Virus record (IMG/VR): IMGVR_UViG_3300027573_000049
Coordinates: 1-47,672 of that record
Direction: 5' to 3' (one strand)
Source: a virus
Length of the DNA: 47,672 nt
Part shown: positions 1-47,672 of the stretch, one piece after another
Layout: each line of letters opens with the position of its first letter
Position numbering within the stretch: position 1 is the stretch's first letter
The notes under the pieces: generated by a model
Databases searched by the model: none
What the model was told of the DNA's origin: nothing
Seen by the model: only the letters and a program-made list of their open reading frames with translations
Made by a program: the position numbers and the translations under genes

Positions 1-138
1 GCGCGAACTCGAGAACTTTATCCTGCCCCGCCGCTACAAGTGGTTGGTGACGCCGAATGAGATGAGTCGAGGGGCACAACTCAACACAGGCATCATTGAC
101 TCGACTGGGACCATTGCGGCGAGAGTGTGTGCCGCAGG
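1..138. repeat. Left copy of 138-bp terminal overlap
   Basis: Bases 1-138 match bases 47535-47672 with one difference (A at 12, C at 47546), changing a portal codon from GAG to GCG. The overlap lies inside the portal reading frame, and the frame is continuous when the ends are joined. This looks like the redundant end of a circular assembly rather than a physiological direct terminal repeat, which normally lies outside structural genes. Position 12 is close to the contig end, so the mismatch may be a read-end error. Confidence 0.95.
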
Positions 139-1597
139 GATGATGAGTGGCATCACGTCGCCTACTCGGCCGTGGTTTAGGCTTGGCATCGAGGGATTGC
201 AGCTGAACGATTCCTCGAACCCGGCTTCGCTATGGCTCGCGGAGTGTGAAAAGCGGATGCTGAAGGTTTTTGCCGAGTCAAACTTCTACAACGCGATGGC
301 GACACTGTATCTGGACTTGGTGGTCTTTGGAACGGGCGTCTCAATCTGCTATGAGGACTACGAGAACGTCGTCCGCTTCTACAACCCTTGCGCGGGCGAG
401 TATTATCTCGATGCGGGGCCGACCTACGAAGTGGATGTGCTCGCACGCGAGTTCACGATGACGATTAAGCAGGTGGTTCAGGAGTTCGGACTGGAGAATT
501 GCTCGGAGGCGGTGCGGAAGTCTTATGAGAGTCCCGGACAACGCTCGAGAGAGATTGTCGTTGGTCATTTGATTGAGCCGAACGATGGAAGCGAACGCTC
601 GAAGTGGAAGTACATGGAGCTTTATTGGGAGAGGGGAAACACGAGCGAAGGCCCGCTTCGCTGGAGCGGGTATCGCGAGTGGCCTGTTATCGCGCCGCGG
701 TGGGACTTGGTGTCGAACGACGTTTACGGCAGATCACCTGCTATGGATGCTCTTGGGGACATCAAGCAGCTGCAACAAGAGACGAAGAGGAAGGGGCAAG
801 CGATTGATAAGATGGTCAGTCCTCCGATGCTGGCCGATGTGCAGCTGCGGAATCAGCCATCGTCTTTGATGCCGGGAGGCATTACCTACGTTAGTGGGAT
901 GCAAAACGTGGGCTACAAGCCCGTGTACCAAGTCAATCCACCGATCCGCGATCTGAAGGAAGATATTAAAGAGATTCAGGAGCGGATCAAGATTATCTTC
1001 TTCAACGATCTCTTCATGATGATCTCACAGCTGGACACTGTGCGGACTGCGACGGAGATTGATGCGCGGAGAGAAGAAAAGTTGATTATGCTTGGGCCGG
1101 TGCTCGAGAGGTTTGAGCAGGAAGCGCTTGATCCGGTGATTGAGCGGATTTTTGGCATTATGATGAGAGGCGGACTGTTGCCGGAGCCGCCGGAGGAAGT
1201 GACGCAAGGTGGTCGAGGGCTGAATGTTCAATATGTCTCGATGCTGGCGGAAGCACAGAGAGCTGTTTCTGCAAGTGGTATGGAGCGTGTTATGGGTCTT
1301 GCTGGTAATATTGCTGCTGCGGACCCTTCAGTTATGGACAATATCGACATAGATGAATTTATTACGGAGTACGCTGATCTGATGGGAGTTCCGCCGAAGA
1401 TAATTCGCTCGAAGGATGAACTGAAGGCCGTGCGTGAGGGTCGCGAGCAGAAGCAACAGCAGGCGGCCTTGCTGGAGCAGACGGATGCGGCGGTTAAGGG
1501 AGCTGGTGTGTTGTCAAAGACTGATGTGGGCGGCGGGCAGAATGCGCTTGCGGCGATGATGGGCTTAGGTGGGCCGCAAGCTGAGTCGGTGCAATGA
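2..1597 (+). CDS. Portal (head-tail connector) protein, C-terminal main part
   Basis: This is the continuation of the gene that begins with ATG at 47443. Joined across the contig ends, with the 138-bp overlap counted once, the product is 562 residues, close to the T7 gp8-like portal size of roughly 500-560. The portal forms the dodecameric ring at the capsid vertex through which DNA is packaged and ejected. Supporting signs are the podovirus portal-like segments (RSPAMDALGDIKQLQ, TATEIDARREEKL), the Gln-rich acidic C-terminus and the position directly upstream of scaffold and capsid genes. The internal ATG at 44 is not the real start because the frame is open back to base 2 and through the other end. 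The stop TGA overlaps the ATG of the next gene (1594). Identification rests on family resemblance and synteny. Confidence 0.9.
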   Translation, partial: RELENFILPRRYKWLVTPNEMSRGAQLNTGIIDSTGTIAARVCAAGMMSGITSPTRPWFRLGIEGLQLNDSSNPASLWLAECEKRMLKVFAESNFYNAMATLYLDLVVFGTGVSICYEDYENVVRFYNPCAGEYYLDAGPTYEVDVLAREFTMTIKQVVQEFGLENCSEAVRKSYESPGQRSREIVVGHLIEPNDGSERSKWKYMELYWERGNTSEGPLRWSGYREWPVIAPRWDLVSNDVYGRSPAMDALGDIKQLQQETKRKGQAIDKMVSPPMLADVQLRNQPSSLMPGGITYVSGMQNVGYKPVYQVNPPIRDLKEDIKEIQERIKIIFFNDLFMMISQLDTVRTATEIDARREEKLIMLGPVLERFEQEALDPVIERIFGIMMRGGLLPEPPEEVTQGGRGLNVQYVSMLAEAQRAVSASGMERVMGLAGNIAAADPSVMDNIDIDEFITEYADLMGVPPKIIRSKDELKAVREGREQKQQQAALLEQTDAAVKGAGVLSKTDVGGGQNALAAMMGLGGPQAESVQ

Positions 1598-1971
1598 GCT
1601 ATGATGCAAGTGATCCGAAGCAAGTTAAGGAACGGCTTAATCAACTCAGGGTTGATGAGGCTATTCGAGATGCACTGTTTCGGAGGATTATGGAGACGAG
1701 AGAGGGCCGTGGTTGGGTTCACGCTTTGCTGGAGAGCGCCCATGTTTGGCGATCTTCGTTTGCGCTGGATGCACTGGCAATGGCCTTCGCGGAGGGGGAA
1801 CGGAATATTGGACTTCATGTTCTGGCGGACTTGATGCGGGCTGCGCCTGATCAGTATTTGGTGATGGTGAAAGAGGCCGCGGAGGTCGAGGAACTCGAGA
1901 GACTGACGAAACGTCAACAGGCTACGGGAGATTTAGATGACGGACTTGACAACGAGCCAGCCCCAACCTGA
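1594..1971 (+). CDS. Bbp19-like small virion-associated protein
   Basis: A 125-residue protein between portal and scaffold. The segment around residues 30-75 (GRGWVHALLESAHVW ... FAEGERNIGLHVL) resembles the Bbp19 family of Bordetella phage BPP-1, where a similar small protein also sits next to portal and scaffold. Its function in that family is not established; a role in the virion or in assembly is inferred from position. The ATG overlaps the portal stop codon (ATGA), and the 3' end overlaps the scaffold gene by 35 bp, so all three are translationally coupled. The C-terminus is acidic and probably disordered. Confidence 0.65.
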   Translation: MSYDASDPKQVKERLNQLRVDEAIRDALFRRIMETREGRGWVHALLESAHVWRSSFALDALAMAFAEGERNIGLHVLADLMRAAPDQYLVMVKEAAEVEELERLTKRQQATGDLDDGLDNEPAPT

Positions 1972-2611
1972 TCCAGGTGGGCCGACCGATCCGGGGACTG
2001 CGAATGCGGCCGCGGCACAGCTGGAAAAGACACAGAACCCGCCGTCGTTGCTGAACGATGCGGAAGTTGATCTCAATGATGATAAGAGTGAACGAACGCT
2101 TGACTCGCAACCAGCGGACCCTGAAGCTTTTGATCCAACGAAGCTGAAACTTGATACAGAGCTGAAACTTGACACGAAGGACCCAGCGTTTAGTGAATTT
2201 GCTGAGATAACGAAGAAGCATGGCCTGAAGCAAGAGGCCGCGCAGGAATACGTCGATCTCTATGCCAAAACAGTCAAGTCGGCGGCCGACAAGCCGTACC
2301 AGATTTGGCGGGATACGCAGAAAGAGTGGCAGAATGAAGTGATGGCCGATAGCGAGCTTGGCGGCAAGAACTTCGATAACGTCAGGCGAGTTGTTGGAAG
2401 TGCTTTGGCTGAATACGGCGATCCTGGAGTTAAGACTGCGTTGGACTTTACTGGTGCGGGTAATAACCCTGCAATCATTAGGACCTTTTATCGGATGGCG
2501 AGAGCCTTAGCCGAACCAGGGCCGGTGGCTGCGGAACCCCCTCGCTCAATGAAGCCTGACTCTCCGGGAGCGGCGATGTATCCCCATCTGGTGAAAAATA
2601 GAGGAGAGTAA
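1937..2611 (+). CDS. Capsid scaffolding / assembly protein
   Basis: A 224-residue acidic, low-complexity protein with a Pro/Gln/Asp-rich N-terminus (residues 1-50) and a helical centre and C-terminus. It lies immediately before the major capsid gene, which is the standard position for a T7 gp9-type scaffold. Scaffolds direct prohead assembly and then leave. The start ATG at 1937 is supported by GGGAG six bases upstream, although the gene begins inside the end of the Bbp19-like gene. A residue tract near 100-150 (TVKSAADKPYQIWRD) resembles other phage scaffold-like proteins. The call rests mainly on composition and synteny. Confidence 0.75.
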   Translation: MTDLTTSQPQPDPGGPTDPGTANAAAAQLEKTQNPPSLLNDAEVDLNDDKSERTLDSQPADPEAFDPTKLKLDTELKLDTKDPAFSEFAEITKKHGLKQEAAQEYVDLYAKTVKSAADKPYQIWRDTQKEWQNEVMADSELGGKNFDNVRRVVGSALAEYGDPGVKTALDFTGAGNNPAIIRTFYRMARALAEPGPVAAEPPRSMKPDSPGAAMYPHLVKNRGE

Positions 2612-2613
2612 AG

Positions 2614-3657
2614 ATGCCTGTTATTGGCGCAAGTGCCTTGACCCTTGCTGATTGGGCCAAGCGGATCGACGACAACTACAAGATCGCGACGATCATTGAG
2701 CTGTTGTCGCAGACGAACGAAATCTTGGACGATATGCTCTTCGTCCAGGGCAACTTGCCTACCGGCCACCGAACGACAGTTCGGACTGGACTGCCGAGCG
2801 CGACTTGGCGCTTGCTGAACTATGGCGTCCCGAATGGGAAGTCAACTACTGCCCAGATCACCGACTCGTGCGGGAATTTGGAGACGTACAGTGTCGTCGA
2901 TAAGGACATCGCGGACTTGAACGGCAACACGCCGGAGTTCAGGTTCTCGGAAGTGAAGGCCTTTCTCGAAGGCATGAATCAACAGGTGTCTTCGACGGTG
3001 TTCTACGGGAATACCTCGGTGAACCCCGAGCGGTTTATGGGCTTGGCTCCACGGTACAACACGGTGCTGCCAGCCAACGCACAGACCGCGAACAACGTCA
3101 TCGACATGGGAGGGACTGGATCGACCAATACCTCGATTTGGATCGTGACGTGGGGCAGTGAGACCCTTCACGGTATCTTCCCGAAGGGGAAGATGTCGGG
3201 ACTCCAGCATCGTGACATGGGTGAGTGGCCTGTTCAAGACGTGAACGGGAACACTTATCAGGCGTATCGCGATCACTTCAAGTGGGAGTGCGGATTGACC
3301 GTTCGTGACTGGCGGTTCGCCGTTCGTCTCTGCAACATTGATGTGACTGCGCTTGCAGGTGGAACACCGCCTGATCTGCTCCGAGGGTTGATCCGTGGGC
3401 TGTACAAGCTCCCGGTCGCTTCGGCTCGGTCATCGGCGGTTCAGAAGAGTGACTCCCCATCAGTTGCCGACTCGATGGGCAAGACCGCGATCTACTGCAA
3501 TCGGACCCTGCGGACTTGGCTCGATATTCAGGCTGTGGACAAGAAGAACGTCCTCCTGTCGATCGACGAGTATGATGGTAAGGTTGTCACGGCCTTCCGT
3601 GGCATTCCGATCCGCACCTGCGATGCTATTGTCAACAACGAGGCACGAGTGGTCTGA
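2614..3657 (+). CDS. Major capsid protein
   Basis: A 347-residue protein with features of the HK97-fold capsid family seen in BPP-1-type podoviruses: N-terminal LADWAKRIDDNYKIATIIE, the central YGNTSVNPERFMGLAPRYN and a C-terminal segment on capsid-lattice contacts. It builds the icosahedral shell. GAGGAG lies seven bases before the ATG, one of the strongest ribosome sites in the window, as expected for the most abundant virion protein. The stop TGA (3655-3657) is embedded in the first of five copies of a 31-bp palindrome, suggesting that expression across this boundary is regulated or that the mRNA is processed here. Confidence 0.9.
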   Translation: MPVIGASALTLADWAKRIDDNYKIATIIELLSQTNEILDDMLFVQGNLPTGHRTTVRTGLPSATWRLLNYGVPNGKSTTAQITDSCGNLETYSVVDKDIADLNGNTPEFRFSEVKAFLEGMNQQVSSTVFYGNTSVNPERFMGLAPRYNTVLPANAQTANNVIDMGGTGSTNTSIWIVTWGSETLHGIFPKGKMSGLQHRDMGEWPVQDVNGNTYQAYRDHFKWECGLTVRDWRFAVRLCNIDVTALAGGTPPDLLRGLIRGLYKLPVASARSSAVQKSDSPSVADSMGKTAIYCNRTLRTWLDIQAVDKKNVLLSIDEYDGKVVTAFRGIPIRTCDAIVNNEARVV

Positions 3658-3689
3658 CCATATAGATAAACCGTTTATATGGCAATACC
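3656..3689. repeat. 31-bp palindrome family, copy 1 (right half intact)
   Basis: The common element is TATTG-N4-ATAAA-N3-TTTAT-N4-CAATA. This copy keeps ATAAA-CCG-TTTAT-ATGG-CAATA (3666-3687), while its left outer arm is diverged and overlaps the capsid stop codon. It occupies the gap between the capsid and cement genes, directly before the latter's ribosome site. There is no T-run, so it is not an ordinary intrinsic terminator. Confidence 0.8.
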
Positions 3690-3710
3690 ATCCACTCAAG
3701 GAGATGAGAG

Positions 3711-4151
3711 ATGATTTTGGACGGACTTCTTCTTTTTGATAACAACAGCGCAATCACGGCTTCGAGCGCAAGCGCGAACGTGATTGACTTGCTGAATGCG
3801 CGAGACATCGGCGTTGGTTATCCGCTGGAGGTTCTTGTGCAGCCGACGGAGAACTTTACTGCGGGTGGTGCGGGGACGCTCCAAGTGCAGTTCCAGGGTT
3901 CTCACGACAACGTGACCTTCACGACTTACGTGGAGTCCATCGCACAGCCTTTGGCGAGCCTTCAGGTTGGCAAGACGCCCTTCGTCATCAAGGTGCCGAG
4001 CCCGAACCCAGCCGATCCGCTTCCGCGGTATCTTCGGCTGAACTACATCGTCGGTACAGGCCCGATGCTGACTGGTCGGGTGACTTCCGGCATCTTGCTC
4101 GATCGTCAGCGGAACATCGCGTATCCGCCTGGCGTCGTGGTCGCGAACTGA
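3711..4151 (+). CDS. Bbp16-like capsid cement / decoration protein
   Basis: A 146-residue beta-rich protein directly after the major capsid gene. The N-terminus (MILDGLLLFDNNSAITASSA, then VIDLLNARDIG) and the segments LQVQFQGSHDNVTFTTYVES and RYLRLNYIV match the pattern of the Bbp16 capsid cement family, small proteins that stabilise the shell from outside. The start is supported by GGAGATGAGAG just upstream. It is separated from the capsid gene by a palindrome copy, so the two may be expressed at different levels. Family recognition is by pattern only. Confidence 0.75.
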   Translation: MILDGLLLFDNNSAITASSASANVIDLLNARDIGVGYPLEVLVQPTENFTAGGAGTLQVQFQGSHDNVTFTTYVESIAQPLASLQVGKTPFVIKVPSPNPADPLPRYLRLNYIVGTGPMLTGRVTSGILLDRQRNIAYPPGVVVAN

Positions 4152-4164
4152 GGAGAGAGCACAC

Positions 4165-4515
4165 ATGGCAAAGTATCGACTGCTGACGAAGCACTACATG
4201 AACGATCAGCTCCTCGACGAGGGGACGGTCGTTGGAGATGACACGCCGCACAAGATTACTGAGGCTGCGGTCTCTCCGGACATGGAAGGGCTCGACGACG
4301 AAGGGAAAGCCAATGTCCAGAAGGCCAGGGATGCACTCCCGAAGGCACTGGCATCGGCCCCGCAGCTCGGACTCCTTTACTTGGAGCCCGAAGTTCAGAG
4401 TGCGTTGCTTGAGGCGGCGAAGCGGCAACAGGGTGCTGTAGCGGTCAAGGAGACAACTCCGGTCCCCACGCCTACGCCGAATAAAGAGACGGCTACGGCC
4501 GCTTCGAGGAAGTGA
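4165..4515 (+). CDS. Hypothetical structural-region protein
   Basis: A 116-residue protein beginning [14 protein letters not shown], with a short beta-type N-terminal section (residues 1-30), an acidic middle and a Pro/Thr/Lys-rich tail. Small proteins of this style occur after capsid genes in podoviruses and may serve in head completion or decoration, but I do not recognise a specific family. GAGGAGAG precedes the ATG. The stop overlaps the ATG of the next gene (TGATG), indicating coupled translation. Confidence 0.65.
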
Positions 4516-4682
4516 TGCCGCTTAGGAGCGGAAAGTCGAAAGAGGCTATCAGCGCGAACATCAAGACCGAGATGCACGCTGGTAAACCCCAAAAGCAGGC
4601 CATCGCCATAGCTATGTCGAAGGCAGGCAAGAAAAAGAAGGGGAAGAGGCCTCCACCGGCTCAAGCTATGTACGGTCGCTGA
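4515..4682 (+). CDS. Small basic protein, DUF6496-like
   Basis: A 55-residue reading frame starting at the ATG that overlaps the previous stop. The N-terminus ([20 protein letters not shown]) followed by [22 protein letters not shown] matches the pattern of DUF6496-type phage proteins: a serine/lysine start, a heptad-like NIxxEMxxGxPxxQAxAIA helix and a lysine-rich tail. It is strongly basic, so nucleic-acid binding is plausible. Its role is unknown. The pattern match and the tight overlap make it a real gene despite its size. Confidence 0.75.
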
Positions 4683-4687
4683 GAAGT

Positions 4688-4714
4688 GTGGGGTGGTGTA
4701 AAAGCCACCCCCAC
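4688..4714 (+). other. Intergenic stem-loop before tail tubular A
   Basis: GGGGTGG (4690-4696) pairs with CCACCCC (4705-4711) around the loop tgtaaaag; the stem extends imperfectly outward. No T-run follows, so it is a weak terminator candidate or an mRNA stability or processing hairpin between the head genes and the tail genes. Confidence 0.5.
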
Positions 4715-4731
4715 CACTTAGAAGGTGTAAA

Positions 4732-5523
4732 ATGGCTGACATCACTTCTATCTGCAATCAAGCACTCTCCGCGGTTGGGACGAGACAATCTATTGCTTCG
4801 ATCTCGGAGGCGAGCAATGAGGCTCGAGCCTGTTTGCTCCAGTATGAGCCAACGCGCAAGCATTTGCTGCGAGCGGCGCACTGGGGCTTTGCGAGAGCCT
4901 ACGCTAAGTTTCCGCTTCTCCGTGCCCGTTATGGAACGCCAGAGGCAACACACCCAGCGAGCCCAACTGGATGGAATGAGAGCTACGAGCCACCACCCCC
5001 TTGGCTTTACTCTTACGCGGTCCCAGCCGACTTACTCGCGATGCGCTATGTGTTGCCAATCACAGCCTCGACGCAGCCTGCTGTTCCATTCACTTCAGCT
5101 CCAATTGACCAGTACCCTGCAATGGGCTTCAGCCCAATGCCGAAGTATGAAATGGCGACCGGCTCAGCGGCTTTAAGCACAGTCCCGAAGAACGTCTTGC
5201 TCACCAATGTATCTCAAGCAATTATGTGCTACACGAAGGACATAACAGACCCGACGCTCTTTGACGAGTCTTTCTCGAGAGCGTTTGTTCAGGGTCTCGC
5301 AGCGAATCTGGCAACGACGTTGACTGGAGATTTGAAGCTTTTTGATGCGTTGCTTAAGACAACAAACTCGCTGATCCAAGATGCTCGAGTTAAGAGTGCG
5401 AACGAGGGCTTGAACGTGATAGATGTGGTGCCCGATTGGCTAAGGGTGAGAGGAGTTGGTCCGACGCTTGGAACTGGCCCTTGGGTGCCTGAGTATGGAC
5501 CGCTGTTTGGAGGCTCGTATTAA
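4732..5523 (+). CDS. Tail tubular protein A (gatekeeper-type)
   Basis: A 263-residue protein. The N-terminus (ADITSICNQALSAVGTR, then ISEASNEARACLLQYEPTRK) is characteristic of T7 gp11-like tail tubular A proteins, which form the dodecameric ring between the portal and the nozzle and carry the fibres. The segment LLRAAHWGFARAYAKF is the usual family continuation. Length fits other members without a fused domain. The last base of its stop overlaps the next ATG (TAATG), as in other tail operons of this type. Confidence 0.88.
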   Translation: MADITSICNQALSAVGTRQSIASISEASNEARACLLQYEPTRKHLLRAAHWGFARAYAKFPLLRARYGTPEATHPASPTGWNESYEPPPPWLYSYAVPADLLAMRYVLPITASTQPAVPFTSAPIDQYPAMGFSPMPKYEMATGSAALSTVPKNVLLTNVSQAIMCYTKDITDPTLFDESFSRAFVQGLAANLATTLTGDLKLFDALLKTTNSLIQDARVKSANEGLNVIDVVPDWLRVRGVGPTLGTGPWVPEYGPLFGGSY

Positions 5524-8372
5524 TGGCCGCTCCGATTATCCAATCCTCTTTCTCTGCGGGCGAGCTTTCGCCTCATCTCTTTGGGCGTGTCGATCTTGGT
5601 AAGTATAAGATCGGCGCAGCCAGGCTGTCAAACTTCTTGGTGGACTATCGTGGTGGGGCTGGAAAGAGGCCGGGAACTCGCTTCGTCGGCAAGACACCCT
5701 ATTCAGATCGAAACATTCTACTTATTCCTTTCAGCTTTAATGACGCGCAAACTTATATGATCGAGTTTGGAGATCGTTATATTCGCTTCATCACGCGAGG
5801 AGGCTATATAGTTAGTGGTGGAGTGCCGTATCAAGTTGCTTCGCCTTATAACCACGCAGACCTTCCCTTGCTCAAGTGGACGCAGAGCGGCGACATCTTA
5901 ACTCTTGTTCATCCAAAGTATTGGATCAATGAGCTTGTCCGCTTCAATCACACTGATTGGAGGCTTCGTGGCTTCACTATCGGCGCGACAGTAGCCCAGA
6001 TTGGCTCGGTGGGCTTGTCCGCGTATTCGTCAGGCTATGTTGATCCTGAAGCGGCCGTTTATGTTAACTATGGTTATGGGGTGACAGCTGTTGCTGAGGC
6101 CGAAGGGCCACTTAGCCCCATTGCTCGATTGAACAATGTCTTGGATATGTCCGCCCATCGAGTGAATATGGTTATCACTTGGGGACAGTGGGCCGAAGCT
6201 CAATACTACAATGTGTATAAGGCTACGAGTGGCGTTAATGCGATGATTCCCGCTGGATCACGGATGGGTTTTATCGGGAGTACGAGGGCGCTCAGCTTTA
6301 ATGATAGCAATATCTTGCCTAACTTCACGAAGGGTCCGCCAATTCATCTCAACCCCTTCGCTGCTGGTCAGATTGAGCGGGTGGTCATAACTAATGGCGG
6401 ATACAACTACACTTACGACGCAACAATCACTATCAGCGACCCTACTGGCTACGGAGCTGTTGTCTATCCGATCGTTGTCCACTCGACGATAACGAGCGCA
6501 CTTGTTGAGCGGGGTGGGCAAGGATATACTGCTCCACAAGTAGCCATCTCGCAGAGCACACCGACAGCAGTTGGCTCTGGAGCGGCCGCTGAAGCTGTTG
6601 TTGGGGCTGGAGGGCAGGTTGACTATATCTATATGGTCGCGTATGGAAGTGGATATACTTCTGGAGCAACAGTTAGAATAACTGATGCGGGCGGATCAGG
6701 CTATGATGCGACGGCTGTTCCAAACATCTCTGGAGGCCAAATCATAAGTATCGACATCACAAGTCCAGGTGCTGATTACGTCGCTCCTGTGGTTTCCATC
6801 GTCCCTCAAGTTGTAAGTTCAACGAACGCAGTAGGCTATGCCGTCGTTGGTCCGCAGTCTGGTACTTATCCAGGAGCGGTCGCGTACTTCCAGCAACGGC
6901 TTTTGTTTGCAGCATCAACCAATCGTCCGTCTACGATTTGGGGCTCGAAGCCGGGCGATTTCAACAACTTCGATACTTCCATACCTATCAACGACGGAGA
7001 CTCTTTTGAGTTCACGCTGGCGTCGCACCAGATCAACGCAATCAAGTATATGTTGCCAATGCCTGGTGGGCTTGTTGTTTTGACGGCTGGCGGAGCTTGG
7101 CAACTCAGTGGCACCCAACAGTTTGCTCCGGTGACGCCGACAGCTATAATGGCGACGCCGCAAGCGTTTGACGGCTGTGGTGATCTCGAGCCGATCAAGA
7201 TTGGGTATGAGATTCTCTTTGTTCAGGCAGCGGGCTCCGTCGTCCACAACCTGAGCTACAACTTCTTCGCGAACATTTATACTGGAGCTGATCTCACTGT
7301 CCTTTCAAATCACTTCTTTGCTAATCACAAGATTGTGAGCTGGTGTTTTGCGGAAGAGCCTGATAAAGTGATTTGGGCTGCACGAGACGACGGGATGCTG
7401 CTCTCGTTGACGTTCCTGAAAGAGCAGGAAGTTGCTGGATGGACACAGCATTCGACTGCGGGCGCTGTGAAGGCGCTTGGCTGTGTTCGTGAGGGCGCTC
7501 GTGATGTAGTGTATATGGCTGTTGAGAGGGTGGACGGAACGAACTCACACTACATTGCGATTGAGCAGCTTCAACAACGTTCGGCTCGCACGATCGAAGA
7601 GTCTTGGTTCTTGGATTGTGCTTTATCAACGGTTCCCTTCTTGGGGACTTCGACGATGTATAGCGGAATTTTGAATGATCCAACTGGGGTTGCTTTGTAT
7701 ATAACTGGTACGCCTTTGTTTGCCTCGAATTGGGTTGGAATTGAGCTTAGAGTTGCTGGCGGTCGATACAGGATTCATACGATCTACAGTGGAAATGTTG
7801 TTATTGCAGCGGAGATTGTTGCGGCAACGGACACTTATCTTGAGGAAGAGACTGGACATAAGCGGATTAGGCCGCAAGTGGCGGGGACGTGGAAGGCCGC
7901 TGAACGATTTATCTCAGTTGGCGGTTTGTCTCATCTCGAAGGGAAGAGAGTCTCCGTCATGGGCGATGGGAAGATGCAAACAGATAAAGTTGTTACGGGA
8001 GGCAAAATTACGCTTGACTCGCTCGCATCTCAGATAATTGTCGGCTTGGGCTACGACGCTGAGCTTCAGACACTTCGGCTTGAGTCTACTCCAACGATTC
8101 AGGCGCGAATGAAGAAAGTGCCTGAGCTTACGATAAGAGTAGCGGATACGAGGGGTTTGTGGGCTGGGATGACTTGGAAAACGCTGACGGAAGTTAAAGA
8201 GCTGTCACCGAATGTACTCTCGGGCGCTCCGACTCCTTTGTTCACAGGCGATTTGACGATAGTGATGGACCCGCTTTGGGCAGAGGAAGGCCAAGTTTGT
8301 ATCCGCTCGACGAATGGGCTCCCGGCGAATATAGTGGCGGTGATACCAGAGGCTGTGCTTGGTGATGACTGA
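5523..8372 (+). CDS. Tail tubular protein B (nozzle)
   Basis: A 949-residue protein whose N-terminus (QSSFSAGELSPHLFGRVDL, then RLSNFLVDYRGGAGKRPGTRFV) is the signature of T7 gp12-type nozzle proteins and their relatives in many podoviruses. It is longer than T7 gp12 (about 790 residues). Residues 285-440 hold tandem Gly/Tyr/Val-rich units (GGYNYTYDATITI, GGQGYTAPQVAI, YGSGYTSGATVRI, SPGADYVAPVVSI) that read as repeated small beta domains inserted in the propeller; such inserts may bind fibres or cell-surface carbohydrate. The segment AVAYFQQRLLFAASTNRPSTIWGSKPGDFNNF is conserved in the family. Confidence 0.88.
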   Translation: MAAPIIQSSFSAGELSPHLFGRVDLGKYKIGAARLSNFLVDYRGGAGKRPGTRFVGKTPYSDRNILLIPFSFNDAQTYMIEFGDRYIRFITRGGYIVSGGVPYQVASPYNHADLPLLKWTQSGDILTLVHPKYWINELVRFNHTDWRLRGFTIGATVAQIGSVGLSAYSSGYVDPEAAVYVNYGYGVTAVAEAEGPLSPIARLNNVLDMSAHRVNMVITWGQWAEAQYYNVYKATSGVNAMIPAGSRMGFIGSTRALSFNDSNILPNFTKGPPIHLNPFAAGQIERVVITNGGYNYTYDATITISDPTGYGAVVYPIVVHSTITSALVERGGQGYTAPQVAISQSTPTAVGSGAAAEAVVGAGGQVDYIYMVAYGSGYTSGATVRITDAGGSGYDATAVPNISGGQIISIDITSPGADYVAPVVSIVPQVVSSTNAVGYAVVGPQSGTYPGAVAYFQQRLLFAASTNRPSTIWGSKPGDFNNFDTSIPINDGDSFEFTLASHQINAIKYMLPMPGGLVVLTAGGAWQLSGTQQFAPVTPTAIMATPQAFDGCGDLEPIKIGYEILFVQAAGSVVHNLSYNFFANIYTGADLTVLSNHFFANHKIVSWCFAEEPDKVIWAARDDGMLLSLTFLKEQEVAGWTQHSTAGAVKALGCVREGARDVVYMAVERVDGTNSHYIAIEQLQQRSARTIEESWFLDCALSTVPFLGTSTMYSGILNDPTGVALYITGTPLFASNWVGIELRVAGGRYRIHTIYSGNVVIAAEIVAATDTYLEEETGHKRIRPQVAGTWKAAERFISVGGLSHLEGKRVSVMGDGKMQTDKVVTGGKITLDSLASQIIVGLGYDAELQTLRLESTPTIQARMKKVPELTIRVADTRGLWAGMTWKTLTEVKELSPNVLSGAPTPLFTGDLTIVMDPLWAEEGQVCIRSTNGLPANIVAVIPEAVLGDD

Positions 8373-8892
8373 GATTAGGTTCGAGCGAAGAGCGACAACG
8401 GAGGCTGATGTTCAAGCAATCTTGCAGGAGATTCGCCAACTCTCGAGAGACGAACTGTTTATCGTTGCTGGAAGTGAAGAAGAGGCAATTCGACAAGCGA
8501 TTGACGGCTCGAGAGAGGTTTGGAGTGGTTTCGCTGACGATAAGCTGGTCTTGATCTATGGAGTTCGACTTATCAGTATCTTGAGCAACCACGCTTACAT
8601 CTGGATGATCTCGACAGAGTTGGCTGAAAAGTATTGGGTAACTTTTGCGAGGGCGACAACCTTGTTCACATGGGAGCTTCTACAACAGTATGAGCAGATA
8701 ACGGCGATTTCACCGCTTAAGAGTAAGAAGAGCCATAAATGGTTGCAGTATATTGGATTTAATCAGACTGGGGTTGTGCGAGTACATCGAATTAAATTCA
8801 AGACCTTTTCGATCACGAGAGAGTCACTCCAAGATGAAAAGTTTAACTGGTTGAAAGGAGAAAAGGGATGGCTGCCGCTGCTGGCATCATAG
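8365..8892 (+). CDS. Internal virion protein, T7 gp13-like (GNAT-fold)
   Basis: A 175-residue protein. It begins MTEIRFERRATTEADVQAIL and shows the SNHAYIWMISTELAEKYWVTF and KSHKWLQYIGF segments typical of phage internal core protein A (gp13-like), which resembles N-acetyltransferases. The ATG at 8365 lies inside the end of the nozzle gene; TTG at 8359 and GTG at 8362 in the same frame are less likely. It sits at the head of the four-gene internal-protein cluster, as in T7 (gp13-14-15-16). Whether it retains enzymatic activity cannot be told from the sequence. Confidence 0.7.
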   Translation: MTEIRFERRATTEADVQAILQEIRQLSRDELFIVAGSEEEAIRQAIDGSREVWSGFADDKLVLIYGVRLISILSNHAYIWMISTELAEKYWVTFARATTLFTWELLQQYEQITAISPLKSKKSHKWLQYIGFNQTGVVRVHRIKFKTFSITRESLQDEKFNWLKGEKGWLPLLAS

Positions 8893-9380
8893 GGCTCGTT
8901 GGTGGAGTCGTTAGCGCGATTGGAGCTATCCAACAGGGGAAAGCTCAGTCCGACGCCGCCAAGTATCAAGCGCAGGTAGCGCGAAACAACGAGATTATTG
9001 CGCTACAGCAAGCTGCTTACACGAGACAAGAGGGGGCGGCTCAAGCGCAACAACAGGACTTGAAATCGGCACAGCTGATTGGACGGCAGAAGGCCGTCCT
9101 TGGTGCTTCGGGAGTTGATCTTGAGTCTGGCTCGCCTCGTGACGTTCAACAGAGTCAAGTCGAGCTTGCGCGATTGGATGCTTTGACTGTTCAGTCGAAT
9201 GCGGAGCGGAAGGCTTGGGGCTTTGATGTAGAGGCTGTTAATCAAAAGGCGCAATCGCAGCTGCACTATATGCAAGCTGCACAAGCGAAGAAGGCAGCAA
9301 CGCTCAGCGCCTTCTCGAGTATTCTTGGGGGCGTTGGTCAGTTTGCTGGGAAGTGGGGCGGTGGTGGGAGCTTGACTTAA
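8868..9380 (+). CDS. Internal virion protein, T7 gp14-like
   Basis: A 170-residue protein with a hydrophobic Gly/Ala N-terminus (residues 2-22), then a long Gln/Ala-rich helical region and a Gly-rich C-terminus (SILGGVGQFAGKWGGGGSLT). This matches the gp14-type ejection protein, which inserts in the outer membrane and forms the distal part of the DNA-translocation channel. GGAG lies eight bases before the ATG. The gene overlaps the preceding one by 25 bp and directly abuts the next ATG (9381). Confidence 0.75.
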   Translation: MAAAAGIIGLVGGVVSAIGAIQQGKAQSDAAKYQAQVARNNEIIALQQAAYTRQEGAAQAQQQDLKSAQLIGRQKAVLGASGVDLESGSPRDVQQSQVELARLDALTVQSNAERKAWGFDVEAVNQKAQSQLHYMQAAQAKKAATLSAFSSILGGVGQFAGKWGGGGSLT

Positions 9381-12300
9381 ATGCCAAGATCATCTTTGTT
9401 GAATGTGCCTTATACTGGTGTGCCGACTGTTGAGTCGAGGGATCGACCAGCGGCTTGGCAGAGGATTAGTGTTAACGCAGATATGTTTGGGGCTGGCTCG
9501 GGTAGAGCCTTGCAACAGCTTGGATCGACGATTGCGAGTGTCGGCAATGCCTTCGGAGCACAAGCGGAGAAAAATCAAGCGGAGCTGGATGGGATCAAGG
9601 CCCGCGAGATTGATACACAGGTGATGAAAGACTACACGCAGGAGACTGCGGCGTACACACTTCAGAACGGGGAGCAAGCTGTTAATAGTTCGGAGGCACA
9701 TGAGAAACGATTGCTCGAGATTAAAGAGAATGCGATTAAGGCCTCGGGAGGAAATAAGAGTGTTGAAAGGATGGTTCGCTCAAGTGTCGAGGGCCAGTAT
9801 CGAAGGGCTTGGTCCACGGCTTTTGGACACAAGACAAAAGAAACGATTAGGTACGGTGATGAAGTAGGTGATGCGCGGATCACAGCTGCGACACAAGAAG
9901 CACAAGTGTCGATGGATGAGGAGGTGCTAACAAATTCGATTAGTGTTATTACTGGAGAGACGCAGGGGAAGCAGCGGCGTCATAACTGGTCGATTGAAGT
10001 CACGAATCAGGAGATCAAAGACAAGTCGAGTAAGGCTTACACTGGTTTTGTCAGCAATATGGCTCGTTATTATCCAGATCGAGCACAAGAGTATTTTGAC
10101 AAGTATAAAGATCAAATAGACCCAGCTGGGATCAAGGCAGCTGAGAAGGCAATCTCGGATGGCTTTGCTGGGATCGGAGCAAAAGCACCTGGAGATGAAG
10201 CAAAGCGAGGGTCTGGCCCGCCACAGATACCTGTAAGAAGGCCAATTCCGCCGATGCCCCCGCCTCCATCAGCGCCAATCGCGCCTGGACGGCCTGGAGG
10301 TCAGCGGAGCGAAGCTGCTCCCAGAGTGCAGCTTGCAAGTTTGGTGACGGGAACGATGTCTGATGCTCCGCAGCCGGGAGCGCAGAGGCTTGCTGAGGCG
10401 TTGCCAGAGAAAGGGCTCGTTGAACAGGGGAATATTGATCTTGATAATCGACCAACTGTTAAGAATGAAGATGGCTCGATAAGCACTGAGCGGTCGTTCT
10501 CGAGAAACTTTGATGGAAAGGAAGTCTTGCTGCCTCTTATTCGAGAGGATGGCAAGGTTATGACTGAAGATGAGGCTGTCGAGCACTACAAAAAGACAGG
10601 AAAGCATCTTGGTGTTTTCGAGACGCCTGAAGATGCAGACGCATACGCGAAGGGACTGAGCAAAAGACAACAGCAGAAGTATGCGCCTGGAACAGCGCAA
10701 GCGGCAGGGACCGCTTCGGATGCACCAGCCCCAGGCTACGTTGCAACACGCTCTGAAGTCCAGAACTACATCGTTCAGGCCGCTCGCTTGCGTGGAATTG
10801 ATCCTGGAACAGCAATTCGAGTTTATCAAGAAGAGGGAGCGCTTAGTTGGAAGGCGGCGGTTCCAGGTGAAACCTCTTATGGCCCGTTCCAGCTGTACAC
10901 TGGTGGAGGGCTTGGGAACAAATTCATCGAGGCTGGTCACGGCGATCCAAGTGATCCCAAGACTTGGAAGGAGAACATTGATTTCGCGCTGAATAATGTA
11001 GTGGAAGGTGGTTGGGGGCCTTGGAACGGAGCGAAGGCAGCTGGTATTGTTGGAAAGATGGGAGTGGCGAATAACGCGAGAGTCATTCCTGTAGGAAAGT
11101 CGGCTGGAATGGAGCTGATCTCCACGAAGGAGCCTGTCGCAGGGAAGGATGAGGATGCTGACGAGCCTGTACCGAAAACTCCGCTTGAAGGCCGAACGCT
11201 TGGGTCTTATAGAAAGTCTATCTCGGAAGGAGATTTGACGGCGAAGGCTCCTGCGGGATCGAGAGTCATTGAAGCACAGAACATTCCTGGGCGCATTCGG
11301 ACCTTGCCGCCCTCACCACAGCTGAAGAGTTCTTTCGAGACGGCCGCGGACAAAGCTGGAGTTGTTATTCGCATTACGTCTGGAGGACAGACAGCCGATC
11401 GCAATCCAGCGAAGAAAGACCAGCCTGGCGGTTGGACTGGTTCGCTTCGACACACTGATGGCAACGCTGCTGACGTTGATATACTTGATGAAAGTGGAAA
11501 GAAGCTCGCGAGAAATGATCCGAAGCGGCTGAAGTTTCTTGAAGAGGTTGCTGCGACTGGAGCGGGTGGAATTGGCTCTGGCTACATGGACGATCCGCTG
11601 AAGGTCCATATTGGATTGACTGGTGGTTCGGGTCAAGTGGGTGTTGGGCTTGGTGTTTACTCGAAGGAGTCAACTCCGGAAGAGGTCGCGGCGATTAAGC
11701 AAGGCTTAACGAGGCTGGCGGCGAACGGTGGGCCTGTCGCGGGACCGAGTGTTCGTGGCGGTCACGTCCGCTACGCAGCGTTGTCGCCGACTGGAACGAT
11801 GTCGGACGCTCCTCAGCCCGGCTTCCAACCACCTTCGGCCGTCCAGCGCCTCGCCCAAGCAACGACGACTGATGCCGTCTCGCCCTTCAACGGGCCGATC
11901 ACAGCTGATACGACTGAGGCGAACATTAAGGCTCGGATGAAGTGGATCGAAGATGATGCAAGAGCGAAAGGTCATGAAGAGTCTTATGCGAGGTCAATCA
12001 ACTCTGATATGCAAGCGGAATGGCAGAGCTTAAAAAGACAAAAGATAGAGACACATGCATTGGCTTTCAAGACCGTCGAAGATGCTGTTTATGGGAAGAA
12101 TGGGGAAGGAAAGCCAAAGACACGAGATGAGATTATGCAAGATCCTGCGGTAAAGATGCAGTGGGACTTGCTGACGAACAAAGAAAAAGAGATGATGGAA
12201 GTGCAGCTGATTAAGAGGAACTCGGTTGGAGAGAATAGACCAGTTACACCGGAGGATATGTCTCGATTAGATAAACTGACTGTTGATGCGATGAGCAATC

Positions 12301-12836
12301 CCGAGGTTTTGCGGCATGTGGATTTGAGTGAATGGCCGAAGGGTTTGCGATCGAAAGTGGTGAAGCTGAGGGATGATCTGCTGATTAATGGAATTGGAGG
12401 GACGAAGGAGACGAAACAGCTTGAAGCGGCAATGTCCAACTTAGATGTGGGTTGGCAACTGACAAGAGCTGGAATACAAAAAGATACCCAAGAGTACAGA
12501 GATGTAAGAGCAGCAATGCTGGGCGAATTGCGGCTGTGGAATGAGTCAAGCGACAAGCCTCCAACACCAGAAGATTTGAAGATTATGACAAATCGAGTAA
12601 TGCGAACGGTGGTAGTGCCTGGACGCTTCTGGGGGACAAATGAGGTAAGAGCATTCCAGCAACCACTGACGAAGGCTGAAGAGACTACTGTTGTACAGGA
12701 GTGGAACAGCAGAAATCCACACGACCAAGTGAAGGAAGCGAGTGAAATTAAGCCTGATGCCATTTGGCACTGGAGACGAAAGCGTGAGGAAATTGAGAAG
12801 CGGCGGATTAAAGGAGGCTATCCGCAATGGCCGTAG
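9381..12836 (+). CDS. Internal virion protein with transglycosylase-like and M15-like peptidase domains
   Basis: A 1151-residue ejection protein. Residues 1-280 are helical (gp15-like position). Residues about 345-430 hold a conserved module (RPTVKNEDGSIS ... KKTGKHLGVFETPEDADAYA) known from phage virion lysins. Residues about 450-555 resemble a lysozyme-fold transglycosylase (GIDPGTAIRVYQEEGALSW ... SYGPFQLY). Residues about 645-745 resemble an M15 DD-peptidase: ITSGGQ, SLRHTDGNAADVDI (residues 687-700) and a late VHIG carry the expected zinc-binding H, D and H. The linker TGTMSDAPQPG occurs near residues 322 and 805, with a third variant (GTASDAPAPG) near 443. It probably opens the cell wall during DNA entry. 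The C-terminal 290 residues are helical and unassigned. Confidence 0.8.
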   Translation: MPRSSLLNVPYTGVPTVESRDRPAAWQRISVNADMFGAGSGRALQQLGSTIASVGNAFGAQAEKNQAELDGIKAREIDTQVMKDYTQETAAYTLQNGEQAVNSSEAHEKRLLEIKENAIKASGGNKSVERMVRSSVEGQYRRAWSTAFGHKTKETIRYGDEVGDARITAATQEAQVSMDEEVLTNSISVITGETQGKQRRHNWSIEVTNQEIKDKSSKAYTGFVSNMARYYPDRAQEYFDKYKDQIDPAGIKAAEKAISDGFAGIGAKAPGDEAKRGSGPPQIPVRRPIPPMPPPPSAPIAPGRPGGQRSEAAPRVQLASLVTGTMSDAPQPGAQRLAEALPEKGLVEQGNIDLDNRPTVKNEDGSISTERSFSRNFDGKEVLLPLIREDGKVMTEDEAVEHYKKTGKHLGVFETPEDADAYAKGLSKRQQQKYAPGTAQAAGTASDAPAPGYVATRSEVQNYIVQAARLRGIDPGTAIRVYQEEGALSWKAAVPGETSYGPFQLYTGGGLGNKFIEAGHGDPSDPKTWKENIDFALNNVVEGGWGPWNGAKAAGIVGKMGVANNARVIPVGKSAGMELISTKEPVAGKDEDADEPVPKTPLEGRTLGSYRKSISEGDLTAKAPAGSRVIEAQNIPGRIRTLPPSPQLKSSFETAADKAGVVIRITSGGQTADRNPAKKDQPGGWTGSLRHTDGNAADVDILDESGKKLARNDPKRLKFLEEVAATGAGGIGSGYMDDPLKVHIGLTGGSGQVGVGLGVYSKESTPEEVAAIKQGLTRLAANGGPVAGPSVRGGHVRYAALSPTGTMSDAPQPGFQPPSAVQRLAQATTTDAVSPFNGPITADTTEANIKARMKWIEDDARAKGHEESYARSINSDMQAEWQSLKRQKIETHALAFKTVEDAVYGKNGEGKPKTRDEIMQDPAVKMQWDLLTNKEKEMMEVQLIKRNSVGENRPVTPEDMSRLDKLTVDAMSNPEVLRHVDLSEWPKGLRSKVVKLRDDLLINGIGGTKETKQLEAAMSNLDVGWQLTRAGIQKDTQEYRDVRAAMLGELRLWNESSDKPPTPEDLKIMTNRVMRTVVVPGRFWGTNEVRAFQQPLTKAEETTVVQEWNSRNPHDQVKEASEIKPDAIWHWRRKREEIEKRRIKGGYPQWP

Positions 12837-15800
12837 ATGATCTTGTTGGCTTGATGGATGCTGAGATGGGGCTGCCTCCGAAGCCGGAGAAGCCGATTGT
12901 CTCACTCGTTGATCTCGAAGAGAACCCTTTCGACGAGTCCGAAGAAGTTCGAAAGATGAGGGCTTCGGCTGCTGTTGTTGGCAATCAAGACACTGACCCG
13001 ACAAAGTATCGGAAATCGGTTCAGCTTGGAAAGCAGCACAAGGTCGATCCAGAGATACTTGACGTTGATTACGCTGCGTGGGAGAAAGACCTTAAAGTTA
13101 ATGACAACATTCGGATCGCTCAAGAGAACAAGGCGATCAGAAATTTCTTGATCTCTGATCCAATGGCCGCGAAGGCCAGTGCGGACGATTTACCAGTTCT
13201 CGACAAGATCACGACCTTTATCTCTGACGCCTGGATGTGGAGACAAGAGTTCAACCCCTTCGTCAATCCGCAGAACCTGTTTAAGGGAAACTTTGGACAG
13301 AAGGCGGCGGAACCAGAGGCGAAGCCGCAGGAAGGGCTTGAAGAGGAGTATGAAGGAGGGAAAAGTGTTACGCCAGCGAAGGCGACGAGAGTTGTTGGTT
13401 GGTCCGACGCTTTTGTCGAGGCCCAGGAAAATTTTCATCTTGGAAGATTGAAGCTCCAGTATCAACAGGCGGATGAAGCGAAGCGAGCTGAGCTTAGAAC
13501 ACAGATCAACGATATTCAAGCGAAGATCGAAGCGAGGCCTGAAGCCCGCTCCTCTTACGTCCGGCAACTGATGGGGGGCTTTCTCGGCCAAGTCTACGAG
13601 TCGATACCTTACGTTGCTCCATATGCAACTGCTGGAGCAGCGACAGGCGCGGCCACAGGCGGTCTTTATGGATCGGTTGTTGGTCCAGGCGGGACCGTGG
13701 CTGGTTCAACGCTGGGCTTCACGACTGGAACTGTTACTGGAACGATCTATGGCTTTTCGGTCGTTGCTGCTCAACAATCAGCCGGAAACATTTTCTACGC
13801 TGTTGATTCGATCGAGGGCTTGTCCGAACAAGATAAACAGCTGTTGGCTGTTACTGGTGGCTTGGCTGTAGGTATGCTAGAAATGTGGGGAGGCCACTTG
13901 GTTCATAGTGGCGTCCAACAGATTATGACTCAACTTGCCAAAGACGCTGTTGGGAAGCAAGCGATTAAGCAGTTTGTCACGACACTCGCGAGCAACCAAA
14001 TTCAAGGTGGAATGGTCAACGGCGGGCAGACGCTCGCTGAAGCGCTTGTAGAGAACATTGGTAAGGCGAAGGGGACTAGAGACCTCGCGACTATCTTCAA
14101 CAGCAAAGAGGAGACGGCGAAGCTCGCACAGCAAGTAGCCCAGTCAACGATTGATGGAATTGTGCTGGCGACTGCGATTGGCGGGCCTGCGGCTTTGGCT
14201 GGACTGAGTGGGAAGGGGACGAGAGCAGGCGATTTGATGCTCGCTGCACAAACGCAGGGAGATCAGAAGAAGCTTGATGATATTGTTACTATGGCTCAGG
14301 AAAGCAAGACGAAGGCAGAGGCGCCTGATGTCTTTGCGAAGGTGCTTGAGAATCAAGAGCCGAATCCAACACTCCACATTGATCCAGCACTCGTTGCACA
14401 GTATAAAGACAAATTCACCTTCATTCCAGACCTCGCGAAGCAGCTGGCTGATGCCGAGGCGCTCGGGACCGAGATTAAAGTTAAGCAAAGTGATCTCGTC
14501 GCGCATCTCGATCCCGAAGTTTATAAGGTGGTGAGGGACGGGATTAGGCAAAGAGAAGATGCAATGTCGCCTGTTGAGGCGGCGAAGGTGCAGCAAGCGG
14601 AACAGGTGAGACAAGAACAAGAAGCAGCACAAGTGGCTGAAGTTTCGTCACCGACTAAGATGTCGGATGCGGACTTGATTGCGTCGATTTGGGGTGAAGA
14701 GCCTACAACACCACAAGCCACTCCAATGATGCCCTCGACTATACGACTGCCGGAGATTCTGGTTGGGCCGGAGCCAGTTGCACTCCCACCAGCTGCAGTG
14801 TCGTGGGGTCAAGGCTTGATAGACCGCTTCTTTGGCCGTCGGGCAGTACCCACTGAAGAGCAGATGACGGCCTACATCCAGGCCGAAAACATTCGCAATC
14901 TTCAGGGCATCAAAAGTCCACTTCAACAGGCGAGCGTCTCACCGACTCCTGAAGCTCTCTCCGTTGCTCCGCAGGGCTTCACTGAACAGGCAGGCGCTCG
15001 TCCCGAGTCTCCGCCAGCGGAAGTCATCCCACCTGCGGCGAACGCGGACAAGGCCGTTAATCTTGATGTAGAGATTGGACCGGCGAGTACGAAATCGCTG
15101 ATTGAACAGTTTAGAGAGGTGATGGAAGCGGCACCGCCAGCTGATCTTGGTGAGGCGGTTTTGGCTCGGGCGCTTAGCCGTCGTCCAGGGAATAAAGCGG
15201 AGTTCAACCGCTTCATTGACGAAGAGGCGCGGATACTCGAGATCACTGATATTAAGGAGATTAAAGAAAGGGCCGAAGCGGCCTTAGCGGCGCTTGGGAC
15301 GAGGCTGATCAAAGAGGAGACGGCTTCGGTTGTCAATGGCTTGACTGATCCTGACGCCAAGAAAGCGGCGCAGATGACTGGTCAAGCGATTGACCATTCT
15401 CGACATATCATGGCACTGACTCCGCTCTTTGAGGCGGGGGAAGGGATGGGGACTGCGGAGCGGGCCGCGTATGAACAGCATATTCAAGATGTGCAAGCAG
15501 CGCTTAGTGAGTCTGTGTTTCAGGCTGCGCGGGATATTACCGAGAGAAAAGAGACGAAGCGCTGGGAAGATCAAAAAGCGAAGATGCGGCCGGAGGTCGA
15601 GGAGGCCGTGGCTGAGACTCCGGTGATTATGGCTGACGAGTACTTCAGGACTGGCCATTCTCGTGCCTTGGGCGAGGAAGTTCAGAAGCTTCAGATGACG
15701 AAAGAGGGTGTGGACGCTGTTTTCACACCTGAAGAAATGCAGATGATGGGCTTCAAGACGACGAAGCTCAGTAACACTTCGTTCTTTAAGGGGAATAAGT

Positions 15801-18800
15801 GGGCGAAAGAGGACTCGCCTAATGCAGCGTCGCCTGACGCGATGGCCGAGATGTTTGGTTATCAGACAGGGACGGATATGCTTCTTGATTTGTTGCAGTA
15901 TAGATCGACGCTGAAGACGATGAAGGAGACGCACGAGAGTCGTTTCAATCGACTTGTGGATCAAGAAGTTAATCGACGGATGATGGCTGAGCACGGAAAT
16001 CTCGAGTCGATCATCACGAAGAACAGCGTGGAAGCGGCGCTGAACATCGCGCAGGAGAGAGTGCTTGTAGATGAACTGGGAGCGCTCTCAGGGTTGACTG
16101 GAGCAGACTTGATTAACGTGCCTGAGCTTCGTACTCTCGTTGACGAGCGAATGAGAGATATGACGAATACTCAGGCGACGAACGCTAAAGAGTTCCAACA
16201 TCTCGCCGGAAAGCACGGACGGTTGGCTAAAGAGGCGAAAGAGGGTGGAGACTTTGCTGCGGCCCTTCAGTCAAAGAAGCTTCAGCTGCAAGCGGCGATG
16301 ATGGCGAAGTGGGCTGTGGAGCATAGAAAAGAGGTGGCGCTTGGAACGCAGCTGACGACGCGGATCACTCGAACGGAGCGAGTCAAGGAGATTGATGCTG
16401 ACATCAACACGCGGATGCTTCAGCTGATCGCGCTGTCGGGATTGAACCCAGGTAAGCGTGGGATGCAGGTGCTGCAAAAAGATATTGCGGCGCTGGACGA
16501 GCCGAACCTTGCGGCGTGGATTGAGCAGAGGAATAATAGAGATAGTGCGGACACAATCCCGACTCCGACATATCTCAGTGGACCGACGATCCCACTTAAA
16601 GACCTTGGTGAGATGAAAGTAGGGCAATTTAAGGAATACTTCGATGCGCTGAAGGCGTTAGAGTTCACTGGAAAGAGGGCAGGACTTGTTGGAGTGCGAG
16701 GGAAGGAAATTGCGCTTGATGATACGATGCAGGTGCTTCAAGAGCAGTTGGCTGATTTGACTGGAGGGCGGGGGTACGAGAAGTTTGGTGATCCTGTCCA
16801 ACCTCCGCGAGGGCTTATCTCAACATATAGAGGATATATTGGGAACTTGCTGAGGGCCGAGACTGTGGCAATGAAAGCTGATCGCTTGCAAGATGGTGGA
16901 ATTTTGAACAGGGTGCTGATCACACCGCTGAAGATTGCACAAAAGCTCAAGAACGATACAGAGGCGTCAGTCGCTAAGTTCCTGAAAACTGTGGATCATG
17001 GAGAGTGGTCAGGGCCACTTAAGGGCCGAACGAATACGCTCGGACGCAAGGTGCCAAACGATACAATCCTCACTCCAAATGGGCAGTCAAGAGAATTTCG
17101 CGCGGACGAGATGCTGATGGTTGCGCTGAACTGGGGCAATGGCACAAACAGACAAATCATCGCCAAGACACTCAATACAGACCAGACAACGCTCAATGAC
17201 TGGCTGATGAAGAATATGACGGAGAAGAATTGGGACTTTGTGCAAAATATCTGGGATATGTATGACAAGGAGCTTAATCCACTGAGAGATCAAGTTTATC
17301 GGAATACTCGTGGGTTTGGCATGGAGTATCCAGACGCGATTAAGTTCAAGGACGCTCATGGGAAGGCACGCTCCGGTGGATACTTTCCTATACTAAAGCT
17401 GCGGGAAGGCGTGATTGAGGGGAAACAACTGTCGGAGATTGGGCTGGTTGATACAAGGGTTTATGATGCGCTCCCGGCGAACTCTCATAGACAAGTCGCG
17501 ACCGCTGCAAAGAATGGACAAGACATTCAAGTGACACTGAATTTCGATGAGCTTGCGCATCGGATCAAAGAGGATATTCACGAGCTGTCGTTTAGAGAGG
17601 CAATCCAAAACGCAGCGAAGATTGTTAACGACAAGCGCTTCTACAACACGATCCACGACGCTTTTGGTAAGAATCAAGCAGACATTTTCAAGCCTTGGGT
17701 TCAGGGTATCTCGAATAATGGAGGCAAAGCTGATTTGCAGATGGCGACGACGCTTCGTTGGCTGCTCAATAAAATTCAATCGAACTCAGTGACGAATGTG
17801 ATTGGCTTCAATCCCGGCACTATGCTCGTCCACAGTCCAACGGCCGCGATGAACACTATCGGCGAGTCAGGAATGTACACATTCAAGGCCCTGAAATCGG
17901 CGATCGGCGACTCGAAGCTCGCAGGCTTGGTCAATCAATACTTTAGATCACCAGAGAGCTTCGACGAGATGACTGGCTTTGCTCTCCGCAATTCAGCTGA
18001 GCTTCAAACACGCATTCGAGCTAAGGAAAGAGATATTGCTTATTCGCTTGGGCAGTGGGGGAAATACGAGAATTTTCAATACAACGCTGAATGGCTTGGG
18101 CAAGCCCAGATTTCGTACACGGACTACGCTTCGGCGGCTGTGGCTTGGTGGGCTGGTTATCACAGGGCCATTGATGATGGGTTCAGTCAGCAAGAGGCGT
18201 TTCAGCTTGGCGACCGACTTGTTCGGCTGGCGCATAACTCAGCGAATATGATGGACAAGTCACAGTTCTCGACCGACCGCTCCTTGCGTGGCTTCGCTCA
18301 GTTCTACGGCTTCTTCAACCACGTCTTTAATCAGCTGCACATCAAGGGCTTCAATGTTGCTGAGAAGGCTCGAGCCGCACAGGACGCAAAAACTTATTGG
18401 GATACAGGAAAAGCACTTGGCGGCGCAGCTTGGACTTCGACATCGACAATGCTGTTCTATGGAATGTCACTCGCATTCATCCATCACCTTGTTCGAGGCG
18501 AGCCAAAGAATGATGAGTTTTGGGGTGTGACAGCGGCGAAGGAGTTCGGCGGGCTTATTGCTGGTTTGCTCCCAGGTGGTCCCCGCGAAGCCACTTACGC
18601 TGCGTTGCATGGAGAGTATGCAAGGGCAAGTATTCCACTGACAGCTGCGATGGACGTTCCGAGACAGTGGATTAGGGATATAAAGAGGTGGTCAACGAGA
18701 GTGAAAGCAGATAAGCCCTCGACCTGGCTTCCGCCAGCACAGAAAACGTCTGAAGTACTCGGTACCTTCTTTGGAATAAAGATTGCGACGAAGCAAGTTG

Positions 18801-18949
18801 GGCGTTGGATGGAAGAGCTTCAGCGGATGGAACGAGGGGAAGTTCAACCACCTTCGACCTTCACTGAGTGGAGACGCTTCTACGTTTATGGCCGCTCGCG
18901 GCCAATCGGCTCGCGTGGAAGCAGAAGTAATCGACCTTCAATATACTGA
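12827..18949 (+). CDS. Giant internal virion (ejection) protein, T7 gp16 position
   Basis: A 2040-residue protein, the largest product, last of the internal-protein cluster. T7 gp16 is about 1320 residues, so this one is much longer. A Gly/Ala/Thr-rich hydrophobic stretch at residues about 258-315 could insert into the inner membrane. Residues 480-1100 are rich in Ala/Glu/Lys and predicted helical. The last 400 residues (SYTDYASAAVAWWAGYHRAI, FAQFYGFFNHVFNQLHIKGF, then a hydrophobic helix near 1860-1890) resemble the C-termini of other podovirus giant internal proteins. AAAGGAGG lies nine bases before the ATG. I see no lysozyme or RNA polymerase motif; the peptidoglycan enzymes sit in the preceding gene instead. 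Confidence 0.75.
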   Translation: MAVDDLVGLMDAEMGLPPKPEKPIVSLVDLEENPFDESEEVRKMRASAAVVGNQDTDPTKYRKSVQLGKQHKVDPEILDVDYAAWEKDLKVNDNIRIAQENKAIRNFLISDPMAAKASADDLPVLDKITTFISDAWMWRQEFNPFVNPQNLFKGNFGQKAAEPEAKPQEGLEEEYEGGKSVTPAKATRVVGWSDAFVEAQENFHLGRLKLQYQQADEAKRAELRTQINDIQAKIEARPEARSSYVRQLMGGFLGQVYESIPYVAPYATAGAATGAATGGLYGSVVGPGGTVAGSTLGFTTGTVTGTIYGFSVVAAQQSAGNIFYAVDSIEGLSEQDKQLLAVTGGLAVGMLEMWGGHLVHSGVQQIMTQLAKDAVGKQAIKQFVTTLASNQIQGGMVNGGQTLAEALVENIGKAKGTRDLATIFNSKEETAKLAQQVAQSTIDGIVLATAIGGPAALAGLSGKGTRAGDLMLAAQTQGDQKKLDDIVTMAQESKTKAEAPDVFAKVLENQEPNPTLHIDPALVAQYKDKFTFIPDLAKQLADAEALGTEIKVKQSDLVAHLDPEVYKVVRDGIRQREDAMSPVEAAKVQQAEQVRQEQEAAQVAEVSSPTKMSDADLIASIWGEEPTTPQATPMMPSTIRLPEILVGPEPVALPPAAVSWGQGLIDRFFGRRAVPTEEQMTAYIQAENIRNLQGIKSPLQQASVSPTPEALSVAPQGFTEQAGARPESPPAEVIPPAANADKAVNLDVEIGPASTKSLIEQFREVMEAAPPADLGEAVLARALSRRPGNKAEFNRFIDEEARILEITDIKEIKERAEAALAALGTRLIKEETASVVNGLTDPDAKKAAQMTGQAIDHSRHIMALTPLFEAGEGMGTAERAAYEQHIQDVQAALSESVFQAARDITERKETKRWEDQKAKMRPEVEEAVAETPVIMADEYFRTGHSRALGEEVQKLQMTKEGVDAVFTPEEMQMMGFKTTKLSNTSFFKGNKWAKEDSPNAASPDAMAEMFGYQTGTDMLLDLLQYRSTLKTMKETHESRFNRLVDQEVNRRMMAEHGNLESIITKNSVEAALNIAQERVLVDELGALSGLTGADLINVPELRTLVDERMRDMTNTQATNAKEFQHLAGKHGRLAKEAKEGGDFAAALQSKKLQLQAAMMAKWAVEHRKEVALGTQLTTRITRTERVKEIDADINTRMLQLIALSGLNPGKRGMQVLQKDIAALDEPNLAAWIEQRNNRDSADTIPTPTYLSGPTIPLKDLGEMKVGQFKEYFDALKALEFTGKRAGLVGVRGKEIALDDTMQVLQEQLADLTGGRGYEKFGDPVQPPRGLISTYRGYIGNLLRAETVAMKADRLQDGGILNRVLITPLKIAQKLKNDTEASVAKFLKTVDHGEWSGPLKGRTNTLGRKVPNDTILTPNGQSREFRADEMLMVALNWGNGTNRQIIAKTLNTDQTTLNDWLMKNMTEKNWDFVQNIWDMYDKELNPLRDQVYRNTRGFGMEYPDAIKFKDAHGKARSGGYFPILKLREGVIEGKQLSEIGLVDTRVYDALPANSHRQVATAAKNGQDIQVTLNFDELAHRIKEDIHELSFREAIQNAAKIVNDKRFYNTIHDAFGKNQADIFKPWVQGISNNGGKADLQMATTLRWLLNKIQSNSVTNVIGFNPGTMLVHSPTAAMNTIGESGMYTFKALKSAIGDSKLAGLVNQYFRSPESFDEMTGFALRNSAELQTRIRAKERDIAYSLGQWGKYENFQYNAEWLGQAQISYTDYASAAVAWWAGYHRAIDDGFSQQEAFQLGDRLVRLAHNSANMMDKSQFSTDRSLRGFAQFYGFFNHVFNQLHIKGFNVAEKARAAQDAKTYWDTGKALGGAAWTSTSTMLFYGMSLAFIHHLVRGEPKNDEFWGVTAAKEFGGLIAGLLPGGPREATYAALHGEYARASIPLTAAMDVPRQWIRDIKRWSTRVKADKPSTWLPPAQKTSEVLGTFFGIKIATKQVGRWMEELQRMERGEVQPPSTFTEWRRFYVYGRSRPIGSRGSRSNRPSIY

Positions 18950-18981
18950 TATTGCCATATAAATGGTTTATAGGGCAATAC
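18948..18981. repeat. 31-bp palindrome family, copy 2
   Basis: TATTG-CCAT-ATAAA-TGG-TTTAT-AGGG-CAATA: the 14-base arms pair at 13 positions. It begins inside the stop codon of the giant internal protein gene and ends just before the ribosome site of the fibre-anchor gene, so it fills the whole intercistronic gap. Confidence 0.9.
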
Positions 18982-18994
18982 GAGAGAGGACAAA

Positions 18995-19396
18995 ATGACC
19001 GTCTCGAACCAAAGTTCAGCTATCACCTATCTGGCGAACGGCTCCGTCAACCAGTGGGATTTTGGTTTTCCAATCTTGCATGAGAGCCATCTTCAATTCA
19101 AAGTCAAAGACCCGACCGGAGTGCTGAGCACGATCCCACCGAGTTCTTATTCGGTGGTGGGGATAGGCTCTCCGACTGGGGGCTACGTCGTCTATCCCCT
19201 TGCGGGCGATCCAGTTGCTCCCGGCTGGCGTGTTCGCATTCAGCGCGTGGTCCCCTTAACTCAAGACGTTGACATTGTGAATCAAGAGGCGTTCTATCCA
19301 GAGGTAATCGAGAGTGCGGCTGACTACGGCCGCTTCATCGACCAACAGCTTCAACAACGGCTGGCCGATCTTGAGTCGGGTGATAGCTGGGCTTAG
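18995..19396 (+). CDS. Short T7-type tail fibre anchor (N-terminal domain only)
   Basis: A 133-residue protein. Residues 3-110 (SNQSSAITYLANGSVNQWDF, then FPILHESHLQFKVKD, YSVVG, YPLAG, RVRIQRVVPLTQ) match the virion-binding N-terminal domain of T7 gp17-type fibres and spikes. A full fibre would continue for hundreds of residues; here the protein ends soon after, at a helical segment (IDQQLQQRLADLESGD). It is therefore probably an adaptor to which another fibre, perhaps one encoded at 43.4-46.2 kb, attaches. GAGAGAGGA precedes the ATG. Its stop overlaps the stop of the convergent gene. Confidence 0.82.
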   Translation: MTVSNQSSAITYLANGSVNQWDFGFPILHESHLQFKVKDPTGVLSTIPPSSYSVVGIGSPTGGYVVYPLAGDPVAPGWRVRIQRVVPLTQDVDIVNQEAFYPEVIESAADYGRFIDQQLQQRLADLESGDSWA

Positions 19397-20586
19397 GTGT
19401 AGCCAGGAGGCCGTGGCAAAGGCTTATATGCTCGGTGGCCGGAAGGAGTTATGAGATGCTCACAGTGTCCGGTTCGGACGAGAAGCTGGAGAAGCCGCTC
19501 GACGTTATGAGCGGGAACACGCTCAGCCAAGAACAACGTGGCGACACTCTCCATAACAGGCTGCCCAGTTTTACTGGACATCTTCCACATAAAGTGCCAA
19601 CAATCCTCGAGAGCTTGGCTGTCCCCGCCCTTGAGCATGGCTCTAAAGATGTCGGGCATCAAGGCCTCGGCCTCAAGAAGCCAGTCCAAGGCAACTTGAT
19701 AATGCTCGATTTCTATCGTCTGCGATGCACCCCAGGCTATGGCGCTTATAATACAAAGCTTAAGAAGATGGGCAGTTCGTCGGGGGAGATAGGAGGCGAG
19801 TCTGGGGTGGTCGGGAGCGGGGGGTCCGCCAGTCATGACCCAGTTTACCAAGGCGCGGGAAGCCTCTTCTGAGAACCGAAGCTCACCCTTCTTGTCACCG
19901 ATCAAGCGAAGGTCTTTGATAAGGCCAGTTAGGTCGATGGCTGAAGGCGACTCGAATGGATTGCGACGCTCGCTGATCCCGCAATAGACCATAATATTTC
20001 TGGAGATGAAGCCTTGATCCCAAGCGCCTTCCGGCATAAACTTGCCGAGGTAAGAGGGTGTGGTCCCACAGATGATATTGAAGAACGGCCGCTCAATAGT
20101 GATTGAGAGGTCTTTCGTTCGGCGCTTCTCACTGTAAGGTGTGCCGTCGTATATGTCAGTGAGGGTGGACATGAAGGCGTGCTCGTAAGCAGGGAGGAGA
20201 ACGCCCATCTCGCTGATGGCGGCAGTAAGCGCGTTGTAATCACTGTAAGGCATCCCAAAGAGTTGATGCCGCTTTGCGTCGTCGAGTTCGTCGATGAAGC
20301 TCGCCCTTGTCAAAGAGGACGAGCCCTTGTGGTGCTCTTGGAGAAAACCCCACAGTTGATTAACGCGGGCCAAGATAATTGACTTCCCAACTCCTGGCGG
20401 GCCAATCAGCATGACGTAAAGGTTTGGATAGAGGTTAGTGCCTCTTGAGACGATCCATATTTTCCTCTCTAATGCGCCTGCAACAGCCGAGATGCCCGCC
20501 CACTTTCTGAAGATGGGAGGCGAAGCTGTATCGGCAGTTTGCTCGACAAATGAGTCTATCCAAGATTTCCCCCTGCCGTTTTCCAC
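19393..20586 (-). CDS. DUF3987/YfjI-like ATPase, putative replication helicase
   Basis: A P-loop ATPase of 397 residues with this start. The Walker A motif GPPGVGKS follows a conserved N-terminal block (WIDSFVEQTADTASPPIF, then GISAVAGALERKIWI) like that of DUF3987/YfjI-type proteins, which often accompany phage replication genes; the helicase role is inferred. The only upstream alternative is TTG at 20628. I prefer GTG at 20586, which has AAGGA eight bases upstream and reduces the overlap with the polymerase gene to 31 bp. A downstream acidic block (STLTDIYDGTPYSEKRR) follows the usual family order. It is the last gene of the leftward arm. Confidence 0.75.
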   Translation of the reverse strand: MENGRGKSWIDSFVEQTADTASPPIFRKWAGISAVAGALERKIWIVSRGTNLYPNLYVMLIGPPGVGKSIILARVNQLWGFLQEHHKGSSSLTRASFIDELDDAKRHQLFGMPYSDYNALTAAISEMGVLLPAYEHAFMSTLTDIYDGTPYSEKRRTKDLSITIERPFFNIICGTTPSYLGKFMPEGAWDQGFISRNIMVYCGISERRNPFESPSAIDLTGLIKDLRLIGDKKGELRFSEEASRALVNWVMTGGPPAPDHPRLASYLPRRTAHLLKLCIISAIAWGASQTIEIEHYQVALDWLLEAEALMPDIFRAMLKGGDSQALEDCWHFMWKMSSKTGQPVMESVATLFLAERVPAHNVERLLQLLVRTGHCEHLITPSGHRAYKPLPRPPGYT

Positions 20587-22025
20587 TTGCTCAGTCCTTG
20601 CGGATTGTCTGTTGATTTCGGAGCCCAATTCCAGCCAACTTTAACTTCCGCGGGGATAATCAAAACTCGATCGCCCCGCAGCCGCACAGGATATTTGAAC
20701 AACTCCAAGACCTTGGGCAGGATTTCGGCCTCCTGCTCCTCAGGGTACTGAAATAAGATACTGTCGTGGACTTGCAAGAGGAGCTTCACGATGTTCGCTC
20801 GCCAAATGTTCAGCATAATTCGGTTGAGAATCTCGACCGAAACGCTTTGGGGCTCAAACGCCACCGCCTCTCGCAAAGTATCTTGATCGTTCCTCCTCCC
20901 GAAGAACCATCTCCGCATTCCAAGCATTGTCGTCAGACAGCCCTTCAACCGAAGCTCATCTTCGACCCACTGGTGCCACTTCTTAATCGCTTCAAACTTT
21001 GTGAAGTAGGCTGTTTGGAAGTCTTTGATGACTTGGACGGGCATTCTTGAGTGGAAAGCCATAGTGGCTGGCTGTCCCATGTAGTTAGAGCCGTGACCAA
21101 GGCGCTTCGCCATGTAGCGGAGGGAGTGTTGACGATAATGCGGCCGTTCCGCAAGATTCCGATTAGCAGAGGGATCGTTACTCCATCCGAGGTTCGGCAT
21201 GATCCCCTTAGAAACTTCCGTGTGTAGGTCTCCACTTTCACAGGCATCGAGATATGCTCCTTCGCCGAAGAGGTTCCAACAGATTGCACCGACGACCCGA
21301 GACTCGGCTTGTTCGAGGTCGATGTTACCAAGCTTCATTCCGGGATCAGCCACGAAAATTCGTCTCAGCCCTTCTTCGATGTTTTGGAGGTTTGTACCTG
21401 TCTCGAGATCAGCCATCGACGAAGAAAAACGTCCGGTTTCGGTTCCTGCAATGTTGAAGCTTGTTCGCATTCGGTTGTCAGCGTCAATTCGAGTTTTAAG
21501 GACACCAATCTTCTTTTGTATTTCACGGAGTGCGAGAATGTGGCTGATGATAGGCTGGGCAACGAAGTAGTTAGTGAGCTTCTCAAGTGCTCCACGATTG
21601 ACCGTCGGAACCATCTCACCATTGCTGTTTCTGCGGCGGACAGGCGGAATGCCAAGGACACCATAGAAAAGCTCCATCAGTTGTTTGGGACTTGACCATT
21701 TGACAGTTGTGCCGACGCCTTCTACGAGAATGCGATCAAGTTGACGAGAGAGTCGCCTTGTCCGAGCTTCATAATCCTTGAGAAGGCGTTCCCGTTCTTC
21801 AAGATTAATCTTGACCCCACGAAGGTTCATCTCCAGTACCGGCGCCTGAAGCGCCAAGCGCAAGGCGTAGGTCTCTCGCGTCACATCATCGAGCTGATCT
21901 CTGATGACGCCACATATCTCGTAAGTCAAGCAACAATCAAGGCCGTTATAGACCCACTGCTTTTCCATCTCTCCCATTCGAGATAAGACGGAAGGAGTTA
22001 ACTCGTGTGTCGCTATTATTCGCAT
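20556..22025 (-). CDS. Family A DNA polymerase, Exo III motif plus polymerase domain
   Basis: A 489-residue replicative polymerase subunit. The polymerase motifs are present: motif A (NIDLEQAESR, about residue 235), motif B (RYMAKRLGHGSNYMG, about 305) and motif C (QVHDSILF, about 416). The N-terminus holds only the last proofreading motif, Exo III (WVYNGLDCCLTYE, residues 24-36). Exo I and Exo II are encoded separately at 22563-23588, with two small genes between. The two products therefore probably assemble into one proofreading enzyme. The ATG has AAAGG ten bases upstream and overlaps the previous gene by 10 bp. Confidence 0.92.
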   Translation of the reverse strand: MRIIATHELTPSVLSRMGEMEKQWVYNGLDCCLTYEICGVIRDQLDDVTRETYALRLALQAPVLEMNLRGVKINLEERERLLKDYEARTRRLSRQLDRILVEGVGTTVKWSSPKQLMELFYGVLGIPPVRRRNSNGEMVPTVNRGALEKLTNYFVAQPIISHILALREIQKKIGVLKTRIDADNRMRTSFNIAGTETGRFSSSMADLETGTNLQNIEEGLRRIFVADPGMKLGNIDLEQAESRVVGAICWNLFGEGAYLDACESGDLHTEVSKGIMPNLGWSNDPSANRNLAERPHYRQHSLRYMAKRLGHGSNYMGQPATMAFHSRMPVQVIKDFQTAYFTKFEAIKKWHQWVEDELRLKGCLTTMLGMRRWFFGRRNDQDTLREAVAFEPQSVSVEILNRIMLNIWRANIVKLLLQVHDSILFQYPEEQEAEILPKVLELFKYPVRLRGDRVLIIPAEVKVGWNWAPKSTDNPQGLSKWKTAGGNLG

Positions 22026-22264
22026 GGCTCATAAAGCCTTTCAAACTCGTCAGCTGCTATACGGTAAGGGATGCCGTTATAGCCTCGAGCAATCCAGTCG
22101 CCCTCAAGCGCAAACTCGACCGTGTTGTAAGTGGTTCGAAGGACGGCTCCGCATGTGACGACTGTGGCCCAATCACAGTCGATGCACTTTAGAAACCACT
22201 CAGGTAGTGCATGGACTCCGAAGTGGAAGGCCTCGATCTCTGGATTTTTGATCTTGTATCTCAT
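22016..22264 (-). CDS. Small PGDYG-like protein inserted in the polymerase locus
   Basis: An 82-residue protein. The C-terminal part (EGDWIARGYNGIPYRIAADEF ending in YEP) follows the pattern of phage PGDYG-motif proteins, a widespread small family without known biochemical role. It lies between the exonuclease and polymerase parts of the split DNA polymerase and overlaps both neighbours by a few bases, so it is co-translated with them. It has two cysteine pairs (CIDC and T-C-G), but no clear metal site. Confidence 0.65.
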   Translation of the reverse strand: MRYKIKNPEIEAFHFGVHALPEWFLKCIDCDWATVVTCGAVLRTTYNTVEFALEGDWIARGYNGIPYRIAADEFERLYEPCE

Positions 22265-22566
22265 AGGCCAAGTTCCTCAAGATCAATCTTCGTTGGACGC
22301 TGGAAGCGCTGAGACTTTGGCTTCGGTCGCTCCTGTTTGAAGAAGTCGGGCCAATCGGCTGGAGCGTCAGGCAAAAAAAGAGAGCAGAGACTATCACAGG
22401 ACTTGATGAATAACTCATTGAGCGGCCATGTCCAATAGGGACGAACCCTCCAGCCGCCAGTTGTTGTGATCCACCAAGGCCCTGGGTCCGACGGAGTTCC
22501 ATCGAGTTTCTCGGCGATGGCGAACTCTGGCATCCCACGAACTACATGCGCGATCAAGTGGCTCAT
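22261..22566 (-). CDS. Hypothetical small protein with IDLEELGL tail
   Basis: A 101-residue protein, Trp/Pro-rich in the middle (DPGPWWITTTGGWRVRPYWTW) with a basic stretch (KPKSQRFQRPTK) leading to the C-terminal tail KIDLEELGL. The same tail type (NIDLNELGL) ends the small protein at 29329-29520. I do not recognise the fold. The shared tail suggests docking to a common partner in the replication complex. The ATG overlaps the stop of the UDG-exonuclease gene (ATGA). Confidence 0.6.
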   Translation of the reverse strand: MSHLIAHVVRGMPEFAIAEKLDGTPSDPGPWWITTTGGWRVRPYWTWPLNELFIKSCDSLCSLFLPDAPADWPDFFKQERPKPKSQRFQRPTKIDLEELGL

Positions 22567-23588
22567 TTATCTCTCCTTTCCTGTATCTTGTCTGTCTGTC
22601 GCATGATCTTCCACGAGGCTTCGTTGGTGTAAACACTTCCGAGGAAGCCGAGGCCCTTCTTTGACTCAGGCTGGAGGGCGTGGTGAAGCAACATCGTATC
22701 GTCTGTGGCGTTTGTAACTGTGATGCCCATCTTTCGCCAGAGAAAGCCTATGTCGTAGAGGCCGTTTTGCGCGGTCTTTCTTGCGGGGAGGTGAAGAATG
22801 TGCTTGACGAGCTTCCATGCGTTTACCTCGGACTCCGGTGTCCAGTAAGACCAACCATCTTTTCTGTAATCGACGAAGGGGACGACGAGGGCGAGGCGCT
22901 CATTGGGAGCGAAGCCGATGCAAGTGATCTCGCCCCAAGCCGTCTCAATATCGAACGCTATTTCTTCGGCTCGTTCAAGGTAAGTTCTGGTGAATAGTTC
23001 GATGTCGTTGATGCTTTCAGCGATCCAGATTTCTCTCTTAGGTCGTCTAACTTCTGGGAAACTTGACTCTCGCTTGGCTTTGATGAAGTCTGCGACGACG
23101 GTTGGTCGGAGTTCCCACTGCCGGAGGACGGCAGCCGGGTGAAAGGTGGCAAGGTACTTTTGGGGATTTCCGTCTCGTCGTTTGAGAAGGGATGCCTCCT
23201 GAGTAGCTCCTCTGATTTTTGTGATGCCGGTGGCACCTGATAAGAACCACGAGGCAGTGTTTCCGAGGGCCAAAACGAGATTTGGTTGCACGCTCCGCAG
23301 TTCGGACATGAGACGATCAAGCTCAGAGCCATACTGGGCTTTGACGCACTTCCCTTTGGAGATTGGCCCACGGTCTGGGATGCTAGGACTCCCGCATAGT
23401 GCTTCGACATTGTTGTTCTCCGGTCTAAGGTTAAAGACGTTCGAGAGGTAACAGTCGCGTCGGCGGATACCAGCTTCGTCGAGCATTCGAGTCAGCTCAT
23501 AACCGCTCGGCCCGACGAAAGGTGCACGTTGGCGCTCTTCGTGCTCGCCCCAGGCTTCGCCGAGGATAAAGATTTCCCCAAATCTCAT
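22563..23588 (-). CDS. UDG-like domain fused to 3'-5' exonuclease (Exo I and II) of DNA polymerase
   Basis: A 341-residue fusion. Residues 1-170 match uracil-DNA glycosylase family 4/5 architecture: motif A ILGEAWGEHEE with FVGPSGYELTRML, and motif B TFHPAAVLR. Residues 185-335 are the first two-thirds of a DnaQ-like proofreading domain: Exo I FDIET (about residue 211) and Exo II NGLYDIGFL (about 274), then DDTMLLHHAL. The chain stops before Exo III, which begins the polymerase gene 540 bp downstream. UDG-like N-termini on family A polymerases are known, for example in phage SPO1. Motif A has W where glycosylases usually have P, so activity is uncertain. Confidence 0.85.
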   Translation of the reverse strand: MRFGEIFILGEAWGEHEERQRAPFVGPSGYELTRMLDEAGIRRRDCYLSNVFNLRPENNNVEALCGSPSIPDRGPISKGKCVKAQYGSELDRLMSELRSVQPNLVLALGNTASWFLSGATGITKIRGATQEASLLKRRDGNPQKYLATFHPAAVLRQWELRPTVVADFIKAKRESSFPEVRRPKREIWIAESINDIELFTRTYLERAEEIAFDIETAWGEITCIGFAPNERLALVVPFVDYRKDGWSYWTPESEVNAWKLVKHILHLPARKTAQNGLYDIGFLWRKMGITVTNATDDTMLLHHALQPESKKGLGFLGSVYTNEASWKIMRQTDKIQERRDK

Positions 23589-23806
23589 CCTAAGTCCCTT
23601 TCGATGGTGATCTTTATCTTGTCGCCTACATCAAACTCTGGACGCTCGAAGCCAACGTAAATGGCTTCATGCGAACCCTGAAGATGTAGATAAAAACCAA
23701 GCTCGATTTCTTTGAAGGTTGCATTCGGACCAACTCCGCTGACCCATTGTCTGTCAATCCGCTTGAAGATACTGACAACTGTGGAGTGAACAACTATTCG
23801 AGACAT
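23585..23806 (-). CDS. Hypothetical small protein
   Basis: A 73-residue protein of mainly beta character (MSRIVVHSTVVSIFKRID, then ELGFYLHLQG and DKIKITIERDL). No family is recognised. It overlaps both neighbours by a few bases in the replication operon, so it is almost certainly translated. The alternating hydrophobic pattern would fit a small beta-barrel; a nucleic-acid or protein adaptor role is only a guess. Confidence 0.6.
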   Translation of the reverse strand: MSRIVVHSTVVSIFKRIDRQWVSGVGPNATFKEIELGFYLHLQGSHEAIYVGFERPEFDVGDKIKITIERDLG

Positions 23807-24228
23807 CAGTTCACCGTCCTGGACCCTCTCGCGTTAATCAAGTTCTGTACATCCTGCTCGTTCGCAAGCGTTGCGAGACATTCCTCAAGCGTTGGAAAGT
23901 GCTCGAAACAGCAGGCCATCGTTCCGAGTGGATGCTTGTTCCCAGCGTGGAGAACTGGCTTGCCCATAGCATAGGCGATACCAGCCTCGAACGCAGCTCC
24001 CCTCGGCGTTTCGTTCTCCTCTGTATAGAGGATCAGCATGTTGCAGATGATGATGTCCTTGACATTGTTCTCCCAAGACTCGTTGATGACCGCTTGAGAG
24101 CAGTTTGGCTCTCCATCCTTCATAAAGTCGATCCACGAGCTGACGATGATGAGCTTCGGATAAAGTTTTTGCCGAAGCTTGATCCAGCGTCGAGCGTGGC
24201 GTATGTGAGAGGCGATGTAGAGTTTCAT
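23806..24228 (-). CDS. Nucleoside 2-deoxyribosyltransferase-like protein
   Basis: A 140-residue protein with the fold pattern of nucleoside 2-deoxyribosyltransferases and related base-handling enzymes: N-terminal MKLYIASHIRHARRW, the buried IIICNMLILYTEE strand, and the signature ETPRGAAFEAGIAYAMGKPV, whose Glu in AFEAG corresponds to the catalytic position of the family. Members exchange or hydrolyse bases of (deoxy)nucleosides. In this phage it lies between the methyltransferase fusion and the UDG-polymerase genes, so a role in nucleotide supply or DNA base modification is possible. Substrate cannot be predicted. Confidence 0.75.
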   Translation of the reverse strand: MKLYIASHIRHARRWIKLRQKLYPKLIIVSSWIDFMKDGEPNCSQAVINESWENNVKDIIICNMLILYTEENETPRGAAFEAGIAYAMGKPVLHAGNKHPLGTMACCFEHFPTLEECLATLANEQDVQNLINARGSRTVN

Positions 24229-25475
24229 TCGGCTGTGTCCTCTAAAAGAGCTTGATTTGCATCACGCGCGAACGCTTCGTTAATCTCCAGTCCAAGAATG
24301 CGGCTTGCCCCGAGGCGCTTTGCTGCTCTCAGAGCCGAGCCACTTCCCGCCGTTGGATCGAGGATCGAGGTGTGACCATCGACGAGCATCCTGAAGAAGT
24401 ACGTCAGCATGGTCACTGGCTTTTCGCTCATATGGCGGTCGGTGACTGTACTCGCGGCGAAGAGGTTCGAGACGATCTTGACTATTGGATGGTCGCCTCG
24501 AGAGCAGAAGAAGGCAGTCTCGTAAACTCGACGAGCCATGTGCTGTGGTCGAGGGGCGTTACCAGCGTTGTCCGACTTGTGCCAGACGAGCGGATATGGG
24601 TCAACGAAAAACTCAGATGAGAGTAAGTCGAATGTCTCAGCGTAGTGAGTCATCGAGAACCAAAACATTAAGTGGCCTTGATCGCTCATTATCTTGTCGA
24701 TGTTTGAGAGGAGGCACTTGATAAGCTCGAGATAGTTCTCTTTGGTGTCTTTGTACTCGCCGTGGACGCTTTTCGAGGCGAATGCAGAGCCAAACTTGTG
24801 GGCGTCGATGCCGTAAGGAAAGTCACAGTGAATGAAGTTGAATAGAGGGCCTTGGTACGCTGGAGCCCAGTTTAGAAAGCTGGTGTTTAAGATGGTGTCT
24901 TTCGGACGCTCGGGCTCGACCCGATCGAGCACTCGATCAAGTTCAGCTGCCGCTTTCCGCTCGGCCACTCGCCGAGTCATGTTAACTGCTGTAGTGTAGC
25001 GGGGTGCTGCGTGAACCATCGACTTCGGATCAGCCAACTCTTTCGCAACGATGAGTCTTGCCGAGGCCTCCGGCTGTGTCAGTCCAAGCGCCTCCGCTGT
25101 GTTCTCGATCGTCCACTTCATCTCTTGTGCTGCACGAAGTTGATGATACTCTTGAACGGCCTTGCACTCGTCTTGCCAAGGCAATTCCTTCCGCTTCACG
25201 TTTTCTTCAAGTTCGATCGCGTGAAGCAACGCCTCGTCACACTCGTCTTGAAACTGGATTGTGACATGGCTCCAGCCAAGGGCCTTAACCGCGGTGAGCC
25301 GCCGCTCTCCAGAGACAAGAACAAGCTCTCGCGTGACGACGAGAGGATGGATTAGACCGAGACGGCGAATCGAATCTGCGAGAACGTCGATGTCGGTCAG
25401 CTCTTGGCGTTGGCGCTCGTCTCGGTTCGAGATGATTGCGGCGACAGAAACACTTTGGAATTGAGAGGAGGTCAT
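24225..25475 (-). CDS. ParB-like domain fused to DNA methyltransferase
   Basis: A 416-residue fusion. Residues 8-75 are a ParB N-terminal-like domain (HPLVVTRELVLVSGERRLTA contains the GERR box). Residues 85-160 look like a helix-turn-helix linker (NTAEALGLTQPEASARLIVA). Residues 205-410 are a DNA methyltransferase with HCDFPYG in the catalytic DPPY position and DPTAGSGSALRAA as the SAM-binding motif; the order (catalytic, then SAM-binding) is the beta class. Such fusions occur in phages and mobile elements as orphan, often N6-adenine, methylases that protect against restriction. The Phe in DFPY is a noted variation. AAGGGA precedes the ATG. Confidence 0.88.
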   Translation of the reverse strand: MTSSQFQSVSVAAIISNRDERQRQELTDIDVLADSIRRLGLIHPLVVTRELVLVSGERRLTAVKALGWSHVTIQFQDECDEALLHAIELEENVKRKELPWQDECKAVQEYHQLRAAQEMKWTIENTAEALGLTQPEASARLIVAKELADPKSMVHAAPRYTTAVNMTRRVAERKAAAELDRVLDRVEPERPKDTILNTSFLNWAPAYQGPLFNFIHCDFPYGIDAHKFGSAFASKSVHGEYKDTKENYLELIKCLLSNIDKIMSDQGHLMFWFSMTHYAETFDLLSSEFFVDPYPLVWHKSDNAGNAPRPQHMARRVYETAFFCSRGDHPIVKIVSNLFAASTVTDRHMSEKPVTMLTYFFRMLVDGHTSILDPTAGSGSALRAAKRLGASRILGLEINEAFARDANQALLEDTAE

Positions 25476-25553
25476 ATTGTCATCCCTTGCTTAATCTTGG
25501 GTTGGCTGTTTCATCGTTCGTTGATGCGAATTTAATCGGTCGTCACTCATTGG

Positions 25554-25670
25554 CTAACAACACACCGTCCCAGGCACGATCCATTCGCACTCGCTCGGCC
25601 CAAGTCGGTCGGCGATGTAGTACGGATAGAGCCAGTAGTAGGTGCGGCCATTGCAATAAAGTATCGTCAT
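25554..25670 (-). CDS. Micro-protein, 38 residues
   Basis: A 38-residue frame beginning MTILYCNGRTYYWLYPYYIA, very rich in Tyr and Trp and ending in Cys-Cys. ACGGAGAAGGC lies immediately before the ATG, giving a good ribosome site. It is part of the tiny-gene cassette between the SSB terminator and the methyltransferase. No known family recognised. The aromatic-rich N-terminal half could associate with membranes or a protein surface. Confidence 0.55.
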   Translation of the reverse strand: MTILYCNGRTYYWLYPYYIADRLGPSECEWIVPGTVCC

Positions 25671-25684
25671 GCCTTCTCCGTTCG

Positions 25685-25924
25685 CTAATCTTGGGCTAAT
25701 GAGGCGCGGGCCGCGTCGCCGATCAGCGTCCACCGGGCGACGGCCTCTCCGATTTGCCGGTCGGCCTCTTTGTCCGGCTCGGACAATTCATCGTATGGAA
25801 CGAGCCATGACGGCTTAGGGCTCGGCTGCGTCTTGGCCCAGCGAACCCACGCCTCGCGCACGAAACGCCCGAGATCATCACGCGGGTATGGGATTGGCCT
25901 GTTGCCGTCTAATTGGTCGCCCAT
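25685..25924 (-). CDS. Hypothetical small protein
   Basis: A 79-residue acidic protein with many Trp and Pro residues (FVREAWVRWAKTQPSPKPSW, then a helix DKEADRQIGEAVARWTLIGD). Patterns such as 'VREAWVRWAKxQPxPKxSWLVPYxxL' are familiar from small genes in alphaproteobacterial phages and prophages, but I know no function. GAGGG is six bases before the ATG, within the repeated leader. Confidence 0.65.
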   Translation of the reverse strand: MGDQLDGNRPIPYPRDDLGRFVREAWVRWAKTQPSPKPSWLVPYDELSEPDKEADRQIGEAVARWTLIGDAARASLAQD

Positions 25925-25971
25925 TGTCGTCCCTCGTTAATTTGGTGCTACTGCGTTTCGCTAATGGTGTA

Positions 25972-26121
25972 TTAGGCGTCGTCTTGCTGTGCAGAAGTTA
26001 GCGATGCGATTTCATCTTGGAGGCGTTCGATCAGCGCCGCCGCCTCGGCCATAAGATCGCGGTCTCGGTCTAACTTGCTTTTCATGGCGATAACTCGATA
26101 GAGCTTTTCCAGCGTGGTCAT
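25972..26121 (-). CDS. Micro-protein, 49 residues, coiled-coil-like
   Basis: A 49-residue frame beginning MTTLEKLYRVIAMKSKLDRD and rich in Leu, Ala and Glu with heptad-like spacing, ending in an acidic tail. The ATG overlaps the stop of the upstream gene (ATGA at 26118-26121), strong evidence for translation by coupling. Predicted to be a single helix; it may pair with a neighbouring cassette product. No family recognised. Confidence 0.6.
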   Translation of the reverse strand: MTTLEKLYRVIAMKSKLDRDRDLMAEAAALIERLQDEIASLTSAQQDDA

Positions 26122-26372
26122 CGTTGTGCTCGGGTTACGAGCACGGCAGCCGCTTCGCGCAACTCGGCTTCCTCACGCCGCATCCGTTTGGCCTCGTCCT
26201 CGCGCGTGATAACGTAAACTCTCAGGCGAACGGCTGTGTCGGGATCGACCATCTGTCCGCCTTGCCAGCAAGCATCGAACCGAGGCCGGAAATGCTTGGC
26301 GACGGCGGCGGCTTCTTCTGCCATCAAGGCGAGGCCGTCAGCTTGGGCTAGTAGTTTGTCCTTGAGGTTCAT
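26118..26372 (-). CDS. Hypothetical small helical protein
   Basis: An 84-residue Ala/Glu/Arg-rich helical protein. The first 30 residues (KLLAQADGLALMAEEAAAVA) and last 25 (EDEAKRMRREEAELREAAAV) look like two helices around a central WQGGQMVDPDT turn. GGAGG in the repeated leader lies nine bases before the ATG. Coupled by ATGA to the following micro-gene. No family recognised. Confidence 0.65.
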   Translation of the reverse strand: MNLKDKLLAQADGLALMAEEAAAVAKHFRPRFDACWQGGQMVDPDTAVRLRVYVITREDEAKRMRREEAELREAAAVLVTRAQR

Positions 26373-26388
26373 TTCTTCCGGCCCTCCG

Positions 26389-26577
26389 TTAATTTGGTGT
26401 TAGTCGCTGCCGCCGATAAGCCTCGGCCTTGGCGTTCGAATAGATGCGGCTCACCTGTTCCAATATCTCAGCCGGGTTTTCTCCTCGCGCCGCTATCTCA
26501 GCCAGCAAGTCGGAGTGAGACAGCGCGAGAATGCGGTTAACCTCCGCGTCGTCTGCCTTGGTGATCCAGTCGGACAT
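26389..26577 (-). CDS. Hypothetical small protein
   Basis: A 62-residue protein from the ATG at 26577 (MSDWITKADDAEVNRILALS). An in-frame ATG at 26634 is less likely because the repeated leader, including AAGGATCGG, lies directly before 26577. The chain is helical (DLLAEIAARGENPAEILEQV, then SNAKAEAYRRQRL). It belongs to the tiny-gene cassette; function unknown. Confidence 0.65.
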   Translation of the reverse strand: MSDWITKADDAEVNRILALSHSDLLAEIAARGENPAEILEQVSRIYSNAKAEAYRRQRLTPN

Positions 26578-26606
26578 TGGCCGATCCTTAATGGTGTATC
26601 TGCGCT

Positions 26607-26747
26607 CTAAGCTCGGGTTATCGCGCGCCTGCATTTTTTGCAGTGCAGTGTGTAATGCGAAAACTCGCCTTCATGGTTGTAGATTGGCGTCGCCTTCCAC
26701 TCGGGTACATGGCGAAGCCAGCACATGAGAGAACGATAGAACCGCAT
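26607..26747 (-). CDS. Micro-protein with CxxC pair, 46 residues
   Basis: A 46-residue protein from ATG 26747: MRFYRSLMCWLRHVPEW followed by a segment ending in HYTLHCKKCRRAITRA. The CKKC pair near the C-terminus and the upstream Cys and His could bind zinc, a pattern common in tiny phage proteins that end in a half zinc ribbon. The repeated leader with AAGGAA lies nine bases upstream. An ATG at 26795 in frame would overlap the previous gene and lacks the leader, so it was rejected. Confidence 0.6.
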   Translation of the reverse strand: MRFYRSLMCWLRHVPEWKATPIYNHEGEFSHYTLHCKKCRRAITRA

Positions 26748-26775
26748 CACTGTGTCGTTCCTTAATTTGGTGGTA

Positions 26776-26985
26776 CTAAAACTCGTCCCGCTCAATCTTT
26801 GAAATTCGCCAGTGTCCGTCGATTAACACGCGACCCTGGTAATAAAAATACCGTGGAACTTTCTGTGTCAGTGCAAGTAATGAATGCCAGGGTGTCCACC
26901 TGATCCCGTCATCAGACCCACGCCACTGCATCGGTCCAACTTCAACGTGCTGCTTTTTAGGCCTTGTGAGCGTTGCAGTCGTCAT
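26776..26985 (-). CDS. Hypothetical small basic protein
   Basis: A 69-residue basic protein (MTTATLTRPKKQHVEVGPMQ, then DDGIRWTPWHSLLALTQKVP and YYQGRVLIDGHWRISKIERD). It opens the tiny-gene cassette after the strong terminator at 27122-27160. AAGGAG lies eight bases before the ATG. The mixed aromatic/basic pattern suggests a small beta protein; no family recognised. A promoter for the cassette should lie between 26986 and 27090, but I see no convincing one. Confidence 0.65.
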   Translation of the reverse strand: MTTATLTRPKKQHVEVGPMQWRGSDDGIRWTPWHSLLALTQKVPRYFYYQGRVLIDGHWRISKIERDEF

Positions 26986-27090
26986 TATAGGTCTCCTTGT
27001 GTATTATCGGCTCTGCCCGTCGCGCCTCGGGAGTCTGCAACGAAGCCACGGGCTCTAGACTGTTGTTACCACCACCTGTCCAGTGGGCGT

Positions 27091-27117
27091 CCCCCTGATA
27101 TGGGTCGAAACAGGGGG
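27091..27117 (-). other. Stem-loop between SSB terminator and tiny-gene cassette
   Basis: CCCCCTG (27091-27097) pairs with CAGGGGG (27111-27117) around a 13-base loop. It follows the intrinsic terminator by about 5 bases in the leftward direction and has no T-run of its own. It may reinforce termination or protect the 3' end. Confidence 0.6.
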
Positions 27118-27121
27118 CTCG

Positions 27122-27160
27122 AAAAAGTGGGGCTGGCAACGCAAAACCTGTGCCAGCCCC
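27122..27160 (-). terminator. Intrinsic terminator after the SSB-like gene
   Basis: On the minus strand a 10-bp perfect stem, GGGGCTGGCA with TGCCAGCCCC (27151-27160 and 27129-27138), surrounds a 12-base loop and is followed by ACTTTTT. It lies 8 bases after the SSB stop codon. It separates the recombination block from the tiny-gene cassette and the polymerase genes, which implies either readthrough or a separate promoter downstream. Confidence 0.93.
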
Positions 27161-27168
27161 GCCCTCAC

Positions 27169-27615
27169 TCAGACCTTAGCTGTCTGGGCGATCTCACTGT
27201 AAACGACCGAGCCGTCTTTTGCAGGCCGGTGACGAATGGTAATCATCACTTGCCGCCCTGCGGCCTCGTTGATCAGCTGAGCGAGGTTCTTCTTCCCGCC
27301 CTCGTCGTCAACCTGAAGATCTTCGACGAGGAACTTCTTCGCCCGCCAAGCCGAGTCCTCGGTCAGAAAGACCCGATGGCGAATAGTCTTGCCATTGATG
27401 CCGCCCGCTTCCACGAGTGCGAGCTTATCCACGTCTTCGTTGGCCGAGATGAAGCGAAGCGTGAAGTCGGCGCAGGGAGTTTGGTTCTCCCCGACCTTTT
27501 CAAACTTCGGCAGCCCCTCGACGAGAGCGATGTAGGAGCCGACTGGATAGGGCTTTGGACGGTCGATGTCTCCGACAGGTTTGTTGAGAATGTCCTGAAA
27601 GTCTGTCACTGTCAT
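27169..27615 (-). CDS. Single-stranded DNA-binding-like protein
   Basis: A 148-residue protein located directly downstream of a Sak4-like ATPase and a RecB-type nuclease, the usual place for a phage SSB. The pattern (TVTDFQDILNKPVGDIDRPK, then GSYIALVEGLPKFEKVGENQ, CADFTLRFISA, GGKKNLAQLINEAAGRQVMI) resembles phage DUF669-like/OB-fold proteins that coat single-stranded DNA in recombination and replication. No acidic SSB tail is present. The strong terminator follows it. The exact family is uncertain; the SSB role is inferred from fold pattern and context. Confidence 0.65.
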   Translation of the reverse strand: MTVTDFQDILNKPVGDIDRPKPYPVGSYIALVEGLPKFEKVGENQTPCADFTLRFISANEDVDKLALVEAGGINGKTIRHRVFLTEDSAWRAKKFLVEDLQVDDEGGKKNLAQLINEAAGRQVMITIRHRPAKDGSVVYSEIAQTAKV

Positions 27616-27626
27616 GTGTTGATCCT

Positions 27627-28436
27627 CTATTTTGCAAGTTTCACTACGTTGGGACTACCTTGGACCGTTCGGAAGAACGTGACCAAGGCTTGGTCGATCG
27701 GAAGGGTTTCCGCCAACTCGAACGAGGCGGGGTTCTTCAGATCAATCAAGGGGGTGGAGACAGTTCGCATCACGCGCTTGATGGACTGTCCAGAGCCAGA
27801 CGACTCGACGAGAGAGACTGAGTTGAAGTAAGGAGCGATCTTTGGGGAGAGGGCCTGCCCTACTGCGACTGGAAATCCCTTCGTCGTGCCGTCTGGCCTA
27901 TTGAGAAAAGTCATGTGAGCAATGACGATGACGTTGGGCTTGAACGATTCGCTCGTCAGCATTGCGAGGGTGTGTTCGATGGACTCTTGAGCGGAATAGA
28001 AGATTGCTCGTTTGTCTTTGGCTGTTGGGTTGAGAAACTGGGCATAGTTGAACGCTGCCTGAGATAGGAAAGTAAGTGAGTCAATGACGACAACCGTATC
28101 CGACGACCAGTCTGCGGGTCTACCAAAATCTCCCCATTTATCGAGTAGTTGCATTGCTGTAATAAATGCTTTTGGTGCTCCATCAAGAATAACACCAGCG
28201 CCAGAACCTTTGTATTTGTCCCTAAGAGTCTCGAACGAAACATTCTTCGCCTTGTCTGGGCATCGGCGTCGAACTTGGCTAACCAGTGAGTCCAGTCCGT
28301 TGTCGAAGTCGAGGATGCGGAGTTTGAATCCGGCTTCGACCAACGATGCAAGAGCTGATGTTTTTCCTGCACCGGAGTCTCCAATCATTAAGAGCTTAGT
28401 TGTCGTGGTCGAGACGTGCTGATCGAGACTAGGCAT
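27627..28436 (-). CDS. Sak4-like RecA-fold single-strand annealing ATPase
   Basis: A 269-residue P-loop ATPase from ATG 28436. Walker A is MIGDSGAGKTSALASL (residues 16-31), followed by LRILDFDNGLDSL; the Walker B-like strand is DTVVVIDSLTFLS. This matches the phage Sak4 family, RecA/Rad51-core proteins that promote single-strand annealing together with an SSB, encoded next door. The in-frame start at 28481 would overlap the nuclease gene by 53 bp; ATG 28436 with GGGAG six bases upstream is preferred. Confidence 0.82.
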   Translation of the reverse strand: MPSLDQHVSTTTTKLLMIGDSGAGKTSALASLVEAGFKLRILDFDNGLDSLVSQVRRRCPDKAKNVSFETLRDKYKGSGAGVILDGAPKAFITAMQLLDKWGDFGRPADWSSDTVVVIDSLTFLSQAAFNYAQFLNPTAKDKRAIFYSAQESIEHTLAMLTSESFKPNVIVIAHMTFLNRPDGTTKGFPVAVGQALSPKIAPYFNSVSLVESSGSGQSIKRVMRTVSTPLIDLKNPASFELAETLPIDQALVTFFRTVQGSPNVVKLAK

Positions 28437-29319
28437 TTTTCGCTCCCTCGCTCGGGTTCCACCGCCGCTTTTCGAAGTCACTGTTCAAGAAAGCCTCTCG
28501 AACGCTCGGGTCTTTCGAGCAAATTCTTTTGAAGTTGCAAAGCATACAGGCCTTGTCATTCATAGGCCAGTAGTTGGCTTCGACGTACTTATAGGAGCGC
28601 TCGACGTGGAGGATTGTGTCTCGGGTCCACTCTTTAAGTTGGTCGTCTGTGCGATAAGTGATGGCTCGGTCAAAACGAGTGAAACCGACTGCAATCTGTG
28701 CGGCGTCGATAATAACTCCACGGACGGGAGTATCATACGCAATACGTCCTGCAAGAGTGTAGAGGGACATTTGATTGTCTGGCTCGAAACGGTCAAAGTA
28801 GTGCGATCCAAGGGTCGTCCCTGTTGTCTTTCTGTCCATGATATATGGAGCGTCGAGAAAAGAGACGAGTCTGTCGATGTGTCCTGCAAGGGTGATCTCC
28901 GTTGTTAGCTCGAAGTGGAAGGTCAGCTCAACCGCTGGCTTGCCGTCCGAGAGGATGATGGTTTGGGCTGGTTCGTCGCGGAACTGATCGAGATACCAGA
29001 CGACAGAGCGGACGAGCGTTTCGCGGTTCTTCGCAGTGTCCTCGCTCTCCCATCCCCACGTTATCTTGAAGAGCCACCGGAGGGTCTCCCGCAGGGCAAC
29101 TTTGTGCTCTGCCCCTCCGGCTCTGGCAAGATCGTACATTTCGAGGGCTTTGTGGTAGTATGAGCCGAAGATCAGGTGATGGCTTTTGTGCTTGGCGTTC
29201 CAACCTTCGATCATCGAGTAATAATATTTTCTTGGGCATTCTTTGAGCCAGCCGAGCGATGTTGAGTCCCATACTGTTTGGATCAGGGTTCCACTGTAAA
29301 ATGCTTCGGGTTTGTTCAC
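28429..29319 (-). CDS. PD-(D/E)XK nuclease with Fe-S-type cysteines (Cas4/RecB-like)
   Basis: A 296-residue exonuclease-like protein. The N-terminal WLKECPRKYYYS and HLIFGSYYHKALE (with its conserved Gly and His) and the later GHIDRLVSF and YIMDRKTTG give the PD-(D/E)XK active-site set. C-terminal ACMLCNFKRICSKD with the early CPRK Cys is the pattern of a 4Fe-4S cluster, as in Cas4 and AddB-type nucleases. It probably resects DNA ends for the Sak4-like annealing protein. The start is GTG at 29319, supported by AGGAG six bases upstream. Confidence 0.88.
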   Translation of the reverse strand: MNKPEAFYSGTLIQTVWDSTSLGWLKECPRKYYYSMIEGWNAKHKSHHLIFGSYYHKALEMYDLARAGGAEHKVALRETLRWLFKITWGWESEDTAKNRETLVRSVVWYLDQFRDEPAQTIILSDGKPAVELTFHFELTTEITLAGHIDRLVSFLDAPYIMDRKTTGTTLGSHYFDRFEPDNQMSLYTLAGRIAYDTPVRGVIIDAAQIAVGFTRFDRAITYRTDDQLKEWTRDTILHVERSYKYVEANYWPMNDKACMLCNFKRICSKDPSVREAFLNSDFEKRRWNPSEGAKNA

Positions 29320-29328
29320 TGTAGACTC

Positions 29329-29520
29329 CTATAAGCCGAGTTCGTTGAGGTCGATGTTTGTAACCTTCTCCTTTGCGGGTTTCTTCTTCATTGTTCCAGC
29401 TGTCTTGGCACCGAGCATAAACTGTGCGCGGAGTGTCTGAAGATGCGCGACGATTGCATCGAGGTCTTGGTCAGTGAGACTTTCGGGATCGCGGGAGAAG
29501 AGTTCGCTGATGTCATTCAT
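29329..29520 (-). CDS. Small protein with IDLNELGL tail
   Basis: A 63-residue acidic protein (SRDPESLTDQDLDAIVAHLQ) with a lysine-rich linker and the C-terminal tail NIDLNELGL. A nearly identical tail ends the 101-residue protein at 22261-22566. It sits just before the recombination nuclease gene, and its ATG overlaps the upstream stop (ATGA). The N-terminal half resembles small phage proteins described only as hypothetical; the shared tail suggests a docking peptide. Confidence 0.65.
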   Translation of the reverse strand: MNDISELFSRDPESLTDQDLDAIVAHLQTLRAQFMLGAKTAGTMKKKPAKEKVTNIDLNELGL

Positions 29521-29705
29521 GCTGCTTCCTCCTCGTTTATGCGGACTGTGGTTTTGTCGTTGATGTCTTTCAAGTGGTGATGGACAAGAACACGAATGAC
29601 CTTCGAGGCTCCGAGACGGGGGTAAAGCGCCTGAAGCTTTTGGAAGTCGCCGTCGTAGAGATTGAGCGTGACCTTCATCAAGGGAAAGTCCTCACGCCTC
29701 TTCAT
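29517..29705 (-). CDS. Ribbon-helix-helix-like small DNA-binding protein
   Basis: A 62-residue protein. From residue 10 (MKVTLNLYDGDFQKLQALYP, then LGASKVIRVLVHHHLKDI) it shows the strand-helix-helix pattern of ribbon-helix-helix (CopG/Arc-type) regulators, whose dimers insert a beta ribbon in the DNA major groove of palindromic operators. A second start at 29678 (MKVTLN) is also possible. It is a candidate, together with the HTH protein at 34087-34353, for binding the genome's 31-bp palindromes. Confidence 0.6.
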   Translation of the reverse strand: MKRREDFPLMKVTLNLYDGDFQKLQALYPRLGASKVIRVLVHHHLKDINDKTTVRINEEEAA

Positions 29706-29898
29706 TTTTCACTTCCTTCTTGACGATCCAAAGTTGAGAGGGATCGGTTGGACTCTGAACCAAGCTCAAGCAATCCAACTTCGGATCGTTGAGCTTGGCT
29801 CGAGTCGAGTAGAAACGCGCCTTGGCCCGCTCAGGGTCATCTGTTTGAAGGATGACCCCGAACGGGCTGTGCAGAGCGTTGTAGAGAAGTGCGATCAC
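29692..29898 (-). CDS. Hypothetical small protein
   Basis: A 68-residue protein (MIALLYNALHSPFGVILQTD, then DPERAKARFYSTRAKL and SQLWIVKKEV). The run 'SPFGVILxTxDPxRAKxRFYxxRAxxxDPxLxxLSL' is a pattern I have seen repeatedly in small phage proteins close to recombination genes, but no function is known. Both ends overlap neighbouring genes by 4-14 bp. Confidence 0.65.
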   Translation of the reverse strand: MIALLYNALHSPFGVILQTDDPERAKARFYSTRAKLNDPKLDCLSLVQSPTDPSQLWIVKKEVKNEEA

Positions 29899-30419
29899 GC
29901 GGCCTTCGCACCTTCATCCGGCGCAGAGAGGTTCTCCAGAACGTCCGCGAGAGACTCGCTCGCGATCTTCTGGGCCTCCTGAACCCGACGCTTCGCGGCC
30001 GTGCGGTAGGCTTCGCCCTTGTCGGTGGCGAGCAGCCGAACGGCAGCGTCTGCGATGTCAGAAGCATCGGCCTTGCGGCCCAGCTCCTTGAGCTTCGCGC
30101 GGATCGAGTCCTTCGCCATCTTGAAGGCCTCAGCCTCGACAGGATCAGCAGGAGCACGCGCCCCGCCCTTCCGCACGCCGAACTTGTAGTCCTTGGCGTA
30201 CTCGTCGAACTCGGCCTGGAGCGTGGTGATCGCCGCCTCGGGCAGCTCGTCGCCATGCTCGGCCTTCGCGTCCTTCACCGTGGAGGCGAAGTTGTTGCGA
30301 AGGTTCTCATGGAAGGTCTGGTTCAGTACACCAGCCTCTTCGGCGGACAGAACGTGGCCCGCTTCGTAAGGCGAGTGAACAGCAAAGTCCAGACCCTGGA
30401 TCGTAATGCTCTCACGCAT
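29895..30419 (-). CDS. Conserved phage protein upstream of the recombination genes
   Basis: A 174-residue helical protein (MRESITIQGLDFAVHSPYEA, then HENLRNNFASTV). Proteins beginning with '(T/S)I.GL.F.(V)..PY..GH.L...EA..LNQ...EN.RNN' are common in phage recombination/replication operons, but their role is not established. It is the first gene after the promoter at 30513-30541 and palindrome copy 3, so it heads the recombination and replication unit. AGAGGA precedes the ATG. Confidence 0.7.
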   Translation of the reverse strand: MRESITIQGLDFAVHSPYEAGHVLSAEEAGVLNQTFHENLRNNFASTVKDAKAEHGDELPEAAITTLQAEFDEYAKDYKFGVRKGGARAPADPVEAEAFKMAKDSIRAKLKELGRKADASDIADAAVRLLATDKGEAYRTAAKRRVQEAQKIASESLADVLENLSAPDEGAKAA

Positions 30420-30463
30420 TTGATAGTCCTCTTGTTAAGAGCTGCTTGCTCCCGGTTTCACTT

Positions 30464-30498
30464 GATATTGCCATATAAACGATTTATACGTCAATACC
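30464..30498. repeat. 31-bp palindrome family, copy 3
   Basis: TATTG-CCAT-ATAAA-CGA-TTTAT-ACGT-CAATA; arms pair at 12 of 14 positions. It lies just downstream of the -10 of the leftward promoter at 30513-30541 and upstream of the first gene, so it covers the expected transcription start and 5' leader, a classic repressor position. Confidence 0.9.
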
Positions 30499-30512
30499 AG
30501 TTTACGATACGG

Positions 30513-30541
30513 ATTAAATCACACCTGATATGGTTTGTCAA
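30513..30541 (-). promoter_or_regulatory. Sigma70-type promoter for recombination/replication genes
   Basis: Minus strand: TTGACA (30541-30536), 17-base spacer, TTTAAT (30518-30513). Transcription would begin near 30506, immediately before palindrome copy 3, and drive the genes from 30419 leftward. Confidence 0.75.
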
Positions 30542-30544
30542 CCA

Positions 30545-31072
30545 TTATTTTCGAGTTTTGTACATATTTTTTCCTTTCTCTATTCTGAGTTTGCTCATCT
30601 CCCTGTTCCAAATCAAGAGGATCAGGAGCAAGGGGATCGTGACGAGGAGCCACAGCGGCGAGATCGGTTCCTCTTCGAGGGGTGGCCAAATGTCTGGCTC
30701 CGTGCCCTCTGCGAAAGTGGAGAATGGCTCGTGCCCGGCCCGCTCATTCATTATCCAGTCCCACCGAGGATCGAGTACCGGCTTTGGCTCCTCTTTGACT
30801 GGGGATGGAAGGCTCGGAACGAGTTCAGGCGGGATCATGAGTCGATCCGTAGGCGGATCTGTTTGCGTGCTAACTCGTCGAGGCGCCGAAGCCACTCTTG
30901 GTCGCCCTCTTTGGTTGGACCAGCAACGAGCACCGGACGGACCTCTGCTCCAGTAGAGGTGTGTTCGTGGGTACGCTTTGCGGGCCTCTTGGATTGATAG
31001 ACACGCTGGGGAAGCTTTCGCTTCATCCAAGGCTCCCATCGCCAGTAGCACGATCAAGAGTTTCTTCACCAC
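30545..31072 (-). CDS. Secreted/membrane-anchored protein with EAR-YP-HLYW motif
   Basis: A 175-residue protein with a cleavable-looking signal peptide (MVKKLLIVLLAMGALDEAKA, cut before SPAC), an ectodomain motif SIQEARKAYPRTHLYWSRG with a following RCW, a Pro-rich middle and a C-terminal membrane helix (LWLLVTIPLLLILLIW). The SxxEARxxYPxxHLYWxxxxxCW pattern recalls small secreted proteins of Rhizobiales and their plasmids and phages. Function unknown; topology resembles a unimolecular spanin but there is no clear lipobox. Start GTG at 31072 or 31069, with AAAGGAG upstream. It precedes the promoter at 30513-30541. Confidence 0.65.
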   Translation of the reverse strand: MVKKLLIVLLAMGALDEAKASPACLSIQEARKAYPRTHLYWSRGPSGARCWSNQRGRPRVASAPRRVSTQTDPPTDRLMIPPELVPSLPSPVKEEPKPVLDPRWDWIMNERAGHEPFSTFAEGTEPDIWPPLEEEPISPLWLLVTIPLLLILLIWNREMSKLRIEKGKNMYKTRK

Positions 31073-31391
31073 CCAACTCCTTTATAAGAGGGGCCGCAGG
31101 AATGCGAAAGGCCCGAAGCTGGGCTTGAACACTGATGAAGAGTGTCTCGTAGACAGCGCGCTCGGCAACAGCCTCGTCACGGACGGAGAGGGCGCTCTCG
31201 GCCTTGCTCCGAAGCTGAGATGCCTCCAATTCGGCGATCTCGAGTTGGGCCTTGAGACCCGAGATCTCTGTCAGCAGATCAGAGACACGCAAGCGAAGCA
31301 TGTCTCGCTCGTGGGCGACCTCTTGGTGGAGGCGGTGGGCCTGAGTAATAATGTCCTCTCTTACTGGAGGCAAGCCGTTCTCTTCAGTCAT
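31023..31391 (-). CDS. Coiled-coil small protein
   Basis: A 122-residue protein, mainly one long helix with heptad leucines (HERDMLRLRVSDLLTEISGL, continuing through about residue 85), then a hydrophobic C-terminal section. Likely dimeric. The ATG overlaps the upstream stop (ATGA), and its 3' end overlaps the start of the secreted-protein gene by 50 bp. No family recognised. Confidence 0.65.
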   Translation of the reverse strand: MTEENGLPPVREDIITQAHRLHQEVAHERDMLRLRVSDLLTEISGLKAQLEIAELEASQLRSKAESALSVRDEAVAERAVYETLFISVQAQLRAFRIPAAPLIKELGGEETLDRATGDGSLG

Positions 31392-31648
31392 TTACTGTTC
31401 TCCAAGTGTGCGTAAGGGAATTGGGTGTGATGAGATAGCTCCGCCTTCGTGACCTCTAGACTGAGCCATGATGTTGCGTGGGCTCGAGAGACGAAAGTTG
31501 ATACTTCGTCTCCACCCTCATAGCTCAACGACCAGAGAATGCCATCGAACGACAAGTTGATGGGGTCTTGGCCCTCCTCCAGACGAAAGACGTACTTCGT
31601 TGGAGAGAGAGCCTCGAACCGCAGTCCGTGGAACGAGCGAAATATCAT
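31388..31648 (-). CDS. Hypothetical small protein
   Basis: An 86-residue protein with alternating beta strands (LRFEALSPTKYVFRLEEG, then LSFDGILWSLSYEGGDEV). Its ATG overlaps the upstream stop and its stop overlaps the downstream ATG, so it belongs to a translationally coupled run. No family recognised. Confidence 0.6.
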   Translation of the reverse strand: MIFRSFHGLRFEALSPTKYVFRLEEGQDPINLSFDGILWSLSYEGGDEVSTFVSRAHATSWLSLEVTKAELSHHTQFPYAHLENSK

Positions 31649-32022
31649 TCGGGGCTCGATGGAAGTTCGCCGAGTTCTTCGGCGTGAGGCATGGGGTCCA
31701 CAGTGACATCGCTGACCTCATCGAGAGCGTCGGCGTAGCCGGGCTCCCAAAGCTCTTTCCAAGCCTCTTGGCTTTCGCTCTCCGGCGAACCGTACCAGTC
31801 ATCTTCCTTCTCGGACCAGTCCGCCTCGATGGACTCTGCGACCAACGAGCGAAATGCGTGGACTCGTTCAAGCACTGCATTGTAAGAGGCGATGGCTCGG
31901 TTCAAGTCCACGATCCCAGCCTCGACGACCTTCAGCTCCTCTCGCACCGCCTTTCTCGCAGCATGAAGGTCAGTGATCAGTTGAGCGCGATCGTTCTCGA
32001 ACGCCTTGGAAAGGTCTTTCAT
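31645..32022 (-). CDS. Hypothetical acidic helical protein
   Basis: A 125-residue protein from ATG 32022 (MKDLSKAFENDRAQLITDLH). The first 75 residues are helical with heptads; the rest is very acidic. The frame is open further upstream to 32133, but that start lies within the helicase gene. ATG 32022 overlaps the helicase stop (TGATG) and is preferred. No family recognised; the acidic tail could act as a DNA mimic or as a partner of the helicase. Confidence 0.65.
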   Translation of the reverse strand: MKDLSKAFENDRAQLITDLHAARKAVREELKVVEAGIVDLNRAIASYNAVLERVHAFRSLVAESIEADWSEKEDDWYGSPESESQEAWKELWEPGYADALDEVSDVTVDPMPHAEELGELPSSPE

Positions 32023-33482
32023 CAGTCTTGCTCCTGCATTGAGATGAGGTTGAGGCTTTGCTTCGCCCGCGTCTCGATGACGTAGCGGACGTTCAGTTCC
32101 TGCTCGTACTGTTCGGTGCCCAGCGAAGCCCACTTACTTGGGATGCGCCAAGGATCGAGATGGAACACGCTGTCCCACTCATGGCCCTTACTCTTGTGGC
32201 CCGAGATGAGGGTGATCGTTCCAGCGGATTTGAAGAGAACGTGCTCAGCATAGGCGATGGCGGCACCAAGGGTTGGACCAGCCAACGCAAAGACCTCGAG
32301 GCACTCACGCTTGTCTGCGACCGCTCCTGGGTTTCGAGTCCTCTTGAGTGCATCTTGTTCCCACTTGTTGATCGCAGTCAGCATCGCCTCTTGGTTCATG
32401 CTCTCCGGCCCAAACTTCCGCATGATCTTGACGAGGCCGGGACCAACTTCGGCCCCAACAAGCTTCGCCCCTCGACCGTTCTTCAGCAAGTCCAAGGTCG
32501 CCTTGAACAACGGAGCATTGTTTCGACAGATCACTGTCGCACCGTCTGGAACCTTGTCAATATCCCAGCCACCACGATCATTGACTTCGCCCTCAATCGC
32601 CCACTCAGGCCACCGCATGTGAGGGACTCGACCGTGGGCCTTGCGAATGACGGAGCGGGGGCAGCGGAATGACACGGAGAGTGTCATCTCCTTGCACTCG
32701 AACCGCTTACCGAGAGCCGCCATCGAATTGCTCATTGCCCCTCGAAAGCCGTAGATAGCTTGCCAAGGATCGCCCACTGCAATGAGGCGGCTGCTTTGCG
32801 CGAGCTTCGACACCATCTCGTGATTGAGTGGCGACCAATCCTGCGCTTCGTCTCCCATCACGATTGGGAACTTAGGGAAGGTGCCTCCGAAGAGAGTTGG
32901 CATGTAGATTTGGTCGTCGAAGTCGATGAAGCCGTCGTAAGCCATATTGATGGACTTCACGAGGATTTGATCGGCTGCGTCGGTCTGAAGTGGGTTGGGG
33001 ATTTCCTCGAGAGAGTTGAAGAAGTCCTCACTGGAGATCAGGCGCTTAGCTGAGGGAAAGCACTTGTCTGGAATGTAACCAGCGACCTTCGCAGTCCGAA
33101 CGATCTTCATGATCTCCTCGAACTGATCTTGCATTTCGTACTTCTGCGTTCGAGGCAGATTGTCGGCCACGGCCTTGAAGATTGTGGCCGATTTCTTGGT
33201 ATCGAGCGTTAGCCTTCGGCCAGTGGCATCGGCCCAAACTCGATGGCCCAAGGCGTTGATCGTCGAGCACTTGACATGGCCCGGCAAGCGCTTCGCCATC
33301 TCCTCTGCAATCCGCTTGTTGAAGGCGATGCTGAGGATTGGCTGGACGGGCAAGCGCTCGCAAAGCAGTTCGAGGGTCGTCGTTTTTGCTGCACCCGCTA
33401 AAGCATTAATCAAGAGGTTGTCCTTCGCTGAGAGCGCGAAGTCAACAATCTCCTGTTGCTCTTCGGTTGGTGGGAACTTCAT
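32022..33482 (-). CDS. UvrD/Rep-like superfamily 1 DNA helicase
   Basis: A 486-residue helicase with the SF1A motif series: Q motif (PTEEQQEIVDFAL), Walker A NALAGAAKTTTL, Walker B MGDEAQDW, motif III AVGDPWQAIYGFRGA, motif IV SFRCPRSV, motif V SGHKSKGHEWDSVF and motif VI RYVIETRAKQSLNL. It is shorter than cellular UvrD (about 720), as phage versions often are. It would unwind DNA ahead of the family A polymerase or process recombination intermediates. The ATG overlaps the stop of the upstream gene (TAATG). Confidence 0.92.
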   Translation of the reverse strand: MKFPPTEEQQEIVDFALSAKDNLLINALAGAAKTTTLELLCERLPVQPILSIAFNKRIAEEMAKRLPGHVKCSTINALGHRVWADATGRRLTLDTKKSATIFKAVADNLPRTQKYEMQDQFEEIMKIVRTAKVAGYIPDKCFPSAKRLISSEDFFNSLEEIPNPLQTDAADQILVKSINMAYDGFIDFDDQIYMPTLFGGTFPKFPIVMGDEAQDWSPLNHEMVSKLAQSSRLIAVGDPWQAIYGFRGAMSNSMAALGKRFECKEMTLSVSFRCPRSVIRKAHGRVPHMRWPEWAIEGEVNDRGGWDIDKVPDGATVICRNNAPLFKATLDLLKNGRGAKLVGAEVGPGLVKIMRKFGPESMNQEAMLTAINKWEQDALKRTRNPGAVADKRECLEVFALAGPTLGAAIAYAEHVLFKSAGTITLISGHKSKGHEWDSVFHLDPWRIPSKWASLGTEQYEQELNVRYVIETRAKQSLNLISMQEQD

Positions 33483-39328: not shown

Positions 39329-39455
39329 GAGTTGTGGGATTGTAGTCCGAGTTGTAGGAACGGACTGCAGTCCGGTTGTAGGACTCGAGTCCGGGTTGCA
39401 TACCGACCAGTTGGTATGGGTATATAGTCTCGCCCGAGTTGTGTGACTGCATTCC
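39329..39455. repeat. Array of ~20-bp GTTGT...AGTCC repeats with palindromes
   Basis: Imperfect units of the form GAGTTGTRGGACT-AGTCC start at 39329, 39349, 39374 and 39436, with a more diverged unit at 39393. Two units contain perfect palindromes, GGACTGCAGTCC (39362-39373) and GGACTCGAGTCC (39381-39392). Spacing is about 20-25 bases. Such iterated short repeats are typical of replication-initiator or repressor binding regions. Confidence 0.8.
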
Positions 39456-39643
39456 TATTCAACTCAGAGGCGAAAATACAACTTGGAGTGGGGGTGCCCC
39501 GACGAGTACAACTGGCACAGTTTTTGCAACCACCTAACTCAACGATGTGAGTTTTTTCAACAACCATACCTTTCTCTCCAAAATCCTTAGCCTGTGAAGA
39601 TAACTCAGAGGAGGAGAGGTACACTAAAAACCGTTGAGGGGGC

Positions 39644-39672
39644 TTGACAAACTTCGGCGACTGGCGTAGACT
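39644..39672 (+). promoter_or_regulatory. Near-consensus rightward sigma70 promoter
   Basis: TTGACA (39644-39649), 17-base spacer, TAGACT (39667-39672). Predicted transcription start is near 39679, leaving only about 11 leader bases before the ATG at 39690. It would drive the kinase-like, Acb2-like and phosphatase genes and probably the terminase genes. Confidence 0.9.
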
Positions 39673-39689
39673 CTTGCGCGGGGGTCGAG

Positions 39690-40145
39690 ATGAATGCTTT
39701 GACGCGGCCGAAGTTCCCGAAGCCCACTTGCAGGGTGAAGCTCGTGTGCGGGCCACCGGCTGGTGGAAAGAGCACCTATGTCAGAGCCAACGCTCATCCC
39801 AACGACATAGTGATTGACTTCGATCTGCTCGCGCGAGAAAAAGGCTTCCGGCGCTCTTGGCCGAGCGAAGCGGTCCCGACTCTTCTCTTCGAGAGAAACC
39901 ATCGCCTTTCCCAACTCTCGAAGGAACCACCTGACCGGACGGCCTGGGTCATCATCTGCGCGCCTTCGGCTGAGCTGCGGGCATGGTGGGCGGAGGCCCT
40001 CGCTGTTCGGCCAGGGGATACAGTGCTCTGTAGTGCATCAAGGCGAGAACTGATCGAGCGAGTTCGCAACGACCCCGACCGCCTCTCAGTCCGCTCGCAC
40101 CATATCGAGCTGATCGATCAGTGGTTGGAAAAGGAAGCGGCCTGA
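39690..40145 (+). CDS. P-loop kinase-like protein
   Basis: A 151-residue P-loop protein. Walker A is LVCGPPAGGKSTYV (residues 17-30); DIVIDFDLLAREKGF (residues 40-54) and a later arginine-rich RRELIERVRNDPDR lid region fit the AAA_33/polynucleotide-kinase-like group. These enzymes phosphorylate nucleic-acid ends or small substrates. It is the first gene after the strong rightward promoter, with a nearly leaderless mRNA, so it is probably made very early. Exact substrate unknown. Confidence 0.75.
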   Translation: MNALTRPKFPKPTCRVKLVCGPPAGGKSTYVRANAHPNDIVIDFDLLAREKGFRRSWPSEAVPTLLFERNHRLSQLSKEPPDRTAWVIICAPSAELRAWWAEALAVRPGDTVLCSASRRELIERVRNDPDRLSVRSHHIELIDQWLEKEAA

Positions 40146-40159
40146 CGGCCATTAGGTAA
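40145..40159 (+). repeat. 15-bp intergenic repeat, copy 1
   Basis: ACGGCCATTAGGTAA begins with the last base of the kinase-like stop codon and precedes the Acb2-like gene. An identical copy lies at 40449-40463 in the next gap. Confidence 0.85.
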
Positions 40160-40181
40160 GGTTCAACAACGGGAGCTAACA

Positions 40182-40448
40182 ATGACTGAAGGTGGAAGCT
40201 TAGGTGCAGCGAGGGTTCGCGAAAGCTTTAATCCCTCGAAGGACAACATGGTTGACAAGATTAAGCGGTACACAGCCGACTTGATCGACCTGTGCGAGGA
40301 ATTGAAGCGTGATCCCTCAGTACAGCAAGTAGGCAGTGGCACTGCGATGCTACTCGGTGGTGAGCAACAGCGGCTAGTTGCACTGGCACAGACCGCTTAC
40401 GAGGAGGCCGCCATGTGGGCGGTTAAGGCCGCGACGACGAAGAAGTGA
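40182..40448 (+). CDS. Acb2/Tad1-type cyclic-nucleotide sponge (anti-CBASS) candidate
   Basis: An 88-residue protein with the Acb2/Tad1 hairpin-domain pattern: RESFNPSKDNMVDKIKRYTA, a short loop, then RLVALAQTAYEEAAMWAVKA ending in ATTKK. The FNPS...VD.IK...A.LID and (L/Y)EEAAMWAVKAAT blocks are the most recognisable marks of this family. Acb2 assembles as a hexamer that sequesters cyclic di- and trinucleotides and so blocks CBASS (and in part Thoeris) immunity. GGGAG lies six bases before the ATG. Early expression from the strong rightward promoter fits an anti-defence role. Binding activity is inferred, not shown. Confidence 0.8.
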   Translation: MTEGGSLGAARVRESFNPSKDNMVDKIKRYTADLIDLCEELKRDPSVQQVGSGTAMLLGGEQQRLVALAQTAYEEAAMWAVKAATTKK

Positions 40449-40463
40449 ACGGCCATTAGGTAA
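40449..40463 (+). repeat. 15-bp intergenic repeat, copy 2
   Basis: Second exact copy of ACGGCCATTAGGTAA, directly after the TGA of the Acb2-like gene and before the phosphatase gene. Confidence 0.85.
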
Positions 40464-40475
40464 AGCGGAGTGAAG

Positions 40476-40994
40476 ATGAAGGAGGTCTCAGAGCGCCTCT
40501 TCGTTGGGAACGGCCTGGATTTCGGGGTCGTTCGCGACGACGCTGAGTGGAGCATCGTGACCTGTGCGAAGGAGCCGTGGCATCGCGAAGCCCTCGGCTA
40601 CACTGGGCGGGGCGCTCCGAGAGATAGCCCAGAATATCTCTACGCCCTTCGAGGCCGACGACTGATCTTGAACATGATCGACGCTGACCGAGCCGCGTTC
40701 TTCCACCCTGACATGATGAATCGGGCACTTGAGTTCATCGAGGCCGAACTGGCGGCCGGTCAGAGTGTCTTGATCCATTGCAATCAGGGCTTCAGTCGAG
40801 CGCCCGGTCTCGCTCTTCTGTACTTGTTTAAGAAGGGACTCTACCCCGATCGCACCTACGATCAAGGCGAGACTGAGTTCCGGCACACCCTCTACGAGGG
40901 CTTCGAGCCCGGCGCTGGGATCAGAGAGTACGTTCGGACTGAGTGGCGGCGACCGCAAGTGTCATCTCCAGTTCAGCACAGTGGAGTGGAGTGA
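40476..40994 (+). CDS. Dual-specificity/tyrosine protein phosphatase
   Basis: A 172-residue protein. The active-site loop is LIHCNQGFSRAPGLALLYL, containing HCx5R with Cys and Arg intact; IVTCAKEPWH and LNMIDAD fit the upstream strand and the general-acid Asp region of dual-specificity phosphatases. Such phage enzymes may reset host signalling or dephosphorylate nucleotides. ATG 40476 has GGAG five bases upstream and is preferred to GTG 40470. It follows the Acb2-like gene in the same early unit. Confidence 0.88.
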   Translation: MKEVSERLFVGNGLDFGVVRDDAEWSIVTCAKEPWHREALGYTGRGAPRDSPEYLYALRGRRLILNMIDADRAAFFHPDMMNRALEFIEAELAAGQSVLIHCNQGFSRAPGLALLYLFKKGLYPDRTYDQGETEFRHTLYEGFEPGAGIREYVRTEWRRPQVSSPVQHSGVE

Positions 40995-40995
40995 G

Positions 40996-41541
40996 ATGCC
41001 CCGCATCTTAGGCAGGCCGAGCAATGAACCGGAGGTTGATTTTGTGCGGGAGCTGCATGAAAGCGATCTCGTCTTGCTCGCGGCCCCGCGCGGTTCCACT
41101 TCACGACCGATCGCCAAGCTTCGTGATAGCCACCATGCGCTGGCTCGAGCCCTCTCCGCTGGAATGCGGCCGGGCGAGGCAAGCCTCATCACCGGCTACA
41201 GCCTTAGCCGAATCTCCGTCCTCCAGTCCGACCCCAGCTTCAAAGAGCTTCTCGAGTTCTACCGCTCGTCACAGGACGCGACCTATGCCTCACTTCACGA
41301 CCGGATGGCAACGCTTTCTCTTGACGCTCTTGAGGAGCTTCGGGAGCGTCTCGACGATCATCCCGAGGAGTTCACGCCGGGGGCACTCCTTGAAATGGTC
41401 AAGACTCTGGCGGATCGCACGGGCTTCGCACCGACAACGAAGTCCGTCAATGTGAATGTCGATCTCAACTCGTTTGGTGATAAGCTCGAGGCCGCACGAA
41501 AGCGTGCTCAAGCGGTTAAGATCAAAACAATCGAAGGCTGA
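40996..41541 (+). CDS. Terminase small subunit (probable)
   Basis: A 181-residue protein from ATG 40996 (MPRILGRPSNEPEVDFVREL). Residues 45-90 (KLRDSHHALARALSAGMRPG, then EASLITGYSLSRISVLQSDP) form an N-terminal helix-turn-helix typical of small terminases, which recognise the packaging site; the middle is an oligomerisation-type helix pair, and a basic tail (AARKRAQAVKIKTI) ends the chain. It precedes the large terminase. A GTG at 40981 is possible but inside the phosphatase gene. The 3' end forms a hairpin. Confidence 0.78.
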   Translation: MPRILGRPSNEPEVDFVRELHESDLVLLAAPRGSTSRPIAKLRDSHHALARALSAGMRPGEASLITGYSLSRISVLQSDPSFKELLEFYRSSQDATYASLHDRMATLSLDALEELRERLDDHPEEFTPGALLEMVKTLADRTGFAPTTKSVNVNVDLNSFGDKLEAARKRAQAVKIKTIEG

Positions 41542-41553
41542 GCCCAGCCTTCG
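41532..41553 (+). other. Perfect 9-bp hairpin spanning the small terminase stop codon
   Basis: CGAAGGCTG (41532-41540) pairs with CAGCCTTCG (41545-41553) around a 4-base loop, with the TGA stop at 41539-41541 inside. No T-run follows. It is the first structure in the intergenic region that leads to the attenuator-like hairpins before the large terminase gene. Confidence 0.8.
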
Positions 41554-41560
41554 TAGAGGG

Positions 41561-41683
41561 ATGTCTCAGATGCAAGCTGCTTCCCCAGCGTACCCTGATG
41601 AGGCACCCCTCGCCTTTTCCTCCGACGCCTGCCCGAGAACTGCGAGGGGCAATCGTGTCCCTCGCTTTTTTGAAAGCCTCTGA
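41561..41683 (+). CDS. Possible 40-residue leader ORF before large terminase
   Basis: ATG 41561 (or ATG 41570) opens a frame (MSQMQAASPAYPDEAPLAFS ... ending in FFESL) that crosses the mutually exclusive hairpins and ends exactly where the terminase ATG begins (TGATG). A ribosome on this frame would open or favour alternative RNA structures. The ribosome site for 41561 is too close (GAGGG directly adjacent), so translation is uncertain. Confidence 0.3.
   Translation: MSQMQAASPAYPDEAPLAFSSDACPRTARGNRVPRFFESL
41605..41671 (+). terminator. Attenuator-like alternative hairpins before large terminase
   Basis: GCGAGGG (41642-41648) pairs with CCCTCGC (41659-41665) followed by six T (41666-41671): a standard intrinsic terminator 11 bases before the terminase ATG. 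The same GCGAGGGG (41642-41649) can instead pair with CCCCTCGC at 41606-41613, which would destroy the terminator. The region is thus arranged as terminator plus antiterminator. Confidence 0.85.
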
Positions 41684-43239
41684 TGCAAGTCGCAGCTAAA
41701 ACCCACCACGAGCAGCTGATTGATCTCCTCGCGGTTAACTCGAACGATCCGGTTGCTTGGGTCGCGGCAGCGTTTCCGTGGGGAGCGCCTGAGACTGAAC
41801 TCGAGAAATTCAAGGGACCAGAGGAATGGCAAACCAAGGTTCTGGAGAAGATACGGGACGGATTGCTCTCGCCGGACAAGGCCGTTCAATTAGCTGTTGC
41901 CTCTGGGCATGGAGTGGGCAAGAGTGCTCTTGTGGCCTGGATCATTCTATGGGCGCTGAGTACTTACACGGACACGAGAGGGGTTGTGACGGCGAACACA
42001 GAGACTCAGCTCAAGACCAAGACTTGGGCCGAGCTGACGAAGTGGCACCGACTTTTCATTGGTAAAGAGTTTTTCAAGATGACAGCGACGGCGATCTATA
42101 GCGCCTCGCCGGAGCGGGAGCGAAGCTGGAGAATAGACTTGGTTGCGTGGTCGGAGCGGAGCACTGAAGCATTCGCCGGACTGCACAACAAAGGTAAAAG
42201 AATCCTCGTGATCTTCGACGAGGCCTCGGCTATACCTGATGTGATTTGGGAAACGACTGAAGGTGCGTTGACCGACTCAGAGACGCAGATCATGTGGCTC
42301 GTCTGCGGAAACCCGACTCGGAACAGCGGACGCTTTCGCGAGTGCTTCGGTCGTTTTCGCTATCGCTGGGAGACGTTCGAGGTCGATTCGAGAACAGTCT
42401 CAATCACGAACAAAGAGCAGTTCAAGCGTTGGGTTCGGGACTATGGTGAGGACTCAGACTTCGTTCGAGTGCGCGTGCGAGGAGTGTTTCCTCGAAGCGG
42501 CTCCATGCAATTCATCTCACTTGACATTGTTGAGGCGGCGATGGAGCGCGAGCTTCCATCAAGACTGTCGCCGTTCGAGCCCTTCATTATCGGCGTCGAT
42601 GTCGCACGCTTCGGTGATGATGCCTCTTGCCTCGTATTCCGCAAGGGTCGAGACGCGAGAACAACCGAGCCGATCATGCTTCGGAATGTGGACACGATGA
42701 CTCTAGCTTCGAGGGTGGCCGATGCGTTTAGTCAGTACCACGCCGATGCGATCTTCGTCGATGGCGGAGGAGTTGGTGGCGGCGTCGTGGACCGCTTACG
42801 CCAGTTGCATGTGCCTGTCTTTGACGTACAGTTTGGAGGCAAGTCAGATCGGACTGACATGGATGAGACAATGCGCTCGGCTAACAAGCGCAGCGAGATT
42901 TGGCACTCGATGCGGAAGTGGCTTGAGGTTGGTTGCCTCCCAGCCGAAGGGGTGATTAGACAACAGTACCGCGACGAATTGCCTGCGCCCGAGTACGGCT
43001 TCAACGTCCGAGACGAGATTCAGCTCGAGCGCAAAGAGGATATGAAGAGGCGGGGAGTTGCCTCGCCGGACTTGGCTGATGCTCTGGCCTTGACCTTCGC
43101 TTACCCTGTAATGCCCAACATCTACGCGGGCGGGGAGTGGGCACAGTTTCGCTCGAAGCAGCCCTCAGCGGAGGGAGTTGAATACGATCCATTCACTAAC
43201 AAGGCGGTGTTGAGCCTCGATGAAGGGAGAGCGTCATGA
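41683..43239 (+). CDS. Terminase large subunit
   Basis: A 518-residue packaging motor. ATPase: Walker A ASGHGVGKSAL (about residues 72-82), Walker B ILVIFDEASAIPD (about 173-185) with the catalytic Glu after Asp, and VCGNPTRNSGRF as the coupling (C) motif. Nuclease: FIIGVDVARFGDDASCLVF (about 300-318), IFVDGGGVGGGVVDRL (about 357-372) and DLADALALTFAYP (C-terminal Asp) give the RNase H-type acidic triad. It cuts and pumps concatemeric DNA into proheads. The ATG follows an intrinsic terminator by 11 bases, so its expression seems conditional. Confidence 0.94.
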   Translation: MQVAAKTHHEQLIDLLAVNSNDPVAWVAAAFPWGAPETELEKFKGPEEWQTKVLEKIRDGLLSPDKAVQLAVASGHGVGKSALVAWIILWALSTYTDTRGVVTANTETQLKTKTWAELTKWHRLFIGKEFFKMTATAIYSASPERERSWRIDLVAWSERSTEAFAGLHNKGKRILVIFDEASAIPDVIWETTEGALTDSETQIMWLVCGNPTRNSGRFRECFGRFRYRWETFEVDSRTVSITNKEQFKRWVRDYGEDSDFVRVRVRGVFPRSGSMQFISLDIVEAAMERELPSRLSPFEPFIIGVDVARFGDDASCLVFRKGRDARTTEPIMLRNVDTMTLASRVADAFSQYHADAIFVDGGGVGGGVVDRLRQLHVPVFDVQFGGKSDRTDMDETMRSANKRSEIWHSMRKWLEVGCLPAEGVIRQQYRDELPAPEYGFNVRDEIQLERKEDMKRRGVASPDLADALALTFAYPVMPNIYAGGEWAQFRSKQPSAEGVEYDPFTNKAVLSLDEGRAS

Positions 43240-43445
43240 TCGCTTCACTTGTTCATCTTGTTATCTATCTGCTCGTCGTTGGTGCAATCGTTGGACTGTT
43301 GCTTTGGCTGGTAGACTACATCCCGGTGCCAGAGCCATTCAGCAAGTGGATCAAGGTCGTCATCATAGTGGTGGCAGTCTTTATTATAATCTTTGTGCTG
43401 CTTGGCTTGATTGGCGAGGCCCCGTCACTTAAACTTGGAAGATAA
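43236..43445 (+). CDS. Two-helix membrane protein, holin candidate
   Basis: A 69-residue protein with two hydrophobic helices (residues about 5-25, VHLVIYLLVVGAIVGLLLWL; and about 41-60, VVIIVVAVFIIIFVLLGLIG) joined by YIPVPEPFSKWI. The pattern YxxxxxPxPEPFxKxxKVxI with two spans recalls small conserved membrane proteins of bacteria and phages (Thivi_2564-like). It overlaps the terminase by 4 bp. Holin function is possible by size and topology, but other small membrane proteins at 46320 compete for that role. Confidence 0.7.
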   Translation: MIASLVHLVIYLLVVGAIVGLLLWLVDYIPVPEPFSKWIKVVIIVVAVFIIIFVLLGLIGEAPSLKLGR

Positions 43446-43447
43446 CA

Positions 43448-43903
43448 ATGCCTCAACTTGGACAGCCAGTTGTCTTTCGTCCAGGCACTGCGTTCGAGGA
43501 ACGCTGGGGGCCGGGACAATATCTCTCCGGAATGGTGACGAGCATCGCCGGAGAAGATGCTTCGCTGATCGTTTGGCCCGCTGGAGAGTATCCGCCGTAC
43601 TACGAGATTCGGGTGAAGCGAGATGATGCGCTGTCGAAGCCGAGGACTTGGACGCCCTCGGTCAACGAAGATAGTGCTTTGCCGGAGGCTCCGACCGATG
43701 GTCAAGTTTATGGGCGAAGGAATCAAGCTTGGACACCGATTGTCTCGGGTGGAGGGGGCGGAGTCCAGTCCGTTGTGATCTCCGACACACAGCCCGAGCA
43801 ACCGCTCGAAGGCATGGCTTGGCTCGACACCACTATCAACAACTTCTTCATCTATCAGCAGGGCGTTTGGGTCGAGCCCGCTCACGTCAACCCAGTGGCT
43901 TAG
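43448..43903 (+). CDS. Small tail-fibre-associated protein
   Basis: A 151-residue protein. Its C-terminal half (APTDGQVYGRRNQAWTPIVS, then a run of Gly, then PLEGMAWLDTTINNFFIYQQ) is the kind of sequence found at the base of phage fibres, and a related APTDGQ segment recurs in the large fibre that follows. The N-terminal half (SLIVWPAGEYPPYYEIRVKR) is beta-rich. It may connect the fibre to the tail. GGAAGA precedes the ATG. Confidence 0.65.
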   Translation: MPQLGQPVVFRPGTAFEERWGPGQYLSGMVTSIAGEDASLIVWPAGEYPPYYEIRVKRDDALSKPRTWTPSVNEDSALPEAPTDGQVYGRRNQAWTPIVSGGGGGVQSVVISDTQPEQPLEGMAWLDTTINNFFIYQQGVWVEPAHVNPVA

Positions 43904-43912
43904 GAGAGCTTG

Positions 43913-46156
43913 ATGGGCATTCTGTTCCCAGTCGCGCCTCTGCACGGAGCACAGTACACGCCTCCGGGAATACCTGTGACGTGGCAATATGACTCTGGCC
44001 GAAACGCCTGGAGGGTTTTGCGGGGCGGAACTCCGTGGACGGACATCACCGGCAAGCCCTCGACCTTCCCGCCGAGCGATCACGAACACGACATTGCTGA
44101 CGTGACGGGACTCCAGACCATCCTTGATGTGAAGCAGGACATCACAGCGCGAGGCCTGCCTGACGGCTATGCTCCGCTTGATAGCACCGGCAAAGTTCCA
44201 GAGAATATGATCCCGTTCGGTGCTCTCTCGTGGGCGAACATTGAGGACAAGCCGAGCGAATTTCCGCCCTCGGCTCATTCCCACCCCGTCGCCGAGATCA
44301 GTGATAGCTCCTCGATTGGCCAGCAGCTCGTCCGAGCGCCGACTCCGCAAGATGCGAGAGGGGTGATTGGGGCGATCGGAGCTGATGAGAACGCTCGAGT
44401 CCAGATTCGGAAGGCTGGCATCAATATCGGAATGCGACGAGCAATCAATTTGATTGAGGGCTTGAATATCACGATGGCTGTCACGGACGACAGCGCGAGC
44501 GAAGAAGTTGATGTGACGATCAATGCTGCTGGAGGGGCGGCTGGTGCAGCGCGATACTTCGTTACGGAAGTGAAGCCCGTTGCACCACTCGCGAACGACA
44601 TCTGGTTCGATGCAGCCACAGGACTCATCTACACTTACTACAACGACGGGACAACGCTTCAGTGGATTGAGTCTATTCCGTTCCTGGCGAATCAGCCTGC
44701 GGCCTTCGCGAAGATCGTCTTTCCAGTCGCACCCACTGACGGCCAAATCTTCGAGCCGATCTCTGGCGCGCGGTGGAAGTGGTCGGCGGTGAGGGGCGTT
44801 TGGTTTGCATCGACTTCGGTCTCGGACGCCTACACGAAGGTCGAGTCTGACGCCAAGTTCGTTGATCTTGCTGGCGACGTGATGACGGGGGTGCTAACGC
44901 TTAGTGGACCGCCGACAGCCAATCTCCACGCGACAACGAAGCTGTACACCGATACAGCCGACAACGCGTTGGCGACAGCGAAAGTCGCGAAGGCTGGAGA
45001 TACGATGACGGGGCACTTAGTCTTGCCCACAGGCCCTGGAGCAACCAACGCCGTTCGGAAAGACTACGTTGATGCGGCCGATGCTACACTGACGGCAGGG
45101 CTTGCCGCGAAGGTTGACAAGGCCGGAGATACTATGACCGGCCTGCTGACACTGAGCGGAGCGCCGACCGTCGATCTGCACGCTGCCACGAAGAAGTATG
45201 CGGATGATGGTGACGCTGCATTGAACACAGCGAAGGTCGCCAAAGCTGGCGATACTATGACGGGCGCGCTGACCATTAACATGGCAAGCCCCTCGCTGAT
45301 TTTGAACAAGGCGACAGGCGCAAACATAAATTCAATCTTGGGCACAAGAGAAAGTGCCAATCGTTGGGCAATGCAGCTTGGTGGTGCTGCCAGCGAGACT
45401 GGTGGCGATGCTGGATCACCTTTTATTCTGTATAAATATAACGATGCTGGAGCAGCGGCTGCTGCTATCACCATCTCGCGCGTTGATGGTCTGCTGACAC
45501 TTGCAGGTGATCCAACAGCGGCCCTGCACGCTGCGACCAAACAGTACGTTGACAATAAAGCGAAGATAACCTCGCAAGTCTTTACGACGGCATCAGGCAC
45601 TTGGCTTAGGCCAGCGGGCTGCATCGCGATTAAGGTGCGGATGATTGGTGCTGGCGGTGGTGGAGCTGGGTCGGGGACTGGAGCGGGGAATGGTTCTGCC
45701 GCTGGCAACTCAACCTTTAGCACGTTTACAGCGAATGGTGGTGGGGGTGCAACTGGTGCTTCGGGCGCTTTTGGTGGTCTGCCGCTGTCTGGGGCACCAG
45801 TCATTCGTGGTGGGCAGGGTGGGAATGGGAGTGGACTGAGCACCGGCAGCCGTGGTGGTCAAGGTGGCGGCACGCCGTTTGGTTCTGGTGGTGTTGGGGG
45901 CGCACCAGGAGCTGGAGCTGGCCTTGGTGCCACACCAAATACAGGCGCTGGTGGTGGAGGTGGCGGGGTTAACAGCACTCCGAATGGTGGTGGAGGTGGT
46001 GGAGGTGGAGGCTATCTCGAAACCATTATCAACTCTCCGGCGGCCTCATATGCTTACGCTGTTGGTGCTTTTGGTGCAGGAGGTTCCGCTGGTACGGGTG
46101 GTGCAGCAGGTGGTAACGGCGGCTCCGGCCTGATCATCGTTGAGGAGTTTTACTGA
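43913..46156 (+). CDS. Tail fibre with AGDTMTG repeats and glycine-rich adhesive tip
   Basis: A 747-residue fibre from ATG 43913, with GGAG six bases upstream (TTG 43910 rejected). Residues 300-460 contain repeated units AGDTMTG-LTLSG-PT-LHAATK-Y, each about 35-50 residues, the common phage fibre-shaft repeat. The last 180 residues are extremely Gly-rich (GAGGGGAGSGTGAGNGSAAG and many GGGG runs) and end GGSGLIIVEEFY, a pattern found in adhesins with packed polyglycine helices. This tip probably binds the host. The gene lies far from the fibre anchor (18995), unlike in T7. Confidence 0.85.
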   Translation: MGILFPVAPLHGAQYTPPGIPVTWQYDSGRNAWRVLRGGTPWTDITGKPSTFPPSDHEHDIADVTGLQTILDVKQDITARGLPDGYAPLDSTGKVPENMIPFGALSWANIEDKPSEFPPSAHSHPVAEISDSSSIGQQLVRAPTPQDARGVIGAIGADENARVQIRKAGINIGMRRAINLIEGLNITMAVTDDSASEEVDVTINAAGGAAGAARYFVTEVKPVAPLANDIWFDAATGLIYTYYNDGTTLQWIESIPFLANQPAAFAKIVFPVAPTDGQIFEPISGARWKWSAVRGVWFASTSVSDAYTKVESDAKFVDLAGDVMTGVLTLSGPPTANLHATTKLYTDTADNALATAKVAKAGDTMTGHLVLPTGPGATNAVRKDYVDAADATLTAGLAAKVDKAGDTMTGLLTLSGAPTVDLHAATKKYADDGDAALNTAKVAKAGDTMTGALTINMASPSLILNKATGANINSILGTRESANRWAMQLGGAASETGGDAGSPFILYKYNDAGAAAAAITISRVDGLLTLAGDPTAALHAATKQYVDNKAKITSQVFTTASGTWLRPAGCIAIKVRMIGAGGGGAGSGTGAGNGSAAGNSTFSTFTANGGGGATGASGAFGGLPLSGAPVIRGGQGGNGSGLSTGSRGGQGGGTPFGSGGVGGAPGAGAGLGATPNTGAGGGGGGVNSTPNGGGGGGGGGYLETIINSPAASYAYAVGAFGAGGSAGTGGAAGGNGGSGLIIVEEFY

Positions 46157-46323
46157 TGCCCGACACTATGGATGAGACGATCATCGAGACGCCGACTGCG
46201 AAACTACGCTGGTACAACGGCGTGCTTCAGCAGTGGTGGGACTTGACGACGCAAGAGACGATGTTGCGGGCCTCAGTCAGCGCGGGAGGTGAGTGGCGCG
46301 ACGTTCCAACGGAGACAGGATGA
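46156..46323 (+). CDS. Small protein after the fibre, 55 residues
   Basis: A 55-residue frame whose ATG overlaps the fibre stop (TGATG): MPDTMDETIIETPTAKLRWY, then NGVLQQWWDLTTQETMLRAS and GGEWRDVPTETG. Trp-rich with the 'LRWYNGVLQQWW' signature seen in small proteins encoded after phage fibres; possibly a fibre chaperone or tip protein. The stop overlaps the next ATG (ATGA). No functional data can be inferred. Confidence 0.65.
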   Translation: MPDTMDETIIETPTAKLRWYNGVLQQWWDLTTQETMLRASVSAGGEWRDVPTETG

Positions 46324-46523
46324 TCCACGCAACTGGCAAGGTCGCCAACAACATAGTTGATGGTCTGAAGCGTCAGCCGCTTGCTTTGCCGCTGGTCATT
46401 ATCAACGTAGTGTGTCTCGCGGTAGTTGGCTACGTCTTACATGAAATCTCAGAGCGCGCATCGGAGCGCGATAAGTTGATAACGGAACTGGCAATGAAGT
46501 GTAAAGTTGAACCAATGAGATAA
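46320..46523 (+). CDS. Single-span membrane protein, lysis candidate
   Basis: A 67-residue protein from ATG 46320 (GGAG five bases upstream). One hydrophobic span (LALPLVIINVVCLAVVGYVL, about residues 21-40) is followed by a charged helix (SERASERDKLITELAMKC). This topology is common for phage holin-like or spanin-like proteins near fibre genes. The longer GTG-initiated form at 46293 would lie in the preceding gene and was rejected. It is followed at 3 bases by a secreted small protein, so the two may form a lysis pair. Confidence 0.65.
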   Translation: MIHATGKVANNIVDGLKRQPLALPLVIINVVCLAVVGYVLHEISERASERDKLITELAMKCKVEPMR

Positions 46524-46526
46524 TCT

Positions 46527-46712
46527 ATGCGTGTTCTCGCGCTGTGTTTGCTGTTGCTCCTACCAGACTGTAGGATGCAAGGAGGGCGTTGGGTAACTGA
46601 AGAAGTGGAGAGGTGCCCTGGAGGCAGGATTTTGGAGACGCGGCGAACGACTGAGGTTCACTTGGGCCGGACGAGGAACACTACGATTAGAACAGACGCT
46701 TGCTTAGAGTAA
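46527..46712 (+). CDS. Small secreted protein, outer-spanin-like candidate
   Basis: A 61-residue protein with an N-terminal signal (MRVLALCLLLLLPDCRMQGG). The PDC after the hydrophobic run recalls a lipobox but is a poor match. The remainder is charged (EEVERCPGGRILETRRTTEV). A short secreted lipoprotein beside a single-span membrane protein is the usual look of a spanin pair, yet lengths and motifs are not decisive. Confidence 0.55.
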   Translation: MRVLALCLLLLLPDCRMQGGRWVTEEVERCPGGRILETRRTTEVHLGRTRNTTIRTDACLE

Positions 46713-46729
46713 CAACAGAGGAGGTTGAA

Positions 46730-47017
46730 ATGGCAGTTGGTGCGACTGGTGTGTACAAGGCTCCGACGGATATGGCAGCGAATCCGCAGGTTCTCGCTCG
46801 TGTTGGGCCGGGGACTGAGAGTGCTGCGATCGTGACCGGCGAGAGCGCGGATGCGTCGCTTGTGAACCTTCGAGTCTTTCCTGATCAGCAAGAGGACTTC
46901 TCGCTGAGGGGGATCGGACTTGTGGACGATCCGCTGCTTGGCAGCTTTGTTGTGGCGGAGCCTCCAGTGGCCCCAGTCGTGACGAGGACATCGGCCACTC
47001 CGAAGAGAGGAGAGTAA
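46730..47017 (+). CDS. Hypothetical small structural-region protein
   Basis: A 95-residue protein from ATG 46730 (MAVGATGVYKAPTDMAANPQ), with GAGGAGG six bases upstream; an earlier in-frame codon at 46700 lies in the previous gene. It contains beta segments (SLVNLRVFPDQQEDFSLRGI) and a Pro/Val/Thr C-terminus. Position before the portal suggests a virion or assembly role. No family recognised. Confidence 0.62.
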   Translation: MAVGATGVYKAPTDMAANPQVLARVGPGTESAAIVTGESADASLVNLRVFPDQQEDFSLRGIGLVDDPLLGSFVVAEPPVAPVVTRTSATPKRGE

Positions 47018-47018
47018 G

Positions 47019-47228
47019 ATGTTCGGCGGCGGCGGCAGTCCACCCCCTCCTCCCAAGCCTCCTCCGACGCCGCCAGCGGCACCAACTCCAGCTGACACGA
47101 GTGTTGTTGAAGCTGGTCAGAGGGTGCGGACTGCGGCGAAGGGCGGGATTGGCTCAACCATTGCGACAGGTAGTGGCGGCTTGTCTGAGGCTGCAACGAC
47201 CGAGCGCAAGTCACTGTTAGGACAGTAA
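47019..47228 (+). CDS. Proline-rich small protein, tandem paralogue 1
   Basis: A 69-residue protein beginning MFGGGGSPPPPPKPPPTPPA and ending ERKSLLGQ. The next gene encodes a relative with the same MFGG-start, poly-proline segment and KSLLG end, so the two come from a duplication. Between, a Thr/Ala/Gly section (VVEAGQRVRTAAKGGIGSTI) resembles small phage proteins located before portal genes ('...RKTLLG(Q/R)' endings). GAGGAG precedes the ATG. Function unknown. Confidence 0.65.
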   Translation: MFGGGGSPPPPPKPPPTPPAAPTPADTSVVEAGQRVRTAAKGGIGSTIATGSGGLSEAATTERKSLLGQ

Positions 47229-47229
47229 G

Positions 47230-47442
47230 ATGTTTGGTGGAAACGATCAACCTCCTCCGCCGCCGAGTGCTCCGCTTCAGCAGGTGTCGTCGCCAACGAC
47301 TCCGCCGGGAGCGGATTTGGCGAAGCCTGGAGCTGATTCGCAGAAGGTGGCGGGGCAGCTCGAGGCGAACATGGCAAAGCCAGGAGCCCTTGCGACTCCT
47401 GCTGGCGATACAGAGACTAACAAGTCTCTCTTGGGGCGATAG
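47230..47442 (+). CDS. Proline-rich small protein, tandem paralogue 2
   Basis: A 70-residue protein with MFGG, a PPPPP segment and the end NKSLLGR, paralogous to the previous gene. The middle diverged to a repeated KPGA pattern (LAKPGADSQ, MAKPGALAT). The stop TAG abuts the portal ATG at 47443, so it is coupled to portal translation. Function unknown. Confidence 0.65.
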   Translation: MFGGNDQPPPPPSAPLQQVSSPTTPPGADLAKPGADSQKVAGQLEANMAKPGALATPAGDTETNKSLLGR

Positions 47443-47672
47443 ATGGCTAGAAGAACCCGGCAAGAACGAGTGGAGTGGGCTGAACAGCGGCTCAACGCAA
47501 TGCGAACTCCACGATATTCGTGGTGGGTTCACTGGCGCGAACTCGCGAACTTTATCCTGCCCCGCCGCTACAAGTGGTTGGTGACGCCGAATGAGATGAG
47601 TCGAGGGGCACAACTCAACACAGGCATCATTGACTCGACTGGGACCATTGCGGCGAGAGTGTGTGCCGCAGG
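47443..47672 (+). CDS. Portal protein, N-terminal part (continues at base 2)
   Basis: ATG 47443 directly follows the stop of the previous gene and starts the portal (MARRTRQERVEWAEQRLNAM). Codons from 47443 run to the window end and, through the 138-bp overlap, continue in frame into base 2. The N-terminal segment, with a Trp-rich helix (RYSWWVHWRELANFILP), is typical of podovirus portal proteins. The complete product is 562 residues; the residue encoded at 47545-47547 is Ala here and Glu in the other copy. Confidence 0.9.
   Translation, partial: MARRTRQERVEWAEQRLNAMRTPRYSWWVHWRELANFILPRRYKWLVTPNEMSRGAQLNTGIIDSTGTIAARVCAA
47535..47672. repeat. Right copy of 138-bp terminal overlap
   Basis: Matches bases 1-138 except C at 47546 versus A at 12. 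It lies within the portal frame, so the window is one circularly permuted or circularised genome copy plus 138 redundant bases. Confidence 0.95.

Follow-up and report, generated by a model that had tools for sequence, protein, structure and literature searches.

Phage T7 carries the T-phi terminator after gene 10, inside its late operon, and in phage lambda Q lets late transcription past tR'. In the T7-like phage LUZ100 the capsid gene is directly followed by a strong terminator, and terminators are read through sequentially (PMC10134795); trp-type attenuators such as Sinorhizobium trpL combine a leader frame, a protector, an antiterminator and terminator arms (PMC7298713). We analyzed a 47,672-base virus record over its full length (the window), which by gene content comes from a podovirus-like phage, the markers being a head-to-tail connector (PF12236), a capsid protein (PF20911), a family A DNA polymerase and terL. 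As in the T7-type late operons of T7 and LUZ100, a single intrinsic terminator was found in a podovirus-like structural operon, and readthrough must feed the genes downstream of it. The terminator of the window, however, lies between terS and terL and not after the capsid gene; it is accompanied by an extra hairpin over the terS stop, and no phage RNA polymerase was recognised. We judge the probable explanation of this locus to be an intrinsic terminator that lets some transcription through within the late operon, accompanied by the hairpin over the terS stop; the features of the locus are listed in Table 1.

Table 1. Features of the terS-terL interval and of the operon leading into it.
Feature	Position	Strand	Description
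Sigma54-like -24/-12 element	39513-39527	+	TGGCAC-N5-TTGC (GG-N10-GC); upstream of late operon
Sigma70-like promoter	39644-39672	+	TTGACA-N17-TAGACT; precedes first + strand gene
AAA_33-like kinase gene	39690-40145	+	First + strand gene; present in most relatives
Acb2-like gene	40182-40448	+	88 aa; Acb2/Tad1 hairpin domain PF24729, E 8e-13
Phosphatase-like gene	40470-40994	+	Weak PF00782 dual-specificity phosphatase match, below cut-off; kept in most relatives
terS, small terminase subunit	40996-41541	+	ATG 40996 with Shine-Dalgarno; stop TGA 41539-41541; directly before terL
Hairpin H1	41532-41553	+	9 bp, 4-nt loop; includes terS TGA
Middle helix (segments 1 and 2)	41556-41612	+	-24.0 kcal/mol
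40-codon frame	41561-41683	+	TGA 41681-41683; runs through terminator; TGA overlaps terL ATG as TGATG
Proposed antiterminator 5' arm	41606-41613	+	CCCCTCGC; 8-bp complementary to GCGAGGGG 41642-41649
Intrinsic terminator	41642-41671	+	10-bp stem, 4-nt loop, six T
terL, large terminase subunit	41683-43239	+	PHROG 2, Pfam Terminase_6C

Genes on the + strand run from 39690 past the window end and round to ~19.4 kb, and those on the - strand occupy ~39.2 to 19.4 kb. The map of one relative (G006) opens between two genes that are adjacent in the window, and the break points of relatives differ from that of the window, which is consistent with a circular phage map. The close relatives were nine loci with terL at 84-88% identity and a matching terS; terS was syntenic in all nine and 82-89% identical. 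PHROG and Pfam searches with terS gave no match, so its name rests on position; in the program's ORF list the ORF containing it opens further upstream, at GTG 40981. The predicted product of the Acb2-like gene is likely an anti-CBASS sponge. The gene itself appears to be mobile; it lies between the terminator and terL in L003-L006 and near the operon start in G001. In the window a perfect 15-bp direct repeat, ACGGCCATTAGGTAA, stands on either side of it (40145-40159 and 40449-40463), and a related linker, GGCYRTTAGGNNAAGNGGAG, precedes terL in L005 and L006; these repeats are a possible recombination linker. At the place corresponding to the sigma70-like promoter, six relatives had TTGACA and a similar -10 sequence. 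Six relatives had a similar sigma54-like element at the matching place (the G001 version being TTGGCATGATTCTTGC); two such elements were found in the window against 0.11 expected by chance, the second at 27141-27155 on the - strand, and no enhancer-binding activator was recognised among the proteins searched. Upstream of the promoters, positions 39329-39455 hold four copies of a 20-nt GAGTTGTGGGATTGTAGTCC-like repeat with palindromic GGACTGCAGTCC and GGACTCGAGTCC. Relatives have similar palindromes, and the repeats are possibly an operator or enhancer array.

The initial annotation had proposed that GCGAGGG at 41642 pairs with a downstream CCCTCGC followed by six T, and this terminator was confirmed. 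Its layout is GCGAGGGGCA-atcg-TGTCCCTCGC-TTTTTT, with the stem ending at 41665 and the T-run (41666-41671) directly after it. The stem, in which 7 of the 10 pairs are G-C, has the G+C-rich character, the length of at least 5 bp, the short loop and the adjoining T-run of an intrinsic terminator. Its computed energy was -17.7 to -18.9 kcal/mol with a z of about -5.7 relative to shuffles, and it was the most stable hairpin-plus-T-run site on the + strand of the 47.7-kb window. The perfect hairpin described over the terS stop was likewise present (z about -5.0, about -15.3 kcal/mol). Another stop-spanning hairpin, CCGGGGAGGTCAGTGTGAGAGACTTCCTCGG followed by TCTTTG, was noted on the - strand at 34820-34850, over the stop of the gene at 34833-35255. 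Folding of the whole terS-terL region, which had been suggested as a check, gave a z of -3.6 with none of 200 shuffles equally stable, and the default fold consisted of the stop-spanning hairpin, the middle helix (segments 1:2) and the terminator (segments 3:4). Neither the exact terminator pattern searched against viral contigs nor a DNA similarity search with 41400-41800 among phages gave a match, and no Rfam family came near its gathering cut-off (the best, BjrC68, scored 15.2 bits against 39). The T-run is separated from the terL ATG by only 11 nt, where a promoter with its leader would not fit, so a terL mRNA with the native start needs a polymerase that has passed the terminator. Scans of parts of the late region showed no convincing promoter downstream of the terminator, counts being at the shuffle level. 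This need to transcribe terL through the terminator can be read from the sequence by itself and is the strongest part of the idea put forward in the initial annotation.

That idea was an attenuator-like switch, in which the 5' arm at 41642 could pair instead with an upstream segment at 41606. In a ribosome-gated attenuator, a ribosome at the start of the small frame would cover segment 1, segments 2 and 3 would pair and formation of the terminator would be blocked; or ribosomes translating through would keep the terminator open and re-initiate at terL via TGATG. The parts of a trp-type attenuator can be drawn here in a four-segment layout, and the middle helix would sequester AGAGGG, which sits in segment 1 ahead of the small frame. 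The 8-bp complementarity stood, the 2:3 pairing having an energy of -14.5 kcal/mol, but its proposed role as an antiterminator was not supported. An attenuator calls for a mutually exclusive antiterminator that exceeds chance and is conserved. When the C- and T-rich upstream interval was dinucleotide-shuffled 5000 times, 5.4% of the shuffles gave a perfect match of 8 bp or longer (P 0.054). The longest upstream complement to the terminator 5' arm was 5 bp in L003-L008 and 6 bp in L002, which is the chance level (P about 0.67-0.69). Relatives that lack the pairing capacity had been named as evidence against the switch; they were found for the antiterminator but not for the terminator, which L003-L008 and L002 retain. 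The middle helix was weak as well, with a z of -1.5 in the window (P about 0.07) and of about -1 to -1.5 across lineages, significant in none. In the partition function of the complete RNA the terminator had a probability of about 1, segment 1 masked or not. The 2:3 pairing reached a probability of 1.0 and dominated only when segment 1 was masked and the transcript also ended before segment 4.

The frame said to cross these structures and end at the terL start was found as described, from ATG 41561, and an alternative start at ATG 41570 gives 37 codons with the Shine-Dalgarno-like AGAGGG at a 9-nt spacing. By Shine-Dalgarno energies terL has none of its own, whereas most other late genes have one, and a small frame with a Shine-Dalgarno sequence coupled to terL arose in 3% of shuffles, in a test chosen after the fact. 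Against this, the codon usage of the frame was poor though ambiguous (it ranked at the 2nd percentile among slices of real genes and within the top 5% of open slices taken off frame), and no homologue was detectable in relatives. Unlike trp-type attenuators (PMC7298713), the element of the window lies inside an operon, its frame runs through the terminator and the 37-residue product has no regulatory codon run. Coupled re-initiation at terL, in which the translating ribosomes would at the same time hold the terminator open, is plausible from a single genome. It is quite doubtful that translation of the 37-codon frame through the strong terminator decides the transcription of the packaging and virion genes, about 25 kb in all; if it did, the reading of this frame would couple virion production to ribosome supply. 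We regard the ribosome-gated attenuator as unlikely, a kinetic switch at the terS-terL interval is conceivable but nothing favours it, and the alternative pairing of 41606 with 41642 is probably incidental.

Comparison with the close relatives supported the terminator before terL as real. Their terS-terL intervals shared almost no sequence with that of the window, and nevertheless in three sublineages (the window, L003-L008 and L002) a hairpin spanned the terS stop and a terminator followed terS, in differing letters. In L003-L008, which form one lineage, the stop-spanning hairpin had 12 bp and a GAAA loop, and the terminator had a T-run. In L002 the stop-spanning hairpin measured 9-11 bp, and the terminator stem, of 10 bp, ended in a short tail, CCTTTT. 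Between the terminator arms of the window (GAGGGGCA/TGTCCCTC) and those of L003-L008 (GAGGGCGT/ACGCCCTC), three inner pairs would have changed with pairing kept, if the two are homologous; a MAFFT alignment of the three terminators put the arms out of register, so these compensatory changes were read by eye and rest on two sequences. L009 and L010 had neither the hairpin nor the terminator, though their terS and terL are the closest to those of the window, and the element is therefore dispensable in the group. Among relatives below 70% identity, a terminator-like site occurred within 600 nt upstream of terL in 4 of 109, against 6 of 109 simulated controls. The survey was run with strict and relaxed settings, and none exceeded the control outside the clade. 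In 66 of the 105 of these relatives with a measurable terS-terL gap it was 0 or less, the genes abutting or overlapping. Since distant relatives were at the control level and their terminase genes mostly abut or overlap, the interval with its hairpins is a feature of the window's clade.

The same gap counts are what would be expected if terS and terL once overlapped and the terminator arrived with cargo, having no regulatory role of its own, and the terS-terL interval is indeed a place of variable content. The cargo today would be the Acb2-like gene in L003-L006 and nothing in L007 and L008. The window, L007 and L008, however, have retained the terminator but have no cargo, and the hairpins have survived the divergence of the sequence, so we consider a leftover of insertion rather improbable. 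The location between the terminase genes and the palindromic DNA could also point to a packaging site (pac or cos) acting at the DNA level and not as an RNA element. A shared recognition site predicts otherwise than a conserved TerS beside an interval that is not conserved, and the hairpin has a T-run behind it on one strand; we rejected this explanation as scarcely credible.

The distance from the conserved double promoter region to the terminator is about 2 kb, the entire virion operon comes after the terminator, and one of the promoter-proximal genes is a likely anti-defence gene. Such an arrangement might serve as a temporal gate, in which early transcription would end at the terminator once the first four genes had been copied, and late transcription would read through with the help of an antitermination factor, of phage or host origin, acquired at the promoter. 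The position downstream of a promoter and upstream of the virion genes resembles that of tR' in lambda, but in the window about 2 kb and four genes intervene between promoter and terminator, and neither a Q-like gene nor another antiterminator protein was recognised among the proteins searched, which covered a subset of the genes. The absence of the terminator from L009 and L010 and the place of the Acb2-like gene after it in L003-L006 argue further against a gate, which we hold to be improbable.

A plain internal terminator with readthrough accounts for what is conserved. RNA polymerase would start at the divergent promoter region, at about 39.5-39.65 kb, and would transcribe the kinase-like, Acb2-like and phosphatase-like genes and then terS. 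A fraction would stop at about 41671 and the remainder would read on into terL and the virion genes, so that expression would step down after terS and the short transcript would gain a protected 3' end. We infer that the site works as a terminator in the host, that part of the polymerase reads through and that the terminator serves to set gene dosage. The sigma70-like promoter that precedes the operon, in the window as in six relatives, counts in favour of the internal terminator, and the missing terminators of L009 and L010 and the short T-run of L002 count against it. With about 25 kb of virion genes downstream, a strong terminator of the simple kind would have to be read through to a substantial degree, unless a promoter further on has gone unseen.

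By itself the terminator does not point to a new mechanism. If it works, transcription of terL, and apparently that of the entire virion operon, would depend on readthrough of one hairpin. This hairpin has been kept in structure, not in sequence, by some close relatives and is lacking in others, which would offer a natural comparison for how the TerS:TerL ratio is set.
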